In this document: one piece after another, positions 1-64,000 of the stretch
Layout: each line of letters begins with the position of its first letter
Position numbering within the stretch: the first letter of the stretch is position 1
Assembly (NCBI GenBank): GCA_024398835.1
Contig: JAKSIK010000009.1
Location: 1-64,000, forward strand
Reading direction: 5' to 3'
DNA: 64,000 nucleotides
Source: Fibrobacter sp.
GTDB lineage: Bacteria > Fibrobacterota > Fibrobacteria > Fibrobacterales > Fibrobacteraceae
The notes under the pieces: model-generated
Database searches by the model: none
What the model saw: the letters and a program-made list of their open reading frames with translations, nothing else
What the model was told of the DNA's origin: nothing
Program-made: the position numbers and the translations under genes

Positions 1-55
1 AGATTCAGGTTCTAGTGCCTGCGAGGGCATGAAGGTTCAAGTCCTTTCATCCGCA
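1..55 (+). tRNA. tRNA-Leu (CAG), 3' part only
   Basis: The window opens inside a class II tRNA. The anticodon loop reads TTCAGGT, giving anticodon CAG (Leu). A long variable arm, a T arm with loop TTCAAGT and the acceptor strand CATCCGC with discriminator A at 55 follow. The D arm and 5' acceptor strand lie outside the window. The bases after the discriminator are CTG, so the CCA tail is not encoded and must be added by the CCA enzyme encoded at 23008-24435. Confidence 0.85.
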
Positions 56-58
56 CTG

Positions 59-90
59 AAAAACTCGTCGGGATTCCCGGCGAGTTTTTT
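59..90 (+). terminator. Rho-independent terminator after tRNA-Leu
   Basis: Hairpin with stem AACTCGTCGGG / CCCGGCGAGTT (one wobble pair), loop ATT, followed by a T run. It lies 4 bp after the tRNA. A-rich flanks on the left side mean it could also stop minus-strand transcription leaving yidC at 144. Confidence 0.85.
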
Positions 91-143
91 CGTTTTACAA
101 GTTGCTGGCAGTCGCGCCCGTAACAGTCGCGAAATCTTCCCGC

Positions 144-2006
144 TTATTTCTTCTTGACGATTTCCGCGTCCTTCACATCCTTGCCTTTCAACTTAGCGGA
201 TTCCGCCTTGGCAGGAACAAGACCGCGATTGATAATCTTGTACTGGGCAATGCTCCAGAAGTTGCTGATAATCCAGTAGAGCACAAGGCCAGAGGGCATC
301 ACTGCACTGAAGAGGAACATCATGGCAGGCATCATCCAGGTCATCATCTTCTGCTGGGCGGGGTCCATGCCAGCGCTGGTGCCCATAGTCACCTTGGTCT
401 GGAAATAGGTGGTAATCACCATAATCCAGGGGAGCACCGCCAGGCCATCCGGCATGATGAACGGAATGCTGAAGCCGTTGAAAATCACATCGCTACGGCT
501 AAGGTCGCTAATCCAGAGGAATGCAGGCATACCGCGCAGTTCAATCGCACGACCCAGCACAAAGAAGAGGCCCATGAAAATCGGCATCTGGATGAGCATG
601 GGGAGGCAACCGCCCGTGCAACTAGCCAAAGGATTCACACCATTCTTGCTATAAAGCTCCATGATGGCGGCCTGCTTCTTCTGCGGATCGCTGCGGTACT
701 TCACATTGATTTCATCCAACTGCGGCTTAAGCTTCGCCATACCGCGAGTGGACTTCAGCTGCTTCACCGTGAACGGCGTGGTAACGCCGCGGACAATGAA
801 CGTCACGAGAATGATGGCCACGCCGTAGTTCGGGATAATCTCGTAGAAGAACTTCAAGAGTTTCAGGAGCCACTTGCAAATCCACACGAACCACACATCT
901 GCACCGCACCAGGTCCAGCCGCTGACGATGACCTTCTCATAGTCCTTGTCCAAAGCTTCCAGTTCCTCCCATTGGAGCGGAAGCACCATGAAGTTGTAAC
1001 CGAAGGAATCGCCCTTCAGGTTGTCGCGAATAGTAACCTTGTAGGTCCCCGGGTCCTTCTCATTTTCCAGAACCTTCATTGGGGAAGCCTTCAGAGAAGC
1101 ACCCACCGGAGAATCGAACTGTACTGTCATGGCCACATACTTGCGGCGAATACCAGCCCATATCAATTTCCCTTCGTTGAACTCCTCATCCTCACGCACC
1201 ATTTCACGTTCCACCGTGTTGGTGTTATTGAAAATCACCTCACTGAAGAAGTAGCTTGCGCCACCAAAGCTTTTGCCCTTCGGAATCTCCTCCGTCTCCT
1301 TCATACCGCCATTCCAGGAAAGTTCGTAATTCTCCGGCTGGAAACCGATGAACTTGTTTTCCTGACGGACTGCAGCGCCCGCCTTAGTAAAACCGTAACT
1401 ACGCACCACCTGATTGCCATTGGCATCCTTGAACACGAACTGCACAGTGGTATCTGCATCCACAACAATCTTTGCCGGAGCATCGCCTGCATCAAACAAC
1501 ACCTGAGAAAGGTCCGCCTTGCCAAGCTTCAAATCCAAAGCGCCAAGAGTCGTATCCTGAATGAGTTCCGGGAAGTTCCCTGCACTATCGGCCAAGGCCT
1601 TCACCACCACGCTCTGAATCTTTGCACCCTTGTTGCTCAAAGTCATGATGAACTTTTCTGTTTCCACGGCAATGGTCCGCGGTTCAATCACAGGGGCATT
1701 CATAGAAGCGGCACTATCCGAAGCGACAGAAGCACTATCCACAGCAGCACCAGCCGCAGCGGAATCTGCAGTCGCGCTAGCCTCACCCAGCACAGGAACC
1801 GTTTCCGGCGCAGCCGCACCCTCCGCCGCAGGCAGCACGAGTTCCGGCGTCTTGGAAGCATCCGCATCCTTCACCACAGCTTCAGCAGCAGCCTTCTCCT
1901 TGGCCTTGGCTTCCGCCAAAGCCTTGCTGTTGGCAGAAGACATGCTCATCCACCAAATCATGATGGCGGCAATGAGGATAGCACCAATAATCGTATTCTT
2001 GTTCAT
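144..2006 (-). CDS. yidC: Membrane protein insertase YidC
   Basis: YidC inserts proteins into the inner membrane with or without SecYEG. The 620-residue protein has an N-terminal membrane anchor (about residues 5-22), an Ala/Glu-rich linker, a large periplasmic domain of the Gram-negative type, and a C-terminal five-helix insertase core. The core carries the groove arginine in FIVRGVTTPF and the conserved segment GCLPMLIQMPIFMGLF. Two ATGs occur in tandem; a GGAG sits 2 nt before the first but 5 nt before the second (2006), so the second is chosen. The start overlaps the yidD stop, suggesting translational coupling. It is last in the classic rpmH-rnpA-yidD-yidC cluster. Confidence 0.95.
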   Translation of the reverse strand: MNKNTIIGAILIAAIMIWWMSMSSANSKALAEAKAKEKAAAEAVVKDADASKTPELVLPAAEGAAAPETVPVLGEASATADSAAAGAAVDSASVASDSAASMNAPVIEPRTIAVETEKFIMTLSNKGAKIQSVVVKALADSAGNFPELIQDTTLGALDLKLGKADLSQVLFDAGDAPAKIVVDADTTVQFVFKDANGNQVVRSYGFTKAGAAVRQENKFIGFQPENYELSWNGGMKETEEIPKGKSFGGASYFFSEVIFNNTNTVEREMVREDEEFNEGKLIWAGIRRKYVAMTVQFDSPVGASLKASPMKVLENEKDPGTYKVTIRDNLKGDSFGYNFMVLPLQWEELEALDKDYEKVIVSGWTWCGADVWFVWICKWLLKLLKFFYEIIPNYGVAIILVTFIVRGVTTPFTVKQLKSTRGMAKLKPQLDEINVKYRSDPQKKQAAIMELYSKNGVNPLASCTGGCLPMLIQMPIFMGLFFVLGRAIELRGMPAFLWISDLSRSDVIFNGFSIPFIMPDGLAVLPWIMVITTYFQTKVTMGTSAGMDPAQQKMMTWMMPAMMFLFSAVMPSGLVLYWIISNFWSIAQYKIINRGLVPAKAESAKLKGKDVKDAEIVKKK

Positions 2007-2254
2007 CATTTCTCCTTTCGCGGCGGTACGGGGTCGTAGCCGCCCTTACAGAAGGGGTTGCATCTTAAAACTCTAAAAACAGCAAGATAGAAACCTTTGA
2101 AGGGCCCGTGAGTACGAATCGCTTCAATTGCATACTCAGAACAGGTCGGCTGGAAGCGGCACACCCCTCTAAAAAAATAGGGATGCACAATCCGGTACAG
2201 ATGAATGGGGGCCAGCAGCACCCATTCCAGAGCCTTCTTAAGCCTCGCCCACAT
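2006..2254 (-). CDS. yidD: Membrane protein insertion efficiency factor YidD
   Basis: YidD is a small membrane-associated protein that helps YidC-dependent insertion. The 82-residue product has an N-terminal amphipathic segment and the family hallmarks [15 protein letters not shown] and a later Cys pair in [15 protein letters not shown]. It overlaps the 3' end of rnpA by 17 bp and the yidC start by a few bases, so the three genes are probably co-translated. Length and order match the family closely. Confidence 0.95.
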
Positions 2255-2600
2255 CCGAGCGCCATTCCATCTTGCGGAACAACTTCAGGGCGGATTCCCG
2301 CAGGCGCTCCGGAGTCATTTCCTTGGAATCGTCGTTCACGAAAACCATGGCCCACACAGGCTTCTTGATTTCGGGAACCTGAGAAAAAAACAAAGGCCGT
2401 AGAACCCTACGACACTTATTGCGGTAAACCGCATTACCATTCTTTTTACGAGCGACAAAGCAAAAACGACAAAAACCATCCGGGCTTTCAATCCACCGCA
2501 TCGCTAATGAGGATGCACGGACGTATTTGCCTTGGATGGTGACTTGTCGATAAGCGGGCTGCGTCGGCAGCCGATAAGAACGCAGAGTGGCGATTGCCAA
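2238..2600 (-). CDS. rnpA: Ribonuclease P protein component
   Basis: Protein subunit of RNase P, which with the RNA subunit matures tRNA 5' ends. The 120-residue basic protein carries the RNA-binding signature as [16 protein letters not shown], a variant of the usual RNxxKRxxRE motif, and lies directly after rpmH as in most bacteria. No ATG is available near the expected N-terminus; the best start is a TTG at 2598-2600, only 7 bp after the rpmH stop. The exact start is therefore less sure than the identity. The Arg-rich motif is somewhat diverged (final Glu missing). Confidence 0.88.
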
Positions 2601-2607
2601 CCCCGAC

Positions 2608-2763
2608 TTACTTCTTATAGATGGAATCGCTAACGGTCAAACGCTTGCGACCCTTGGCGCGGCGACGGCTCAAAACAGCACGACCCCAACGATCTTCCAT
2701 ACGGGCCATAAAACCCTGCTTGTTGGCACGCTTACGGTTGTGAGGCTGGAATGTTCTTTTCAT
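2608..2763 (-). CDS. rpmH: 50S ribosomal protein L34
   Basis: A 51-residue, very basic protein starting [18 protein letters not shown] and containing the L34 core GFMARM...[19 protein letters not shown]. It is a component of the large ribosomal subunit. It heads the rpmH-rnpA-yidD-yidC cluster. A possible promoter (TTGATT, 16 bp, TATTTT) lies upstream on the minus strand, around 2790-2825. Confidence 0.95.
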
Positions 2764-2872
2764 AATAAAACCTTCAATATTTGCAAAATTTTGAGTTCCA
2801 AAAATAGCAAAAAGTCAATATAAATCAAGGGGTTAGCGCCATCCATTGCCCAATTTTCGCCAATAACAAGGA

Positions 2873-2913
2873 TTATCCCCAACAGACTCCAGTTTATCAA
2901 CAATTTATAAACA
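2873..2913. promoter_or_regulatory. Cluster of three DnaA-box-like sites upstream of rpmH
   Basis: Within 41 bp lie TTATCCCCA (2873-2881), TTATCAACA (2894-2902) and TTATAAACA (2905-2913). The first two differ from the DnaA consensus TTATCCACA at one position and the third at two. All three face the same way and the surroundings are AT-rich. In many bacteria the region next to rpmH holds oriC or a DnaA-regulated promoter. Here dnaA itself is not present, so an origin is only a possibility. Confidence 0.4.
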
Positions 2914-2942
2914 CATGTGAAAATCCGCCAAACCCCAAGAAA

Positions 2943-4028
2943 TCACCCCGATATGTTCCGAATCTGGTTCTTCCCCCGAGTCTTTGCCCGGTAAAGAAGT
3001 TCGTCCACCTGACTCAGAATCTGCTTGTGGTCGTACACATCCTCCCCATGGCAGGGGACGATTCCCCCGCTGATGGTCACCCGAACCTGCGGAAACTCCT
3101 CCCAACTCAAATTGCTGACCCTCTCCCTGAAACGGTCCGCCTTTGCGTACGCCTCAATTTCCGAAGCCGCATGAATCACGTAGATAAATTCCTCGCCGCC
3201 ATACCGGGCGCAGCACTCCCCCTCCTCCTCGTTTTCCGTCCGCTTCAAGAGGCCTGCAATGCTCATGAGCACTTTGTCTCCAAAAGCATGGCCAAAGGAA
3301 TTGTTCACCTGCCGTATATCGTCCACATCAAACATCATCACAAAGAACTGCTCGCGGCGCATCCACACCATATTCTCCAAATAACGAATGAGATAGGGGC
3401 GGTTATAAAGCCCCGTCATGGAATCCCGCTTAGAAAGAAAGTCCAACTGAGTCACCAGCTTCTCCCGCTTCTTCCGTTCCTCATCGTAGGCATTCAAGGC
3501 GTAGGAAACCACGGCAAAAATACCGATGGCCACAATCACGAAGGAGACCGAAGCATCCAGCACCATCGCCTCATCGGAAATCTGGAGCACATATTCTGGA
3601 TGTAACCATGAAATGACAAATGTGAGCACCACAGCCACTAGGCAGATGGAAAAAGTCATCCACTTGGCACGACTACTATGGGCAAAAGCACAAAGAGTCA
3701 ACACAGCAAAGCAGTACAAGGGCATGCCGCTCTTGAAGCCGCCGCAAAAGAAAAACAACAAGGGAAACAGAAAACAACACAGCAAGTAACACAAAGCCAG
3801 GTAGCACTGGTTAATCATGGAGGTCTTCCGCGCCACTATGCCCAAGAGCAAACTCACCACGCAACCACCTGCACTTGCAATGGAGGCGTACACCCCCTGC
3901 TGTTCCGCAATGGTAAAAATAGTGGATACCAGGGCCGATAAAAACACCGCCGCAAGAATCATCCAGAAAATGGACTTCTCCAGGGTATCCTGTTTTTCCC
4001 AAAATGCTTTCCACCGTTCAATAATCAT
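2943..4028 (-). CDS. Membrane-bound diguanylate cyclase (GGDEF)
   Basis: Likely makes cyclic di-GMP from two GTP. The 361-residue protein has an N-terminal membrane region of about six helices (roughly residues 20-175, a MASE-like sensor of unknown ligand), a short coiled linker, and a GGDEF domain starting at DSMTGLYNR. The active-site loop is intact as RYGGEEF. The RxxD inhibitory site is not seen just before it, so product feedback may be absent. A TTG start 7 codons upstream is possible, but AAGGAAGG lies 7 nt before the ATG at 4028, which is preferred. It is transcribed away from the neighbouring DivIVA gene. Confidence 0.9.
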   Translation of the reverse strand: MIIERWKAFWEKQDTLEKSIFWMILAAVFLSALVSTIFTIAEQQGVYASIASAGGCVVSLLLGIVARKTSMINQCYLALCYLLCCFLFPLLFFFCGGFKSGMPLYCFAVLTLCAFAHSSRAKWMTFSICLVAVVLTFVISWLHPEYVLQISDEAMVLDASVSFVIVAIGIFAVVSYALNAYDEERKKREKLVTQLDFLSKRDSMTGLYNRPYLIRYLENMVWMRREQFFVMMFDVDDIRQVNNSFGHAFGDKVLMSIAGLLKRTENEEEGECCARYGGEEFIYVIHAASEIEAYAKADRFRERVSNLSWEEFPQVRVTISGGIVPCHGEDVYDHKQILSQVDELLYRAKTRGKNQIRNISG

Positions 4029-4107
4029 GCAATAGCCTTCCTTCTCCAAGAAAGATATATTTTCTTTGCTATATTATTCCATGAAAGTTTTCCACGGATG
4101 GTTAAAT

Positions 4108-4638
4108 ATGGAACTTACACCCCTCGACATTCGCAATCAGACATTCCACAAAAAGACCTTTGGTGGTATCGACGCCGAAGAGGTAAAGGCATTTCTGGAA
4201 ACTGCCGCAACCGCTTTTGAACAGATGTCCCGCAACCGCACCGATCTGACGGAACGGTTAAAGATTGCCGAAGAGCGGGTGAACTACTACCGCCAAATCG
4301 AGAAGACAATCCAGGATGCCGTGGTCACCATGCAGAAGACCTGCGACGAAGTGAAGGCCTCTGCCGAAAAGGAAGCGGAAATCATCATCGCCGAGGCCAA
4401 GGCCCGCGCCGTTCGTGAAGTAGAAAACACCAAGCGTGAAGCCGAAGAACTCCGCGTAGAGATTGAGCAACTGAAGCAACTGCGCAACAACTACTTCATC
4501 CGCTGCCGCGCTCTCATCCGCGGGCAGGAGGAACTCCTCGCCGCCATGGAAAACGACCAGCGGGAGTTGGATGCCATGAAAGCGGAACCGCGCCCAGCAG
4601 ACCCCATGGCCCCTGCCGCAGGCAAAGTTCTAGCCTAG
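4108..4638 (+). CDS. DivIVA-family protein
   Basis: A 176-residue cytoplasmic scaffold-type protein. The N-terminus MELTPLDIRNQTFHKKTFGG matches the membrane-binding DivIVA/GpsB domain (LTPLDIxN and a following FGGID-type segment). A long coiled coil (about residues 35-145) and a Pro/Ala tail follow. The upstream in-frame ATG at 4066 would add 14 residues that do not fit the family; the ATG at 4108 is chosen. DivIVA proteins mark poles or septa and recruit cell-wall enzymes. The specific role in a Gram-negative Fibrobacter is not known from sequence. yggU follows 16 bp downstream and is probably co-transcribed. Confidence 0.85.
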   Translation: MELTPLDIRNQTFHKKTFGGIDAEEVKAFLETAATAFEQMSRNRTDLTERLKIAEERVNYYRQIEKTIQDAVVTMQKTCDEVKASAEKEAEIIIAEAKARAVREVENTKREAEELRVEIEQLKQLRNNYFIRCRALIRGQEELLAAMENDQRELDAMKAEPRPADPMAPAAGKVLA

Positions 4639-4654
4639 GCACCGCGCAACACTC

Positions 4655-4879
4655 ATGCGCATCAACATCAAGGTACACGCCCGCAGTAAGCGGGAATCCG
4701 TAACGCCACAACCCGATGGCAGCTATAAGGTGGAGGTGAAAGCGCCACCTGTAGAAGGTGCTGCTAACGAAGCCATCTGCGAAGCGTTGGCCGCTTATTT
4801 CAAAGTCCACAAGCGGGACGTGCAGATTGTGCTAGGCAGCACCAACAACAAGAAAGTTGTAGAAATTCAAGGCAAATAG
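4655..4879 (+). CDS. YggU / DUF167 family protein
   Basis: A 74-residue protein with the DUF167 pattern: IKVHARSKRESV, a central KVEVKAPPVEGAANEAI segment and a C-terminal VLGSTNNKKVVEI. The family is widespread, often near division or membrane genes, and its biochemical role is unsettled. The gene follows the DivIVA-like gene with a 16-bp gap and is closed by a strong hairpin terminator. Confidence 0.88.
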   Translation: MRINIKVHARSKRESVTPQPDGSYKVEVKAPPVEGAANEAICEALAAYFKVHKRDVQIVLGSTNNKKVVEIQGK

Positions 4880-4882
4880 AAA

Positions 4883-4907
4883 AAGCCTCTAGCAATGCTA
4901 GAGGCTT
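4883..4907. terminator. Bidirectional terminator between yggU and the GH8 gene
   Basis: Perfect stem AAGCCTCTAGC / GCTAGAGGCTT with loop AAT, flanked by A and T runs on the two sides. It lies between convergent genes and can serve both. Confidence 0.85.
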
Positions 4908-4928
4908 CTTTTATGACTTTATACAAAA

Positions 4929-6290
4929 CTACTGGCGGATATACTTACCGTTCAACAGCTGGCTGAACATCATCTGCAGAATATTCGGGAAGTAGCTAGA
5001 GCCGCTAGTCTGCATCGGCTGGGCATTGAACGCATCCGTGCAAGCCTGGAGCCAGCCGCTATTGCCAGCAATGCCAGTCAAGCACCAAGCACCCAGCCAC
5101 TGCACCGCAACTGCATTTGCGGGCTTGTCAGGACCAAGGCTCGTGTTCCAGGAATAGCTGGTGCCAAGAGCAGCTGAATTCGGATCGCCTCCAGATTTTT
5201 CCACAATGAAGGCGTTCAACTTGTTTAACACATCGGCAGCATCCTGGGACTTGTTCCAGTAGTAGTCCCAAGCTATGCGCCACGGAATACGGACGGATTC
5301 CTTATTAAAGGTATACCAGGTGTAGTCCTTCTCTGACGTACCCGCAGACTGATTTGGCGGATTAGCAGCGACACCGGCAGCATCACTCCAGTCCGGGAAC
5401 ACACCTGTTCCATTGGCCTGGACCTGCTTCATGTAGGCATACATATTGTTGATGACGCCATTCCAATCATGGGCCCCATCAACTTCAGCAAACAAACGCA
5501 GTGCTGCCGGAGCAAAATAGCTCAGGTTGTATGTCGGATTGGCTCCAGTCCACATAGAAGTATTTCCAGAATACAACAGCAAAGTGCTGGGATTCACTTC
5601 CGTATCCCAAATTGCATTGATAAAGGTCAAGGCATCGTTCAGGTATTCCTGATTCCCCGTACGGCGAGACATCAGGATAAGAGACGTGGCAATATCCAGG
5701 TCCGCATCCGTAGCGCTGGAACCATCAATAGTTTCATAATGGAAGGTATAGGTAATCCATGGCATCAGCTTTGTCTGGTAATAAGCACGCTCTGCCTTGG
5801 TATAGTTCCAAAGGCTGTTGAACACAGCGTCATCACCCTGGAAGTAGGAAATCAACATTCCATAGCCGATACCTTCGGAAACAGTGCAACCTCTAAACTT
5901 CATACCAGGATCGGTTGAACCTTGAACTACACAACGCTGCTTGTAGTAGCCCGTGTTTTGCGTAGACCATATCACGCGACCTACAGAAGAGCCGTCATAC
6001 GCTCCAAAGACGGAACCAAAATCTCCAGCGATGGATGCGTAATAGGAGGATTCCGTGGCCATATTCACATAATGGAATCCCTTCCATGTATCATACAACC
6101 CCTGAGTAGCCGCAGCATTTGCAGAAGGAGAAAGGGGCACATCGCTAGGAGTACCTCCATTACCTCCGCCTCCGCCTCCACCTTCACCACCATTGTCTCC
6201 AGCAGAGTTCACAGAATCACTAGAACTACAAGCGCTCAAGCACAGGATTGAGCTACATAGAAAAGCAAATAAACTTTTTTTCAAAGTCAT
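4929..6290 (-). CDS. Glycoside hydrolase family 8 endoglucanase, lipoprotein
   Basis: Predicted to cleave beta-1,4-glucan (cellulose or related glucans) by the inverting GH8 mechanism at the cell surface or in the periplasm. The 453-residue protein has a lipoprotein signal with lipobox LSAC (Cys21), a Ser/Gly-rich tether with a poly-Gly run near residues 34-46, then a GH8 domain to the C-terminus. Typical GH8 motifs are visible: SEGIGYGM with the putative acid Glu139, and ATDADLDIA with Asp195/Asp197. There is no separate CBM or sorting tail. Substrate could be xylan instead of cellulose, since GH8 includes xylanases. It lies downstream of the CBM-like secreted protein on the same strand, but a terminator separates them. 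Confidence 0.9.
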   Translation of the reverse strand: MTLKKSLFAFLCSSILCLSACSSSDSVNSAGDNGGEGGGGGGGNGGTPSDVPLSPSANAAATQGLYDTWKGFHYVNMATESSYYASIAGDFGSVFGAYDGSSVGRVIWSTQNTGYYKQRCVVQGSTDPGMKFRGCTVSEGIGYGMLISYFQGDDAVFNSLWNYTKAERAYYQTKLMPWITYTFHYETIDGSSATDADLDIATSLILMSRRTGNQEYLNDALTFINAIWDTEVNPSTLLLYSGNTSMWTGANPTYNLSYFAPAALRLFAEVDGAHDWNGVINNMYAYMKQVQANGTGVFPDWSDAAGVAANPPNQSAGTSEKDYTWYTFNKESVRIPWRIAWDYYWNKSQDAADVLNKLNAFIVEKSGGDPNSAALGTSYSWNTSLGPDKPANAVAVQWLGAWCLTGIAGNSGWLQACTDAFNAQPMQTSGSSYFPNILQMMFSQLLNGKYIRQ

Positions 6291-6363
6291 TATATCCTCA
6301 CAAGATTTTCCTTAATATACATTTTTTCTTTTTTCTCGTTCTCTGCAAATTAAAAAAATAACA

Positions 6364-6391
6364 AAAAGGACCGCATTGCTGCGGTCCTTTT
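6364..6391 (-). terminator. Terminator after the CBM-like secreted protein gene
   Basis: Perfect 12-bp stem AAAAGGACCGCA / TGCGGTCCTTTT with loop TTGC, 17 bp after the stop codon at 6409 in the minus direction. Confidence 0.85.
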
Positions 6392-6408
6392 AAACACTTT
6401 GGCGGAGA

Positions 6409-7398
6409 TTACTTCAGAATAATCTTCTGAGAGAAATCAACAGCATGGCCAGCAACGCGAACCATGTAAACACCAGCATCGAGGTTAGAGAGGTTGAGAG
6501 CGGAAGAAGCGCTCACAGTGCTCTTCACCACAACACGACCCTGGAGGTTGATGACTTCAGCAGAAACTGCAGAAGAAATGCCAGAGAAGGAGAGTGTGCG
6601 GCCGGAAAGCATAGCCTTCACCGGAGCCACAGCGCTAGCCTTGATTGCAGTAGGACCAACAGGGCCAACAGGGTCAGTAGGGCCAGCAGTGCCAGCACAA
6701 GAACCATCGAGAGGACCAATAGCCTGGATGTTGAAGGAACCAGTAGCACCATCAGTACCCTGAATCTTGAACTTGACAGAAGCGAGGACCTTAGAAGCCT
6801 CTTCACCGCTCATGGTCTTTCCACCTTCATTGGTGCCCCAGCCAGCCTGCTTGAAATCAGCCCAAGCCTTCTTCACAGTGCTAGCAGTTGTAGCAGGAGG
6901 AAGCGTTGTGAACGGGTTATCGTAAGCAAGGTCCTTGTCACCAGCATCACCAATACCCAATTCCAAGGAAGCCTTGGTGGAAACTGTGTAAGTCAAGCAA
7001 AGGCCACCCCAACTGGAAGCGTCAGCCTGCGTTGGTTCACCGCCATCCTTAGTAGCCGTACCAGCAACGTTGAAGCCGATACCCACGAACGGATCGTAAC
7101 TAATGCCACCCTTGCTAAGGGAGAAGGAACCACAAACACCCTGGCAGTAGTCAATGATAGGATCAAGGGCGTTGTTATCATACTCGTTGCCCTTAGCGGT
7201 AGGCCAAGTCACGCTAGACTGACCACCATCCTTACTGTCACTGTAATCCCACCAGTAACCGGCTGTTTCAGTACCATTGTCCAAACCAGTATTCACGTTA
7301 TAGATCATCTGGTCACCCTTCCAAGTTTCGAAACCTACGCCGAAAGACATGGAAGCTGCAGCCAAGAGGCCTGCACCAAGAAGAATTTTATTTGTCAT
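6409..7398 (-). CDS. Secreted CBM-like protein with C-terminal sorting-type tail
   Basis: A 329-residue protein with a Sec signal (MTNKILLGAGLLAAASMSFG) and no recognisable catalytic domain. Residues about 20-225 form one domain starting FETWKGD, rich in Trp, Gly and aspartate, that resembles the galactose-binding-like CBM11/CBM30 type common in Fibrobacter surface proteins; this is inference from pattern only. A short Gly-Pro repeat linker (GPTDPVGPVGPT) follows, then a C-terminal domain ending LDAGVYMVRVAGH...KIILK, which looks like a T9SS type A sorting tail. The ATG at 7398 with a purine-rich stretch upstream is preferred over one 11 codons earlier. A role in binding plant glycan is plausible given flanking cellulase genes. 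Confidence 0.7.
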   Translation of the reverse strand: MTNKILLGAGLLAAASMSFGVGFETWKGDQMIYNVNTGLDNGTETAGYWWDYSDSKDGGQSSVTWPTAKGNEYDNNALDPIIDYCQGVCGSFSLSKGGISYDPFVGIGFNVAGTATKDGGEPTQADASSWGGLCLTYTVSTKASLELGIGDAGDKDLAYDNPFTTLPPATTASTVKKAWADFKQAGWGTNEGGKTMSGEEASKVLASVKFKIQGTDGATGSFNIQAIGPLDGSCAGTAGPTDPVGPVGPTAIKASAVAPVKAMLSGRTLSFSGISSAVSAEVINLQGRVVVKSTVSASSALNLSNLDAGVYMVRVAGHAVDFSQKIILK

Positions 7399-7627
7399 AA
7401 CTCTCTCTCTTTTTTTTATGTGTATGCCCAATACGGGCGATTTACTACGAAATATATCTTATTTGCTGGAAAAATGGAGCATATTTTTTCTTTTTTTTGT
7501 AAAATTTTAACTGCAAAGCGAATGATAAACAAAAATTTACAATCTTTTATTACTTTCTTTTGACACAGTTAACATGATTTTATTCGTAGATAAAATATAT
7601 TTTTGAGTGATAGACAAGGTATAAACC

Positions 7628-9859
7628 ATGAAAATATTCAAAATTATCGCAATTTTAGGCATTTTCGCTTGCACACACAGCTTTGCCGATGCCCTAAACG
7701 CAAAACCCCTAAGAGTCGGCCCTGTTAGCTACTACGGAGCGCTCCACACCCAAGGGAACAAAATCATCGGCGCCAAAAATGGGAGCCAAGCCATGCTGCG
7801 CGGCATTAGCCTATATTGGTCCGACGCCACAGGCTCCATGTACTACAACAAAGAAGCCATCAAATGGGCGGTACAGAACCTAAAAATTGACGTTTTCCGC
7901 TTCGCTATGGGAGTCCAGTACTACAGCAGTGACGGAGGAACAGGCAACGCCATGGATGCTTCCTACGCCTACATCAGCTCCCCGGAACGGTACTACACCC
8001 TGGCAGATAAGATGATTGAGGCCGCCATCGAAAACGACGTCTATATCATTCTTGACTGGCACAGCCACCGGGCCACTTCAGAAGAAAACTACGCAAGAAC
8101 CTTCTTCCAAAAGATGTCCGAAAAATACGCCGACGTGCCCAATGTCATCTATGAAGTATTTAACGAACCCGTAAAACAAGGCTGGAGCTCCATCCAGAGC
8201 TACGCGACCAATGTTTCTAGAGAAATCCGTCAAAACACGGAAAACCTCATCCTTGTAGGAACCCCTAACTGGTCCCAACTTACCAACTACGGTGGAGTCA
8301 ACGCCACAAACATTGCCTATGTCCTTCACTTCTATGCGGGAAGTCATGGTGTTGGTACCTATGGGCAAAGAGCAACAGCAGCCATGAATGCAGGGAATGC
8401 GGTATTCATCTCCGAATGGGGCACCACCAATGCCGATGGCAAGGGCGATGCAGACGAAGGTTCCACAAAGGATTGGCTCACCTTCATGAACAACAACAAA
8501 ATTAGCAACTGCAACTGGAGCTTCAGGCATTCCGGTTCCAATGAATCTTCAGCCATGTTTGATGAAGACGAAGCGCTAACTTCGGGTAAAATGCTGGATG
8601 ATGCCGCATACACAAAATCCGGCACCATCGTCAAAAACTATCTGCAGCAAAATGCACAAAGTTGGAACGATTCCCTTACCAAAGGGCATCGCTCCGGAAC
8701 CTGCAGCTTCGCACACCAAACAGCCACAGAAGAACAGGCCTCTATTACCGATATCCTAAAAAACGGCTGTTCTTACGAGTCTAGTGATAACGACGTGGTA
8801 AGCATTGATGGAGAAACTCTGAAGATTCACAAAGCAGGTTTTGCCATAATCTCTTCAAAAGAAGACAACTCCCAATCCATCGTAACCATAACCCCCCTTG
8901 CAAAGCAAACCGTCAACCGCTTTTTCGATTTGGTTTGTCGTTATGGTGGAAACTGTTCCAATGATGTAGGAGATAACTACACAGGAACCGCCACCCTGTT
9001 TGAATGGCTACTGGGATCTGCCACCAAGACTGTCGAAGGTTCCACGTATACACTAAAATCTCTAGACCCGGACATCGTTGATGTGAAACAGGCAAAATGT
9101 GTCAAAGCAAGCTGCTACAACCATAGCGGTAAAGATTCCTACATCTATGATTTCAAGTCATACGGAACTGCAAGAATCGTGGCGACCGCGCCTGCAGTAA
9201 CTGGATTTAAAGAGTTGGACGACACCATTACAGTCCAGTTCATTAAAGGACTAAATTCTATTACCCGCAATTTCAAGAATTCTAAGGTTACGCTTAATGG
9301 AACTATCAGTAATCTGCTTCCTGATACAACCATGTTTGGCACAGCAGTTTCATATACTTATAATGGCAAGGAATCCTCCCCATACTTAACGAAATCTGGA
9401 AATAATGCCATCGCCGGTAATGAGAATGCCATTGTTTATGTAACCGCCAACGCTCCTGAAACTGATCAACGAGAAGAATTCTCCAGAACAATCCGCGTTG
9501 TTATTGGTGACAGCACCGCCATTGTCAATGCCGATGAAATCAAGGAATATGAGCCAGAGCCTCCAGCTCCAGATACGACAAAAAAAGACACCACAAATAC
9601 AGCCATTACCTCCGTTTCATTACATACTCAAAATCTTCGCGTACAATCCATTCCCTGCGGATTGAGCCTACATGTACAAAACCCTGGCTTAATCTCTATC
9701 AGCATCTTCGACATCACTGGGAATCAGATTAAACAGACAAGCCAATTCTTCAGTCAAGGGCAGCACATTGTAGAACTTAGAGGCATTCCCTCTGGAAATT
9801 ACATTGCGGTCATCCGACAAGGAAGTCAGCTGATGTCTACACCCTGGAAAAAACGATAA
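7628..9859 (+). CDS. Multidomain GH5 cellulase with C-terminal sorting-type tail
   Basis: A 743-residue secreted enzyme. After a Sec signal (about residues 1-20) comes a GH5 catalytic domain (about 30-345, GH5_2-like). Acid/base Glu180 is in YEVFNEP and nucleophile Glu263 in VFISEWGT; LDWHSH is also typical. The middle part (about 360-650) is a run of Ig-like or bacterial-Ig-type beta domains of unknown function. The C-terminal ~75 residues (LHVQNPGLISISIFDITGN... to the end) resemble a T9SS sorting tail. Predicted retaining endo-beta-1,4-glucanase, exported to the surface. It is divergent from the CBM-like protein gene with an AT-rich 229-bp gap. A hairpin terminator follows. Confidence 0.9.
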   Translation: MKIFKIIAILGIFACTHSFADALNAKPLRVGPVSYYGALHTQGNKIIGAKNGSQAMLRGISLYWSDATGSMYYNKEAIKWAVQNLKIDVFRFAMGVQYYSSDGGTGNAMDASYAYISSPERYYTLADKMIEAAIENDVYIILDWHSHRATSEENYARTFFQKMSEKYADVPNVIYEVFNEPVKQGWSSIQSYATNVSREIRQNTENLILVGTPNWSQLTNYGGVNATNIAYVLHFYAGSHGVGTYGQRATAAMNAGNAVFISEWGTTNADGKGDADEGSTKDWLTFMNNNKISNCNWSFRHSGSNESSAMFDEDEALTSGKMLDDAAYTKSGTIVKNYLQQNAQSWNDSLTKGHRSGTCSFAHQTATEEQASITDILKNGCSYESSDNDVVSIDGETLKIHKAGFAIISSKEDNSQSIVTITPLAKQTVNRFFDLVCRYGGNCSNDVGDNYTGTATLFEWLLGSATKTVEGSTYTLKSLDPDIVDVKQAKCVKASCYNHSGKDSYIYDFKSYGTARIVATAPAVTGFKELDDTITVQFIKGLNSITRNFKNSKVTLNGTISNLLPDTTMFGTAVSYTYNGKESSPYLTKSGNNAIAGNENAIVYVTANAPETDQREEFSRTIRVVIGDSTAIVNADEIKEYEPEPPAPDTTKKDTTNTAITSVSLHTQNLRVQSIPCGLSLHVQNPGLISISIFDITGNQIKQTSQFFSQGQHIVELRGIPSGNYIAVIRQGSQLMSTPWKKR

Positions 9860-9878
9860 TCAAACATTTCCTATATGC

Positions 9879-9911
9879 AAAAAGTCATCTGCTACACAGA
9901 TGGCTTTTTTT
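9879..9911 (+). terminator. Terminator after the GH5 gene
   Basis: Stem AAAGTCATCTG / CAGATGGCTTT (one wobble), loop CTACA, followed by a long T run, 20 bp after the stop codon. Confidence 0.85.
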
Positions 9912-10054
9912 ATTTTAGATACACATAATTGCTTAAGCCTAAAGCCTCGCTCTAATAATTCCACACTTTTATATGTGCAAATTCACAATGAGGTTGCACT
10001 CCATCAGAGGATTTCTTCTGCTTACAACAACTCTATGCTTCCTCAAGAAATTTT

Positions 10055-10091
10055 TCAAAAAAATAGGTCCCTCACTTTGAGGAACCTATGC
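10055..10091 (-). terminator. Terminator of the six-gene envelope operon
   Basis: Stem ATAGGTCCCTCA / TGAGGAACCTAT with one mismatch and loop CTT; in the minus direction a run of seven T follows. It is 20 bp beyond the stop at 10112, the end of the operon. Confidence 0.8.
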
Positions 10092-10111
10092 TTTATTTAG
10101 ATTTCTAGAAA

Positions 10112-11347
10112 TTACTTCTTTTTCTTGGCAGGCTTATAATTCACATCAGGGCGGAGTTCCAAACCGATGGTAACTAAGAGGGATACCAGAGGCTCATGGA
10201 AATCTTGAGAGAGGTCATAAACCGCTACGCCAGCCATGCCATCAGACTTCACTTGTTCGGCAACAGCCTTCACAGAAGGAATACCCATGAACACGATGGA
10301 TTCCGTTTCACTGACAGCGACTTCCGACTTGGATGCCTCATCAAAAGTAACTTTATAGTCGGGGGTATCAAACTTGCCCATCAATTCAGCATAGGAGAGG
10401 TAACCTTCGTTACCGCTACCTGTTCCCTGATGGCTAGAGCCAAGCCCCTTTGCGCCAGAGAAGGATTTGCCATACATAAAGAGGACCGGAATCAAAAGAT
10501 CTCTATTAACACCAGCCCCTTCCACCATCTTCAGCGCTTCCGCAACGGAAACCGCACTCTGGTTCGGAATCAAAGTCTCCGATTCCTCCGTCATCATGTC
10601 GTTCATAAAGACATTGACATAGGAAAGCTTGTTCAAAGCTTCAGCCTTATAGGCGTCCATTCCAGCAGAGGTATAAACAACTGCGGTCACAACTTTTCCA
10701 GATAGGCCATTCACCAAAGCATCTATCATCTTTGCGAAATCTTCCGTGTCATCGGTAGTCAAGTTTTGCCAATCCAATTCTACACCATCACCACCCTTTT
10801 CAGAGAGCCACTGGTTCACATTGGAAACAAACTTCGACAACAAATCCTCAGAAGAAGCGATTGCTTTTAAGTTACCTTCAGCTTCCATACCGCCAACGGC
10901 AACAATCAGCTTCACTCCATTTTCCTTAGTCTTTTCCACCAAAGCCTGGAAGTTTACGGCATCATTTTCATCCACAAATGCCAAAGAACCATCTTCACCC
11001 GGCATCAGGGAGGAATAATGAACGTTGGTTACAGTATTATAACGGATATCCTTGGGATAGAACTGGGAATACTGACTCCAATAGGGGAAATACCCCACCA
11101 CTTTGTCGGCAGAGCCACGCTTGGCAGGAGTAGTGGGAGCAGCAACCTGTTCGGCAGGGGCAGCTTCTTCAGCGGGAGCGGCAGCCTGTTCAGCAGGGGC
11201 GGCTTCTTCAGCGGGAGCGGTAGCCTGTTCGGCAGGGGCAGTTTCCTCAGCGGGAGCGGCAGCCTGTTCGGCAGGAGCGGCTTCTTGAGCCTGAAGACTC
11301 ACAGCCAAGCCAAGGGCAACAACGAAAACAATCTTTTTGATATTCAT
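10112..11347 (-). CDS. Secreted GH18-fold protein with degenerate active site
   Basis: A 411-residue protein with a Sec signal (about 1-20), a low-complexity Ala/Pro/Glu linker of four 13-residue repeats (about 22-72), and a GH18 chitinase-like domain (about 82-400) beginning KVVGYFPYW. The family motif DGxDxDxE appears here as DGVELDWQ (residues 187-194): the second Asp is Glu and the catalytic Glu is Gln194. GH18 enzymes need that Glu as acid, so this protein is probably not an ordinary chitinase and may bind glycan or act as a structural subunit. It is the last gene of the envelope operon; GGGAG sits 9 nt before the start. Confidence 0.75.
   Translation of the reverse strand: MNIKKIVFVVALGLAVSLQAQEAAPAEQAAAPAEETAPAEQATAPAEEAAPAEQAAAPAEEAAPAEQVAAPTTPAKRGSADKVVGYFPYWSQYSQFYPKDIRYNTVTNVHYSSLMPGEDGSLAFVDENDAVNFQALVEKTKENGVKLIVAVGGMEAEGNLKAIASSEDLLSKFVSNVNQWLSEKGGDGVELDWQNLTTDDTEDFAKMIDALVNGLSGKVVTAVVYTSAGMDAYKAEALNKLSYVNVFMNDMMTEESETLIPNQSAVSVAEALKMVEGAGVNRDLLIPVLFMYGKSFSGAKGLGSSHQGTGSGNEGYLSYAELMGKFDTPDYKVTFDEASKSEVAVSETESIVFMGIPSVKAVAEQVKSDGMAGVAVYDLSQDFHEPLVSLLVTIGLELRPDVNYKPAKKKK
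11126..11282. repeat. 39-bp tandem repeat in the GH18-like gene
   Basis: About four in-frame copies of a 39-bp unit coding APAEQAAAPAEEA-type repeats. The copies are nearly identical at DNA level, so copy number could vary between strains. They form a flexible charged linker between signal peptide and the GH18 domain. Confidence 0.85.
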
Positions 11348-11362
11348 AATTCAATGCTCCCT

Positions 11363-12238
11363 TTATTTAATCTCATGTACAATGTCTAGGTCATCCACAC
11401 AATAAAGCGTCTCAGTTGGATACGTAACCGTTCCCTGAATAGGATTGGAACTTTCCTCATCCTTGCACTTACGATATGCCCAGCCATTTCCCTTTCCAAC
11501 AAGAGAGAAATGATAACTGAAAGAAAGCGTATCCAAGGTGATTTTCTTTAACCAAGAAAGGTCATCCTTGACGCCATAAGCATTAAAGAGAGCCATGTGC
11601 TTGTACTCTGAATTGCTCAAGGTTCCGTCTTCCTTAACAGGAATCGTATCACAAGAAAGGGTATCCGTAACAGCTTCACCCTTCTTTGCAGCAACCTTCA
11701 GGGTCTCCGTAATGGTATAGTTCACAGAGTCCTTTCCACCTTCTGTAGCGAGGCCCTTCACAGAAACTATCGCACTATCCGCACCGTAAGTTATCACTGG
11801 GCTGAAAACTTTAACAACACTCTTGGTGCTATCTGCAGCCAGACTGTCCAGATTCAAATAGAGATAGCGCATCTGAGTCTTGCAGGAGCCTATGGAATCC
11901 CGCGTAATAGGGCTCCAAACATCATCCCAAAGTTCTTCGGAATAGCCTCCATAAATCGGATTCACGAAGATTTTATGGAGTACGGAAGTATCACTTGCAA
12001 AAGCGGCAGAATCTGCAGAGATTTGTTCTTTCGACAACCCTACGGACGCATTGTAATTCTTCACATAATCCTGAATCTGCAGACTCACCAGCTGTGGATG
12101 AAGCTCCATATATTCGGCGGCAGAAAAATCTTCCGGGAAGTTTTCTGCAATCGCTTCATCTTCATCCACATCCATCGAGGAGCAGCCAACAAGAGAAGCT
12201 ACAGCAAACGCAATTAAGAAACGATTCATTTTATTCAT
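11363..12238 (-). CDS. Putative lipoprotein of the envelope operon, unknown function
   Basis: A 291-residue protein with a lipoprotein signal (lipobox LVGC, followed by SSMDVDEDE). The mature part is acidic and mixed alpha/beta. It contains repeated Asp-Ser/Thr-rich stretches and several Cys (for example SIGSCKT, LSCDTI, YRKCKDEE, LYCVDD) that could form disulfides. No known domain was recognised. The start at 12238 has GGAG at good spacing. Tight spacing (10 and 15 bp) to its neighbours suggests it acts together with the three outer-membrane barrels, perhaps as an assembly or surface partner; this is inference. Confidence 0.7.
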   Translation of the reverse strand: MNKMNRFLIAFAVASLVGCSSMDVDEDEAIAENFPEDFSAAEYMELHPQLVSLQIQDYVKNYNASVGLSKEQISADSAAFASDTSVLHKIFVNPIYGGYSEELWDDVWSPITRDSIGSCKTQMRYLYLNLDSLAADSTKSVVKVFSPVITYGADSAIVSVKGLATEGGKDSVNYTITETLKVAAKKGEAVTDTLSCDTIPVKEDGTLSNSEYKHMALFNAYGVKDDLSWLKKITLDTLSFSYHFSLVGKGNGWAYRKCKDEESSNPIQGTVTYPTETLYCVDDLDIVHEIK

Positions 12239-12248
12239 AGTCCGTCTC

Positions 12249-14423
12249 CTAGAAATTCACCAACACATTGGCTACGATAACGGTTTTATCAATAGACAGT
12301 TCTTTCGAAACTTTATTCATTCCGCCGTCTTCGACCGATTCAAACATGTCGTAGCTCAACTTATCTGTCAAAAGTCCATACTGTGCTGTCAGGTATGAAT
12401 TAGGAGCAATTCTAATCCGAGGACCTGCAAGCAACAGCGATTCTTCAGCCTTTGTTACGGCAGCGCTAGCATTAATGGCCAAAGCCTTACCAAATTCCTT
12501 GTTAGAAACCTGGTAGCCTGCCAGCAAGGTGATGGGCCCCCAGATATCCAGCGTTGCACCCGCCATCATGCGGTCGGAAGTACGTTCCATATAAGCATCT
12601 TCTTCTGTATGGTCATAGGAACCCTGAATAAGGAGCTTCCGATCCAAAGAGGGAATAAATTCTCCCACATCAATGCCCACACCCATTGCATACTGGGTGT
12701 AGTTATTTTCATCGGTTTCCAACACACCCTTCTCATCAACACCCGTCACCACGGCGCCTTGATTCATTTTAGAGAACCGACCATTCAAGGTGATAGCATC
12801 GCGCCAACTCAAATCCAAAGACACATTGAATCCCTTGCGATCCGGAGTAGCAATACCAAACGGCATAGACATATTCACAGAGGGATCCAAGGCAAACATG
12901 GCCTCAGCGGCTTCCATCTTCTTCAAAGAACTGGCATTATAACCATTGCGGTAGAAATGGGCATTCTTGTAGTTGTTATCCAATCGAGAATACAAGTAAT
13001 TGGATTCATCAGAAGCAGAGAGGACATTCTTGGAGCCAGAAGTCATCAAATTGTTCGCATTCAACGGGTTGGAATTATATACAGAGAAATAAAGATTTTC
13101 CAGGCTAGACATTCCAAAATCAGAAATCAGGCTGGAATCTGCGGACATGGTGTACAAGGCATTGGCGTTCAAAATGACTGCATTACCCTGATAATTCGGA
13201 GAGGAGGCCATTTCGGACCAGAAGTCTTCATCCGTCTGCAAATACATGGCCTTCAAATCAAAGCCCACGCCAGCAACATCGCCCTTTACATAGGGTTCAA
13301 CATTAAAGCTGATTTTCCTTTCTTCCTTTGCATAATCCTCATTGACATAATCCGTCTTAGTAGTGGCGTAATTACGCATGTAGACGATGAACTCTGAAGA
13401 GCCATCGGGATTGTAAGCCAACCCTTCAGCAATCATCCGTTTCGTGACAGGGAATTCCGCCATGTAATCATAATCTACAGTCCAATGGGACTTGGCAAAT
13501 TCGCCATTGAAACCAAAGTTCACTGGCAAACCAGAAAGAATACCCTTGGAATCAAATCCAAAGTCTGTGGAGTACACCATATTGTTGTCGTAATACACCG
13601 TATCCTTCGGAGATACAGCCCTTGAACGACGGCTCTTCTTGCGGTCAAAAATGTCCGTGAAGTTGCCACCCACATAAAGGCCATAGGTTTCTACACCCAG
13701 GCGTCCACCATAGAAATACCGATCAGAGAAGTCAAAATCAAAGAACACCTGATCTTGCTTCTTCGCGGTATTACGCATACGGGCACCCGTGATCTGAGCA
13801 TGGATATCGTCAATAAATCCAAGCTTTCCACTATGATAGTCCGCATTCACACCCTGCATCAAACGATTTGTCGTGGTGTCCAGATTTCTCTGAGCCAGTG
13901 CTTCCACCCTATTGGCGGCAAAGATTTCCGGTTCCTGCAACATCAGTGTTTGAGGTGTATACAATGTCAACGGAGTGAAACCGACACGCATATAGCCCAA
14001 ATTGAAAGCTAGATGTTTATCAAAAATCTTTCCATCATAAGAGAACCAGTGACCGATGATAGGATTGTTGTTCTCATCAAAGGCGTTTTGCCAATCCTTG
14101 TGCAAACGAACATCTACACGAATCTCACTCTCAGAACTAGGACGAGCCTTAAGAGAGAGGTTCACGTCGGTAAAGGCCTGAGTTTCTTGCGTCGGAGAAT
14201 CATCACTGAACTGATCTGACTCGGCAATAGACGTAACCACGCCTGCCTTAGCCGTTCCATTCAAGCGGAGTCCGAGAACAGAAGCATCCATGGAATCCAA
14301 TTTGTTAATCATGGATTCCTGCTCCTGAACAAGGGAGTCACCCGCCGCAGCAAAGGCCGTCGCCGCAGTAAACAAAATTGCAGAAGCGAAACTGATTGAA
14401 CGCATATTCTTATTATTCTTCAT
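12249..14423 (-). CDS. Large outer-membrane beta-barrel protein, paralog 1
   Basis: A 724-residue protein with a Sec signal (about 1-26), a short predicted helical segment, and a body of alternating amphipathic beta strands ending VIVANVLVNF. The final Phe and alternating hydrophobic pattern are typical of BAM-assembled outer-membrane barrels. Segments FTPLTLYTP...EPEIFAANR and DPSVNMSMPFGIATPDRKG are shared with the next gene (14439-16634), showing common ancestry. No porin or TonB motif was recognised; substrate and function are unknown. GGGAGGGA lies 7 nt before the start. Gaps to neighbours are 10 and 15 bp. Confidence 0.75.
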   Translation of the reverse strand: MKNNKNMRSISFASAILFTAATAFAAAGDSLVQEQESMINKLDSMDASVLGLRLNGTAKAGVVTSIAESDQFSDDSPTQETQAFTDVNLSLKARPSSESEIRVDVRLHKDWQNAFDENNNPIIGHWFSYDGKIFDKHLAFNLGYMRVGFTPLTLYTPQTLMLQEPEIFAANRVEALAQRNLDTTTNRLMQGVNADYHSGKLGFIDDIHAQITGARMRNTAKKQDQVFFDFDFSDRYFYGGRLGVETYGLYVGGNFTDIFDRKKSRRSRAVSPKDTVYYDNNMVYSTDFGFDSKGILSGLPVNFGFNGEFAKSHWTVDYDYMAEFPVTKRMIAEGLAYNPDGSSEFIVYMRNYATTKTDYVNEDYAKEERKISFNVEPYVKGDVAGVGFDLKAMYLQTDEDFWSEMASSPNYQGNAVILNANALYTMSADSSLISDFGMSSLENLYFSVYNSNPLNANNLMTSGSKNVLSASDESNYLYSRLDNNYKNAHFYRNGYNASSLKKMEAAEAMFALDPSVNMSMPFGIATPDRKGFNVSLDLSWRDAITLNGRFSKMNQGAVVTGVDEKGVLETDENNYTQYAMGVGIDVGEFIPSLDRKLLIQGSYDHTEEDAYMERTSDRMMAGATLDIWGPITLLAGYQVSNKEFGKALAINASAAVTKAEESLLLAGPRIRIAPNSYLTAQYGLLTDKLSYDMFESVEDGGMNKVSKELSIDKTVIVANVLVNF

Positions 14424-14438
14424 ACAAGTTCCCTCCCA

Positions 14439-16634
14439 TTAAAATTCCACATTAATGGAAGCTTCAACAATTGTCTGTGAAAATTCATGTTCAAACGACC
14501 CCGAAGCATCCTTTGACACATCATAGTAGTTAGGCAGATTTTCCGCTCCAGCGGAAGAACCCGCAGCTACCAGATTTGCCGTATTATACTCGTTCTTCAC
14601 AGAAATCATACCGAAATTAATGGCAAGCCAAGCATTCTCTGCCACCGTGTAGTCAACGCCAGCCATCCACTGCATTTGCGTAGACTTCATCATTGGAGCA
14701 CTCCACCCGCTGATGGAAGCCTGGACATCATTATACTCCGTAGTAATCATCTGTACGCCTGCGGCAAATCCGAGACGTGGCAGATACTGGACATACAAGC
14801 CGCCATTGATAAAGTCACTCTTTATTTCTGCGGTACCAGCTCCTACAGTTGGGTCAAAATCTATTGAACGTTCTGAATGCTTGTAGGATCCGGAAATCTC
14901 TAGCGGACGGTTTGTAATGCCAAAGGTCTTGAAAATATCCCATTTGGCGCCGCCACCATATTCCGTATATGCAGCCTTGTCAAAGCCCGCAACAGCCTTT
15001 ACTTGGTTGAACATGCTAAACAAGCCCTGGACTTCAACCTTTTCACTCATATTGAAAGTTGCTGTAGCCTGGGCACCCAACCGGTTAGGAGTAGCCAAAC
15101 CAAAGGGCAAAGCCAGCTGCACTGCAGGATCCATCAGTGTTTCGAGCAAAGCCAACTGAGAATGGGTATACACGTTCGTGCCCCAGGAATTCTTGTTGTA
15201 GTTCGCAATGTTATAGCTCTCTGTCTGGCCGCCAGCAATAGCATTGTCATCAGTACCCAAAGTAGTAGTCACTGGAGAGAACTTTGGGGAGAAGTTGTAC
15301 ACAGCATCAAAGGTGGAGTACAGCGGAGAATTAACTCCATAGCGAACCGTATTTCCATCCTTATCGGAATTCAATATTCTCTGAGCAAAGAAACTCGGAG
15401 ACTGTGCAGCATTATTAAACCAGTTACTGTCATTATAAATGACATCTGCCTTAAGAATGGCGCTCCAAGCTTCCTTCTGATAGCCAGCATTCAATGTTCC
15501 CAAGATGGCCATGCCATCAAGTGTCTCGTCCGTAACCGCGTCGCCCATGACAGGGTTTCCGAGTTCGTCAACAATTTGATTTCCCGCCTCATCCAAAACG
15601 GCGTAAGGAGCGTGGTGGTAAACCTTATCCTTGGAAAGAGCAGCTTCTGCAACCACATCCATCACCAAAGTCTTGCTACCTGCCATACCAGCTACATCAG
15701 CACCAACGCGGCCGCTAAAGACCATGGTCTCCTGAGCATCCGTATCATAGGGATTGATTGCCTGACGCTGATAAGGACTGTTCAAATCATTCCCAGGATG
15801 ACGATAGGTATATGAGAAAGACTTCTCATTGTCAAAGATATACATAGGAGTCAAGCCTACATAAAGATTCTTCGACATGGGGAGGATTTCAAAGTTGCCA
15901 GCAGCCAACCATTTATCCATGTTGGAAGCCTGCGTTGCACCTGCGATGCCCATTCCCGGCTGCAGGTTTCCTTCAGCACCCGTGAAGTCCAGAACCGCAG
16001 TTCTATTCAGGCGGGCCATCAAGGCTTCTGCACGGACTTCTCCCAAGGCTGGGTTCAATTCCTTGCGGAACTGAACATTGACACCCTGCAAGTTACGCTG
16101 AGAACCTTCAATCAACGGTTCCTTCTGAGCCATGTGACGCTTGCGAGCGAAAATAGTGGGCTCATACATGATATCAAGGCCTGGGAGGGTCAATGTCAGA
16201 GGAGAGTATTCCTGACGGAAATCACCTATGATCCAGTAGAAGGACTTTCCAATATTGCCTTCTACATTGATCCATGCCACCGAAGCCGTTTTAGAAGCCG
16301 CAGCAAAGTACTCCTGCATACCACCACCCAAACGAAGCATGGCGTTTGCACGCACAGCCTCATAGGGACGGAAATGGAAATCGATATCTGCAGTTACAAA
16401 CTCGTTGCGTTCCGTTTCGGGCATCTTGTTAAGGCCCGATGGATCCTGATCATTATCAAAGTAAGACGCCTGAGCCGCCGCACGAATGCTTCCATCAATC
16501 ACAAAGCCACGCTTCGCATTAATGGAATCTTCCTTGCTCGTCAACACATTCTGATTGTCACGAACAACCGTTGCTGAACTAGCCGCAGTTGCAGCGAGAA
16601 GGGCTATCAATGTTTTCTTTATCGTCATATTCAT
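14439..16634 (-). CDS. Large outer-membrane beta-barrel protein, paralog 2
   Basis: A 731-residue protein with a Sec signal (about 1-22) and a beta-strand-rich body ending VEASINVEF, with the terminal Phe of outer-membrane barrels. The segments YSPLTLTLPGLDIMYEPTIFARKR and DPAVQLALPFGLATPNRLG align with paralog 1 over similar positions, so the two genes arose by duplication and then diverged widely. A strong SD (GGGAGGG) precedes the start. No catalytic or TonB-plug motif was seen. The likely location is the outer membrane; cargo or ligand is unknown. Confidence 0.75.
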   Translation of the reverse strand: MNMTIKKTLIALLAATAASSATVVRDNQNVLTSKEDSINAKRGFVIDGSIRAAAQASYFDNDQDPSGLNKMPETERNEFVTADIDFHFRPYEAVRANAMLRLGGGMQEYFAAASKTASVAWINVEGNIGKSFYWIIGDFRQEYSPLTLTLPGLDIMYEPTIFARKRHMAQKEPLIEGSQRNLQGVNVQFRKELNPALGEVRAEALMARLNRTAVLDFTGAEGNLQPGMGIAGATQASNMDKWLAAGNFEILPMSKNLYVGLTPMYIFDNEKSFSYTYRHPGNDLNSPYQRQAINPYDTDAQETMVFSGRVGADVAGMAGSKTLVMDVVAEAALSKDKVYHHAPYAVLDEAGNQIVDELGNPVMGDAVTDETLDGMAILGTLNAGYQKEAWSAILKADVIYNDSNWFNNAAQSPSFFAQRILNSDKDGNTVRYGVNSPLYSTFDAVYNFSPKFSPVTTTLGTDDNAIAGGQTESYNIANYNKNSWGTNVYTHSQLALLETLMDPAVQLALPFGLATPNRLGAQATATFNMSEKVEVQGLFSMFNQVKAVAGFDKAAYTEYGGGAKWDIFKTFGITNRPLEISGSYKHSERSIDFDPTVGAGTAEIKSDFINGGLYVQYLPRLGFAAGVQMITTEYNDVQASISGWSAPMMKSTQMQWMAGVDYTVAENAWLAINFGMISVKNEYNTANLVAAGSSAGAENLPNYYDVSKDASGSFEHEFSQTIVEASINVEF

Positions 16635-16648
16635 CTTTCATCCCTCCC

Positions 16649-18901
16649 TTAAAACCAAACCTTTGTTTCGGCAGAGATATAATGGAAGTGCCAATCGTTA
16701 TCCGAGACCAGCTCATCACTGTGAGACATCCACTTGTAGCGGAAGTGGAGGCCCGCTCTATCCGTGAAATCCCAGTCAAAGCCAAGACCAAACGCGGTTT
16801 CCAAATAATTGATAGGAGCCTTTTCATAGGTATAGGCACCAAAGAGGCCGTAGCGGTCGGAATCCTTACTCACCTGGCTTTCTGTCAAATTACCCAGGTA
16901 TGCGTTTTCTGCACGGAAGGTTTCCATGCCCACAAGTCCGACCAAATGGAACTTGGGGAAGAGAGCGATAGCCGGTTCAAACTGGCCATAGAAGCTCCAA
17001 AGCAGCATGTCCTTCTGAGACTCGCTGTAAGCAATCGGCGCAATAGAAGTAGAAACTCCGGAAAGGGCGGCGTAGCCCGTCATCATGATAGCACGGTCTG
17101 TACCAAACCAATGTCCAATGTCGTAGCCACCCATAAAGGACATGTAAGAAGACCACTTGGTATGAGCAGGAACTTCACCCTTGCGAATCTGTTCTGCATT
17201 TTCGTAAGGAACAAAGGATTCCCACAATTCCCAAGTTCCACCATAGAGACCACCACGCTGACGATAGAATTTCACGCCTTCATCGGCGCCCATTCCAATA
17301 CCCAAGCGGTTGACATAACCCGGACCAGTCGTATTACCGGAGTCTGCCACAAATATGGGCTTGTGTTTGGTCCAAGAATTAGAGCTTTCCCAAACATTAC
17401 GACCATTCAAACGGTAGTTGAAGGTAAGCACATCATCGCTCTTTTCCACCTGACGATGCTGACCATACTGGAAGTCGAAGTAACCGCGATTGAACGTGGG
17501 TTCCAACTTGAAGTTCAAGCCCATCATGTTAGGAGTATAGCGCAGAGAACCACCATTCAAGTACATTTCCTGTTTGCGCCAAACACCAAAACGGGAGGGG
17601 TTGGTCAGAGAATAGGGAGAATAGAAATCCTTGGCGAAGTAGGCAGCTTCCAAAGTCATGGGCCAGCCTTCCACATACTTGCTTTGAACCTTTACATATG
17701 CACCAATCTGCGGATCTGCCACATTGGATTTATAGGTTTCATTGGAATATCCCGTAGTCTTATCGGTCTCGCTATAGCGTGAAACATCAGGAGAGCGGTA
17801 GAAATTCAAGGAATCCGTGAAACTCAAAGCAACATCAGCCATCAAGTACAGCTTCGGAGTGATGTTTCCCTTAATATCGATAGAGCCCACATGTGTATTC
17901 AACAAAACTGGTTCCGTATCCGTAAACTTAATCCACTGGTTGCGGAATTCACTTTCGTAAATGATTGCGGGGTCAAAGGTGACGCCCATATAGTTTGCGC
18001 CCAAAGTCATAGAGTTGAGGATTTTGTCCTTAGCAATACGACCATGGTAAATGGAACCTCGCATATCATAGCCGCCAGCCATTTCCAGTTCGCCAGGCTG
18101 ACCACCATACATACGAAGGCCATCACGAGTACCCATGTCTGCGTCAGCAGGCTGAGACACCAAGAACTGGGCCTTCATATCGAACGGCAACTGATAGACG
18201 TTTGCAAACACGCCACCAAAGGAGCGGTTTGTCCAGAAAGCACGGCCACCTTCCTTCACAGGCTTAAAGGATTTTTCCTTATAGTAGGTGCTCACTGTCT
18301 TTTCATCTTCAAACAGTTCATACTGCCAAGCAAAACGAGGATTGGTTTCACGTTCCCACATAGTCAAAGGAGAAGCGTTGGCCCAAATCACACCGCCAGC
18401 AGTCACATAAGCCCCAAACACTCCAGCACGGATATCCACACCCACATTCATTTCTTCGTTAATGGTAGTGGAATAGTAATCCGTTGAATGGTCATACAGC
18501 ACACGCTGGTCGTTGGTCGGCGCAGTTGTCGGTTGACGACCCAATAAGTTGGAATACAAGCCGGACAAATCAAACGGGAATGCGACGTTCGTCCACAAGG
18601 TCATGTAGGAGTTGGGCATCGCCACGATGGACATGTTCAAAAGAGCGTCCACGGAGGTTCTAGCCAAATCATTCGAAGCATATTTGCTGGGTTCCGTATA
18701 CTGGAAATCCTTCAAGCGGAAGGCCATATAACCGGAAACTGCCAGTGGCAGATCATCCTTGCCGAGAAGGGTGGATTCCATATTGTTTGCCAAAGTGTCT
18801 TCAGCGGCATGAAGGGAATCCAACTGCAACTGCGGTGTAAGTGCCCATGAGGAGGCAGCAACACTAGATGCAATAATCAAAGAAGTTATCGTCTTTTGCA
18901 T
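16649..18901 (-). CDS. Large outer-membrane beta-barrel protein, probable paralog 3
   Basis: A 750-residue protein with a Sec signal (MQKTITSLIIASSVAASSWA) and a long beta-strand-rich, aromatic-rich body ending ISAETKVWF, again with a C-terminal Phe. It shares the position of an ASPLTMWERETNP segment with the SPLTL segments of the other two barrels but is more diverged, so common origin is likely but less certain. A GTG start 4 codons upstream is possible; GGGAG at 5 nt before the ATG at 18901 favours the latter. It follows the CBM-like gene by 18 bp and precedes paralog 2 by 14 bp. Confidence 0.72.
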   Translation of the reverse strand: MQKTITSLIIASSVAASSWALTPQLQLDSLHAAEDTLANNMESTLLGKDDLPLAVSGYMAFRLKDFQYTEPSKYASNDLARTSVDALLNMSIVAMPNSYMTLWTNVAFPFDLSGLYSNLLGRQPTTAPTNDQRVLYDHSTDYYSTTINEEMNVGVDIRAGVFGAYVTAGGVIWANASPLTMWERETNPRFAWQYELFEDEKTVSTYYKEKSFKPVKEGGRAFWTNRSFGGVFANVYQLPFDMKAQFLVSQPADADMGTRDGLRMYGGQPGELEMAGGYDMRGSIYHGRIAKDKILNSMTLGANYMGVTFDPAIIYESEFRNQWIKFTDTEPVLLNTHVGSIDIKGNITPKLYLMADVALSFTDSLNFYRSPDVSRYSETDKTTGYSNETYKSNVADPQIGAYVKVQSKYVEGWPMTLEAAYFAKDFYSPYSLTNPSRFGVWRKQEMYLNGGSLRYTPNMMGLNFKLEPTFNRGYFDFQYGQHRQVEKSDDVLTFNYRLNGRNVWESSNSWTKHKPIFVADSGNTTGPGYVNRLGIGMGADEGVKFYRQRGGLYGGTWELWESFVPYENAEQIRKGEVPAHTKWSSYMSFMGGYDIGHWFGTDRAIMMTGYAALSGVSTSIAPIAYSESQKDMLLWSFYGQFEPAIALFPKFHLVGLVGMETFRAENAYLGNLTESQVSKDSDRYGLFGAYTYEKAPINYLETAFGLGFDWDFTDRAGLHFRYKWMSHSDELVSDNDWHFHYISAETKVWF

Positions 18902-18919
18902 AAAATCTCCCACCCTCTC

Positions 18920-19663
18920 TTAGATAGCGTTGCGGAACGGGTAGTTGGCCGGGCCTTCATAAGCCTTGCCATGTTTCTTAATCACGATATCGTCTATCCA
19001 GACCTTGAAGGATTCGTTCTCATCCTTGCGGACTTCCAAACGGAAACCTTTAAACTTGTCCCAAGCAAAGGGAAGCATCACATCGCGGGTGTTCTTCGCG
19101 TCCCAGTACAAGCCCGTCATACCGAAGAGCTTCAGAGGTATGCTAAAGTGTTTCCATTCCGTGGTGATTTCTCCAAGGCTCTTGGAGCGAAGCTTAACTT
19201 GGAGGGATTCGCCACCACTCTTCACACCATCGTCCACCAGCACGAACAAGGCATTTTCACCACCCTTTTCGCCCTTAATCCAAAATTCCAACACACCTTC
19301 TTCCAGGTAAGGAGTCAGGTCAACGGAACCGGCAATACAGATTGCCACACCGGAATAATCGCTAGCAATAAGTTCAATTTCCATGGAAAGAGCGCCTTCC
19401 ATAGCATACTTATCCGTGAGCACCGGTTCAGGGTTTTCACGCGGGTATTGGTATGTATAGCCGCCACCACGGGGAATAGCCTCACGCATCACCACTGTCA
19501 CGACCTCTTTATCCGGTCTGAACGGCTTAGGATCTCTCAGGGTGAAACGAAGCTGGTCACGGTCGCGATAGTCGCTGAAGCCGTAACCGGCAAAAGAAAA
19601 TGATGCGAATAGAAGTGCGCACAGAGCACACAACAGGATTACATGACGCGATTTTCCATTCAT
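18920..19663 (-). CDS. Secreted CBM-like (galactose-binding fold) protein, first gene of the envelope operon
   Basis: A 247-residue protein with a Sec signal ending near SFSFAG. Residues about 75-235 resemble a CBM11/CIA30-like beta sandwich: YAMEGALSMEIEL, GVLEFWIKGEKGGENALFVLVDDG, WKHFSIPLKLFG and a late FKVWIDDIVIKKHG, the last typical of this fold. It is expected to bind a polysaccharide or glycoconjugate in the envelope. The frame opens further at a TTG (19681), but the ATG at 19663 is preferred. It begins the operon that also encodes three barrels, a lipoprotein and a GH18-like protein. Confidence 0.72.
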   Translation of the reverse strand: MNGKSRHVILLCALCALLFASFSFAGYGFSDYRDRDQLRFTLRDPKPFRPDKEVVTVVMREAIPRGGGYTYQYPRENPEPVLTDKYAMEGALSMEIELIASDYSGVAICIAGSVDLTPYLEEGVLEFWIKGEKGGENALFVLVDDGVKSGGESLQVKLRSKSLGEITTEWKHFSIPLKLFGMTGLYWDAKNTRDVMLPFAWDKFKGFRLEVRKDENESFKVWIDDIVIKKHGKAYEGPANYPFRNAI

Positions 19664-19768
19664 AATTGAAAAAATCTCCAATTTCCAATGCAGTACAATA
19701 TAATTTGTTTTACATCAATACGGGAACACCCTAGAACAAAAAAGCCCAAAATAGCCGTATCAACAATA

Positions 19769-19803
19769 AAAATTGCCGTTTTTTGCTAAAAATCGGCAAT
19801 TTT
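19769..19803. promoter_or_regulatory. Long inverted repeat between divergent operons
   Basis: Arms AAAATTGCCG and CGGCAATTTT enclose TTTTTTGCTAAAAAT, which itself continues pairing (TTTTT with AAAAA) after one mismatch. It lies in the 247-bp gap between the envelope operon (minus) and the GH5 lipoprotein gene (plus). Because both flanking genes point away from it, it is not a 3' terminator of either. It could be a shared operator or a leader hairpin. Confidence 0.5.
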
Positions 19804-19910
19804 AGCTTAAAAATGCGTTTACCTCGGAAAACACTTTATTTTTTGTAAAAAAAAGAAAAATGTCAAAAAATGTGTATCTTTATGCTAAATAAAAAGTTAC
19901 GAGGTCCTTA

Positions 19911-21095
19911 ATGAGGTTATTGCCCATATTTTCCATAGTCTGTTGTATTGCTTTTGCCGCCTGTTCCAGCGAATCAAGCAGCCCAACGGAAGCATCATCT
20001 ACTAGTGAGGAAAGTAGCAGTTCCATAAGAGAAGCTGTTGCCGTAGACTATTCCCAGGGCAGAGTCATGAACAAAAGGCTAGGCAGGGGAATCAATCTAG
20101 GAAACGCCTGGGATTCGGAAGGGGCTAAGGTAAAGCTTGAAGGAAACCGCTGGGGAGACTGCGGTTGGAGCAATTGCATTGAGGATGACTACTTCAAGAT
20201 TATCGCAGATGCAGGCTTTAATTCCGTTCGTATCCCAGTTCGATGGCATTATGATTCCGACCGCGAAACTCACACCGTATATTCCGAACGCCTTGCCGGT
20301 GTAAAGGAAGATATTAGCCTCGCCATCAAAAATGGTTTAGCAGTTGTCGTAAACTTCCACCACTACACAACGCTTAATGATTTAGGAAATAAGGCTGTTC
20401 AAGACCCTTCCCAACAAACCGTATTTGAAGCCGAAAAAGAACACTTCTATGCCCTATGGGCCCAGGTTGCAAAAGAAATGGATCAGTTCCCAGATTCTCT
20501 CGTAGTTCTTGAAATTTTAAATGAACCTACCATCAGCAGTGCCGAAATGGTGGACTCCATCATGAACCAAGCTTACCGTGTCATTCGCAAAAATGCACCC
20601 AAGAAAACAATCATGTTCGAAGCATACCATGCTGCAAAGTTTGCAGATATTGAAAGCCTTCACATGCCTGCCGATGGAAACATCATCTTCAGCGGACACT
20701 ATTACGAACCCTATGAATTCACGCACGAAGGCAATGGCTACAACTGCGTCGGTGACAATTCCTATAAATCTACTGCCAAGGGCGATATGAAGAAATATGT
20801 CGCGCTTGCACAAACCCTATACCCCGATGTCAATGGAAGCCATATCCCTATGAACATGGGCGAATTCGGCGTAGCAGGACAGCATGGAAACTGGAGTTGC
20901 CAAAGCGATGCCGGCAGCGACAAATACAAGAGTCTATGGACAAAGTACGCTATCATTGCTGCTGAAGCCTATGATATCTCATGGCACTATTGGGACTTCA
21001 CTAATGCCAGCGGATTTGAAGCCTACGACAAGAACAAGAAGCAGTGGTATCCCGGTTTCCCGGAGGCATTCTTCCCGGAAACTAAGGCCGAATAA
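19911..21095 (+). CDS. GH5 endoglucanase, lipoprotein
   Basis: A 394-residue protein with a lipoprotein signal (lipobox FAAC, Cys18), a Ser/Glu-rich tether (about 19-42), and a GH5 domain to the end. Acid/base Glu205 is in LEILNEPT and nucleophile Glu318 in MNMGEFGV. Also typical are GINLGNAWD, VRIPVRWHY and VNFHHY. The pattern fits GH5_4-like or related retaining endo-beta-1,4-glucanases; xyloglucan or mixed-linkage glucan are possible alternative substrates. The anchor suggests cell-associated digestion. GAGG sits 6 nt before the start. The 3' end overlaps the convergent lpxA gene by 14 bp. Confidence 0.9.
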   Translation: MRLLPIFSIVCCIAFAACSSESSSPTEASSTSEESSSSIREAVAVDYSQGRVMNKRLGRGINLGNAWDSEGAKVKLEGNRWGDCGWSNCIEDDYFKIIADAGFNSVRIPVRWHYDSDRETHTVYSERLAGVKEDISLAIKNGLAVVVNFHHYTTLNDLGNKAVQDPSQQTVFEAEKEHFYALWAQVAKEMDQFPDSLVVLEILNEPTISSAEMVDSIMNQAYRVIRKNAPKKTIMFEAYHAAKFADIESLHMPADGNIIFSGHYYEPYEFTHEGNGYNCVGDNSYKSTAKGDMKKYVALAQTLYPDVNGSHIPMNMGEFGVAGQHGNWSCQSDAGSDKYKSLWTKYAIIAAEAYDISWHYWDFTNASGFEAYDKNKKQWYPGFPEAFFPETKAE

Positions 21096-21849
21096 GGCTG
21101 CCGCCCCAATGTTCGTCGAAAAAGGCTTGGAACAATGGTTCCGGGCCTTTTTTCAATTCCTCGACGGCTGCCGTGATGGGAGCTGTACCGCGATAGAGGG
21201 CACGGTAGGCGCGAGAAAGAGCGTCTATCCGCTCCTGTGGGAATTCTTCAGGATGAAGCCGCAGGGCGTGAAGGTTGAGGCCACCCCACTGGAGCGGATT
21301 CCCGAAGGCCTTGCTTGCAGGCGGGACGTCTTTATCCACCTTTAAAGTACCGCCCACGAAGGCGTAGGCGCCCACCTGATTCCTCTGCTGTATGGCAGTT
21401 GTACCACCGATGGTGGCAAACTCCCCGATGCGGACGTGGCCGCCCAGCTGGCAACCGTTTGCGATGACGGCGCCTTCGCCAATTTGGCAGTCGTGGCCCA
21501 CATGAGAATAGGCCATAATGAGGACGTTATTGGCAAGGCAAGTGACACCGCCGCCCTGAACCGTGCCGCGGTTGAGGGTACAGTATTCCCGAATGGTGCA
21601 ATTTTCGCCGATGTGGAGTTCCGTAGGCTCGCCAGCGTACTTCAGGTCCTGAGGAGGGGCTCCGAGGATGGCGCCATCGAAAATGCGGGCATTTTTTGCA
21701 ATGAAGGTCCCGCCGTAGACATGGACACGGGATTCCAACACCACCCCTTCACCGATTTCTGCGCCTGCATCAATAACACACCAGGGCCCGATAACGGCTG
21801 TCGGGTGGATTTTCGCAGAGGGGCTGACAAAAGCAGAAGGGTGAATCAT
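21082..21849 (-). CDS. lpxA: UDP-N-acetylglucosamine acyltransferase LpxA
   Basis: First step of lipid A synthesis: transfers a 3-hydroxyacyl chain from ACP to UDP-GlcNAc. The 255-residue protein begins MIHPSAFVSPSAKIHPTAVI, with left-handed beta-helix hexapeptide repeats over the first ~190 residues. The catalytic His region MAYSHVGHDCQIG and the motif NGCQLGGHVRIG are intact, followed by the C-terminal helical domain. The frame stays open far upstream into the antisense of the GT2 gene, but the family start is the ATG at 21849. Other lpx genes are not adjacent. It supports a lipid A-containing outer membrane. Confidence 0.95.
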   Translation of the reverse strand: MIHPSAFVSPSAKIHPTAVIGPWCVIDAGAEIGEGVVLESRVHVYGGTFIAKNARIFDGAILGAPPQDLKYAGEPTELHIGENCTIREYCTLNRGTVQGGGVTCLANNVLIMAYSHVGHDCQIGEGAVIANGCQLGGHVRIGEFATIGGTTAIQQRNQVGAYAFVGGTLKVDKDVPPASKAFGNPLQWGGLNLHALRLHPEEFPQERIDALSRAYRALYRGTAPITAAVEELKKGPEPLFQAFFDEHWGGSLIRP

Positions 21850-21879
21850 AGGATAGTGGCAAATTACTAAATTTTTGGC

Positions 21880-22983
21880 ATGAGTGGATTCATCATTGCA
21901 GGGCTTGCGGCACTTTACGTGCTCTTGTTCCTGTTCTTCATTATCGGGCTTTTGAAGACCCACCGCTACAAAGGGGAGAAAGCGACCCCTAGCGTGACGG
22001 TGGTGGTGCCCATGCGCAATGAAGAAGAATTTGCCGCACGCACCCTGGAAGCCTTGGCGGTTCAGGATTACACAGGCGAGTGGGAAGTCATCTGCGTCAA
22101 CGACCGCTCCACGGATTCCACCCAGGAGATTTTGGAAAAATTCGCGGCAAATCATCCGCGGTTTCGGGTGCTGAACCTGTCTCAGGACTTGCCCGCCATC
22201 GCAAGCCCCAAGAAGCGTGCTTTGGAAAGTGCCTTCAAGATTGCAAAATATGATGTGCTGTTGACTATGGATGCAGACTGCACCCCCCGCAAGAGCTGGA
22301 TTACCGCAATGGCGGGCCGCTTTGTGGATGGCATCAGCATTGTCCAGGGCCCCAAACAGAATTACGGCACCCGAACCATGCCCCACTTATACCAGAAATT
22401 GGAGACCTTGGGCTACACCGCCATGGAAGCAGCGGGCTTTAGTCTCGGGCACCCCATGGTGGCAAGCGCCGCCTGCCTCGCTTACAAGAAAGAGTTGTTC
22501 TTCCAAGTAGGCGGTTTCGGAGATTTGATCAACCTCAGCAGCGGCGACGACGACATGCTCATCCACAAGATGATGAAGGTCCCAGGAACCAAGGTGTGCT
22601 ACAATCTGGACCCGGATGCCGTGATTGAGACAGCCCCTGTTCACACCTGGAAGCAGCTGTTCAATCAGAGGAGCCGCTGGAGCAGTAACGGTACCAGCTA
22701 CGAAAACAAGGCGTACATCTTGCTGCTCACGCTGATTTACACCTTCTACATCTGGATGTTTGTGAGCCCGTGGTGCGTGGCCTTCCTGGATTGCCCGTGG
22801 CAGTGGTGCGCCTACCCCATTCTCGCGAAGTTTGCGGTGGACTTCATCTTCCTGAGTATCGCAGCGGCAAAGCTCCATGCCAAGCGGCAGATGTTTGCAT
22901 TCCTGCCAACGGAACTAATCCAGATACCGATGATTGTGTTTGCGGTGCCTGCGGGCATTACCGGAATGTTCCGGTGGAAATAA
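21880..22983 (+). CDS. Glycosyltransferase family 2, membrane-associated
   Basis: A 367-residue inverting GT2 enzyme with an N-terminal membrane helix (about 5-25), a GT-A catalytic domain and two or three C-terminal helices. Visible motifs are VVVPMRNEEEF, the metal-binding DAD in LTMDADCTP, the acid region SGDDD, and QRSRW near residue 270, which matches the QxxRW motif of processive or polysaccharide-type GT2 enzymes. The sugar donor and acceptor cannot be told; it may build an envelope glycan. It starts 30 bp from lpxA on the other strand, so the two promoters are close or overlapping. Confidence 0.85.
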   Translation: MSGFIIAGLAALYVLLFLFFIIGLLKTHRYKGEKATPSVTVVVPMRNEEEFAARTLEALAVQDYTGEWEVICVNDRSTDSTQEILEKFAANHPRFRVLNLSQDLPAIASPKKRALESAFKIAKYDVLLTMDADCTPRKSWITAMAGRFVDGISIVQGPKQNYGTRTMPHLYQKLETLGYTAMEAAGFSLGHPMVASAACLAYKKELFFQVGGFGDLINLSSGDDDMLIHKMMKVPGTKVCYNLDPDAVIETAPVHTWKQLFNQRSRWSSNGTSYENKAYILLLTLIYTFYIWMFVSPWCVAFLDCPWQWCAYPILAKFAVDFIFLSIAAAKLHAKRQMFAFLPTELIQIPMIVFAVPAGITGMFRWK

Positions 22984-23007
22984 ATTTCTGACTTGCAAGC
23001 CGGCCGC

Positions 23008-24435
23008 TTATTGCCGATTTATTTTTTCGCGGACCCACTCGATAGCATCATCTACAGTTTCGAGAACTTCATCCAGCTGAAGTTCGAAACTTTCCTTAAT
23101 GAGTTCTCCCATCTGCTTTCCTGGTTTTACCCCAAGGTCAATGAGCATTTTCCCGGTAAGGAAGGGCTCTGGCGCTTTTTCCAACAGATCTAACCGAGCG
23201 GCTGACTGGATGTATTTTTCCGCAAAATCCGTCGTAGGCTTGTTTGGAGTAGTACCAAGAATTGCAGAGCGGGTTGATGCAAGTAGTTCGGCAGGAATGG
23301 CTCGCAGTAAAACACAAAGAGACTTGAGGCCACCCTGGTCCACAGCGTCCCAACGCATATCAGAATCCATTGGAACGCTATCATAATCCAAATTTGCAAG
23401 ACCAGAAAGTAGCTTTGGTACGTTACGCATCAGATGAACTTCACTAGTGATACGCCCCAAGAATTTTTGGGCAACCTTTGTAACTTCTGGAATATTGACA
23501 AACGCTGGCTTCATACTAGCGGCATCTTCACCTGCGACAGGGAACATGTCCACAAAGACATTCCCGCAAAGGAGCGCAGCAAAAGCGATTTCAGAAATTT
23601 GATCTTCCGTAAGTTCCAAGCAAATTCCGCCAAAGCAACGGTCTACACGTTGTTCCGCCACATTATCAAGAATTCGCCCTAGATTTTCCCAGGATCCATC
23701 CAGCGGTTTTATTTCTGGAAAATACTGATCAAGCCCGATTTCTAGGAAGGCGCGCAGCCCGAGAGAGGGTTTACCAGGTTTTAGAAGCCACTTCTTGAAT
23801 TCCTCAAAAAGCCGCTCGATGCTCAAGTCTGAAAGGGAAAGCGTGCGGCACAATTCTATCGTTTCGGGAGCCAGCGTCAATTGAAAGCGGCTAGCAAACT
23901 GCACACCACGCAAAATGCGGAGAGAATCCTCGACGAAAGCCGCACCCACGTGACGAAGGACGCCCGCCTTCAAATCCTCAATGCCATTGTACGGGTCACA
24001 AAGCGTCAAGTCCGGCAGCTCCATGCCCATGGCATTGATGGTAAAATCCCGGCGATAGGCGGCTTCTTTAAAACTGAGTTTTGCATTGGTCTCTACGATG
24101 AACCCGCGATGACCATAGCCCACTTTGCTTTCTGTACGCGGGAAGGAAAAATCCAGTGATTCCCCCTTCATAGCCAAATGAATCACACCGAAGGCCTTCC
24201 CCACCAAATTGGTCTTGCCATACTTTTTCAGGATGGGGAGAAGCTCCTCTTGACCGATGTCGTAGACTTCCACATCGTAATCGCGGCAGTTCCTCCCCAG
24301 AAGGGCATCACGAACCCAGCCGCCTACCAAGAAGGCACGACCACCAGCATTACGGATTTCTTCTGCAATGCGCAGCAGGCGCCCCGGAAGTTCCGGTTCG
24401 AAAATTTCGCCTGCTAATGTCGTTACTTTTGCCAT
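23008..24435 (-). CDS. cca: CCA-adding tRNA nucleotidyltransferase
   Basis: Adds or repairs the 3' CCA end of tRNAs. The 475-residue class II nucleotidyltransferase shows FLVGGWVRDALLG followed by RDYDVEVY (the metal-binding DxD pair) near residues 35-60, RRDFTINAM and a neck/body helical region. Its length fits the cca/poly(A) polymerase family; CCA addition is favoured because the tRNA-Leu in this window lacks an encoded CCA. A TTG two codons upstream is an alternative start. It is probably the last gene of the ECF sigma / PorZ-like / lipoprotein transcription unit, 27 bp after the lipoprotein gene. Confidence 0.88.
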   Translation of the reverse strand: MAKVTTLAGEIFEPELPGRLLRIAEEIRNAGGRAFLVGGWVRDALLGRNCRDYDVEVYDIGQEELLPILKKYGKTNLVGKAFGVIHLAMKGESLDFSFPRTESKVGYGHRGFIVETNAKLSFKEAAYRRDFTINAMGMELPDLTLCDPYNGIEDLKAGVLRHVGAAFVEDSLRILRGVQFASRFQLTLAPETIELCRTLSLSDLSIERLFEEFKKWLLKPGKPSLGLRAFLEIGLDQYFPEIKPLDGSWENLGRILDNVAEQRVDRCFGGICLELTEDQISEIAFAALLCGNVFVDMFPVAGEDAASMKPAFVNIPEVTKVAQKFLGRITSEVHLMRNVPKLLSGLANLDYDSVPMDSDMRWDAVDQGGLKSLCVLLRAIPAELLASTRSAILGTTPNKPTTDFAEKYIQSAARLDLLEKAPEPFLTGKMLIDLGVKPGKQMGELIKESFELQLDEVLETVDDAIEWVREKINRQ

Positions 24436-24462
24436 TGCCAATTAAATTTTCCGATGCAATTT

Positions 24463-24921
24463 TTATTGGAAGTTAGAAACATCGCTTGCAGATGTGTCAG
24501 GCGCGGTTTCCTGTGCCGGATTTTGCGCCAAAGAATCCGCCGTTTTCGTTCCGTCATAGCGGTCGTAAATGCTGGTTGTGGGCATTCCTGAGGAATCCTT
24601 CAAGGCTTCAGAAACAGAAATGTCCGCAGGTTCCGTTCCGGCAGCAGAAGTATCTGCGGCAGTATGAATCTTTGTTGTATCGCTGGCCTTGAAGCGGTCA
24701 TAAATGCTCTGGCGTTTTTCAGCTGAAGCAGTCTTCTTCTTTGCCTCGTCCTCCCGACAAGCCTTCAATTCCTCTTCCATATAATAGCGCTGATCCGGAG
24801 AGTAGGACATGCTATTCAGGCGATACTCGATTTCATCGCAAACAACACCCTGACGCTGCCCAGCGCAGCCAAACAACAGGCAACACATAAATAACGCCAC
24901 TATCAAAAAATAAAACTTCAT
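24463..24921 (-). CDS. Small lipoprotein, unknown function
   Basis: A 152-residue protein with a hydrophobic signal and lipobox LFGC (Cys about 19). The mature part has one Cys-containing helix (VVCDEIEYRLNSMSYSPDQRYYMEEELKAC) and an acidic, Ser/Thr/Ala-rich disordered tail with two copies of SIYDR. An in-frame extension upstream exists but AGGAGATGTG directly before the ATG at 24921 fixes the start. It lies 8 bp after the PorZ-like gene, so an accessory role at the cell surface is plausible. No known domain was recognised. Confidence 0.72.
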   Translation of the reverse strand: MKFYFLIVALFMCCLLFGCAGQRQGVVCDEIEYRLNSMSYSPDQRYYMEEELKACREDEAKKKTASAEKRQSIYDRFKASDTTKIHTAADTSAAGTEPADISVSEALKDSSGMPTTSIYDRYDGTKTADSLAQNPAQETAPDTSASDVSNFQ

Positions 24922-24929
24922 CACATCTC

Positions 24930-27146
24930 CTAATGAATTATCAAAACCTTTCCCTTTTCCTTCTTTGACCCGGCAACTACAGTCCAGTAATAAACACCCG
25001 GAGTAACCAGTTTTCCGTTTTTTCCCGTACCATCCCATTCCGCACGACCTCCAAGAACTTCCTCGTTCCGGAATGACTTAATGAGAGAGCCTCCACGATT
25101 GTAAATACTGACTATCGCTTTTTCTGGAATATTATCTACAACAAAGAAGGAATGCTCTTTAGGTCTAAATGGAACAGGATATGCTTTTACACCAACGCCT
25201 GCAGAATCTGTCATAAAATGATTTGCCTCTTTTAAATCATTTCTCTTATATCGGGTAATACCATTCTCATGAGCAAACCAAATCATTCCCTGTTTGGGAT
25301 TGATCACCAAATCCAGTACATTATCATCAAGAAGGCCGTTACTTGCAGTAAAGTGGACCGTGGAAAGGGTGTCTAAAGATTTTTTCACTCGTGACAAACG
25401 ATATGCTCCCTGTTGCGTCGTTCCGAGCCAGATATTACCATGAATATCCACATCAACAGAAGTGTATTCTGCGCCCAGAAGACCTTTTGTAGATTGCGGA
25501 GACTTGATCGTATCTGACTGGAATTCCAAATACCCAATCATGTCTGTAGAAACCATCCACACCACACTATTTTTTTCATCTACAGCAATATCAACAGGAG
25601 TCTTGCCACCGGGACCATCAAAGTGAGTAAGTTTCACAGTGGCAATGCGGCCTCCAGTTTTCGAAGGGGGCAAAAAGCGAAGTTCATCCAATCCCCCAGA
25701 TTCATACGCAGAAAAATTTGCACGGGTTGAAACATACACCACCCATTCGGACGTTTCCTCATCTATTCTCGCCTTCAAAGGCCCAACATGCGCAACAGAA
25801 CCTACTAGCTTTGCACAGCTTATGTCACCATTTTTTGAAATGTAAACTAGACCATAATTAGAGGTTGCAGCAGTCGCAACCAAAAAGCCTGAATTATCAG
25901 GTGCCGCAGTGGTGCCCACAGCAACTGTATAATTTTCCTGCAATTCATCTAAACAACTGTTTTCGTCAGAAGGGGAGAAGTATTTTACCGGAGTCGCTCC
26001 ATTTGCAGCATACATTCCCACTGCCAAACCCCATACATGATAAGCGGCAAAACCATTATTGAGAGTTGAAAGAACCTTCATTCTATAATTATAAGCATCT
26101 GTAGCATTTCCATAACCATTGAAAACTTCGTGAGGTTTCTGCCACACATATCCGTCACTATAGGCCATGCGGCCATCTGTTGTTGCAGCAATTACACCTC
26201 CATCAGCCGTAGCGGCAAGCTCATATGCACCACCCAATAGAAATGCAGAATAGGGGAATACATCTTTTATTTTTCCACCGCTGTAGATGAAAAAGGCGGA
26301 GGGACCTATTAGAAAATAATCCCTGCCACTGGGAATGAGCCAGCGGATACGGCTCTTGCCTTCACTATACATCGCGGCATCCTTGATGACTTTCCCATCA
26401 ATCAAAATTACAGAGGAATCTAAAGCCACCGAAAATTCCTTGCCATCGCACCAAAGCCAGCTTCCGTATGCTTTATGAGTTATCAGGGAATCGTTCTTCC
26501 AGGTAAGCCCCAGATGCTCCTTTCCTTTGGAAACAAGCTTCCAGGATTCTGGATCCACCAGCCGGATATCGGATTCCAAATTCTTCCACTGCATCTTTCG
26601 GGAATAAAGACTTGTGCCTGTGGAAACAAAAAGTTCATCACCATGAACTGCGATTTCCTTAATTGGCTGAATAGAAAGAGAATTTGAACCGATACGGTTC
26701 ACCGTCAACAAAGACTTCTCCTTGACAATGTCATAGAAGGAAAGCCTATCTTCAAAGGCGAGTACCATAATGTTGTCTACGATAGCGAGCTGATCTGGAA
26801 CAAGACGTACATTATTTCTGAGGAAAGAACGATTTACCACCTTCCAGGAATTGCCCCCATCATTCATGCGGACTATCATTCCATATTCCGAAACCGCAAA
26901 AACTCCTGCGGGGGAACTAGCCACGCCATAGATGGACGATGTTTCCAACCCATCCTTGGAGGTAAACATCATATCTCTTTCCGAGGACCAATAGCGAAGG
27001 CCTCCAGCTGTCGCCATTAGGACACCCGACTGGTAGGGAATAGCTGAATAGACGGGAGAAGGCTCCGCATAGTTCATCCATTCATCTGCCGCAAACACCG
27101 TAGAAAGGGAGAGTGCGGCAATTATAATCCACCGAATAATCTGCAC
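24930..27146 (-). CDS. PorZ-like beta-propeller protein with FlgD-type C-terminal domain
   Basis: A 738-residue secreted protein: Sec signal (about 1-19, cut near VFAADEW), two stretches of propeller-like repeats with the two-component-regulator-propeller look (ATAGGLRYW, MFTSKDGLETSSIYGVA; later NIWLGTTQQGAYRL and GMIWFAHENGITRY), and a C-terminal ~85-residue Ig-like domain containing AYPVPFRP and GTGKNGKLVTPGVYYWTV. This order, size and the opening segment resemble PorZ, a T9SS surface component of Bacteroidota; that assignment is inference. The start is a GTG with AAAGG just before it, which is unusually close. The gene follows an ECF sigma gene by 18 bp. Confidence 0.7.
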   Translation of the reverse strand: MQIIRWIIIAALSLSTVFAADEWMNYAEPSPVYSAIPYQSGVLMATAGGLRYWSSERDMMFTSKDGLETSSIYGVASSPAGVFAVSEYGMIVRMNDGGNSWKVVNRSFLRNNVRLVPDQLAIVDNIMVLAFEDRLSFYDIVKEKSLLTVNRIGSNSLSIQPIKEIAVHGDELFVSTGTSLYSRKMQWKNLESDIRLVDPESWKLVSKGKEHLGLTWKNDSLITHKAYGSWLWCDGKEFSVALDSSVILIDGKVIKDAAMYSEGKSRIRWLIPSGRDYFLIGPSAFFIYSGGKIKDVFPYSAFLLGGAYELAATADGGVIAATTDGRMAYSDGYVWQKPHEVFNGYGNATDAYNYRMKVLSTLNNGFAAYHVWGLAVGMYAANGATPVKYFSPSDENSCLDELQENYTVAVGTTAAPDNSGFLVATAATSNYGLVYISKNGDISCAKLVGSVAHVGPLKARIDEETSEWVVYVSTRANFSAYESGGLDELRFLPPSKTGGRIATVKLTHFDGPGGKTPVDIAVDEKNSVVWMVSTDMIGYLEFQSDTIKSPQSTKGLLGAEYTSVDVDIHGNIWLGTTQQGAYRLSRVKKSLDTLSTVHFTASNGLLDDNVLDLVINPKQGMIWFAHENGITRYKRNDLKEANHFMTDSAGVGVKAYPVPFRPKEHSFFVVDNIPEKAIVSIYNRGGSLIKSFRNEEVLGGRAEWDGTGKNGKLVTPGVYYWTVVAGSKKEKGKVLIIH

Positions 27147-27164
27147 CTTTCAAAATTACCAAAT

Positions 27165-27734
27165 TTAGATGGCATTATGGGAGAAGAAATCGCAAATCAC
27201 TTGATCTTTTTGCAGATTCTCCCGCAGCTTGGTTATAGCCCTAGATTTTCGTTTTAGAATGGAATTTGCCGAAATTCCAAATAGCATACTCATTTCTTCA
27301 AGAGTAAGTCCGCTCATAAAAGTGAGATGTACGATAGCTTTCTCCAGTTCCGTAAGGCACGTCATGGCACGATCCAATTTGTTCTGAACTTCCGTAACAT
27401 GAGTGAAACGCAGCGCCATCTCCTCTGGGAATTCCATGTATTCTACGGAAACATCGGCTAAAGACAACGGTTGCATCGCTCGGCTCTTGGCCCGAACCTG
27501 ATCATAGCGCGCATTAGTCATAACGCATAAAAACCAAGGCATAGCATTTTTTTGAAAGTTCAGTTTTCTCGCATTTTGACAGAATTTAAGAGCAACAGTC
27601 TGAAAAAGTTCTTTGGCATCCTCCACATTTTTGCATTTTTTACAACACAATTTGTAAATTTTAGGAGCGTACTTGTTCCATGTTGTTTCCAACCAATCCG
27701 GAGTTTGAGAATCCCTTTCCTCTAGACCGCCCAT
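27165..27734 (-). CDS. ECF-type RNA polymerase sigma factor
   Basis: A 189-residue sigma-70 family protein. Region 2 spans about residues 20-85 (NKYAPKIYKLCCKKCKNVEDAKELFQTVALKF... WFLCVMTNARYDQVR), and region 4 about 120-175 (LTELEKAIVHLTFMSGLTLEEMSMLFGIS...). There is no region 3 or 1.1, as in ECF sigmas. Four Cys near the N-terminus (KLCCKKCK and FC) are unusual and might sense metal or redox; this is speculation. No anti-sigma gene is adjacent: the next gene encodes the PorZ-like protein. In Porphyromonas an ECF sigma (SigP) controls T9SS genes, so the pairing is suggestive. Confidence 0.88.
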   Translation of the reverse strand: MGGLEERDSQTPDWLETTWNKYAPKIYKLCCKKCKNVEDAKELFQTVALKFCQNARKLNFQKNAMPWFLCVMTNARYDQVRAKSRAMQPLSLADVSVEYMEFPEEMALRFTHVTEVQNKLDRAMTCLTELEKAIVHLTFMSGLTLEEMSMLFGISANSILKRKSRAITKLRENLQKDQVICDFFSHNAI

Positions 27735-27778
27735 TAACGTAACCTTTGCCTTCTTTCAAAAATTAGTGTGCCAAAATT

Positions 27779-29689
27779 ATGATATTTAAAAGAGAAAAAC
27801 AAGAAAATCGAAATTTTGCAAACACCTGTAGTCTTTTTGCAAAATGTTGTTTTATCTTGTTCACAATTGCAGTGGCTGTTGGAGCCGAAGAATTCAACAT
27901 GAACAGCATGCCGCCTCCAGAAACGGCAATGCAGTTTAGTGAAGGAACTCTACAGAAAGGTTCTGCAGTTACAGTGGATGTAGTCATCCCGGAGCACTGG
28001 CATGTGAATGCGGACTCCGTCACGGATGAATTTCTGAAACCCTCATCGCTAGAAATTTCTGCGGAAGGAATAACCTTCGGAAAACCTGTTTGGCCAAAAG
28101 CCATCAAGGAATACAATGAAGCCTTGGAGCTAGAAATTCTCGTCTTCAAGGGCGAATTCCAGATTACCATTCCCGTAGATAGTGTGGCGGCCGACTATGA
28201 TTCACTTTCTACAAAAGCAATTTTCCATTACCAGGCCTGCGACAACTCCATCTGCCTTGCGCCGGCGCAAGTGACAGTTGAGTTGGGAGAATTGTCTAAC
28301 GCTATTTCGGGCAGTAAATCCTCGGCTCTAGGTGGGCCGACAGAATTAAAAAAAAACGATGAAGGGAATTTAGCCGCTGGGAAATACAGCGCCGGCGAGG
28401 CTACCGCGAGCCAAAACAGCGCCGAGGAAAACAGCGCCGGCACCTTGATGCTTCTCTTCTTCGCATTGATTGGTGGCATCATTCTCAACCTAATGCCCTG
28501 CGTATTGCCGGTCCTTTCCTTAAAACTTTTCAGCCTGATTAGTGAAGCCGGAGAGCATAAAAGCCGCCTCCTCGCCTTAGGAATGAGTACCACTGCGGGC
28601 ATTCTCACAAGCTTCTGGATTCTTGCCACCATCATCTCCATCATCAAAGTCGGCGGAGGAAATGCCGGCTGGGGAATGCAGTTCCAGAGTGCCGGATTCA
28701 TCGCCTTCATGGTGGTGATTCTCAGCGCCTTCGCCATGAGTTTCTTCGGCGTCTTTGAAGTCTGGCTCCCAGGCAGCACCACCACGAAAATGGATGAAGC
28801 CGGAAGAAAGCAGGGACTTGCCGGAGCCTTTTTTACAGGCGCACTATTGGTTTTACTCAGCACTCCATGTTCTGCCCCACTTCTGGGAACCGCCATGGGA
28901 TTTGCATTTACGGCAAGCATTCCCGTGCTGTTCCTCTTCTTTACGGCAGCTGGCATCGGACTTGCTATGCCTTACCTGCTAGTAAGTGTTTTCCCGAAGA
29001 TTCTAAACGTCTTCCCGAAACCTGGAATCTGGATGGTTTACCTGCAGAAGGTCATGGGTGTTCTGCTCCTCGGAACAGTAGTTTGGCTCTTGTGGATTGT
29101 TGAAGAACAAGCGGGCGTGCCAGGCGTTGGCCTCTTCGCAATCGTCGCCATCGCAAGCATCGTTGCAAGTTTCGCCCTCGGAAAATTCGCCCCGCCGGGA
29201 GTTGCCTTCTATCGAGAGGTCGCCGGATTTGCAGTTGGCGCCATCCTCATTGCAGGCATTTGGTTCTTCGCCATCGCACCGAAATATGAATCCATCGTGA
29301 GCGAAAAATTCAATGCGAAAATTCACGAGCAGATGGCGGAAGATGGCTGGTACAACTACAGCCCCGAACTGATGGTACAATTTGCAAAAGCAGGCAAGAC
29401 CGTATTTGTGGATGTTTCTGCAGACTGGTGCCTCACCTGCAAGGCGAATGAGGCAGCCGTACTTCACAGCAACGAGTTCCGGCAGGCCATGGACAGCCTG
29501 AACGTGGCCCTCGTTAAAGCAGATTGGACGCGGGAGACGCCGGAGGTAAACAGCTTGCTACGGGAACTTGGAAAGTCCGGAGTGCCGGCCTACGGCATTT
29601 ACCCAAAAGGAGATGCCAAGCACCTGATTACATTGCCAGAACTTTTGACGACTGACGGAATCGTTGAGAAAATTACCGCGGCGCAATAA
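27779..29689 (+). CDS. dsbD: Thiol:disulfide interchange protein DsbD
   Basis: Carries reducing power from cytoplasmic thioredoxin across the inner membrane to periplasmic proteins. The 636-residue protein has a signal region, an N-terminal DsbD-alpha domain with redox pair Cys154/Cys159 (YQACDNSICLAP), a low-complexity Ser/Ala linker (about 175-222), an eight-helix membrane domain with Cys241 (LMPCVLPVL) and Cys363 (STPCSAPLLG), and a C-terminal thioredoxin-like domain with DWCLTCK (Cys551/Cys554). All three redox centres are complete. It is divergent from the sigma-factor gene with only 44 bp between them. Confidence 0.93.
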   Translation: MIFKREKQENRNFANTCSLFAKCCFILFTIAVAVGAEEFNMNSMPPPETAMQFSEGTLQKGSAVTVDVVIPEHWHVNADSVTDEFLKPSSLEISAEGITFGKPVWPKAIKEYNEALELEILVFKGEFQITIPVDSVAADYDSLSTKAIFHYQACDNSICLAPAQVTVELGELSNAISGSKSSALGGPTELKKNDEGNLAAGKYSAGEATASQNSAEENSAGTLMLLFFALIGGIILNLMPCVLPVLSLKLFSLISEAGEHKSRLLALGMSTTAGILTSFWILATIISIIKVGGGNAGWGMQFQSAGFIAFMVVILSAFAMSFFGVFEVWLPGSTTTKMDEAGRKQGLAGAFFTGALLVLLSTPCSAPLLGTAMGFAFTASIPVLFLFFTAAGIGLAMPYLLVSVFPKILNVFPKPGIWMVYLQKVMGVLLLGTVVWLLWIVEEQAGVPGVGLFAIVAIASIVASFALGKFAPPGVAFYREVAGFAVGAILIAGIWFFAIAPKYESIVSEKFNAKIHEQMAEDGWYNYSPELMVQFAKAGKTVFVDVSADWCLTCKANEAAVLHSNEFRQAMDSLNVALVKADWTRETPEVNSLLRELGKSGVPAYGIYPKGDAKHLITLPELLTTDGIVEKITAAQ

Positions 29690-29717
29690 ACCGCCCGCGA
29701 CGATTTCGCCAGAAATT

Positions 29718-29796
29718 AATTCTGCATTAGTGCTTCGCACTCATTTCGACTTCAGCTCGGCAAAATTCTGCATTCAGCATTCTGCATTCTGCATTA
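29718..29796. repeat. Short ATTCTGCATT repeats after dsbD
   Basis: Several copies of the decamer ATTCTGCATT, including a near-tandem run at the right end next to the glycogen synthase stop codon. A small hairpin AGTGC-TTC-GCACT lies within. The same decamer recurs at 47058-47093 in another intergenic gap, so it is a dispersed element and not chance alone. Function is unknown. Confidence 0.6.
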
Positions 29797-31026
29797 TTTC
29801 CGCTTGCCTTCACGCTTGTAGCGTTCAATGCATTCCTGATAGAAGTCGAAAGTCTGCTGAGCGATAGCCTTCCAGCTGAACACATCCACAGCGCGCTTGC
29901 GGCTCACCTCGCCCATCTGTTTTGCCAACAGTTCGTCGCCCAGAATCTTGTTTAGCTTGCCTGCAAAATCCGTCTGGAACGCCTTGGGGTCTGCAGGTTC
30001 GAAGTTAGTTTCCGAAACAGCCTTCAGCGGCACCAGATAGCCCGTTTCGCCATCAACGATGATTTCGGGAATGCCACCTACGGCGCTCCCTACCACAGGC
30101 GTGCCGCAGCTCATGGCTTCCAGATTGATGATGCCGAAAGGTTCATACAGAGAAGGCGTTGCAAAAACAGTAGCGTGACTGTAAAGCACGCGCAGTTCTT
30201 CATGAGGCACCACATCCTGAATCCAGATGACTCCATCACGAGTCTTCTGCACTTCCTCAATGAGAAGCTTGCATTCATCCGCCAATTCCTGCGTATCGGG
30301 AGCGCCAGCGCAGAGCACCACCTGGGCCTTCTTGTCAATCTGAGGAATGGCCTGGATCAGTTGGCTAATGCCTTTCTGCCGGGTAATGCGCCCCACGAAC
30401 AATACGAAGGGACGTCCTGGGTCCACACCCCATTTTTTCAAAATGGTATCGCTGAATGTGGGCTTGTAAAAATCCGGGTCTATGCCGTTGTAGATGACCT
30501 TCACGCGGTCTTCGGGCACGCCGTAAAGCTTCATCACGTCACGCTTCATGCCCTGGCTCACGGCGATGATGCCATCGGCAGCTTCGTAGGCGGTTTTCTC
30601 AATCCAGCAGCTCATGTTGTAGCCGCCATTGCCCAACTGTTCCGCCTTCCACGGGCGGTGGGGTTCCAGAGAATGGGTGGTGAGAATGAGCGGGCATTCC
30701 AAAAGGCGGCTGGCCAGCACGCCGCCAAAATGGCTGTACCAAGTGTGACAATGAATCACATCGATGTCATTAAGCGTTGCCGCCCACTGGAGGTTGATGT
30801 CCAACGGTTTGAAAATCTTCTGAAAGCGGTCGTCCTTCGGAGAAAGGCCCAGTTTGCGATTGAAGCCGACAGCACGGATATTGTTTTCGTCCTCATCCTG
30901 AGGGCCAAAGCAGCGGGCTTCGATGTGGCAAAGTTTAGAGAGTTCCTGAGTGAGGAACTTAACATGGATACCAGCACCGCCATAGATTTCTGGCGGAAAT
31001 TCGTTCGTAAGGATAGCAGCGTTCAT
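29794..31026 (-). CDS. Glycogen synthase, GT4 type (GlgA/GlgM-like)
   Basis: A 410-residue GT-B retaining glycosyltransferase. It begins MNAAILTNEFPPEIYGGAG, with the N-terminal Rossmann domain, then the linker ISVSQ-type IAVSQGMKRDV, and the C-terminal domain with VLFVGRITRQKG and the E-x7-E motif EPFGIINLEAM. This arrangement fits the short actinobacterial-type glycogen synthase family (ADP-glucose or maltose-1-phosphate forming) and not the classical ~480-residue GT5 GlgA. Fibrobacter is known to store glycogen. It is likely co-transcribed downstream of argA and folE (37-bp gap). Another GT4 role is possible. Confidence 0.8.
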   Translation of the reverse strand: MNAAILTNEFPPEIYGGAGIHVKFLTQELSKLCHIEARCFGPQDEDENNIRAVGFNRKLGLSPKDDRFQKIFKPLDINLQWAATLNDIDVIHCHTWYSHFGGVLASRLLECPLILTTHSLEPHRPWKAEQLGNGGYNMSCWIEKTAYEAADGIIAVSQGMKRDVMKLYGVPEDRVKVIYNGIDPDFYKPTFSDTILKKWGVDPGRPFVLFVGRITRQKGISQLIQAIPQIDKKAQVVLCAGAPDTQELADECKLLIEEVQKTRDGVIWIQDVVPHEELRVLYSHATVFATPSLYEPFGIINLEAMSCGTPVVGSAVGGIPEIIVDGETGYLVPLKAVSETNFEPADPKAFQTDFAGKLNKILGDELLAKQMGEVSRKRAVDVFSWKAIAQQTFDFYQECIERYKREGKRK

Positions 31027-31063
31027 AGTACCCTTAAAATAGATATAGTTTTATAAAAAAGGA

Positions 31064-31636
31064 TTACCGCGGTGCATAAATCCGTGCCATAAATTCGGCA
31101 CGAGTCTTTTCGTCGGTCTTGAAACGGCCCAAAAGCTGCGTTGTCACCATGGTAGCGCCCGGCTTTTTCACGCCACGCATAGTCATGCACATGTGGCTTG
31201 CTTCCAGCACCACGGCAACACCCTTCGGATTCAGTTCCTTCTGGATGAGTTCCGCAATCTGGCGGGTCATGCGTTCCTGAATCTGCGGGAAGCGGGCGTA
31301 GTATTCCACCACGCGGGGAATCTTGGAAAGCCCCACGACGCAATCGCCAGGAATATAAGCCACGTGGGCCTTCCCTGTGAAGGGCAGAAAATGATGCTCG
31401 CACATGCTGGCAAATTCAATGTCCGGCACGATAATCATCTCGTCGTACTTCTCGTGGAAGCGGGTCTTCAAAATATCTTCCGGCTTGATTTCGCCAGAAA
31501 GACCCGTCATGAGTTCAGCGTACATCTTCGCCACACGTTCCGGAGTCTTGAGGAGTCCCTCACGATTGACGTCTTCGCCCATGCCTTCAAGAATCATCTT
31601 GAAGCCATCTTCCATCTTTTTAAAATCCATCTTCAT
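31064..31636 (-). CDS. folE: GTP cyclohydrolase I
   Basis: Converts GTP to 7,8-dihydroneopterin triphosphate, the first step of folate synthesis (also feeds queuosine). The 190-residue protein has the zinc and active-site motifs in [22 protein letters not shown], the segment [23 protein letters not shown], and [17 protein letters not shown]. Length and motifs match FolE closely. It lies 9 bp after argA and 37 bp before the glycogen synthase gene. A second ATG two codons later is an alternative start. Confidence 0.95.
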
Positions 31637-31645
31637 GAGGCGCCG

Positions 31646-33004
31646 TTACTTGTCCAAGGACATCACGAGAATTCTGGAATTCCGCTTGGTGTTGTAGTGG
31701 TCCCGCTTGCTCTTCGGCAAATCCTCGATGGAGCCATCTTCAAAACCAAAGTGGTAGAACCAATCCACCGCCTGAGTGGTAAGCAGGAACAACTTTTGGT
31801 AGCCCTTCATCCGGCCAACAGAAATGAGGTGCCGCACGATGGCGTCGCCAATGCCCGACTTGCGATAGTTGGCGCCCACGGCAATGCCAGCCACTTCGGC
31901 CATACCGTCTTCGAATTCATGAAGAGCGCCACAGCCATGAATGCTGTTGTCGATGGCGTACACCACATAGTCCTTGAGCTTTTCGGAAATGCTTTCCTGG
32001 GTTCTCGGCACCAGGTAGCCCTTGGCGATGTAATCCTGCATGACCCGAAGAATATCCGGGATGTCTTCGATGTTTGCGGGCCGGATACTGGAGTACTGGT
32101 TTGCGTACACCATGGTGCCATCGCCCCGAGCGCTGAAGACTTCTTGCAGCACGCTGCCCTGGAACTCACCGCTCAGCAAATGGACGCGGTTGGCGCCAGC
32201 CTCACAAGCGTGAATTGCATTCAAAAGGTAATCCATCTGGGCAAAATTCAACACGTCGGAATTGAGTTCCAAAAGTTCCTTGGCCTGATCCACATCCATA
32301 GCAGAAATCACGCCGCTGTCGGTGGGCTCCAGATACTTGGTGTTTTTGCCCGTCACAAGGCCTTTCAGCTTGATACCGTTCTCGTTACCGATGAAGAACA
32401 GTTTACCCACCTGAAGGTACTTGCAGAGTTCCGTTGCCAGTTCCGTACTGCTGATGTTGTAGGCGTGGCCCAGTTTATTCCAGCCAATGGGAGGAATGAT
32501 AGGCACAAATTTTTCATCCAGGAGTTGTTCCAGAATATCCCGCTGGACCCGCTCAATCTTGCCAGTCCGCATAAAATCCACGCCGCCAATGACGCCGAGA
32601 CTCCGGGCCAGAATCCAGTTGCCCTGAATGCCCCGCAAACCGCTTGCGGTAAGGTGACTCATAATCCGCTGGGCAACGCCAAGAGACGCCTGCTCAATGA
32701 GAGGCAGAGCTTCTTCGCTAGTTAGCCGGACTCCGTTGTGGAACTTGGATTCAATCTCCCAAGCTTTCAACTGTGCATCGATGCTGTTTCGCGTCCCGGG
32801 AACGATGATAATGCGTATGCCTGCCTTGTGAAGGAGGGCAATATCCCGCATGAGGACGGGGAACAACGGATGGTCCATCAGGCCGTCGTCAATCTTCAAA
32901 ATGAAAAGCTGGCCCTTGAACCGATCCACATAGCCAAACACTTCCCGGATGAAACCGGCAACTTCGAAGTGCTGGGAATTGAAATCAGATGCATTGTTGT
33001 TCAT
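31646..33004 (-). CDS. argA: Amino-acid N-acetyltransferase (N-acetylglutamate synthase)
   Basis: First step of arginine synthesis: acetylates glutamate with acetyl-CoA. The 452-residue protein has an N-terminal amino-acid-kinase-like domain (about 15-290; IIIVPGTRNSIDAQL, FIGNENGIKLKGLV) that senses arginine in the family, and a C-terminal GNAT domain (about 300-445; VAGIAVGANYRKSGIGDAI is the acetyl-CoA loop). A TTG two codons upstream would also start the frame; the ATG at 33004 is preferred, although no good SD is seen. Downstream genes folE and the glycogen synthase follow closely. Confidence 0.93.
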   Translation of the reverse strand: MNNNASDFNSQHFEVAGFIREVFGYVDRFKGQLFILKIDDGLMDHPLFPVLMRDIALLHKAGIRIIIVPGTRNSIDAQLKAWEIESKFHNGVRLTSEEALPLIEQASLGVAQRIMSHLTASGLRGIQGNWILARSLGVIGGVDFMRTGKIERVQRDILEQLLDEKFVPIIPPIGWNKLGHAYNISSTELATELCKYLQVGKLFFIGNENGIKLKGLVTGKNTKYLEPTDSGVISAMDVDQAKELLELNSDVLNFAQMDYLLNAIHACEAGANRVHLLSGEFQGSVLQEVFSARGDGTMVYANQYSSIRPANIEDIPDILRVMQDYIAKGYLVPRTQESISEKLKDYVVYAIDNSIHGCGALHEFEDGMAEVAGIAVGANYRKSGIGDAIVRHLISVGRMKGYQKLFLLTTQAVDWFYHFGFEDGSIEDLPKSKRDHYNTKRNSRILVMSLDK

Positions 33005-33111
33005 GGGCAAAAATATAGAATAGTGGCCACCACGCCGAGAAAATAGCGTTGGCGTTTTGCGTCTCTCCGCAATTTTGTTGTATTTTTGGAGGGTAAAATC
33101 AAGGAAGTTTT

Positions 33112-33993
33112 ATGAAAAAACAAATTCTATTGCCTTTTATTGCTGCCGCCGCCATGCTGTTTCCCGCCTGCTCCGGCGATAACGACAACTCTATTTCTTC
33201 CACAGATATTCCGCCAACTTCTAGCGAAGAAGCGGCTCCAGAGTCTTCCGACGCAAACTCCGGTGCAGATGGCACAAGTTCTTCAAGCATCAAATACTCA
33301 TACTATGGCGCTGAACTCACCGGAATAAAGCAGTTCAAGTATGGCCGCTTCGAAGCCCGCATGAAAATGGCTGCCATTTCTGGTTCCGTCAGTTCCATGT
33401 TCCTCTACTACGACAATTCCTGGATGGGTGATGGAGAAAAGTGGAATGAAATTGATATTGAAGTTCTAGGCAACAACTCAAAGGGTTTCCAGTCTAACAT
33501 TATCACGGGAACAGCCGAAAGTAGGATTACAGAAGAAGGCAAACACCCTCTGGAATTTGACGTTCGCGAAGACTACCACCTCTACGGCATGATCTGGACT
33601 CCAGATACTGTAATTTGGGAAATTGATAGCATACCCGTCCGTAAAGTTTCCCTCGGCGATACCAAGGGACAGATTAAGCACCTGAGCGAAGGCGGCACAC
33701 AGTCACTCCGCTTCAACCTCTGGGTTTCCAAAGACCCCAAATGGACAGGTAAATTCACCGGCGAAGGGCTCCCGGAAAAGCAGTATATCGACTATGTGCG
33801 CGTCTATTCCTATGACACCACAGCTAAGACTTTCACCCAAGAGTGGCAAGATGACTTTGATGGTGAAGATTTAAATCCCGAATACTGGCAAAACCAGAAC
33901 AGTTGGGATATGGAAGGCGTCACCTACCGTCGAGAAAACCTCTATGTGGAAGATGGCAAGGCCGTGCTGGTCCTAGATAGAGACCCACAGTAA
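33112..33993 (+). CDS. Circularly permuted GH16 lichenase (1,3-1,4-beta-glucanase), lipoprotein
   Basis: A 293-residue lipoprotein (lipobox FPAC, Cys20; Ser-rich tether about 21-58). The GH16 jelly roll is permuted: the catalytic motif WNEIDIEVLG (Glu113, Asp115, Glu117) comes early, while the strands that open ordinary GH16 enzymes (TFTQEWQDDFDGEDLNPEYW ...) lie at the C-terminus. The same order is known for the F. succinogenes lichenase. Segments FQSNIITG and LRFNLWVS also match that enzyme. Unlike it, no C-terminal PxSSSS repeats or basic tail are present, and this copy has a lipid anchor. Predicted to cut mixed-linkage cereal glucan. A bidirectional terminator follows. Confidence 0.92.
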   Translation: MKKQILLPFIAAAAMLFPACSGDNDNSISSTDIPPTSSEEAAPESSDANSGADGTSSSSIKYSYYGAELTGIKQFKYGRFEARMKMAAISGSVSSMFLYYDNSWMGDGEKWNEIDIEVLGNNSKGFQSNIITGTAESRITEEGKHPLEFDVREDYHLYGMIWTPDTVIWEIDSIPVRKVSLGDTKGQIKHLSEGGTQSLRFNLWVSKDPKWTGKFTGEGLPEKQYIDYVRVYSYDTTAKTFTQEWQDDFDGEDLNPEYWQNQNSWDMEGVTYRRENLYVEDGKAVLVLDRDPQ

Positions 33994-34033
33994 CAAGCCG
34001 CGCGAGTCTCAATAAACGCGCAAAGCGTACGAT

Positions 34034-34063
34034 AAAAGGCCCGGAAATAATTCCGAGCCTTTT
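34034..34063. terminator. Bidirectional terminator between the lichenase gene and pflB
   Basis: Stem AAAAGGCCCGGAA / TTCCGAGCCTTTT with one mismatch, loop ATAA, A- and T-rich ends. It lies between two convergent genes, 41 bp after the lichenase stop and 20 bp after the pflB stop. Confidence 0.8.
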
Positions 34064-34083
34064 AAATTTTGAAATCGTACCGA

Positions 34084-36345
34084 TTACAGCACGCCGTGAG
34101 CCTGGCGGGCAATCACATCCAGCTGCTGTTCGCGCGTGAGCTTGATGAAGCGAACGGCGTAACCAGAAACACGAATCGTGAAGTTCTGATATTCTTCCTT
34201 CTCCGGATGTTCCATGGCGTCCTTCAGCTTCTCCACACCAAAGACGTTCACGTTCAGGTGGTGGCTGCCCTTTCCGAAGTAGCCGTCCAACACCTGCATG
34301 AGCTTCATGGTCCGTTCCTCATCGTCATGACCGAGAGCGCTAGGATTGATGGTCTGGGTGTTGCTGATGCCATCCAGAGCATAATCGTAGGGCAGTTTCG
34401 CCACAGAGTTGAGGGAAGCGAGAAGACCGTTCTTCTCAGCGCCATAGCTGGGGTTAGCGCCCGGAGAGAGGGGCTCGCCAGCCTTGCGGCCATCGGGAAG
34501 CGTACCCGTAGCCTTACCATAAACAACGTTACTCGTAATGGTGAGGATACTGGTGGTCGGTTCAGAATTGCGATATGTAGGCGTATGACGTATCTTCTGG
34601 ATAAAGGTCTTCAAAAGCCACACGGCAATGTCATCGGCGCGGTCATCGTCATTTCCATAACGGGGGAAGTCGCCCTCTATTTCGAAGTTTTCAGCAAGGC
34701 CCGTAGCCGGATCGCGAATTACCTTCACCTTGGCGTACTTGATGGCGCAAAGGCTATCCACCACGTGGCTGAAACCTGCAATACCCGTCGCGAAAGTACG
34801 ACGCACATTGGTATCAATCAAAGCCATTTCTGCAGCTTCGTAATAATACTTGTCGTGCATGTAGTGGATGAGGTTTAGCGTGTTCACATACAAACGAGCA
34901 AGCCAGTCCATGTACAAATCAAACTTGTGCATCACCTCGTCGTAATCCAGGTATTCGCTGGTAATGGGCGGATATTCCGGACCCACCTGCACACCCTTGC
35001 AAATAGCCTCGTCGCGGCCACCGTTGATGGCGTAAAGGAGAGTCTTTGCCAAGTTGGCGCGGGCACCGAAGAACTGCATCTCCTTACCGGTCTGGGTTGC
35101 AGACACGCAGCAGCAGATGCTGTAGTCATCGCCCCAGATTGGGCGCATGGTTTCATCGTTCTCGTACTGGATGGCGCTGGTCTTCACGGAAATTTCTGCA
35201 GCGAACTTCTTGAAGTTTTCCGGCAGACGGGGGCTGTAAAGCACCGTCAGGTTGGGCTCCGGAGAGGGGCCCATGTTGATGAGGGTATGGAGAAAACGAT
35301 AGTCCGTCTTAGTCACCATGTGGCGGCCATCAGTACCGATACCGCCAACTTCCAGCGTAGCCCACACCGGGTCGCCGCTGAACAGTTCATTATAGCTGGT
35401 GATACGGGCAAACTTCACCATGCGAAGCTTCATCACAAAGTGGTCCACCAGTTCCTGAGCTTCCTCTTCCGTAAGAATGCCGGCCTTGATATCGCGGTTG
35501 AAGTAGATATCCAGGAAGGTAGACACGCGGCCCACGCTCATGGCGGCACCGTTCTGCGTCTTGATGGCGCCAAGGTAGCCGAAGTAGAGCCACTGGATAG
35601 CTTCGCGGGCATTCCTTGCAGGCTTGGAAATGTCATAGCCGTAAATCTTGGCCATGGCCTTCAGGCCTTCCAAAGCGCGAATCTGTTCCGCCAGTTCTTC
35701 ACGAAGGCGAACCGTCTCCTCGTTCATGTCCGCCTTGTCGCTAAGAGCCTTGTCCTTCTGCTTCTTCTCGATAAGGTAGTCCACGCCATAGAGGGCAACG
35801 CGGCGGTAATCGCCCACGATACGACCACGGCCATAAGTGTCCGGAAGACCCGTGATGATGTGGGCCTTACGGGCGGCGCGCATGTCCGGCGTATAGGCAT
35901 CAAACACAGCCTGGTTGTGAGTCTTGTGAATGTCCGTAAAGATGTGGTGCAGCTCTTCGCTAGGCGTATAGCCGTAATTCTTGCAACTTTCCTCCGCCAT
36001 CTTGATGCCGCCAAAAGGCATGAAGGCGCGCTTCAGAGGCTTGTCGGTCTGGAGGCCGACGACCTTTTCCAAATCCTTGGTACCTTCGGCAATGAAGCCT
36101 GCCGGATGACTGGTAAGGGTGGACACCACATCCGTGTCCATGTCCAGCACGCCGCCCTTGGCGATTTCCTGCTTCTGCAAATCCTGAACCTCATCCCACA
36201 ACTTCTTTGTTGCAGCCGTTGGACCGGCAAGGAAGGACTTGTCCCCATCATAAGGGACGTAATTCTTTTGGATGAACACCCGAACGTTGACTTCTTCTTT
36301 CCAACGCTGGCCTACAAAGCCATTCCATTCTTCTTTAACAACCAT
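34084..36345 (-). CDS. pflB: Formate acetyltransferase (pyruvate formate-lyase)
   Basis: Non-oxidative cleavage of pyruvate with CoA to acetyl-CoA and formate in anaerobic fermentation. The 753-residue glycyl-radical enzyme has the catalytic Cys pair in [26 protein letters not shown] and the C-terminal glycyl-radical loop [17 protein letters not shown]. The extra Cys before the pair is a small difference from the E. coli ACC order. GAGGAATT precedes the ATG. The activating enzyme gene pflA is not seen next to it. A strong promoter with a palindrome over the start point lies at 36465-36509. Formate and acetate are known Fibrobacter products. Confidence 0.96.
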
Positions 36346-36464
36346 AATTCCTCTTTTTCGCGGACAATGTCCGCACCATCTTTTTCTTGTTTTCCATTCA
36401 CAAATTTATGAAAAGAACCGGACCGCGACACCTAGTAAATCGCCACCCACGACCTTTCCCAATT

Positions 36465-36509
36465 ATTTGTAATCATTACAAATATACATTATAAATTAAA
36501 ATTTGTCAA
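36465..36509 (-). promoter_or_regulatory. pflB promoter with palindromic operator
   Basis: On the minus strand: -35 TTGACA (36504-36509), 17-bp spacer, -10 TATATT (36481-36486). A 19-bp near-perfect palindrome ATTTGTAATCATTACAAAT (36465-36483) overlaps the end of the -10 box and centres on the expected transcription start near 36474. A repressor bound there would block transcription. Sequence does not match the Rex consensus exactly; the regulator is unknown. Confidence 0.65.
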
Positions 36510-36597
36510 CATGAAAATCAATGGAATTTTTGCAACTCGTTGATTGTCATTGAATTATGCGTAGGGCCTTTGAAATTTAAGGCCCAATTGTTTCTTT

Positions 36598-36864
36598 TTA
36601 CAGTGCGAAATCGTACTTTTGGGTAAAGTCCTTGTCCACGCAGAAGGCGCTGCAGTTGACGCCGATTTTTGCCTTTGCAGCCTTGGACGTCGGAGCCTTG
36701 AAAGGTTTATCATAAACGCTTATTACCGTTCCAAATTCAAAGGCGATGTCTTTTTGTGCATAGGTCCCGCCATATTTACCCTTTCTGACAATTAAGCCAA
36801 TAGCGTTGGTTGATTCAATCCATTCGGATACGCTCATGACAAAGTTTGGCAAACCGGCTTGCAT
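36598..36864 (-). pseudogene. Truncated KilA-N domain gene fragment
   Basis: An 88-codon frame. Its first half (LPNFVMSVSEWIESTNAIGLIVRKGKYGGTYAQKDIAFEFG) aligns with the middle of the KilA-N protein at 37866-38666. The homology in frame extends upstream of the ATG (to about 36900) and stops abruptly after AFEFG. The last 40 residues are unrelated and were not recognised. The N-terminal part of the domain is missing. The fragment reads in the same frame as the RhuM-like gene, directly after its stop codon. Probably a deletion remnant joined to another gene end; translation is uncertain. Confidence 0.6.
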
Positions 36865-36906
36865 TTTAAAGTGGTCGAATTCGACTCCTTTAAACTTGTA
36901 TTTGTT

Positions 36907-37788
36907 TTATTTTCCGGACGACAACGCGACCATTTCCAGAAGTTGCTTTTTCGAGACTAGGTTCAGGACCGAGAACGCGGTCAATTTTTTCCCGAGTTCG
37001 TTGAGCGATGAGCCGACGTGATAAACGGTTTCGTCCACGATGATGAACCTGTCGTGAACATTCTGCATATTTTTGAGAATGACTGTCGGGAATTGGCGAT
37101 TCAGCCGATCTGCTTCTTCTTTCAGGTGCCGGTTCACATGACCAGAATAGACAAGCGCATTTACACCTGCAGATTTCTTGGCGACAAGCGAAAGCGCAAC
37201 ATCGTCCGCGAACGGGTCTATGACGACAACCTCCTCCTTCGCCAAACGGATGAGCCGCGCCGCAAATTCGTAGCCGCTCCACCAGGATTTTGCGTTCAGC
37301 ACGCCCTCGCTCGGCGGCAGGTTAGCCTTGACGAAAAAATCCACCTGCTTTTCGAGGAATTGGACGCGGGTGTCGAGAGTTTCAAGCTTGTTTTCGTGCG
37401 AGACAAGCCGCTGGTTTACGGACCCACCCTTGAGAAGATGCTCCTTGAGAATTTGATTCGCCCATTGACGAAAGCGTGTGCCTTGAATAGATTTGACGCG
37501 ATAGCCGACAGAAATAATAACATCTAAATTGTATAGTTTTTGCTTTCTATGAACAACCCTTTTGCCTTCTTGGGCAACTTGTAAGAATTCCTTACAAGTT
37601 CGATCTTGGTACAATTCCTCTTCAGTATAGATGTTTTTTATATGCAAAGTGATGTTTTGAGGAACTGTTCCAAACAATTCCGCCATCTGCGCCTGCGTGA
37701 GCCACACCGTCTCGTTTTCCAGGCGAACTTCGAGGTGGAATTCGCCGCCTTCCGGCTGGTACACGATGATTTCGTTTTTCTCTTCCAT
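36907..37788 (-). CDS. RhuM-family protein with C-terminal PLD-like domain
   Basis: A 293-residue protein. The N-terminal ~115 residues match the virulence protein RhuM family (IVYQPEGGEFHLEVRLENETVWLTQAQMAELFG, TVPQNITLHIKNIY, YNLDVIISVGYRVKS, FRQWANQILKEHL). A coiled linker follows, then a C-terminal domain with VHDRFIIVDETVYHVGSSLNELGKK, which resembles a PLD-like fold often joined to such proteins; the usual catalytic HxK is not complete. RhuM proteins occur in phage, pathogenicity and defence islands; the biochemical role is unknown. GGAG lies 5 nt before the ATG at 37788. Its upstream region is a copy of that of the KilA-N gene. Confidence 0.82.
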   Translation of the reverse strand: MEEKNEIIVYQPEGGEFHLEVRLENETVWLTQAQMAELFGTVPQNITLHIKNIYTEEELYQDRTCKEFLQVAQEGKRVVHRKQKLYNLDVIISVGYRVKSIQGTRFRQWANQILKEHLLKGGSVNQRLVSHENKLETLDTRVQFLEKQVDFFVKANLPPSEGVLNAKSWWSGYEFAARLIRLAKEEVVVIDPFADDVALSLVAKKSAGVNALVYSGHVNRHLKEEADRLNRQFPTVILKNMQNVHDRFIIVDETVYHVGSSLNELGKKLTAFSVLNLVSKKQLLEMVALSSGK

Positions 37789-37843
37789 ATTCACTCCTTT
37801 GTGTTACAAGCTGAAAAAACACAAAACAAATGCACAAATGTGC
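37786..37843. repeat. Duplicated upstream region, copy 1 (RhuM gene)
   Basis: A 58-bp segment nearly identical to 38664-38720 (about two differences). It includes the start codon, the AAAGGAG ribosome site and, at its far end, the inverted repeat GCACA-AA-TGTGC (37832-37843). The same element in front of two regulator-like genes points to shared control, possibly autoregulation. Confidence 0.85.
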
Positions 37844-37865
37844 GAAATTTTCAAAACAGTCAAGG

Positions 37866-38666
37866 CTACTTCAAAAGTTTTCGTCCCTCGATGTTTTCTA
37901 GAACCGTCATCTGTGAAATGGCAATTTGGTTCAGCTTGACAAGGCGTTCGCTTTGAGGAAGGCCTTCGTTAATCAATACGGAGTTCAGCGATTCCATGTT
38001 GCTGAGGCAAATCAGCTGATTGACCGTCGCATAATCACGAACATTGCCTGGCAACGTGGAATTTGACTCACGCCACTCCGCCGCAGTAAAGCCGAACAGA
38101 GCCATGTTCAAAACGTCGGCTTCACTTGCGTACACAATGGACGTCTCCCGCGAAGTAAGCGTCGCAGGGATCAGGTTCTGCTTGATGGCGTCCGTGTGGA
38201 TGCGATAGTTTATTTTCGAGAGTTCCCGCTTGACGGACCAGCCGAGCTCTGCCTGCTCAGCCGCCTTGAGACGCTGGAATTCCTTGACAATGTAGATTTT
38301 GAACTCTGCGCTAATCCACATTGCGAATTCAAAGGCGATGTCCTTGTGCGCGTATGTTCCTCCATAACGGCCTGCCTTGGAGATAATTGATATTGCTCCC
38401 GCACGTTCAACGAATTCCTTAACGCTTATCTTGAAACTGTTTAAACCAGACTGATTTGTAATTGTGGCGAATTCGCCATAATTAAAACCTGAATTGTAAA
38501 CTTTCTCCCAAATACCAATGTATTCCAGGGTGTTTCGGTTTCTTAGCCAATCCGCGATAAAGAAGGCGCCGTCTTTGGCTTTTAACATATCCGTCAACGA
38601 GATGTAATCCTCTCCATTTACTTTTTGAACGGATATTTCCGTGTTCATGACTTCGATCTTGCTCAT
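37866..38666 (-). CDS. KilA-N domain protein
   Basis: A 266-residue protein with an N-terminal KilA-N DNA-binding domain (about residues 10-120: ISLTDMLKAKDGAFFIADWLRNRNTLEYIGIWE, GLNSFKISVKEFVERAGAISII, GRYGGTYAHKDIAFEFAMWIS). A conserved helical C-terminal half follows (about 125-266; IYASEADVLNMALFGFTAAEWR-type segment). KilA-N proteins come from phages and mobile or defence loci and are thought to bind DNA. SD GGAG at 5 nt from the ATG at 38666; a GTG two codons upstream is unlikely. It is followed by the RhuM-like gene and a truncated KilA-N copy on the same strand. Confidence 0.85.
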   Translation of the reverse strand: MSKIEVMNTEISVQKVNGEDYISLTDMLKAKDGAFFIADWLRNRNTLEYIGIWEKVYNSGFNYGEFATITNQSGLNSFKISVKEFVERAGAISIISKAGRYGGTYAHKDIAFEFAMWISAEFKIYIVKEFQRLKAAEQAELGWSVKRELSKINYRIHTDAIKQNLIPATLTSRETSIVYASEADVLNMALFGFTAAEWRESNSTLPGNVRDYATVNQLICLSNMESLNSVLINEGLPQSERLVKLNQIAISQMTVLENIEGRKLLK

Positions 38667-38720
38667 ATTCACTCCTTTGCGTTACAAGCTGAAAAACACA
38701 AAACAAATGCACAAATGTGC
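38664..38720. repeat. Duplicated upstream region, copy 2 (KilA-N gene)
   Basis: Counterpart of 37786-37843, one base shorter. It carries the same ribosome site and the same 12-bp inverted repeat GCACAAATGTGC (38709-38720). Confidence 0.85.
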
Positions 38721-38912
38721 TAGTGAACAAAATATAACTAAAATTAAACAAAAAAGCAACAGACCGCGCAATTTTCTTGAAAAAGTCGGCGCCGCCCAAG
38801 ATGCGGTTACAAATGCCGCCGCGAGCGATGCAATTTGCCATCGCTCAAAATTCATGCGTTTTGACATCTACTGACATGCAGATTAGTTATATTTTTATCG
38901 TACATAAAGAGT

Positions 38913-38970
38913 TTTGCTCTTGTTCCTCACCTGAAACTTCGACAATTTCTGAACAGGGAATAAGGCGACG
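38913..38970. repeat. Diverged direct repeat, copy A
   Basis: Shares TTTGCTCTT, then CACCTGAAACTTCGACA and TTTCTGAACA plus a GAATAAG-type end with copy B 275 bp downstream; about nine of ten bases match over the core. A hairpin TGCGGT...ACCGCA (38979-39000) follows. Confidence 0.75.
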
Positions 38971-39187
38971 CTCACGTCTGCGGTGGTTTACTCTACCGCA
39001 TCGTTCTACCACATTGGTATTCTGTATATCGGTTTGCCCGTGTGTAGCGCGACCTTTTGGGGCGTGGGTTGTTTGCGTTTATTTGTTCATGGCAGTCGAA
39101 GGCCTAAGGTGGGTAAGCGCATTCAGCCTCACGCCTTTTTCATTTATATCGTGTGGAAGTTTCGCGACAGGAGCGGCTCTTGTTGGG

Positions 39188-39245
39188 TTTGCTCTTATTC
39201 GCACCTGAAACTTCGACACTTTCTGAACACGAAATAAGACAAACG
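39188..39245. repeat. Diverged direct repeat, copy B
   Basis: Second copy of the element at 38913-38970. It is followed by hairpin CCTAT-GATTG-ATAGG (39254-39268). Copy B ends about 150 bp before the methyltransferase start. Confidence 0.75.
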
Positions 39246-39352
39246 TTCGGCGACCTATGATTGATAGGCCGTGCTGTTTACGCGTATCCACGCGCGCATA
39301 CGGGCGTTTTCTTTATTTGTTCTGACATCGCGGTTTCTTGCTCCCGAATGAG

Positions 39353-39368
39353 AGTGAACTCGTTCACT
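39353..39368. promoter_or_regulatory. Palindrome before the methyltransferase gene
   Basis: AGTGAAC-TC-GTTCACT, a 16-bp perfect inverted repeat 26 bp before the chosen ATG. Many restriction-modification operons are autoregulated at such sites, by a controller protein or by the methyltransferase. It could equally form an RNA hairpin in the leader. Confidence 0.5.
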
Positions 39369-39394
39369 TTCAACGCGAGGAGCGAGAGACATAC

Positions 39395-40555
39395 ATGGCG
39401 GGCCGTGGCACAAAGTCTGGAAAGAAAAAGGAAAAATCGAGTTTCCGGTTCATTGACTTATTTGCTGGAATTGGCGGATTTCACACTGCAATGCACAGTG
39501 TTGGCGGAAAGTGTGTGTTTGCTAGTGAATGGGATAAGAACGCCCGCATTACTTATGAAGAAAATTATAAAAAAATAGAGCCAAAACTTTTCCAAAAAGA
39601 TAAAGAAGGGAACTATAAATTTTTCAACGCAGATATCAATGATGTTGAAATGAATAACATTCCTGACTTTGATGTTTTGTGTGGTGGATTTCCTTGCCAG
39701 GCGTTTTCCATTGCAGGCAAACGAAAAGGCTTTGAAGACACGCGAGGTACTTTATTCTTCAATATCGCCGCAATTGTTAATCATAAAATTCAGATTGGTA
39801 AAAAGCCCAAAATTCTTTTTTTGGAGAATGTAAAGGGTTTAAAAAATCATAACCATGGAAAAACATTAGAAACGTTACTTCGTGTTTTGAAAAAAGATTT
39901 AAAATACGAAGTTCGTACCGCCGTTTTAAACGCAAAGTATTTTGGTGTTCCTCAAAATAGAGAACGCTTGTTTTTCGTGTGTTGGGACAAGAAACAATGC
40001 TGTGCGGAAGATTTTTCTTTCCCTCTTGGACTTGATGCAAAATTAAAGCCTTTATTCGAAAAAGAAAAACTGAACAAATGTATTGCAACCAAAGTCAGCG
40101 ATATCTTTGAACCTGCATCTAAAATACCTGAAAAGAATACCATCAGTGATAAGATGTGGATTGGCCATCAGCTGAGAAAAAAACGTAATCAAGAAAATGG
40201 CAAGGGTTTTGGATATTCCTTATTTTCCGGAGATAGCGTTTATTGCAGTACAATCTCGGCTCGATACTGGAAAGATGGTAGCGAAATTTTAATTGATCAG
40301 TCTGCTCTCGGCAAAAATCCACGAAAACTTACACCCGTTGAAGCTGGACGTTTACAAGGATATAAGATTATCGGCAACGGATGGGAGAACCCAGAATCAA
40401 AGCATAATCAAAATAATCAAAAAAATTTCCCAGAGATGAAAATTGTCGTCTCGGATAAAGAAGCATTTCATCAATTCGGCAATAGTGTTGCTGTTCCTGT
40501 AATTAGAACATTGGCAGGGGAAATTAGAAAACAACTGCTAGAAGGACAGGAGTGA
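39395..40555 (+). CDS. DNA (cytosine-5) methyltransferase
   Basis: A 386-residue C5-cytosine methyltransferase, expected to mark host DNA. Motifs are in canonical order: FIDLFAGIGGFHTA (motif I, AdoMet), GGFPCQAFSIAGKRKGF (motif IV, catalytic Cys101), LFLENVKGL (motif VI), QNRERLFFV (motif VIII), and HQFGNSVAVPVIRTLA (motif X). The segment between VIII and X is the target recognition region, short here; the site cannot be read from sequence. A TTG far upstream opens the frame, but GAGAG before the ATG at 39395 is preferred. It is the first of five genes on the plus strand, AT-richer than the housekeeping genes around, which suggests horizontal transfer. Confidence 0.95.
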   Translation: MAGRGTKSGKKKEKSSFRFIDLFAGIGGFHTAMHSVGGKCVFASEWDKNARITYEENYKKIEPKLFQKDKEGNYKFFNADINDVEMNNIPDFDVLCGGFPCQAFSIAGKRKGFEDTRGTLFFNIAAIVNHKIQIGKKPKILFLENVKGLKNHNHGKTLETLLRVLKKDLKYEVRTAVLNAKYFGVPQNRERLFFVCWDKKQCCAEDFSFPLGLDAKLKPLFEKEKLNKCIATKVSDIFEPASKIPEKNTISDKMWIGHQLRKKRNQENGKGFGYSLFSGDSVYCSTISARYWKDGSEILIDQSALGKNPRKLTPVEAGRLQGYKIIGNGWENPESKHNQNNQKNFPEMKIVVSDKEAFHQFGNSVAVPVIRTLAGEIRKQLLEGQE

Positions 40556-40560
40556 AAGCG

Positions 40561-41391
40561 ATGCCTTATATCACTCAAATTATAAAAGATTTGAATGCAG
40601 TATTGCAATATGCAAAGCATCGTTTTCAAAATGAATTTAAACAACAGGAATTTGAACTAAATGACACCTTTAAAAATTCATTTTTTAATTTCCTAAAAGA
40701 AAAAAATTGCGAAATAGAATTTTTTAGACATACATCAGTCATCACGACAAAAGCTAATCAAAATATTTTTATTGCGAATCAGTGGTTTGTGATAGCGTCA
40801 TACATGGTTGATTTCTGTACAGAGTTGTTAACATACAAGGAACTGTATTTAAAAATTTGTACCAGAATTCATCGAAGCCCAGAACAACTTGCAAAAAAGC
40901 TAAAGGTTTCAAATGATTTTTCGACAAAGCCTCTATTTGTACAGAGCGCAAAAGAGATGTTTAACGAAATCTACAAGGACGAGAGAGCCTCTATTGAAGC
41001 TGCTGGATACTTATGGAATTTTATAAGTAATTATTCCTGGTGGGCCGGAAGCAAAACTGTTGATCGAAATGATTTTTATGTTTCGCCAATTTTAAATTCT
41101 CTTAATGTAGTAAATGTTAGCCATGGGTATGTCGCCGACATTGTATTTGCATATTCAACAAATTTTTCATTAAGAAAAAATGTTGAAAGTGTGAGTAGTT
41201 TCACTATAGGAGCAAAGCTGAATGCTTATACTCCAGATGCCGAAGAATCCGCATCTTATAAAAAAGCAGAAAAAATTGATTCGTCTTTGAGTTTGAACGA
41301 TGCGTCAACTGCATATCTTGCTCAACCTACATCTACACCCAAAATATCAATCAGTGCAGCAAGTCTTGATCGCTTTAAAAGAAATGGTTAA
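40561..41391 (+). CDS. Unknown protein of the methyltransferase/SNF2/GHKL operon
   Basis: A 276-residue soluble protein, not recognised. It looks mostly alpha-helical: an N-terminal helical, Phe/Lys-rich half (about 1-110), a middle segment around FNEIYKDERASIEAAGYLWNFISNYSWWAG, and a C-terminal Ser/Ala-rich tail (about 225-276). No signal, membrane helix, nuclease motif or Walker motif was seen. A GTG at 40552 overlapping the methyltransferase stop is possible, but GGAG lies 8 nt before the ATG at 40561. Its position between methyltransferase and helicase genes, with almost no gaps, implies a dedicated component, for example a specificity, adaptor or control subunit; this is inference. Confidence 0.75.
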   Translation: MPYITQIIKDLNAVLQYAKHRFQNEFKQQEFELNDTFKNSFFNFLKEKNCEIEFFRHTSVITTKANQNIFIANQWFVIASYMVDFCTELLTYKELYLKICTRIHRSPEQLAKKLKVSNDFSTKPLFVQSAKEMFNEIYKDERASIEAAGYLWNFISNYSWWAGSKTVDRNDFYVSPILNSLNVVNVSHGYVADIVFAYSTNFSLRKNVESVSSFTIGAKLNAYTPDAEESASYKKAEKIDSSLSLNDASTAYLAQPTSTPKISISAASLDRFKRNG

Positions 41392-41396
41392 TTGTG

Positions 41397-43247
41397 ATGA
41401 TGGAATGGAAAATAGAAGATGATGTGTTGATTTCCTTTAAGGATGGAAATAAATTTTATCCATCCGCTCAGGAAATTTTTTCGCATGTGAAAGAAGGTAA
41501 TCCACCGCTTTCTCAAATTAGATTTTCCTCTTTGGGATGCAATTTGGTCGCATCTTTGCAATCAAGTGAAAATGGCCTCGTTCTTTCTATTGATGCAGAA
41601 AAAAGAGGCATAAAGAAACCCTTGCCGATTGTAAATGGTAAGCTTGTTGATCATGTTATTCTTTGTAATACATGGTATCATGTCAACAAGAATCTTGACG
41701 ATTTGGAGGGTTGTTTAGCAGAAGCTGCTGTTTATGAACAAGGGATAATATCAAGGTCCCAATATGTCAAAATAAAGCAATATGAGTTTACTCATCAAGT
41801 AAAACTTTTTGATGATTCTGTTAAGTTTGACTCGAATAGTCAAAAGAATGGTTTGGATATTAATCCAAGTGAAATTTCTTTGCGAGCAACATTGTTTGAA
41901 TACCAGCATGTAGGATTTAATTGGATTTGCAATACGCTTGAAGGCCTTTCTGGTTGTGTCCTTGGCGATGAAATGGGCCTTGGCAAAACGATGCAGATAA
42001 TTGCGACAATGTTGTTTTTTCAACAAAAAAATAAGGGGCCTTTTTTGATTGTAGCCCCAATTTCACTACTCGCGAATTGGAAGCGTGAATGTAATAAATT
42101 TGCCCCTACTCTAAATGTTTATGTTCATCATGGTTCAAATAGAATAAGCAACTACAAATGTTTGGAACCTTATGATGTCGTTGTGACATCGTATTCCACG
42201 GTAATCAATGACTTGCCAATGTTGAATATGGTAAGATGGTATTTGGCCGTTTTGGACGAGGCTCAAAACATAAAGAATCCTGATAGTATTCGTAAAAAAA
42301 CTTGTTGCAGAATAAACTCAGAAAAATGTATTGCAGTGACAGGAACCCCGTTTGAAAATCATATAACGGATATTTGGTCGATTCTAGATTTTGTCTATCC
42401 AGGGTTGCTTGGGAATGTTGAGTCTTTTAGGAAATGTATTTCTGATGATGTTGAAGGTGGTAAAAAACTAGAACCGATTTTATCCGCGATGATGGTCAGA
42501 AGACGTGTGAAAGAAGTTGCTGACGAACTACCTCCGCGAATAGATATTGAACAACCTCTCCAGATGTCTGAAAAAGAAGGAAAAACTTATTCAACGCTTT
42601 TGTCAGAGGCAAGGGGCGAAGCTGAATCGGGAAATCCTGGATTTGGGGTTCTCCAGAAATTAAGGATGTTTTGTACGCATCCACATCTAATTGATGATGA
42701 ATGTGGAAATCCATTTGACGATTCGGTAAAATTTCAACGTTTCTGCGAACTCGTTGAGGAAATTATTGAAAAAAGGGAAAAAGTCATTGTTTTCACCTCC
42801 TATAAAAAAATGTTCGATGTTTTTACAAGTTATTTGAACAAAAATATAGGAGTAAAAAATTGGTCAATTAATGGCGAAACTGAAATTTCGTTAAGACAGA
42901 AAATTGTGGATGATTTCAACCAATATGATGGCAGCGCTGTATTATTCCTAAATCCTAGAGCAGCAGGGACTGGGTTGAACATAACAGGCGCAAACCATGT
43001 AATTCACTACAATCTTGAATGGAACCCATCTTTGGAAGATCAGGCTTCAGCACGTGCTTACAGAAGAGGGCAAGAAAAAACAGTATTTGTTTATCGCCTC
43101 TATTACCAAAATACCGTTGAGCAAATTATTCAGGAACGTATTAACCGAAAAAGACAGATTGCAGAAAATGCCGTTATTGGCACGGAAGGCTTTGATAATG
43201 ATTATCAGGATGTAATTGACGCATTGAACTTAGTCCCAAATTTTTAA
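41397..43247 (+). CDS. SNF2-family ATPase / helicase
   Basis: A 616-residue SWI2/SNF2 (superfamily 2) ATP-dependent DNA translocase. An N-terminal ~165-residue part of unknown fold precedes two RecA-like domains. Visible motifs: Walker A in DEMGLGKTMQ (about 191-200), motif II DEAQ (about 288), motif III region TGTPFENH, and in the second lobe VFTSYKKMFDVF, LNPRAAGTGLNITGANHVIHYNLEWNP and the motif VI segment QASARAYRRGQ. DEAQ and the SNF2-type C-lobe separate it from type I/III restriction helicases. Starts at 41394 (GTG), 41397 and 41400 (ATG) are all possible. It presumably moves along DNA for the restriction complex. Confidence 0.93.
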   Translation: MMEWKIEDDVLISFKDGNKFYPSAQEIFSHVKEGNPPLSQIRFSSLGCNLVASLQSSENGLVLSIDAEKRGIKKPLPIVNGKLVDHVILCNTWYHVNKNLDDLEGCLAEAAVYEQGIISRSQYVKIKQYEFTHQVKLFDDSVKFDSNSQKNGLDINPSEISLRATLFEYQHVGFNWICNTLEGLSGCVLGDEMGLGKTMQIIATMLFFQQKNKGPFLIVAPISLLANWKRECNKFAPTLNVYVHHGSNRISNYKCLEPYDVVVTSYSTVINDLPMLNMVRWYLAVLDEAQNIKNPDSIRKKTCCRINSEKCIAVTGTPFENHITDIWSILDFVYPGLLGNVESFRKCISDDVEGGKKLEPILSAMMVRRRVKEVADELPPRIDIEQPLQMSEKEGKTYSTLLSEARGEAESGNPGFGVLQKLRMFCTHPHLIDDECGNPFDDSVKFQRFCELVEEIIEKREKVIVFTSYKKMFDVFTSYLNKNIGVKNWSINGETEISLRQKIVDDFNQYDGSAVLFLNPRAAGTGLNITGANHVIHYNLEWNPSLEDQASARAYRRGQEKTVFVYRLYYQNTVEQIIQERINRKRQIAENAVIGTEGFDNDYQDVIDALNLVPNF

Positions 43248-43262
43248 GAAGGAGCATGAGGA

Positions 43263-44864
43263 ATGAACAACAATCAAGTACAGGAAATTGAATTACAACC
43301 AGATCCAGCGCGTATTGTAAACGGTTTAAGAGATACCGGTTATAATTTCAACACCGCAATTGCGGATATTGTTGATAATTCAATTGCGGCTAAGGCGACG
43401 CGTGTTGATATCAATATTGTAATGAATCCGAAGTTAGAGGTTGCTGTATATATTGCAGATAATGGCATTGGCATGGATTATAATGGCCTGCAAAATGCAA
43501 TGAAATATGGCTCTAAGGAACGGTCGGAAAAGAAGAGTCTTGGAAAATTCGGTCTGGGTTTAAAAACGGCATCCACAGCATTTTGCAAGCAGTTGTCCGT
43601 ATTGTCTAGAAATGCTGCTGATTCAGAGATAATCAAGGTTCAGTGGGATTTGGATTATATTAGCCGCGTTGGATTATGGAAACTTCGGATTGTTGAAGCA
43701 TCTGCAGATGAATTAGATTTGTTTGATGAAACTGCGAATAATTGCAGTGGTACTTTGGTTGTATGGGATAAAATCGACAGATTGTTGAAGGATTACAAAA
43801 GTAATTCCGCAGCAAAAAAAGCTCTTGATAAAAAAATCGATGAGTTAAAATTCCATATAGCGATGGTGTTTCAACGTTTTCTTGATGAAAATGATAATCG
43901 TGCAGAAAATGTAGAAATAAGAGTGAATGGCGAAAAAATTGAAGCATGGGATCCGTTCTGTGTTAAGGAACAAAAAACTTCCTTACTACAGCGAGAAACT
44001 GTTCCTGTTGAGATTGGTGATGAGGGAAATTTCTCCTTTGATGTCGCGGCGTATGTAATTCCTAGAAAATCGGAATTTAGTTCCAAGGAAGTTGCTGATA
44101 AAGCTAGAGGAAATAATGATTTCCAGGGATTCTATGTTTATCGTGAAAATAGACTTATTCATTTTGGTGATTGGCTGGGATTCTTTACGAAAGAACCGCA
44201 TTATTCTCTATTGCGTGTGGAATTTTCCTTTGGGCAGGAATTAGATGAACTTCTAAATGTTGATATAAAAAAATCAAGAATCCTGTTGATATCAGAATTG
44301 TCTGATTATCTAATTAGATTCCTGAATGCTCCCCGTCGTGAAGCACAAAGAAGGTATAGAGAAGGACAGACGAGTGATATTCACAAACCGGGTAAAAGCG
44401 TTCATGAATCCTCAAATTCGACTATCGAGGCAAAAGGAGCTGAAGTTCAAGAATCGAGATTGACGCCGACCGGAAAACCGAATGAGGCTTTGGTTGAAAA
44501 TTCCAATGGTTCTTTTACTAAAAAAATTACCATCGGAAATGCAGAATCTCCGAAGCAGTGTCGTGTGGTTCCTGTAGAAACCATTGACGGAAACGCGCTG
44601 TGGGAGCCGGCTTTGATTGATGGAAAAAATGCTGTAAGAATTAACGAAGGTCATGATTTCTATAAAAAGGTATACGGCCCTATTCTTTCTAAGGGTGTCG
44701 TTGTAGAAGGCTTGGATGATTTGCTTTGGGCGCTTGCAGAAGCAGAAAATTCGACCTGTAATCAAGCGACAATTGAAAATTACGAGGAAATGCGTTATAT
44801 GGTTTCGCGCATTCTTCGCAAACTTGTCGCTGATTTGCCAGATCCTGCATTGGATGAAAATTAA
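43263..44864 (+). CDS. GHKL (MORC/MutL-like) ATPase
   Basis: A 533-residue protein with an N-terminal GHKL ATP-binding domain: motif I AIADIVDNSIAAKA (Asp35 in the place of the usual Glu, Asn39), motif II IADNGIGMD (about 65-72), motif III LGKFGLGLKTAS (about 93-104). An S5-like transducer region follows (to about 360), then a Ser/Thr-rich linker and a C-terminal domain with KVYGPILSKGVVVEGLDDLLWALAEAE. Bacterial MORC/MutL-like ATPases of this kind occur in restriction-modification operons and may clamp DNA in an ATP-dependent way. SD elements GGAG and GAGG precede the start. It lies 15 bp after the SNF2 gene. Confidence 0.88.
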   Translation: MNNNQVQEIELQPDPARIVNGLRDTGYNFNTAIADIVDNSIAAKATRVDINIVMNPKLEVAVYIADNGIGMDYNGLQNAMKYGSKERSEKKSLGKFGLGLKTASTAFCKQLSVLSRNAADSEIIKVQWDLDYISRVGLWKLRIVEASADELDLFDETANNCSGTLVVWDKIDRLLKDYKSNSAAKKALDKKIDELKFHIAMVFQRFLDENDNRAENVEIRVNGEKIEAWDPFCVKEQKTSLLQRETVPVEIGDEGNFSFDVAAYVIPRKSEFSSKEVADKARGNNDFQGFYVYRENRLIHFGDWLGFFTKEPHYSLLRVEFSFGQELDELLNVDIKKSRILLISELSDYLIRFLNAPRREAQRRYREGQTSDIHKPGKSVHESSNSTIEAKGAEVQESRLTPTGKPNEALVENSNGSFTKKITIGNAESPKQCRVVPVETIDGNALWEPALIDGKNAVRINEGHDFYKKVYGPILSKGVVVEGLDDLLWALAEAENSTCNQATIENYEEMRYMVSRILRKLVADLPDPALDEN

Positions 44865-44866
44865 TT

Positions 44867-45700
44867 ATGCTGTGCAAAGATCTTCAGAAATATTTGGAAG
44901 ATGTTTTTTCAATGCCCTTCTGCGTTTCAGTTGAAACGCAGGATGGGGATGATGTGTATTTGTCTTACCCTAAAAATGAAGATCAGGCTTTTTTTGAAGT
45001 TCATACTAGAATAAAGAATAATATTCGAGTGGTTGTTGAAATTGAACCGCAGAAATACGCCGCACAATTACTTCGTGAAATGTCATACGCACCTAATGAT
45101 AAGAAAAAAATATTTCTTTCCTATTATGAGGCTCTTAGGTGTAAGCGAGTTAAATTTGAACTCAAGATAAACGGTACTTTATGCGACCAGATTGACGATT
45201 CCCTTTGGAAAGATTCTTGGAAGCAGTTGTATTGTAGGTTTACCCGAGTTCCCGTAATAGATTTAAATGACGAATACGACGAATCTTTTGTTGTATGTGA
45301 ATGGACAAAGCAGGCGTATACTTTGTTTTTTGCACTTTTAAATATTGTGGATGCCGAATTTGAATATGGCGGGAAAGAGGAAGGTAATTGTTTCCAAGTT
45401 GTCGCGAATAGGTACGAACGTAATCCTATAAACCGTGAGTTATGTCTTGCAAAAAAAGGTTATGCTTGCGGTATATGTGGTTTTGATTTCAAAACCGTTT
45501 ATGGAATTATTGGACAAAAATTCATTCATGTTCATCACCTAATTCCTGTATCAAAAATGGGACCAAATTATGTTGTGAATCCAGTGAAGGATTTGATTCC
45601 GATATGTCCCAATTGTCACGCAATGTTGCATAGGAAAGATCCGCCTTATACCCCAGAGGAAATGCGAGACATTCTTGCCATAAATCAGATAGACTCTTGA
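44867..45700 (+). CDS. HNH endonuclease of the restriction operon
   Basis: A 277-residue protein. The C-terminal ~85 residues form an HNH nuclease with structural zinc ligands: CGIC (201-204), FIHVHHLIP (catalytic His about 223/224), and CPNCHAMLHRK (247-257) with final Asn/His positions. The N-terminal ~185 residues are not recognised; they look alpha/beta and may bind DNA or sense the GHKL/SNF2 partners. The start lies 2 bp after the GHKL stop, so translation is probably coupled. It is the likely DNA-cutting subunit of the five-gene system. No terminator hairpin is obvious after it. Confidence 0.88.
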   Translation: MLCKDLQKYLEDVFSMPFCVSVETQDGDDVYLSYPKNEDQAFFEVHTRIKNNIRVVVEIEPQKYAAQLLREMSYAPNDKKKIFLSYYEALRCKRVKFELKINGTLCDQIDDSLWKDSWKQLYCRFTRVPVIDLNDEYDESFVVCEWTKQAYTLFFALLNIVDAEFEYGGKEEGNCFQVVANRYERNPINRELCLAKKGYACGICGFDFKTVYGIIGQKFIHVHHLIPVSKMGPNYVVNPVKDLIPICPNCHAMLHRKDPPYTPEEMRDILAINQIDS

Positions 45701-45752
45701 TTTGTATGTTTTTGTAAGTTGTGCAGTCGTACAATGATTTTTGATATGGTAA

Positions 45753-45941
45753 GCGACTGGAAATGTCAACGAAAATCACCCTTACCACAAAATCGTTGGC
45801 ATCCAACTTGATGTCAAATCCGTCATGCGCAATTATCGTCGAAACGAAATCGCGCAATACGCCCTGGCGAATGTTGTAAAACAAATAGCCGTCAACCCAT
45901 CAACCAAAATCCAGGCAAAAAAAATATTTGCCCTGAAATGA
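45753..45941 (+). pseudogene. Possible gene remnant after the HNH gene
   Basis: A 62-codon open stretch directly after a TAA, with no start near its beginning. It encodes a natural-looking sequence (HPYHKIVGIQLDVKSVM... IAQYALANVV... ending KKIFALK) using the codons preferred by the housekeeping genes. The opposite strand is also open, so the assignment is weak. It may be the tail of a gene cut off when the island inserted. Confidence 0.25.
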
Positions 45942-45965
45942 CGAAAATAGCCGATTCTAACTAGC

Positions 45966-46967
45966 TTATTTAATCTTCCATTCCAGAGTCTTGCCGGCGG
46001 CGAGGGGAACGACACCGTTCACGATTTCTGGAACAGTCCATTTTTCCTGCACGACTTCAATCTTTTTCGTGGTGCGCGGGAGGCCGTAGAAGTCGGCGCC
46101 GAATCCTGCGATGAAGTCCGGGAGTTTGTCCAAGTGGCCAGCCTTCTCGAACTCCTGAACCAGAAGCGGAATGGCCACGGGAGCGCTGTAGACGCCGGCG
46201 GCACCGCAGGGGCATTCTTTTTTGCCCTGCTGATGAGGCGCCGAGTCTGTCCCGAGGAAGAACTTGGGAGATCCACTGAAAGCTGCCTCACGAATAGCCG
46301 CCCGATCTTCGGGACGCTTGGGCAGAGGCTTGCAGAAGTGATGAGGCCGGAGGGCATCACCCACCACATCATCCAGCGTCATCATCAAATGATGCACCGT
46401 GAAGGTAGCCGCCACATTGGCAGGGAGACGCTTCACCGCTTCCACAGATTTTGCGCTGGAAAGATGTTCAAACACGATGCGGAGTTTCGGGAACTTTTCC
46501 GCGAGAGTTTCTACACGCTTGATGAAGGCGGGTTCACGGTCCAGACAAAATTCGCCGGGTTCCTCACCATGAACGCAAAGCACCAGGCCAAGCTTTTCCA
46601 TCATGGCAACCACAGGGAAGATTCCCTCAAAATCGCTGATGCCATCCTGACTGTTGGTGGTAACGCCTGCAGGGTAATACTTGCCAGCCACAACGCCCAC
46701 CGCCATCATGTCCTTCAAATCCTGTTCCGTATAATTTGGATTCAGCTTGAAAGTCATGAGGGGTTCAAAATCCGGGCGCACATCGGCAGCGGCAGCGAGA
46801 ATCTCTTTCTTGTACTGCGCAATGGCTGCGGCACTGGTCATGGCAGGCACGGTGTTCGGCATAATGATGGCACGACCAAACTGGGAAACCAAATCCCGGA
46901 CATAGCCCGGCATCAAATCGCCCTGGCGAAGGTGTGCATGAAAATCATCTGGAAGAGGAAGAAACAT
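45966..46967 (-). CDS. pyrC: Dihydroorotase
   Basis: Third step of pyrimidine synthesis: cyclises carbamoyl-aspartate to dihydroorotate in the cytoplasm. The 333-residue protein is of the short E. coli PyrC type: metal site DFHAHLR, carbamylated Lys in GKYYPAG, metal His in VCVHGE-type LCVHGEE and VFEHLSS, and catalytic Asp in LGTDSAPH. No SD is visible: the start codon is preceded by a run of ATTATGAATT-type repeats, so translation may be leaderless, rely on AT-rich leader, or be weak. It marks the right edge of the accessory island. Confidence 0.95.
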   Translation of the reverse strand: MFLPLPDDFHAHLRQGDLMPGYVRDLVSQFGRAIIMPNTVPAMTSAAAIAQYKKEILAAAADVRPDFEPLMTFKLNPNYTEQDLKDMMAVGVVAGKYYPAGVTTNSQDGISDFEGIFPVVAMMEKLGLVLCVHGEEPGEFCLDREPAFIKRVETLAEKFPKLRIVFEHLSSAKSVEAVKRLPANVAATFTVHHLMMTLDDVVGDALRPHHFCKPLPKRPEDRAAIREAAFSGSPKFFLGTDSAPHQQGKKECPCGAAGVYSAPVAIPLLVQEFEKAGHLDKLPDFIAGFGADFYGLPRTTKKIEVVQEKWTVPEIVNGVVPLAAGKTLEWKIK

Positions 46968-46970
46968 GAC

Positions 46971-47093
46971 TAATTATGAGTTATGAATTATGAATTATGA
47001 ATTATTTCATAAGATAATATAGATAAACAAATTTCTGTACTGGTCGAACCACATCTAAAATTCATAATTCTGCATTCTTAATTCTGCATTAAT
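46971..47093. repeat. AT-rich repeat block between pyrC and mlaF
   Basis: Left part: tandem copies of a 10-bp unit close to TTATGAATTA (46975-47000). Right part (47058-47093): AATTCATAATT and two copies of ATTCTGCATT or ATTCTTAATT-like units, the same decamer as at 29718-29796. The two parts are partly inverted relative to each other. The block replaces the usual pyrC leader. Confidence 0.7.
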
Positions 47094-47912
47094 TTACCCG
47101 CTGGTGCGTACGTCGCGGAATAGTTCGCGTGAAATATCCGTATCGGAGTCCACCCAGTAATCAAAGGATTTCGGCTCTGTCAAAGTTTTCTGGTGCAAGA
47201 AACAGATGTTGCAATCCAATTCCTTCGCCATCATCAAGTCGTGAGTCACGATGACAATGGAGGTTTTGAACAAAGTACGCATGTTGTCAATCAGCGGAAG
47301 GAGATTGCGGCGGTTGTAGTTGTCAAGCCCTGCCGTAGGTTCGTCCATCAAAAGAAGCTGCGGGTCCATGGCCCAGGCGCGAGCAATGGCAACACGTTTC
47401 TGCATGCCAACGCTCAACTGGTGCGGGAACAAGTCTGCGCTGTCACGCACGCGCATCAAGTCCATAGCCATGCGGATTTTTTCTTCAATCTCTGCTGCAT
47501 TTCCTTTTTTGTGGTAGCGCAGCGGAAGTCCGATGTTATCCTTCACGCGAATGTTTGAGATAAGGGCCCCATTCTGGAACACCATTCCCACCTGGCGTTT
47601 TGCCACTTCCAAAGCCGTCAAACGTTCTGGCGGAATGTATTCCCCGAAGTAGTAGATGCGCCCTTGGTTGGGGCGAGAAAGCCCGGCAATCACTCGCAAA
47701 AAGGCACTCTTTCCCTGGCCAGAAGGGCCGCCGATGCAAAGCGTCTCACCGCGCTTCACCAAAAGATTCGCGCCAGAAATAAGTTCCTTGTCATTGGGGG
47801 CTGTCTTTCCCATTTCAAAGAAGCCTAGCGCCCGCGGCTTAGAAACCGTGGTCCCCGCCAAGTTCCCGTAAGTCAAGTGCAAATCTTCTACGCGTAAAGC
47901 TTCGTCTTGCAT
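47094..47912 (-). CDS. mlaF: ABC transporter ATPase, MlaF type
   Basis: ATP-binding subunit of the Mla-type phospholipid transporter that keeps outer-membrane lipid asymmetry. The 272-residue protein has Walker A GGPSGQGKSAFL, Q-loop VFQNGALISNIRVKDNIGLPL (typical of MlaF), signature LSVGMQKRVAIARA, Walker B LLLMDEP and the switch His in VIVTHD. The usual signature LSGGM reads LSVGM. The insertion after the first strand (about 20-45) is unusual for MlaF. It follows mlaE by 9 bp. A neighbouring mlaD (MCE) gene is absent. Confidence 0.87.
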   Translation of the reverse strand: MQDEALRVEDLHLTYGNLAGTTVSKPRALGFFEMGKTAPNDKELISGANLLVKRGETLCIGGPSGQGKSAFLRVIAGLSRPNQGRIYYFGEYIPPERLTALEVAKRQVGMVFQNGALISNIRVKDNIGLPLRYHKKGNAAEIEEKIRMAMDLMRVRDSADLFPHQLSVGMQKRVAIARAWAMDPQLLLMDEPTAGLDNYNRRNLLPLIDNMRTLFKTSIVIVTHDLMMAKELDCNICFLHQKTLTEPKSFDYWVDSDTDISRELFRDVRTSG

Positions 47913-47921
47913 TCGGTGCCT

Positions 47922-48800
47922 CTAAATAATCTTCGAAATCTCGTTAAAGTAGTCAAAGAAATAGAACAGGGAAAGGAACACGTCGGCGCAAACAATGTAG
48001 AGAAAAGATTTGATCACGGAACGGGAGGTTGCCTTTGGCACCTGGCGAATATCGCGGGGAATGTTTAGCGCCTGATAGCAAGCGTTAGTCGTAATAATGC
48101 AACCAAAAATCAGGGGCTTCACCACAATCAGCACAAAATCCATCATAGACATGGCCTTCAAAATTTCTGTGGAGAGATAATCCCATGTCAACTGCAAATT
48201 CAGCGCATTGCCGCTAATAAAAATCACAAACTTCGTCACGATAAACCCAGACACAATGGCGCTGGTGCTAAAGAAGATGGTCATGATGAAAGTGGCAATG
48301 GAGCCACCAATGAGGCCTGGCATCACGAGATAACGTATAGGGTCCACCCCCATGGAAGCAAGCGCATCCACTTCGGAACTAATCACCATGCTACCCACGT
48401 AAGTGGTAAGGGAAGAACCACTTCGACCTGCAATCAAAAACGCCGTAAGAATGGGCCCCAGTTCGCGGATAATCACCACCACCATGAGGCTCCCCACCAC
48501 GTCGGAAAAGCCCACCTTCCCCATCAAGGTCATGATTTCTACAATCACCACCGTTCCGAACAAAGTAGCCACCACAAAGAGGATGGGGAAAATTTCCACC
48601 CCCGTGAAGAAGGTCTGCATGATGATGTTCTTGGAGTCGGTCTTGAAACTGCGGCTTTTGGAAAACAGAGAACCCAGAGCACGGAAAAACAAGACCACCT
48701 GCTGGCCTGCCGTGCGATGCATGAGGAACATTCCCAACTTGTGGAAAAGCGTTCCCATCAGGGTGAATCGCGCCATTTCTCTGTTATCGTTCTGCGTCAT
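47922..48800 (-). CDS. mlaE: ABC transporter permease, MlaE type
   Basis: Inner-membrane subunit of the Mla/MCE transporter. The 292-residue protein has about five or six hydrophobic segments and MlaE features: TFFTGVEIFPILFVVATLFGTV and the long conserved REL GPILTAFLIAGRSGSS segment followed by EVDALASMGVDPIRYLVMPG. A GTG at 48818 opens the frame earlier, but GGAACC before the ATG at 48800 favours the latter; this start lies inside the 3' end of engB. Part of the hisE to mlaF gene run. Confidence 0.88.
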   Translation of the reverse strand: MTQNDNREMARFTLMGTLFHKLGMFLMHRTAGQQVVLFFRALGSLFSKSRSFKTDSKNIIMQTFFTGVEIFPILFVVATLFGTVVIVEIMTLMGKVGFSDVVGSLMVVVIIRELGPILTAFLIAGRSGSSLTTYVGSMVISSEVDALASMGVDPIRYLVMPGLIGGSIATFIMTIFFSTSAIVSGFIVTKFVIFISGNALNLQLTWDYLSTEILKAMSMMDFVLIVVKPLIFGCIITTNACYQALNIPRDIRQVPKATSRSVIKSFLYIVCADVFLSLFYFFDYFNEISKII

Positions 48801-49437
48801 TGGTTCCGTTAATCGCACCTAGAATTTCTTGCCAAAGAGCTTCCAAACCAAACTTCTTCAAAACACTCACACACAAAGGGGGCGTAGGGAGAGAAAGTCG
48901 TTCCTGAATCAGCTTCAGGTTCTTGGCCAGTTCCGTCTGGTTCACTTTGTCGCGCTTGCTCGCCACCACCAGCACGGGGCAGCCTGTTGCGCGAATGCTT
49001 TCCACCGTCTCGATGTCGATGGGAGTTCCGCCATGACGGATGTCCACCAAATAGACAAGGCCGCACAAGTCCTTACACTTCTCTACATACTCCCGAATGA
49101 ATTTCGCCATTTCGTCCCGCTTGGCGACACTGACCTGGGCGAAACCCACTCCTGGTAAATCTACAAGAAAAAAAGCGTCATTGACTTTGAAAAAATTGAG
49201 TTCCCGTGTTTTTCCCGGCGTGGAGCTGACTTTCACCAGCTTTTTCTGCCCCATGAGCGCATTCAGGAGGGAAGACTTCCCTACATTGGAACGGCCAAGG
49301 AACGCCACCTGGGGCACGCCTTCATTGGGAACACCCTTCAAAGAAATTGCGCTTTTTGCAAATGCGGAAGAGGTGACTGTAAAATCGCCAAACTTTACAG
49401 GCGCCTGACGGGATTTGTTCTGCGGGTCGAAACTCAT
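48784..49437 (-). CDS. engB: Ribosome biogenesis GTPase EngB (YsxC/YihA)
   Basis: Small GTPase needed for assembly of the large ribosomal subunit. The 217-residue protein has G1 GRSNVGKSSLLN, G2 STPGKTRELNFF, G3 DLPGVGFAQV and G4 SKRDKV (the usual TKxD variant). Length and motif spacing fit EngB. Its ATG overlaps the recR stop (ATGA), so the two are likely coupled, and its 3' end overlaps mlaE. Confidence 0.94.
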   Translation of the reverse strand: MSFDPQNKSRQAPVKFGDFTVTSSAFAKSAISLKGVPNEGVPQVAFLGRSNVGKSSLLNALMGQKKLVKVSSTPGKTRELNFFKVNDAFFLVDLPGVGFAQVSVAKRDEMAKFIREYVEKCKDLCGLVYLVDIRHGGTPIDIETVESIRATGCPVLVVASKRDKVNQTELAKNLKLIQERLSLPTPPLCVSVLKKFGLEALWQEILGAINGTNDAER

Positions 49438-50030
49438 AGCGACACTCTCCCTTCGAAAGCCCGAAGCATGGTAACTTCATCCACAAATTCGAGGTCGCTC
49501 CCCATGGGAATGCCACGGGCAAGGCGCGTACGCTTCACGTTCACGCCTGCAAGCATGCGGTCTATCATGAGGGCGGTGCTGTCGGCCTCAGGACTGCTGC
49601 CGAGCGCCAAAACCAGTTCTTCAATGCCTTCCGTCTTGATGCGTTCCACCAGTTCCGGCAAATGGAGATGTTCCGGGCCAATCCCATCCAGTGGAGAAAT
49701 CACGCCACCTAGAACAAAGTAAAGCCCTTTATAAATTCCGGAACGTTCAAAAGGAACAATATCCGAACTTTTCTCTACAACACAAATCGATTTGGCGCCC
49801 ACGCGGGAGGCGCAAATGGGGCAAACTTCCTGGTCTGTAAATCCATGACATTTGGGGCACGGATGCACCTTCTCAGCCGCGTTCAGCATGTTGTTGGAGA
49901 AGCGCTCCACATCGGCCTTACTGCGGGTAAGCATGTGATACGCCAAACGGCGGGCGGTCTTCTGCCCTATTCCAGGGAGTCCCGCAAATTCCGCAATCAG
50001 CGCTTCAAGACTTTGAGGTTCAACGTTCAT
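49434..50030 (-). CDS. recR: Recombination mediator protein RecR
   Basis: Acts with RecF/RecO to load RecA at DNA gaps. The 198-residue protein has the N-terminal helix-hairpin-helix LPGIGQKTARRLAYH, the C4 zinc finger CPKCHGFTDQEVCPIC, and a Toprim domain starting ICVVEKSSDIVPFE with LALGSSPEADSTA. An ATG 7 codons upstream (50051) exists, but the distance from the start to LPGIG fits the family best with 50030. The start region overlaps the 3' end of the EAL-HDOD gene. Confidence 0.94.
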   Translation of the reverse strand: MNVEPQSLEALIAEFAGLPGIGQKTARRLAYHMLTRSKADVERFSNNMLNAAEKVHPCPKCHGFTDQEVCPICASRVGAKSICVVEKSSDIVPFERSGIYKGLYFVLGGVISPLDGIGPEHLHLPELVERIKTEGIEELVLALGSSPEADSTALMIDRMLAGVNVKRTRLARGIPMGSDLEFVDEVTMLRAFEGRVSL

Positions 50031-51255
50031 GGGTCCAGGAATAAGCGTCATTGACGCAACGGTTCAAAAGGTTTACATTCAAATTCAACTTTTGAAGCAA
50101 GTCGCGGATGACGGACTGCCTATCCTGTTCCACAGCATCAGCAAGACGGAGTAAGAGGCCGAGACGACCAGAGCCTGCAAGCAAGGCTTCGCACATTTCG
50201 TCATCGGCAGAAGAGTCCTTCAAAATAGAATCCAGCGGTGCGCCCACGAGAGCGTCCATGCGGCTGATGAGCCCCACAGTGAAGGCGCGGGCCGGCATGT
50301 CTTCATCTGGGCCATAAACCACGCGAGCCAAAAGTTCCAGGAACTTCGCCCGATGGCTGGCGTTCTGGAACAAGGGAGAGCTCTGAGGTGCCACGCCCAT
50401 TTCCGGCCGGGCGTAAAGCATGAGCATGAGCCATTCCTGAATATTCCGCATGCCAATCCAGGCAATGGCGTCTTTCACTTCAGAGATGTTCTGCTGCTTG
50501 TACTGGGCATCGGAATTTACGAACCGGAGGAGGTTCTCTGAAAGTTCCGGACAGTCCTTCAAACTCTTGCAAAGTTGTGCAAGCGTCGGGTGCTTCCGCA
50601 ATAGCAAAAGCATCTTCAGGATGGCGGCAGAAGTAGAGTCAATCTTTTTCCCGGTGACGATTTCGGGCTTGGCAAAGAAGAAACCCTGGAAAAGTTCATA
50701 ACCTTCCGCAATGCGCTTCTTGAAGCATTTGGCGTCTTCCACCTTCTCTGCCAAAAGCTTGATGTCTTTTTCCTTGAAGAACGTCGCAGCCTTCGCAAGA
50801 TTCGCTTCGGAATTATCCACCACATCCATCTTCACGTAGGAGACGTAGGGGAACAGCGGCTCAAAGCGGGAAATGAATTCCTTGTTGAAGATGAAATCAT
50901 CCAATGCCAGTTCAAAACCGCGGGCCTTATAGCGCTTCACGGCCTTCACCAAAGTGGCATCCACCTTTACATCTTCCAGAATCTCAAGCACAAAGCACTT
51001 CGGGTTCAACAGCCCGAACATATCGCCCAAAAGCATTTCCCGGCTGCAGTTCACAAAGGCCTTATGGTTCCCGATAAGTTTGGGGAGACCGATGTTGTTC
51101 AACACATTCTCAAGAACCTGTGCTGTCGCCAGCACATCGCTAGCGATAACCGCCGAGTCGCTGGTAGGCGAATCGCGGAACAAGAGTTCGTAGGCAAAGA
51201 TTCTTCTATTGCCATCGAGAATGGGTTGGCGTGCTAAGTAGGCTAAGGATTCCAT
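50020..51255 (-). CDS. EAL-HDOD signalling protein (YuxH-like), EAL degenerate
   Basis: A 411-residue cytoplasmic protein. The N-terminal half (about 1-200) is an EAL-like domain in which the signature reads ELL (AYELLFRD) and the DDFG-type loop reads LALDDFIFN, so c-di-GMP hydrolysis is doubtful. The C-terminal half (about 205-400) is an HDOD domain (TSAAILKMLLLLRKHP... FTVGLISRMDALVG). Proteins of this type act as regulators of motility or stress with unknown ligands. It lies between hisG and recR with overlaps or short gaps, probably in one transcript. A stand-alone diguanylate cyclase sits at 2943-4028. Confidence 0.86.
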   Translation of the reverse strand: MESLAYLARQPILDGNRRIFAYELLFRDSPTSDSAVIASDVLATAQVLENVLNNIGLPKLIGNHKAFVNCSREMLLGDMFGLLNPKCFVLEILEDVKVDATLVKAVKRYKARGFELALDDFIFNKEFISRFEPLFPYVSYVKMDVVDNSEANLAKAATFFKEKDIKLLAEKVEDAKCFKKRIAEGYELFQGFFFAKPEIVTGKKIDSTSAAILKMLLLLRKHPTLAQLCKSLKDCPELSENLLRFVNSDAQYKQQNISEVKDAIAWIGMRNIQEWLMLMLYARPEMGVAPQSSPLFQNASHRAKFLELLARVVYGPDEDMPARAFTVGLISRMDALVGAPLDSILKDSSADDEMCEALLAGSGRLGLLLRLADAVEQDRQSVIRDLLQKLNLNVNLLNRCVNDAYSWTHER

Positions 51256-51280
51256 CCGCGGACCAAATGTCTATGGCGCA

Positions 51281-52120
51281 CTAGATGCGAGCGCTCTCGA
51301 TACCAAAGAGAAGGATGCTTCTAGCGCCGGCGTCCCAAAGCTTGTCCATAATGGCGTTGGCTTCTTCACGAGGGACCATGGCCTTCACAGAATACCATTC
51401 GCGACCATGGAGCTTTGTCACCGTGGGGGCATCGAGACCCGGAGTGAGTTCGCAGGCCTTTGCCAAAAGTTCAGCCGGGCAGTCATACTCAATCATCATG
51501 TAGGACTGGGCAACAAGCTTGCCTTCAATGCGGCGGATGAGAGTATTGACCTCTTCCAGTTCCGTCTTCTGAGGGTTGCAGAACAAAGCCGCATTGCTCC
51601 TGAACAGGGGATCGCCAATAATGCGAAGACCCGCCTGCTTAAGAGTCGTGCCTGTTTCCACCACATCCACGATGGCATCGGCCACACCGAGGCTCACAGA
51701 AATTTCAACAGCGCCTTCCAGCACCACAAAGTCCATGGCCTTCTTGTAGTAGCCTTCCACAATGTTAGGGAAGCTGGTGGCGATGGTTTTGTCCTTCAGT
51801 TCATCCAGACCCTGAATGGGGCTTTCGTTCGGAACTGCGGCGCACATCTTGGAAGCGCCAAAAGGCAAATCCAGAACCTTAACCGCAGGGCTCTTGGCCT
51901 CAGCATTAAAGTCAATGCCTGTAATGCCTGCGTCAATAATGCCGCGACCCACATACATGGGGATATCGCTTGGGCGCAGGAAGAAGAACTCGATACCGTT
52001 CTTGGTATCAATTTGGGTCAAAGTCTTGTAAGGCTTGGAAGCCTTGTAACCACAGGCCTTCAGGAGTTCCTGGGTGGGCTCGAAAAGCATGCCCTTATTC
52101 GGGAGAGCTACCTTAATCAT
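51281..52120 (-). CDS. hisG: ATP phosphoribosyltransferase, long form
   Basis: First, feedback-controlled step of histidine synthesis (ATP + PRPP). The 279-residue protein starts MIKVALPNKGMLFEPTQELL, with the catalytic domain containing GRGIIDAGITGIDF and the P-loop-like DAIVDVVETGTTLKQAGL, and a C-terminal regulatory domain (about 205-279; PTVTKLHGREWYSVKAMVP) typical of the long, hisZ-independent form. A longer frame upstream lies in the hisE antisense frame; the ATG at 52120 overlaps the hisE stop (ATGA), indicating coupling. Confidence 0.94.
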   Translation of the reverse strand: MIKVALPNKGMLFEPTQELLKACGYKASKPYKTLTQIDTKNGIEFFFLRPSDIPMYVGRGIIDAGITGIDFNAEAKSPAVKVLDLPFGASKMCAAVPNESPIQGLDELKDKTIATSFPNIVEGYYKKAMDFVVLEGAVEISVSLGVADAIVDVVETGTTLKQAGLRIIGDPLFRSNAALFCNPQKTELEEVNTLIRRIEGKLVAQSYMMIEYDCPAELLAKACELTPGLDAPTVTKLHGREWYSVKAMVPREEANAIMDKLWDAGARSILLFGIESARI

Positions 52121-52377
52121 AGTTTTGCGTACACTTCTTCGAGGGTGAGACCTTTTTCTGCCATCATGACAGCCACATAGTAGAGCACCTGAGAAAGTTC
52201 CAGGCACTGGGCGTCACGGGATTCGTAGTTGGCGGCCTGCCAAGATTCGGCAGCTTCTTCCACCAGCTTTTTGCCAATGGCGTGAGGACCCTTCTTGAAA
52301 AGTTCCGTGGTTCCCTTGCCTTCCGGCATCTCTTTTTTGCGCTGACATGCAAGCGCAAACATTTCTTCAAACGTCAT
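52117..52377 (-). CDS. hisE: Phosphoribosyl-ATP pyrophosphatase
   Basis: Second step of histidine synthesis: removes pyrophosphate from PR-ATP. The 86-residue MazG-like all-alpha protein contains KKLVEEAAESWQAANYESRDAQCLELSQVLYYVAVMM, with the metal-binding EExxE pattern. It is unfused to hisI. Its stop overlaps hisG. A hairpin ending in the ribosome site lies just upstream (52385-52403). Confidence 0.93.
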   Translation of the reverse strand: MTFEEMFALACQRKKEMPEGKGTTELFKKGPHAIGKKLVEEAAESWQAANYESRDAQCLELSQVLYYVAVMMAEKGLTLEEVYAKL

Positions 52378-52384
52378 GATAGAC

Positions 52385-52403
52385 CTCGCGTTTTTTACGC
52401 GAG
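52385..52403 (-). promoter_or_regulatory. Leader hairpin touching the hisE ribosome binding site
   Basis: Minus strand: stem CTCGCG / CGCGAG around an A-rich loop TAAAAAA. The last stem bases GAG together with the next G form the GAGG Shine-Dalgarno, 6 nt before the hisE ATG. Folding would hide the ribosome site. Confidence 0.5.
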
Positions 52404-52498
52404 AAAAGATAGAAAATCGAATGTTTTTTATTTGAAAAAAGACATTTTATTTCAGTAAATAACAGCTCGCGGGGAGGAGGCCCTGGCGACGCTATATC

Positions 52499-52532
52499 AA
52501 AAAAGCCTCTCTTTCAAAAACGAGGCTTCTTT
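52499..52532 (-). terminator. Terminator after cdsA
   Basis: Stem AAGCCTC (52503-52509) / GAGGCTT (52522-52528) with a 12-nt loop; in the minus direction a T6 run follows. It lies about 25 bp after the cdsA stop at 52557. Confidence 0.75.
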
Positions 52533-52556
52533 CTCTTAAATAATCGTTGACATAAA

Positions 52557-53438
52557 TTAAGCGACTTTCTGGAAGAAATCCAGCAGGAGCCAGAGCATGG
52601 GGGCCGCAAGGTAGAAGGAATCGCAGCGGTCCAAAACGCCGCCGTGGCCCACGAAGAGATTTCCGGAATCCTTGGTGCCACTCCAGCGTTTGAGGGCACT
52701 CATCAAGAGGTCGCCCGCCTGGCCAGCAACTGCAAACAGGAACCCGAGAATAAGGCCCTTCACAATATCAAACTGCACACCGAAACCGGCGAGGGCAGAA
52801 CTGTAGGTGACCCAATAGGCGGTCCAACCCATTGTGAACAAAGTACCAACCACAGAACCTTCCCAAGTCTTCTTGGGGCTGATGGTAGGCGCAAAGAGGT
52901 GGCGGCCAAAAGGACCCTTGCCCGCAGCAAACTTCCCGAAGAAGTAAGCAGCCGTATCGCAACCCCACATAGATGTCATTACGAGAATGAAGGGATAGCA
53001 CTGATCCAGGCCCTTGCCATTCCCCATCATGAGCACATTCATGCCACCCCATAAACCTACATAGAGCGGAGCGCCCATGTGCATCACAAGCCAGGGGAAC
53101 AAAACTTCAATCTTCACGCGGGCGTAGGCGACAGCGATGTAGATGCCAAAAATAATCATGGCGGTCATGCCCACCAAATAAGGCACTGCCGGGAGGCCGA
53201 AGAAACCGCCCTTAGAAAGCGCCCATGCAAGAGTCAATGCGAAACTTGCGGCAAAGGAAAGGTAGCGCATGTCGGGACCCTGGTACATTTTGCGGACCAT
53301 GCCTGCCCATTCCCAGGCGCCAACGCCAGCCAAAAAACACATGAGGCCAATGCGACTGTAATCGCAGAACCACAGGAGGAAAAATACCACCGGAATGGCA
53401 ATGAAAGCCGTGATTAAACGCTGCGCCAAATTACTCAT
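52557..53438 (-). CDS. cdsA: Phosphatidate cytidylyltransferase
   Basis: Makes CDP-diacylglycerol for phospholipid synthesis in the inner membrane. The 293-residue protein has about eight hydrophobic segments and the CdsA signature near the C-terminus: SALKRWSGTKDSGNLFVGHGGVLDRCDS, including the metal-binding Asp pair. Its ATG overlaps the uppS stop, as is common in the pyrH-frr-uppS-cdsA order. Confidence 0.94.
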   Translation of the reverse strand: MSNLAQRLITAFIAIPVVFFLLWFCDYSRIGLMCFLAGVGAWEWAGMVRKMYQGPDMRYLSFAASFALTLAWALSKGGFFGLPAVPYLVGMTAMIIFGIYIAVAYARVKIEVLFPWLVMHMGAPLYVGLWGGMNVLMMGNGKGLDQCYPFILVMTSMWGCDTAAYFFGKFAAGKGPFGRHLFAPTISPKKTWEGSVVGTLFTMGWTAYWVTYSSALAGFGVQFDIVKGLILGFLFAVAGQAGDLLMSALKRWSGTKDSGNLFVGHGGVLDRCDSFYLAAPMLWLLLDFFQKVA

Positions 53439-54142
53439 GAAAGCACCTTCCCAAAACGGCGTTCGCGAGTCTTGAAGAACTCCACCGCCTTCAAAAATTC
53501 ATCCTTGGTAAAGTCCGGCCACAAGGTGTCCGTCACATAAAATTCGCTGTAGGCGGCCTGCCACAGAAGGTAATTGGACAAGCGGAATTCGCCACCCGTA
53601 CGGATGATGAGATCCGGGTCCGGAGCGCCCTTCAGGTAGAGGTTCTTTGCGAACAAAGTATCGTCGATGTCTTCCACCTTGATGGTGCCTGCGGCAACTT
53701 GCGCGGCAATGGATTTTACAGCGCCCACAATTTCCTGACGCGCTCCGTAAGAGATGGCGAGGTGCAATTGCATGCCTGTATTATTCGCCGTCACGTCAAT
53801 GGCTTCCTGAAGTTTTGCCCGCGGCTTTTCTGGCAGGCGACTCATTTCGCCAATGACCGTGAGCTTCACATTCTTTTCCATCAGGTCCGGGATTTCCTTG
53901 ATAACCATCTCGATGAGGAGGTTCATCAGGTAATCCACTTCCTTACTGGGGCGGCCCCAATTCTCGGAACTAAACACATAGAGCGTCATGTGTTCGAGCT
54001 TCAGGTTCACACCTACTTCCACAGCATCGATAGTAGCCTGGGTTCCCTTGCGGTGGCCCAAGAAACGCTCCAAGCCACGACTTTTGGCCCAGCGCCCATT
54101 CCCATCCATGATGATGGCTACATGTCTCAGCTCATTCGCCAT
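53435..54142 (-). CDS. uppS: Undecaprenyl (isoprenyl) pyrophosphate synthase
   Basis: Cis-prenyltransferase that makes the C55 lipid carrier for peptidoglycan and other envelope glycans. The 235-residue protein has the catalytic Asp in IIMDGNGRWAKSRG, the SSENWGRP segment, and the C-terminal DLIIRTGGEFRLSNYLLWQAAYSEFYV. It follows frr by 9 bp and overlaps cdsA. Confidence 0.95.
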   Translation of the reverse strand: MANELRHVAIIMDGNGRWAKSRGLERFLGHRKGTQATIDAVEVGVNLKLEHMTLYVFSSENWGRPSKEVDYLMNLLIEMVIKEIPDLMEKNVKLTVIGEMSRLPEKPRAKLQEAIDVTANNTGMQLHLAISYGARQEIVGAVKSIAAQVAAGTIKVEDIDDTLFAKNLYLKGAPDPDLIIRTGGEFRLSNYLLWQAAYSEFYVTDTLWPDFTKDEFLKAVEFFKTRERRFGKVLS

Positions 54143-54151
54143 TCTGCGGAA

Positions 54152-54688
54152 TTAAACCTTAAGAATGTCAGCTTCTTTTTCTGCCAAGAGAGCGTCGATG
54201 CGGGCAATGAACTTGTCCGTCACCTTCTGGATTTCGTCCTGCTGCTTCTTCACTTCGTCTTCCGGAAGATCCTTGTTCTTCTTGAGGGCGTCGTTAGCGT
54301 CGCGACGGATGTTGCGGATAGCCACACGGCCTTCCTCAGCGTGCTTGCGAACAATCTTGGCCAATTCCTGACGACGTTCCGTGGTAAGAATCGGGAGGCT
54401 CACGCGAATGCAGTTGCCATCCTTCATAGGAGTGACGCCAATGTTTGCAGCGAGGATTGCCTTGTCAATCTGATCTACCAGGGTCTTTTCCCACGGGGAA
54501 ACCAAAAGCATGCGGGGTTCCGGAACGGAAATCTTGGCCACCTGAGAAATAGGGGTAGGTGTGCCGTAGTAGTCGATGCGGACATCGTTCAAAATAGCAG
54601 GAGAAGCCTGACCGGCGCGAACCTTGGAGAATTCGCGTTCCGTAGCATCAATTGCCTTTTCCATTTTCTGTTCGTAATCAGCAGCCAT
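54152..54688 (-). CDS. frr: Ribosome recycling factor
   Basis: Splits post-termination ribosomes with EF-G. The 178-residue protein has the typical long-helix head and tail, with RAGQASPAILNDVRIDYYGTPTPI and the C-terminal LPEDEVKKQQDEIQKVTDKFIARID. Length is normal for the family (about 185). It lies between pyrH and uppS. Confidence 0.95.
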   Translation of the reverse strand: MAADYEQKMEKAIDATEREFSKVRAGQASPAILNDVRIDYYGTPTPISQVAKISVPEPRMLLVSPWEKTLVDQIDKAILAANIGVTPMKDGNCIRVSLPILTTERRQELAKIVRKHAEEGRVAIRNIRRDANDALKKNKDLPEDEVKKQQDEIQKVTDKFIARIDALLAEKEADILKV

Positions 54689-54710
54689 AAAATATTCCTT
54701 TGTGCAAAAA

Positions 54711-55418
54711 TTAGCAGTGCACCAGTGTTCCTAAATTACCTTCAATTACCGCCTGCGTCAAGTTGCCCTTGACCATTTTGAACACGAAAATGGGCATATT
54801 GTTTTCCATACACAACGCTACAGCAGCCGTGTCCATCACCTTAAGTCCACGAGCGATGACTTCCTGGTAAGTAATGTCATCGAAACGGGTGGCAGAGGGG
54901 TCCTTCACAGGGTCGGCGGTGTAGATGCCGTCCACCTTGGTCGCCTTCATAATCACATCGCATTCGCTTTCGATAGCGCGAAGGGCGGCGCAGCTGTCTG
55001 TCGTAAAGAAGGGGTTGCCCGTACCGGCAGAGAAAATCACCACGGAGCCTGCATTCAAAAGCTTGATGGCTTTGCGACGGTCAAAGAACTCGCAGACAGG
55101 TTCCATGCGGATGGCACTCATGACCACGCTGTCCACACCCTGCTTATCCAAGGCATCTTGCATGGCAAGGCCATTCATCACAGTCCCAAGCATTCCCATG
55201 GCATCACCCTGGGCACGGTTCATGCCACCAGCGGAAGCAGAAATTCCACGCACCAGATTACCACCGCCAATCACAAGGGCAACCTGAACACCTTGACGGG
55301 CAATAGCGGCAATCTCGCCAGCCATGTCGGAAAGGATGTCGTTATCAATGCCATGACCCTTGGCGCCAGCAAGAGCCTCGCCACTGAGTTTCAAAAGCAC
55401 ACGTTTAAACTTTGCCAT
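54711..55418 (-). CDS. pyrH: Uridylate kinase (UMP kinase)
   Basis: Phosphorylates UMP to UDP; hexameric amino-acid-kinase-family enzyme of the cytoplasm. The 235-residue protein begins [18 protein letters not shown], with [27 protein letters not shown] and [23 protein letters not shown], all typical. TTGGAG lies 7 nt before the ATG at 55418, so the four-codon extension is rejected. A terminator separates it from tsf upstream, so it probably has its own promoter. Confidence 0.95.
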
Positions 55419-55487
55419 AATAAGCTCCAATTTCTATCAAGAAACAATGTAGTAAATAGTGTATTGGAGATGTAAGACCAAAGACTT

Positions 55488-55519
55488 TACAAAACAAGAA
55501 TGGCGAGCCGAAGCCCGCC
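55488..55519 (-). terminator. Terminator after tsf
   Basis: Minus strand: GGCGGGC-TTCG-GCTCGCC (a UUCG tetraloop hairpin with one wobble) followed by ATTCTTGTTTTGT. It lies about 22 bp after the tsf stop. Confidence 0.8.
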
Positions 55520-55541
55520 ACCTTTTAGTCTTTCGTCTAAC

Positions 55542-56435
55542 TTAGTTACCGCGTTCGAAGCGGATGAAGTTAACGACCTTCAAGGAAGAAAGACCGAGTT
55601 GCTTTGCCACGACTTCCTGGAGGTAAGCCTTGACACTGAGCTTCTTCGGGTTCTTTTCGGACATGAAGAATTCCTGGTCTTCGAGGACAATTTCCTTGAG
55701 GACCTTGGCCACACGACCGTCCAGCTGGCGTTCCACGAATTCCGGCTTGGTAACCTTACCAGATTCCTTGGCAGCATTTTCGATCTGAGCGCGAGCAATT
55801 TCACGTTCCTTGTCGATGGTTTCCTGCGGCACAGCGGCATCGTTCAAAGCAACCGGAGCAAATGCAGCGGCCTGCATGGCGATGTCCTTGGCAGCCTGCT
55901 TGAGAGCAGCTTCGTCGGCAGAGCCTTCGAATGCAAGTTCGGTGATGACACCAATCTTGCCCTTCATGTGGCTGTACAGGCCGAAGACAGTGTTAGGATT
56001 CTTCTTGATTTCTGCAAACTTGCGGAAGTCAATGTTCTCCTGAATCTTCACCAGCACATCCTGAAGGCGGTCGCCCACCTTAACGCCGTCCACAACAGCA
56101 TTCTTCAAATCATCCACAGAAGCGATAGCCTGAGTTTCCACAGCCTTCTGGGCCATAGCAGCGAGAGCAATGAAGTCATCGTTGTTGGAAACAGGTTCAG
56201 TTTCGCAGGAGAGTTCGAAGGCAGCAGCCTTGTCAGCAGTTTCGACCAAGTAGATGCGACCTTCCTTGGCAGCCTTGTCGGCGCGCTTTGCAGCAACGGC
56301 GGCACCCTGCTTACGGAGGAGCTCGATGGCCTTATCCATGTCACCATCAGTCTCAACGAGGGCCTTCTTGCACTGCATCATGCCCACGCCGGTCTTCTGG
56401 CGGAGTTCGTTTACGAGGGAAGCGGTAATCTGCAT
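55542..56435 (-). CDS. tsf: Elongation factor Ts
   Basis: Nucleotide exchange factor for EF-Tu. The 297-residue protein has the N-terminal UBA-like module with LRQKTGVGMMQCKKALVETDGDMDKAIELLRKQG, the core ETEPVSNNDDF region and the C-terminal LLEQ-type VKAYLQEVV segment. The ATG at 56435 begins 1 bp after the rpsB stop; four extra residues upstream would overlap rpsB. Confidence 0.95.
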   Translation of the reverse strand: MQITASLVNELRQKTGVGMMQCKKALVETDGDMDKAIELLRKQGAAVAAKRADKAAKEGRIYLVETADKAAAFELSCETEPVSNNDDFIALAAMAQKAVETQAIASVDDLKNAVVDGVKVGDRLQDVLVKIQENIDFRKFAEIKKNPNTVFGLYSHMKGKIGVITELAFEGSADEAALKQAAKDIAMQAAAFAPVALNDAAVPQETIDKEREIARAQIENAAKESGKVTKPEFVERQLDGRVAKVLKEIVLEDQEFFMSEKNPKKLSVKAYLQEVVAKQLGLSSLKVVNFIRFERGN

Positions 56436-56436
56436 A

Positions 56437-57183
56437 TTACTTGTCATCCTCTTCGTTGTCGAACTTCTTCACTTCTTCTTTCTTTTCTTCCTTCTTGTCG
56501 TTAGCGGTGCGAGCCTTGACATTAGCAGCAATGTAGTCCACAATGAGCTTGATGGACTTCACAGCGTCGTCGTTGGCCGGAACCGGGAAATCAACGAGAG
56601 TCGGATCCACGTTCGTGTCGCAGATGCCGATGATAGGAATGTGGAGACGGCGAGCTTCAGCAACGGCGATCTTTTCGTGAGCGAGATCGGTCACGACCAG
56701 GAGGCCAGGAAGGTTCACCATTTCACGGATACCGCCGAACACGTCGAGAAGCTTGGCGCGTTCACGGTTCTTGTCCAGAACTTCCTTCTTGGAAAGAGCC
56801 TGGAAAGTGCCGTCCTGTTCCATAGCGTCGATCTTATCGATCTTCTTGATGGACTTGCGAACGGTCTGGAAGTTGGTCAGCATACCGCCCAACCAGCGGT
56901 TGGTGACGGAGAACTGATTGCATGCTGCAGCAGCATCCAAAACGCACTGACGAGCAGTGGGCTTGGTTCCTACAAAGAGCACAGTCTTGCCAGATTCGGA
57001 AATCTTCTTGGCAGCCTTGGCAGCTTCTTCAAGGAGGTCGCGAGTCTTGGACAGATTGAGAACGTAGATGCCGTTCTTTTCAGCCAGGATGTAGGGTTTC
57101 ATTTTCGGGTTCCAGCGCTGAGTCTGGTGACCAAAGTGGGAGCCTGCAGCAAGCAGGTCTTCAACGGAAGGCAAATTAGCCAT
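56437..57183 (-). CDS. rpsB: 30S ribosomal protein S2
   Basis: Small-subunit protein S2. The 248-residue protein shows LLAAGSHFGHQTQRWNPKMKPYI, TVLFVGTKPTARQCV, RWLGGMLTNFQTVRKSI and VIGICDTNVDPTLVDFPVPANDDA. The C-terminal ~25 residues are a Lys/Glu-rich tail. It heads the rpsB-tsf unit, with AAAGGA before the start and a 136-bp leader upstream. Confidence 0.96.
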   Translation of the reverse strand: MANLPSVEDLLAAGSHFGHQTQRWNPKMKPYILAEKNGIYVLNLSKTRDLLEEAAKAAKKISESGKTVLFVGTKPTARQCVLDAAAACNQFSVTNRWLGGMLTNFQTVRKSIKKIDKIDAMEQDGTFQALSKKEVLDKNRERAKLLDVFGGIREMVNLPGLLVVTDLAHEKIAVAEARRLHIPIIGICDTNVDPTLVDFPVPANDDAVKSIKLIVDYIAANVKARTANDKKEEKKEEVKKFDNEEDDK

Positions 57184-57320
57184 GTTGTTATCCTTTTTTA
57201 TCGGTTAAACTACCCAGTCCGCAATTAAGCCGCCAAGCACTTTCGTGCCACCGAAGCGACTCTTGCAAACCAGTGATTGAATTGCCTGGATCACTCCAAG
57301 CGGGTCAAAATATAGGAAAA
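57184..57320 (-). promoter_or_regulatory. rpsB promoter and leader region
   Basis: No gene. On the minus strand a TTGACC follows the ugd terminator, and further on GCAC-GAAA-GTGC makes a short hairpin in the leader before GGATAAC and the rpsB start. In several bacteria the rpsB leader is bound by S2 for autoregulation; whether that holds here cannot be told. Confidence 0.4.
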
Positions 57321-57321
57321 A

Positions 57322-57344
57322 GCAGTCCTGAATGCCAGGACTGC
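57322..57344 (-). terminator. Second terminator after ugd
   Basis: Perfect stem GCAGTCCTG / CAGGACTGC, loop AATGC; in the minus direction a TTTTT run follows. It lies downstream of the first ugd hairpin and just before the rpsB promoter region. Confidence 0.85.
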
Positions 57345-57364
57345 CGTAAGTTTGGAGCAAAATT

Positions 57365-57380
57365 GAGGCTTTCGAGCCTC
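57365..57380 (-). terminator. First terminator after ugd
   Basis: Stem GAGGCT / AGCCTC with a four-base loop (CGAA on the minus strand), 12 bp after the ugd stop, followed by a short T-rich run. Confidence 0.65.
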
Positions 57381-57392
57381 TATTTTTGCAAG

Positions 57393-58763
57393 CTATTCAG
57401 CTTTACCCTTACCGATACTGGTCACTTCAAAGCCAATCTTGCGAAGGGCGTCAGCATCCAGGATGTTACGACCATCAAAGACGAAGGCGGGTTTTGCCAT
57501 GGAGTTATAGATGCGCTTCCAATCCAGTTCGGCAAAGCACTTCCATTCCGTGCAAACGACCACAGCGTGAGCGCCTTCGGCAGCCTTGTACGGGTCCTCC
57601 TCGAACACCACCTGGTCCAGCACGTCCTTCAAGTCGCGCTTGGCATCGGGAATGGCCTTCGGGTCGGTGACGACAGGCTGCGCATGTTCGCTAAGCAAAT
57701 CACGCACCACCAGGTTTGCGGGGCTTTCGCGGGTATCACCCGTGTTTGCCTTGAAGGCAAATCCAAATACCGCAATCTTCTTGCCGGCAATGGTATTGAA
57801 CATGGTTTCCAGCATGCGGTCCACCACGCGGTGAGTCTGCCATTCGTTAATCTTCACAACACTTTCCCAATAAGCGGAAACTTCGGGAAGGCCATAGTAG
57901 CCGCAAAGGTAGGCAAGATTCAAGATGTCTTTCTTGAAGCAGGAACCACCGAAGCCGATGGAAGCCTTGAGGAACTTGGGGCCGATACGCTTGTCCTTTC
58001 CCATCACAAATGCCACCTCATCCACATCGGCGCCGGTGCGTTCGCAGAGGGCACTGATGGAATTGATGGAACTGATACGCTGTGCAAGGAATGCATTAGC
58101 GGTAAGTTTCGTGAGTTCAGAACTCCAGAGGTTCGTGGTGAGAATGCGGTCACGGGGAACCCAATGTGCATAGACATCCACCAGTTTCTGGCAAGCAGCA
58201 AGGCCCGATTCCGTCTGATGGCTACCGATGAGTACGCGGTCCGGTTCGAACAAGTCGTTGATGGCAGTACCTTCGGCGAGGAATTCCGGATTGCTGAGAA
58301 CCTCGAAGTGGAGGCCCTTGTCATTAGAATTCAAGATGCGTTCCATTGCGGCAGCGGTACGGACCGGCAGCGTGGACTTTTCCACAATAATCTTGCCTTC
58401 GTCGGCAATGTCCAAAATCTGACGTGCAGTCTTTTCCCAATACTGAAGGTCGCTAGCCTTGCCGGCTCCATGCCCAAAAGTCTTGGTGGGCGTATTCACA
58501 GAAACAAAAATGATATCCGCTTCTTTAATGGCAGCGGGAATGTCCGTGCTGAAGAAGAGGTTGCGGCCACGGGCACGCTTCACTACATCATCCAGACCCG
58601 GTTCAAAAATGGGAAGGTTTTCGCTGTTCCAGGCATCAATGCGGCTTTGGTTAATATCCACCACAGTCACTTTAACATCCGGGCACTTGTCGGCAATAAC
58701 AGTCATGGTAGGGCCACCGACGTAGCCCGCACCAATGCAAACGATATTAGTATTGAAACTCAT
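57393..58763 (-). CDS. ugd: UDP-glucose 6-dehydrogenase
   Basis: Oxidises UDP-glucose to UDP-glucuronate with NAD for envelope or capsule glycans. The 456-residue protein has the Rossmann motif [11 protein letters not shown], the catalytic Cys in [10 protein letters not shown], and the C-terminal UDP-binding part [16 protein letters not shown]. The sequence ([19 protein letters not shown]) resembles the animal/plant-like UGDH branch more than the short E. coli type. GAGG precedes the start. It stands alone, with two terminators after it. Confidence 0.94.
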
Positions 58764-58804
58764 AATGCCTCTAATTTAAAAAAAACAGCTCGCACGATAA
58801 TGCC

Positions 58805-61591
58805 CTACTCAAATATTGCCGTCAAACTTTCCACATCTTCAGGAAGAATCGTGCGGGTTTCAGACATTTCTCCATCACTCCATCCCATAAACATGCCTCC
58901 ATTGGCTTTTGCCGTCAAAGTCACAGGCATTCCCTTAAAAAACTTTATAGTCATAGAGGAGTTGTCCAAAGAGAGATTGTGAACGAGAATCGCCCCCCTT
59001 CCGCTTGTGGAAAGTGTTACAGGGGTCAAATTTTCAAGACCAAAATATTCCTGCATTTCATCTAAAATTACTTGTTGGCGAGATTTCGCGAAAGTTCTCA
59101 TCTTTTCCAATTGCCCATCCATATAGCTCTCATTTAAATTCCAGCGCTTTTGATCTTTGGGAATCTCATATTCCACTTCAGACATTAGTGCGTTAATACG
59201 CGCAAGTAATCGGCCAGATTCAAAGTTCATGGATAGAAGCGTCGTCATGCGATTGATAAATGCGGCCTTGAAACTTTCATTTTCCAATAGGCGACGAAGC
59301 AACAATGTTGAGGCGGGGCCATTAGGATAATCTGGACCGCTTGCATTCAATGCATATTCAAATATGTTGTTCTTGAATTCGCTAAACTCATTGCCAAATC
59401 CAAAATCCATATCATAGATGAACCATTTCCACTTAGTCTTGGGATTTGTACCACGCCACTTCTTTAGGTTGTTGGCAGGCCAATCCCGATTATTCATGAA
59501 GATTTCCGTCTCCATGTAGTTCAGGAAGTTGTCCACATCTATTTGGGAAGCCACATAATCAAAATTTTCCTGGTTGTCCAGATGGTTGGTTTCCAACCAA
59601 TTCATCAAGGCCGTATATTCCGTAGAAGACCCCGCAGTAGCAGAGTTATCTGCCTTCAGCAAATCTACTTCATCTGGATCCATTCCATAGTGTGTCTCAA
59701 AATAATATTCCGTTGAACGCTCACGAATATTATGTATGCCAAAATACTCCCCGTTGTAGTACACAACGGATCCGCGACCTCGTTGATAATCTAGACCGAG
59801 GCCCTCTGTAACAGAACTACACAAGCGATCTCGAATATAATCGGCGCCGTAGTTTCCACCATTATTTCGAAGCAGGAATACCTTGAATTTTGTAAGGGCG
59901 GGAAAATCAGGGAACAGTGTATAACTCAAACGTTTGCTGCCATATTTTTCGCGGAATACAATGGCCGCAGATTTCTTTGCATTGGCTCGACTATAGTTTC
60001 CAAAAATCTGATAACCTGCATTTTCTGAAAAGGCAGGCGTGGGGAAGCCAGGTTCTATCAGCTCCACATGGATGGGAATTTCCCGATCAGCCCAATAATT
60101 AGCACCAAAATGCGGATCTGATTCTTGCGCATAATTCCCTTCCATATAAATTCCTGTATCTGGATCAAAGAATGACTTTGGATTCCCTGTCAAAAAGACA
60201 ACTGGCGTTTTAGGCTGGTCTTCAAAAACATACGTTCGCGTAACAATATCACTACGTAGCTTATTTGCGACAAAAGATGCGCAGCGAAGAACAATGGTTC
60301 CGCTAATGTTTTTTGATGTAACCAAGGGGGATAATGAAGTCGGCTCATAGCCACCTTCCTCACAACGAACGCTCTCGGAAGAAGGAAACGTTACTTCAAA
60401 CGGTTGCCTATAAAATCCCGATGGAGGAAGATTCTTTGTTGGTGCAACTGCTTGAGATGATTGGACTTTCATTGCCGTTGCCGCATAAGGGCTAGGCTTA
60501 GCAAATCCCCAGGTTCCTTTTCCATTAGTGGAGCTCAATGACCACGACTCCCCCGTAGGCATAGAAGGAAACTTCACAGAATCAACAAATGCTTTCGCCT
60601 TATCAATCAGATAAAGGTTTCCGCCACTCTTCTTTACTTTGAAATTCGTATGGGGTTCATGGCCACGATTTCGGGCAATATAAGATGTAATCTTAAATGT
60701 TAGTGGCAAAACTTCATTTTCATCGGGACTGAACCGAGTCCCATAAATATGGGCCAAATCTGGAAATGTAGACCCTGTGGGCATTGAAATCGTATAGGTG
60801 GTATTAGAATCCCCCGTACCCGTTACCGTTGTACTCCAACCTTTCCAATCATCCAAATCCGGCTGGGCCAATCCCAACTTAAGAATACGATTTTGTGTAA
60901 TAAATCCCTTCATCAAAATCTCGTTAGTTTTACTAAGGTCCTTCATATCTTCTGGCGATGAAGTTCCTGTACCAACGAAAAAGGAAATGGAATGCCAACC
61001 TAGTTCCACATTTTCCGCATACCGCATTGTTCCACCAAATGCGCGGTTTCCGTTTTCACTGAAGCATTGCCTTTTCCCCGGAAGAAAATCCACCGTGCTA
61101 TAACCGGCAATTGGCGTATTCTGAGAATCTGTCCATGTCCAACAACCAGGACCAATTAAGTTCACCGTATCAGATGGCGCCACATAATCCGGATAATCTT
61201 TTCCAGATAAAAACACCAGCATGTAGGACTTGGCTGGAATTGAAACATTTCCAAAGACCCACTTTTTCAAATTTGAAGGAGAGTCTGTCAATCCATAACC
61301 AGAAATATTTACAACTGAATTTGAGCGATTGTATAATTCCACCCAGCCAGCATCTCCACCCTCATGATCATCATAAACCGTATTGATGGGGTCCAGTTCC
61401 GTGAACACTACGGGAGAACCTGTAAAATCATCTTCTTCGCTAGAACTAGATGCTGCAGCACTTTGAGGGCCTTCTTCAGATTCGCTGCTCTCTATAGGCA
61501 AATCAGTCTGTACCGTTGTAGAATTGTCTCCAGAACAAGCAGCAAGAATAGCCGCCCAGACGCACAATAAAATCCCGAAAAACTTACGCAT
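58805..61591 (-). CDS. CotH-kinase / lamin-tail lipoprotein
   Basis: A 928-residue lipoprotein (lipobox LAAC; Ser/Glu-rich tether). Order of parts: lamin-tail-like domain (about 50-140; VVFTELDPINTVYDDHEGG... WVELYNRSNSVVNISGYGLTD), a beta-rich middle, a CotH kinase-like domain (about 490-800; EYFGIHNIRERSTEYYF, LLKADNSA, NNRDWPANNLKKWR, KWKWFIYDMDFGFG), and a C-terminal repeat-type module (about 875-928; MPVTLTAKANGGMFMGWSDGE). CotH proteins can phosphorylate surface proteins, but a substrate is unknown here. AAGGAA at 6 nt before the ATG at 61591 sets the start. It is followed by ugd. Confidence 0.85.
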   Translation of the reverse strand: MRKFFGILLCVWAAILAACSGDNSTTVQTDLPIESSESEEGPQSAAASSSSEEDDFTGSPVVFTELDPINTVYDDHEGGDAGWVELYNRSNSVVNISGYGLTDSPSNLKKWVFGNVSIPAKSYMLVFLSGKDYPDYVAPSDTVNLIGPGCWTWTDSQNTPIAGYSTVDFLPGKRQCFSENGNRAFGGTMRYAENVELGWHSISFFVGTGTSSPEDMKDLSKTNEILMKGFITQNRILKLGLAQPDLDDWKGWSTTVTGTGDSNTTYTISMPTGSTFPDLAHIYGTRFSPDENEVLPLTFKITSYIARNRGHEPHTNFKVKKSGGNLYLIDKAKAFVDSVKFPSMPTGESWSLSSTNGKGTWGFAKPSPYAATAMKVQSSQAVAPTKNLPPSGFYRQPFEVTFPSSESVRCEEGGYEPTSLSPLVTSKNISGTIVLRCASFVANKLRSDIVTRTYVFEDQPKTPVVFLTGNPKSFFDPDTGIYMEGNYAQESDPHFGANYWADREIPIHVELIEPGFPTPAFSENAGYQIFGNYSRANAKKSAAIVFREKYGSKRLSYTLFPDFPALTKFKVFLLRNNGGNYGADYIRDRLCSSVTEGLGLDYQRGRGSVVYYNGEYFGIHNIRERSTEYYFETHYGMDPDEVDLLKADNSATAGSSTEYTALMNWLETNHLDNQENFDYVASQIDVDNFLNYMETEIFMNNRDWPANNLKKWRGTNPKTKWKWFIYDMDFGFGNEFSEFKNNIFEYALNASGPDYPNGPASTLLLRRLLENESFKAAFINRMTTLLSMNFESGRLLARINALMSEVEYEIPKDQKRWNLNESYMDGQLEKMRTFAKSRQQVILDEMQEYFGLENLTPVTLSTSGRGAILVHNLSLDNSSMTIKFFKGMPVTLTAKANGGMFMGWSDGEMSETRTILPEDVESLTAIFE

Positions 61592-61601
61592 AGAAAATTC
61601 C

Positions 61602-62453
61602 TTAATCTTTTTGAGGCGTGGATTGTGAACGGCGAGGGCGGCGCACCACAAAAAGTGCCGCACCTGTCAAGACCAAGACAACAGAAATTATCTTCCCGAT
61701 GGGGAAGGCCTCCGAAAACACGAGGGCCCCAGCAAGCGTCGGGACTGCCGCGCCCACCGCGGCACTAAAAGGAATGATGAACAAGGCGCGGCCGCGTGAG
61801 AACGAAATCTGGGAATAGAGAAAAGCTATCCCATACGTGACAATGTAGCCCCAGACCCGCAAATCCAGAAGCAAGTTCCCAACAGTTCCCAAACCCACAT
61901 TGTCCAAATCAAAATCCATGGCGACGCTTTTATAAAAAGCTGCGGAAATTCCAAACCCGACACCCATAATCAAGGAATCCACAATTTCACGATCTTTGCC
62001 GAGGAGGTGAATGATGAGGGTGATTCCGCAAACCACTCCAGCATAAATCCAGAGCATGGACACATCTTGCACGCTGGTAGATTCCCCTGCCGTTTCCACG
62101 GAATACAAAAGACCCGCCACCACAAATACGATTGCCAAAATGATGCGTTTGGTGAGTTTTTCCTTCAAGAGCCAAAAACCCATCAATGCCGTAAGCACAG
62201 GGTTCAAAACCATCATGGGTTGCACCTGGCTTAAGTCATAACGGGCCATGGCGATGTAATAACCGATTGTCGCAAAACCCGAACAGAAAATCCCCAGCCA
62301 CCAGAATTTGTTGCTCACCACTCCCTTGAAAAAAGCCCAGGGGCGGGACACGCCGCCTGTAACCTTGCCCACTTTGGAAACTCCGGATTTTTCCAGGATG
62401 TTTCCGCAAGCAAAGAGAAACGCAGGGCCTATGGTGAGGAGGAGGAACAGCAT
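61602..62453 (-). CDS. EamA/DMT-family transporter
   Basis: A 283-residue inner-membrane protein with about ten hydrophobic segments in two EamA-like halves (first half ending near LLYSVETAG, second starting near MLWIYAGVVCG). Typical features are PMMVLNPVLTALMGFWLLKEKL and the matching AAVPTLAGALVFSEAFP. DMT transporters export amino acids, metabolites or nucleotide sugars; substrate is unknown. It lies between the lytic transglycosylase and the CotH gene with 10- and 13-bp gaps, suggesting one operon. Confidence 0.85.
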   Translation of the reverse strand: MLFLLLTIGPAFLFACGNILEKSGVSKVGKVTGGVSRPWAFFKGVVSNKFWWLGIFCSGFATIGYYIAMARYDLSQVQPMMVLNPVLTALMGFWLLKEKLTKRIILAIVFVVAGLLYSVETAGESTSVQDVSMLWIYAGVVCGITLIIHLLGKDREIVDSLIMGVGFGISAAFYKSVAMDFDLDNVGLGTVGNLLLDLRVWGYIVTYGIAFLYSQISFSRGRALFIIPFSAAVGAAVPTLAGALVFSEAFPIGKIISVVLVLTGAALFVVRRPRRSQSTPQKD

Positions 62454-62466
62454 AAAACTACATCAT

Positions 62467-64000
62467 CTAAAATTTGTCATAGATTTCTTGATAAATCCAG
62501 TAATTGCCCATAACGCGCTTTACATAATCGCGAGTTTCCCAATAGCTGATTTCTTCAGCACGAACATCCCAAGGAAGTCCCGCACCAGCCGCCTGCCAAC
62601 GTTTTGTGGGCTTGGGGCCTGCATTGTAGTTTCCTAAAACATACATGTAATCGTCTGCATATTCTGCTTTCAAATCCACAAGATAACGGACGCCCAGACG
62701 GATGTTCATGTAAGGATTATAGAGCAGCTTCGGATCAAACCAATCGGAGATTCCCTCTTTCGCCGCCAGCATTTTTCCTGTAGCGGGCATAATCTGCAAC
62801 AGCCCGCAGGCGCCAACTGGAGAAGCAATCTCGAAATTGAAAATGGATTCCTGACGCATGACGCTGTAAACGAAGAAGGGATCGATGCGGTCTCCCGAAT
62901 GGAACAGCACTTGCTCCTTAAAGGGAACAGGATAGAGGTAGTGGAGCACATCTATGGGTGGCGTCATCAAGCGACGGCGATCGATGTTGTTCTGGAACTG
63001 CCTTGCCAAACGGTAGCCTGCCGCAGTCTCGCCCATTTCATAGAAGAGTTGTCCATACTCATACAAGAAATCCAGTCGCTTGGCGTTTTTCTTGCGGGCT
63101 TCATCATAGAGGGCAAAGGCCTCGTCGCTAAAGCCATACTGGAACAGCAGGCGAATGCGGTTATAGCGCTCCGTGCTGTAAGAAGAGTCGGGCTTTCCGA
63201 CTTTCTGAGAAGCGCGAACCCAGGCTAAGGTTTCTTCTGGAGTCATGGTGACGCCATGAGCATAGGGAACTTTGGCGGCATCCATCAGTTTGTTTTCCAC
63301 AAGCTTCATGCGACTGCGGTGGGCGTAATAGGCCAGCGGGAAATCCTGAATGCAATCCAGGTAGGCTTCGCGCGCAAGAGAATCCTTCCCCAGCTTCATG
63401 TAGGCATCGCCGAGGAACATGCGAGCGCCACTACCGCTCCACAGGAAAGGCTCCTTCGAAGCATCAATGAAAGCCTCCACCGCCTCATTCCACTTTTCTT
63501 GCTTGAAGTAGATGAAGCCTATGCGGAATTTGGCCCACTGCCGCTTTACATTATTCTTGAAACGCTTGTTGGAAAGTTTCCGGAAGCATGTGAGAGCGCT
63601 ATCGTATTCCTGCTTCTGTTCGTATTCAAAACCGCGAACCCAGAGGTTATTGGCATTCTCCTTGCTGTACTGGCTCACATCTTGCAATAAGGAATCCATG
63701 AACTTGATTTCCTTATCGTACTTCTTGGCATCATTACGGTACAAGCGCAAAATGGATTGCATCCACAGGGGGCGCGCATCTACGGAATCGATGAGATAGC
63801 GGAACTGCTGAATGGATTCCACCTCACGCCCGAGGCCGCGGAGAGCAACAGCGCGCCGCTCCCAGAGAATGATGCGGGTGTCCATATCCAAGGTACTTGC
63901 CGGAAGAAGCTTCTGCAAGGAATCCTCCGGAGCCGGGGCGGCCATTTCCGGATGCTTCGCCAGTTGCAAAGAATCTAAGATATGAATGGAATCCAAAAGA
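62467..64000 (-). CDS. Soluble lytic transglycosylase (Slt-type), 5' end outside the window
   Basis: Cuts peptidoglycan between MurNAc and GlcNAc, forming 1,6-anhydro ends. The visible 510 codons are open to the window edge; a TTG near the edge is not a convincing start, so the N-terminus with its expected signal is missing. The visible N-terminal part is helical with TPR-like repeats (WVRGFEYEQKQEYDSALTCFRKL, AKFRIGFIYFKQEKWNEAVEAF). The C-terminal SLT domain carries catalytic Glu in SVMRQESIFNFEIASPVGACGLLQIMPATG and the later LGNYNAGP. The Slt70-like architecture is clear. Confidence 0.92.
   Translation of the reverse strand, partial: LLDSIHILDSLQLAKHPEMAAPAPEDSLQKLLPASTLDMDTRIILWERRAVALRGLGREVESIQQFRYLIDSVDARPLWMQSILRLYRNDAKKYDKEIKFMDSLLQDVSQYSKENANNLWVRGFEYEQKQEYDSALTCFRKLSNKRFKNNVKRQWAKFRIGFIYFKQEKWNEAVEAFIDASKEPFLWSGSGARMFLGDAYMKLGKDSLAREAYLDCIQDFPLAYYAHRSRMKLVENKLMDAAKVPYAHGVTMTPEETLAWVRASQKVGKPDSSYSTERYNRIRLLFQYGFSDEAFALYDEARKKNAKRLDFLYEYGQLFYEMGETAAGYRLARQFQNNIDRRRLMTPPIDVLHYLYPVPFKEQVLFHSGDRIDPFFVYSVMRQESIFNFEIASPVGACGLLQIMPATGKMLAAKEGISDWFDPKLLYNPYMNIRLGVRYLVDLKAEYADDYMYVLGNYNAGPKPTKRWQAAGAGLPWDVRAEEISYWETRDYVKRVMGNYWIYQEIYDKF

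What the first reader, a model, noticed from the sequence alone, without database searches (positions are those of the whole stretch)
39395..45700. Five-gene methyltransferase / unknown / SNF2 / GHKL / HNH operon: a probable restriction or anti-phage system
Seen: five plus-strand genes with gaps of 2-15 bp, AT-richer than their surroundings, coding a C5 DNA methyltransferase, an unrecognised 276-residue protein, an SNF2 ATPase, a GHKL ATPase and an HNH nuclease. Known: MORC/MutL-like GHKL ATPases linked to SWI2/SNF2 ATPases, methylases and nucleases have been proposed as unusual restriction-modification systems (Iyer, Abhiman and Aravind, 2008), but their mechanism is little studied. Inference: the methyltransferase marks self DNA; SNF2 and GHKL proteins form a two-motor sensing and loading machine that licenses HNH cleavage of unmodified DNA.
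Basis: partly seen in the sequence, partly recalled or inferred. Interest (0 to 1): 0.85.

Follow-up and report, generated by a model that had tools for sequence, protein, structure and literature searches.

The report
Plug-in recognition for MORC-type restriction
This rumen-type bacterium (Fibrobacter) carries a five-gene DNA-defence operon of a kind predicted in 2008 but, as far as the papers read here show, never tested, and its previously unrecognised second gene most likely makes the part that reads the target DNA site, a part that other bacteria bolt onto quite different DNA-cutting machines.

Summary
Five tight plus-strand genes (39395-45700, GC 0.35-0.39 against about 0.5 in the flanks) encode a C5 methyltransferase, an unannotated protein, an SNF2 ATPase, a MORC-type GHKL ATPase and an HNH nuclease. 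The same five genes recur in Fibrobacterota, Bacteroidota and Bacillota. The machine is a member of the MORC/SNF2/HNH restriction-modification (RM) operons predicted by Iyer, Abhiman and Aravind (2008).

The new part is gene 2. It is a separate protein here, but a homologous domain is fused to the N-terminus of McrB/LlaJI-type AAA+ subunits in six other loci, each with a C5 methyltransferase; in LlaJI the corresponding subunit is the site-specific DNA binder. In related MORC operons an EcoRII-N (B3) protein fills the slot, never both. Methyltransferases move freely between effector types, and their target-recognition regions follow gene 2. I conclude that gene 2 is an exchangeable target-recognition subunit, with a conserved C-terminal tail as probable docking peptide. 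Nothing was tested experimentally. In passing: the operon begins with a hairpin leader that stands before DNA-methyltransferase genes of many unrelated RM systems across Fibrobacter.

The parts
39319..39394 (+). RM leader: perfect palindrome AGTGAACTCGTTCACT (in 39350-39373) inside an extended hairpin that buries the ribosome-binding site of the methyltransferase gene
   Evidence: Fold -33.1 kcal/mol, z -4.7; same palindrome 5' of the MTase in the other Fibrobacter copies of this operon whose MTase start is on the contig and 5' of other RM methyltransferases
39395..40555 (+). C5-cytosine DNA methyltransferase (P0001)
   Evidence: PF00145 259 bits; PCQ and ENV motifs in the sequence; 80% identical to the MTase of an AAA+/LlaJI-type system in another Fibrobacter
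40552..41391 (+). Gene 2 (P0002), proposed target-recognition subunit; ATG at 40561 is the likelier start. Core about residues 8-242, disordered linker, conserved C-terminal tail ISISAASL
   Evidence: No family match; homologous domain fused to McrB-like AAA+ proteins; AlphaFold pLDDT 81, no fold match; tail present only in free-standing members
41394..43247 (+). SWI2/SNF2 ATPase (P0003)
   Evidence: PF00176 201 bits, PF00271 76 bits; DEMGLGKT and LDEAQ motifs in the sequence
43263..44864 (+). MORC-type GHKL ATPase (P0004) with S5 domain
   Evidence: PF13589 108 bits; MORC2 among best solved relatives; MORC signature GhXhhpXXRhl read as GFYVYRENRLI, nearly invariant in the family
44867..45700 (+). 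HNH nuclease (P0005): alpha/beta N-terminal domain 1-160, flexible linker, zinc-type HNH domain 186-260
   Evidence: PF01844 33 bits; EcoKMcrA HNH best solved relative by sequence and Z 7.0 over 84 residues; model pLDDT 80

Best explanation
A restriction-modification system built on a prokaryotic MORC machine with a plug-in target-recognition subunit. The C5 methyltransferase marks a short target on host DNA. Gene 2 (P0002) binds the same target when it is unmethylated and, through its C-terminal tail, recruits the SNF2 ATPase. The SNF2 ATPase works on the DNA at the bound site and promotes closure of the ATP-dependent MORC dimer on DNA. The MORC clamp then recruits or licenses the HNH protein, which cuts. 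The logic resembles MutS-MutL-MutH (recogniser, GHKL clamp, nuclease), with a sequence-specific recogniser in place of the mismatch reader. Supported here by comparative evidence: gene content, intact motifs, RM character, gene 2 as specificity module. Inferred only: recognition of unmethylated DNA, order of assembly, tail docking, clamp loading, double-strand cleavage.
For: (1) In 22 loci with readable context, gene 2 or its domain has two kinds of setting: a separate protein beside SNF2+MORC+HNH (16 loci, one cut by a contig end), or the N-terminal domain of a McrB/LlaJI-type AAA+ protein followed by a nuclease, either RE_LlaJI (L071, L077) or DUF2357-PDDEXK_7 (L072, L076, L079); L078 has the AAA+ part and a partner without a Pfam match. 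A C5 MTase is present in every locus where the flank is complete. (2) In LlaJI, the McrB-like R1 subunit with a unique N-terminal half is the site-specific DNA binder (PMC1459862). (3) The gene 2 tree splits cleanly by effector (1 change, support 98/95), but the MTase tree needs 5 changes (at least 4 forced by well-supported branches; shuffled mean 5.4): closely related MTases serve both effectors, so both should act at the same site, and the shared part is gene 2. (4) MTases of the Bacillota-type gene 2 loci resemble Dcm/EcoRII-N-type MTases slightly more in the catalytic part (59.5 vs 54.9%) but P0001-type MTases in the target-recognition region (62.7 vs 48.1%; column bootstrap of the reversal 0.0002). 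(5) In 34 SNF2+MORC loci, EcoRII-N or gene 2 is present in 16 each, both in none, neither in 2 (Fisher 7e-8, loci not independent); the two profiles are unrelated. EcoRII-N, too, lives a second life fused to a nuclease (EcoRII, L086). (6) The operon starts with a leader otherwise found before MTase genes of other RM systems.
Against: No experiment. P0002 has no recognised DNA-binding fold, so DNA binding is inferred from context. Many relatives are from metagenome-assembled genomes. Catalytic-region trees also put the gene 2 MTases on one side of a branch (98% of bootstraps), so point (4) rests on similarity and not on a proven domain swap. Points (3) and (5) use related sequences and collections gathered with gene 2 or MORC as bait. 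The HNH domain is closest to McrA-like, modification-dependent nucleases, which leaves a modification-sensing role open.
Confidence: 0.72

Rival explanations
1. Gene 2 is a scaffold or adaptor that links a DNA-bound effector to its motor, and site choice lies elsewhere, e.g. in the SNF2 N-terminal region or the HNH N-terminal domain.
For: The gene 2 tree follows the effector, as an adaptor would; helical fold without known DNA-binding relatives; L087 and L015 have the motor set without gene 2 or EcoRII-N.
Against: The same domain serves SNF2/MORC/HNH, AAA+/LlaJI and AAA+/DUF2357 machines that share no other non-MTase part; the unrelated EcoRII-N, a known DNA-reading domain, takes its place; MTases are shared across effectors.
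Confidence: 0.17
2. A modification-dependent (type IV-like) system: the complex attacks foreign modified DNA and the methyltransferase has another role.
For: HNH domain nearest to EcoKMcrA and other mREase_IV models; McrB-type relatives include methyl-dependent McrBC.
Against: Cognate C5 MTase in every complete locus; LlaJI-type systems restrict unmethylated sites (PMC1459862); type IV systems need no MTase.
Confidence: 0.08
3. Not defence: a MORC/SNF2-based DNA-topology or silencing module of a mobile element.
For: Eukaryotic MORC proteins compact DNA and silence transposons (abstract of PMC8277788); relatives lie on plasmids and viral contigs.
Against: Nuclease gene kept in nearly every complete locus; RM-type partners, Vsr and EcoRII-C next door; RM-type leader.
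Confidence: 0.03

Closest known systems
MORC-SWI2/SNF2 predicted RM operons (type 2 of Iyer, Abhiman and Aravind 2008, PMC2292703)
   Same: MORC GHKL+S5 ATPase, SNF2 helicase, HNH nuclease, cytosine methylase; P0004 carries the MORC-defining motif
   Different: They report a VP1/RAV (B3, EcoRII-N type) DNA-binding protein in some; here an unrelated gene 2 takes that place, a variant not mentioned in the parts of that paper read here (parts 1 and 2 of 4)
LlaJI-type RM (McrB-like R1 plus R2 nuclease; PMC1459862)
   Same: C5 MTase; site-specific N-terminal domain; homologues of gene 2 act as that domain in L071 and L077
   Different: No AAA+ GTPase and no LlaJI nuclease in the window; one MTase and not two, which fits a symmetric target
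EcoRII / Dcm
   Same: EcoRII-N is the part exchanged for gene 2 in sister operons; MTases are distant relatives of Dcm
   Different: Different recognition region in the MTase (39% identical to Dcm there); no EcoRII nuclease in the window
MZA (MzaB)
   Same: GHKL ATPase of the same broad group (171 bits PADLOC, 215 bits NCBIfam)
   Different: Far below the NCBIfam cut-off of 850; no Z1 protein or AIPR gene in the operon
GHKL-Shedu VcSduA (PMC12137116)
   Same: GHKL ATPase shown to control a nuclease in phage defence
   Different: One fused protein of the paraMORC3 type with a PD-(D/E)XK nuclease

Membership tests
MORC-SWI2/SNF2 RM operon (Iyer et al. 2008, type 2) | GHKL + S5 ATPase with motif GhXhhpXXRhl | tested here: met
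   GFYVYRENRLI at residues 289-299, most positions invariant over 13 relatives
MORC-SWI2/SNF2 RM operon (Iyer et al. 2008, type 2) | SWI2/SNF2 superfamily II ATPase in the operon | tested here: met
   PF00176/PF00271; kept in all complete relatives
MORC-SWI2/SNF2 RM operon (Iyer et al. 2008, type 2) | HNH or EcoRII-like nuclease in the operon | tested here: met
   PF01844
MORC-SWI2/SNF2 RM operon (Iyer et al. 2008, type 2) | DNA methylase, mostly cytosine | tested here: met
   PF00145
MORC-SWI2/SNF2 RM operon (Iyer et al. 2008, type 2) | VP1/RAV (B3, EcoRII-N) DNA-binding protein (reported in some, so not obligatory) | tested here: not met
   No EcoRII-N or B3 match for gene 2; profiles unrelated
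MORC-SWI2/SNF2 RM operon (Iyer et al. 2008, type 2) | Restriction of DNA lacking the cognate mark | not testable with these tools
   Needs phage or plasmid challenge; not shown for any member in the papers read
LlaJI / McrBC-like RM | McrB-like AAA+ GTPase and LlaJI or McrC nuclease | tested here: not met
   None among the five window proteins; present in gene 2 relatives L071 and L077
MZA | MzaB above the curated cut-off, with Z1 and AIPR partners | tested here: not met
   215 bits against 850; no such partner among the five proteins
DISARM | DrmA, DrmB, DrmC with a methyltransferase | tested here: not met
   Only DrmD and DrmMII models match, through the shared helicase and MTase domains
Zorya type I | ZorA, ZorB, ZorC with ZorD | tested here: not met
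   ZorD models match only in the helicase core; no ZorA-C match among the families shown

The most novel reading that the evidence does not exclude
SNF2-MORC-HNH is a general ATP-driven restriction effector that accepts unrelated sequence-reading subunits (the EcoRII-N B3 domain, or the new gene 2 family). The gene 2 family is an undescribed sequence-specific DNA-recognition domain, without a recognised fold, that plugs into at least three different nuclease machines while keeping one target class shared with its methyltransferase.
Probability: 0.55. Interest if true: 0.75.

Novelty: new variant of a known kind. Interest (0 to 1): 0.62.

Why it matters
Prokaryotic MORC operons were proposed as RM systems in 2008 from gene neighbourhoods, with no step-by-step mechanism. 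Naming the part that most likely chooses the site gives a direct test: one small protein, one methyltransferase and a predicted shared target. If it holds, MORC ATPases, which in eukaryotes act in gene silencing, would have a bacterial form with a defined loading signal, and gene 2 would be a portable DNA-recognition domain used by MORC/SNF2/HNH, LlaJI and AAA+/DUF2357 restriction machines.

Tried and rejected
P0002 against Pfam, PADLOC, PHROGs, the PDB by sequence and (as a profile) again: nothing; the NCBIfam hit (lipoprotein, 18.6 bits against a cut-off of 80) was ignored. Fold search of the P0002 model: no match with Foldseek E under 0.001, best Z 4.3; this shows neither a new fold nor the absence of a B3 fold. 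P0002 relatives in plasmids and viral contigs: none. HNH N-terminal domain: only middling, scattered matches (capping protein, type III chaperones, phage MotA DNA-binding domain; Z up to 8.4), not used. MZA, DISARM and Zorya were considered and rejected. Methylation motif: the MTase recognition region differs from Dcm (39%), so no site is claimed. Rfam: no match in the operon or in five leader loci. Two searches centred on a locus failed for a formal reason and one literature search returned only unrelated papers.

Full report
WHAT IS THERE. The five ORFs are intact and in the stated order on the plus strand: C5 DNA methyltransferase 39395-40555, unannotated protein 40552-41391 (more likely starting at the ATG at 40561), SNF2 ATPase 41394-43247, GHKL ATPase 43263-44864, HNH nuclease 44867-45700. 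The stretch is AT-rich (GC 0.35-0.39) with reversed GC skew between flanks near 0.5. Right of the operon, the dihydroorotase-like gene and at least 2.5 kb beyond are collinear with seven other Fibrobacter genomes, and similarity stops at 45966-45975, where the operon region begins; the left flank (33001-39400) has no match in the same stretches. So the operon sits at a variable site beside conserved genes.

PROTEINS. The GHKL protein carries the motif that defines MORC proteins (GhXhhpXXRhl, PMC2292703) as GFYVYRENRLI, and its best solved sequence relatives include human MORC2. The HNH domain is nearest to EcoKMcrA in sequence. Gene 2 has no family.

CONSERVATION. Among 168 genomes of the phylum, gene 2 relatives were found in 8, all in this genus. 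The window and six others hold the five genes in the same order (in one the MTase is truncated by the contig end); the eighth (L025/L077) holds MTase + a gene 2 domain fused to an AAA+ protein + a LlaJI nuclease. A scan of genome contigs gave 23 loci in Fibrobacterota, Bacteroidota and Bacillota. MORC proteins of this type are rare: 3 of 395 Bacteroidota and 1 of 398 Bacillota genomes at E 1e-90, each count including the genome used as centre.

TWO RECOGNITION MODULES FOR ONE MACHINE. On plasmids of Rhizobium, Marinobacter, Sphingomonas, Fuscovulum, Pseudomonas and Agrobacterium, in three other genomes (L055, L056, L086) and on seven viral contigs (L088-L094), the SNF2-MORC-HNH set comes with a Dcm-like MTase, mostly Vsr, and a small EcoRII-N (B3) protein (PF09217 in L056). 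In the window type the slot is filled by gene 2. Over 34 such loci: 16 EcoRII-N, 16 gene 2, none both, two neither (L015, L087). Gene 2 and EcoRII-N profiles show no relation (hhalign probability 0.2%). EcoRII-N is the effector-binding, DNA-reading part of EcoRII (established knowledge); L086 carries a complete EcoRII-N/EcoRII-C enzyme next door. By position and exclusivity gene 2 does the same job.

THE SAME MODULE ON OTHER MACHINES. In six loci the gene 2 domain is the N-terminus of an AAA+ protein of McrB type followed by a nuclease gene: RE_LlaJI in Anaerotignum and one Fibrobacter (L071, L077), DUF2357-PDDEXK_7 in three Bacteroidota (L072, L076, L079), unassigned in L078 (AAA_5 in L071, L076, L077, L078 and L079 above the Pfam cut-off; the AAA matches in L072 are below it but PADLOC gives 180 bits to a candidate defence family). 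In LlaJI the McrB-like subunit binds the site specifically, and its N-terminal half is unique (PMC1459862).

SPECIFICITY FOLLOWS GENE 2. The gene 2 tree separates cleanly by effector (1 change), whereas the MTase tree mixes effectors (5 changes, 4 or more forced): the MTase of the Fibrobacter AAA+/LlaJI locus lies among the SNF2-type MTases of the genus, and a Prevotella AAA+-type MTase is sister to a Bacteroidaceae SNF2-type MTase. An MTase that can serve both machines implies that both read the same site. In addition, gene 2-linked MTases of the Bacillota type are slightly closer to Dcm/EcoRII-N-linked MTases in the catalytic part (59.5 vs 54.9% identity; bootstrap interval of the difference just includes zero) but clearly closer to P0001-type MTases in the recognition region (62.7 vs 48.1%), a reversal that column bootstrap puts at 0.0002. 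The catalytic tree alone does not force a swap, so this is support and not proof.

STRUCTURE. AlphaFold gives gene 2 a confident core (8-242; mean pLDDT 81 for the whole) of helices with a small sheet, then a disordered stretch ending in a short helix. The last residues (ISISAASL-like) are conserved in the free-standing members aligned, while the linker before them is not, and they are missing from fused members: the pattern expected of a docking peptide. No confident fold match.

MECHANISM. Most likely: gene 2 binds the unmethylated target, tail-docked SNF2 acts on the DNA, MORC closes on DNA with ATP, the HNH protein is licensed and cuts; P0001 methylation blocks the first step. RM character and the role of gene 2 are supported comparatively; all later steps are inferred from the families (SNF2 translocases; GHKL clamps as in MutL and MORC). 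VcSduA shows that a GHKL ATPase can control a defence nuclease (PMC12137116).

COMPARISON. Membership in the 2008 MORC-SNF2 RM group is met on every obligatory feature that can be tested by sequence; MZA, LlaJI, DISARM and Zorya are not met. New are the identity of gene 2 as a recognition module, its second life in AAA+-type systems, and its exclusivity with EcoRII-N.

LEADER. A perfect palindrome lies in the leader just 5' of the MTase start. Allowing one mismatch it occurs in 38 of 80 Fibrobacter genomes (58 sites) and never in the reversed control. 53 of 54 distinct sampled sites lie directly before a gene recognisable as a DNA methyltransferase; the 16 representatives scanned are all methyltransferases of C5, EcoRI-type, N6_N4 or HsdM families, and the others were assigned by similarity or by their C5 motifs. 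In the window and in an EcoRI-type case the RNA folds with the ribosome-binding site buried (z -4.7 and -4.6); a third leader does not stand out (z -1.2). The consensus hairpin shows no two-sided compensatory changes, so an RNA and a DNA-operator reading remain open. The leader ties this operon to RM regulation independently of its gene content.

Noticed in passing
window 39250-39394 and Fibrobacter loci L120-L154, L163-L182: A conserved leader (about 150 nt in most copies) with the palindrome GAGAGTGAACTCGTTCACTTTC stands before DNA-methyltransferase genes of unrelated RM systems (C5, EcoRI-type, N6_N4, HsdM) across Fibrobacter: 58 sites in 38 of 80 genomes, 53 of 54 sampled distinct sites before an MTase gene. 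GCTCC upstream can pair with the ribosome-binding site GGAGC. No Rfam match. Candidate genus-wide RM control element.
   Followed up: partly
G000 contig C3 near 51732 (L118, L120): A second copy of the leader in the same genome precedes an EcoRI-type adenine methyltransferase, followed by a gene that looks like a DUF262 protein (by eye).
   Followed up: partly
window 38928-38964 and 39202-39238: 37-bp direct repeat CACCTGAAACTTCGACANTTTCTGAACANG, 92% identical, upstream of the operon; also conserved upstream of related operons.
   Followed up: no
window 36598-38672, minus strand: KilA-N/RhuM-like genes with a truncated second copy (36598-36864) next to the operon; judged by eye only.
   Followed up: no
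P0004 residue 35 and family alignment A4: The residue at the GHKL catalytic-glutamate position is an invariant aspartate (ADIVDNS) in all 13 MORC relatives aligned.
   Followed up: no
L087 and L015: SNF2-MORC loci with neither EcoRII-N nor gene 2; L087 has a longer SNF2 N-terminus and an EcoRII-C enzyme, L015 an unassigned 257-residue protein: possible further recognition modules.
   Followed up: partly
L064, L065, L068, L069, L071: Gene 2 of Bacillota carries a conserved extra N-terminal domain of about 110 residues (motif NMRDEFDPYFDNGR), shared between SNF2-type and LlaJI-type loci.
   Followed up: no
L012 8989-10601: The Sphingomonas melonis plasmid copy of the MORC gene is split into two overlapping ORFs, a likely broken or misread copy.
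   Followed up: no
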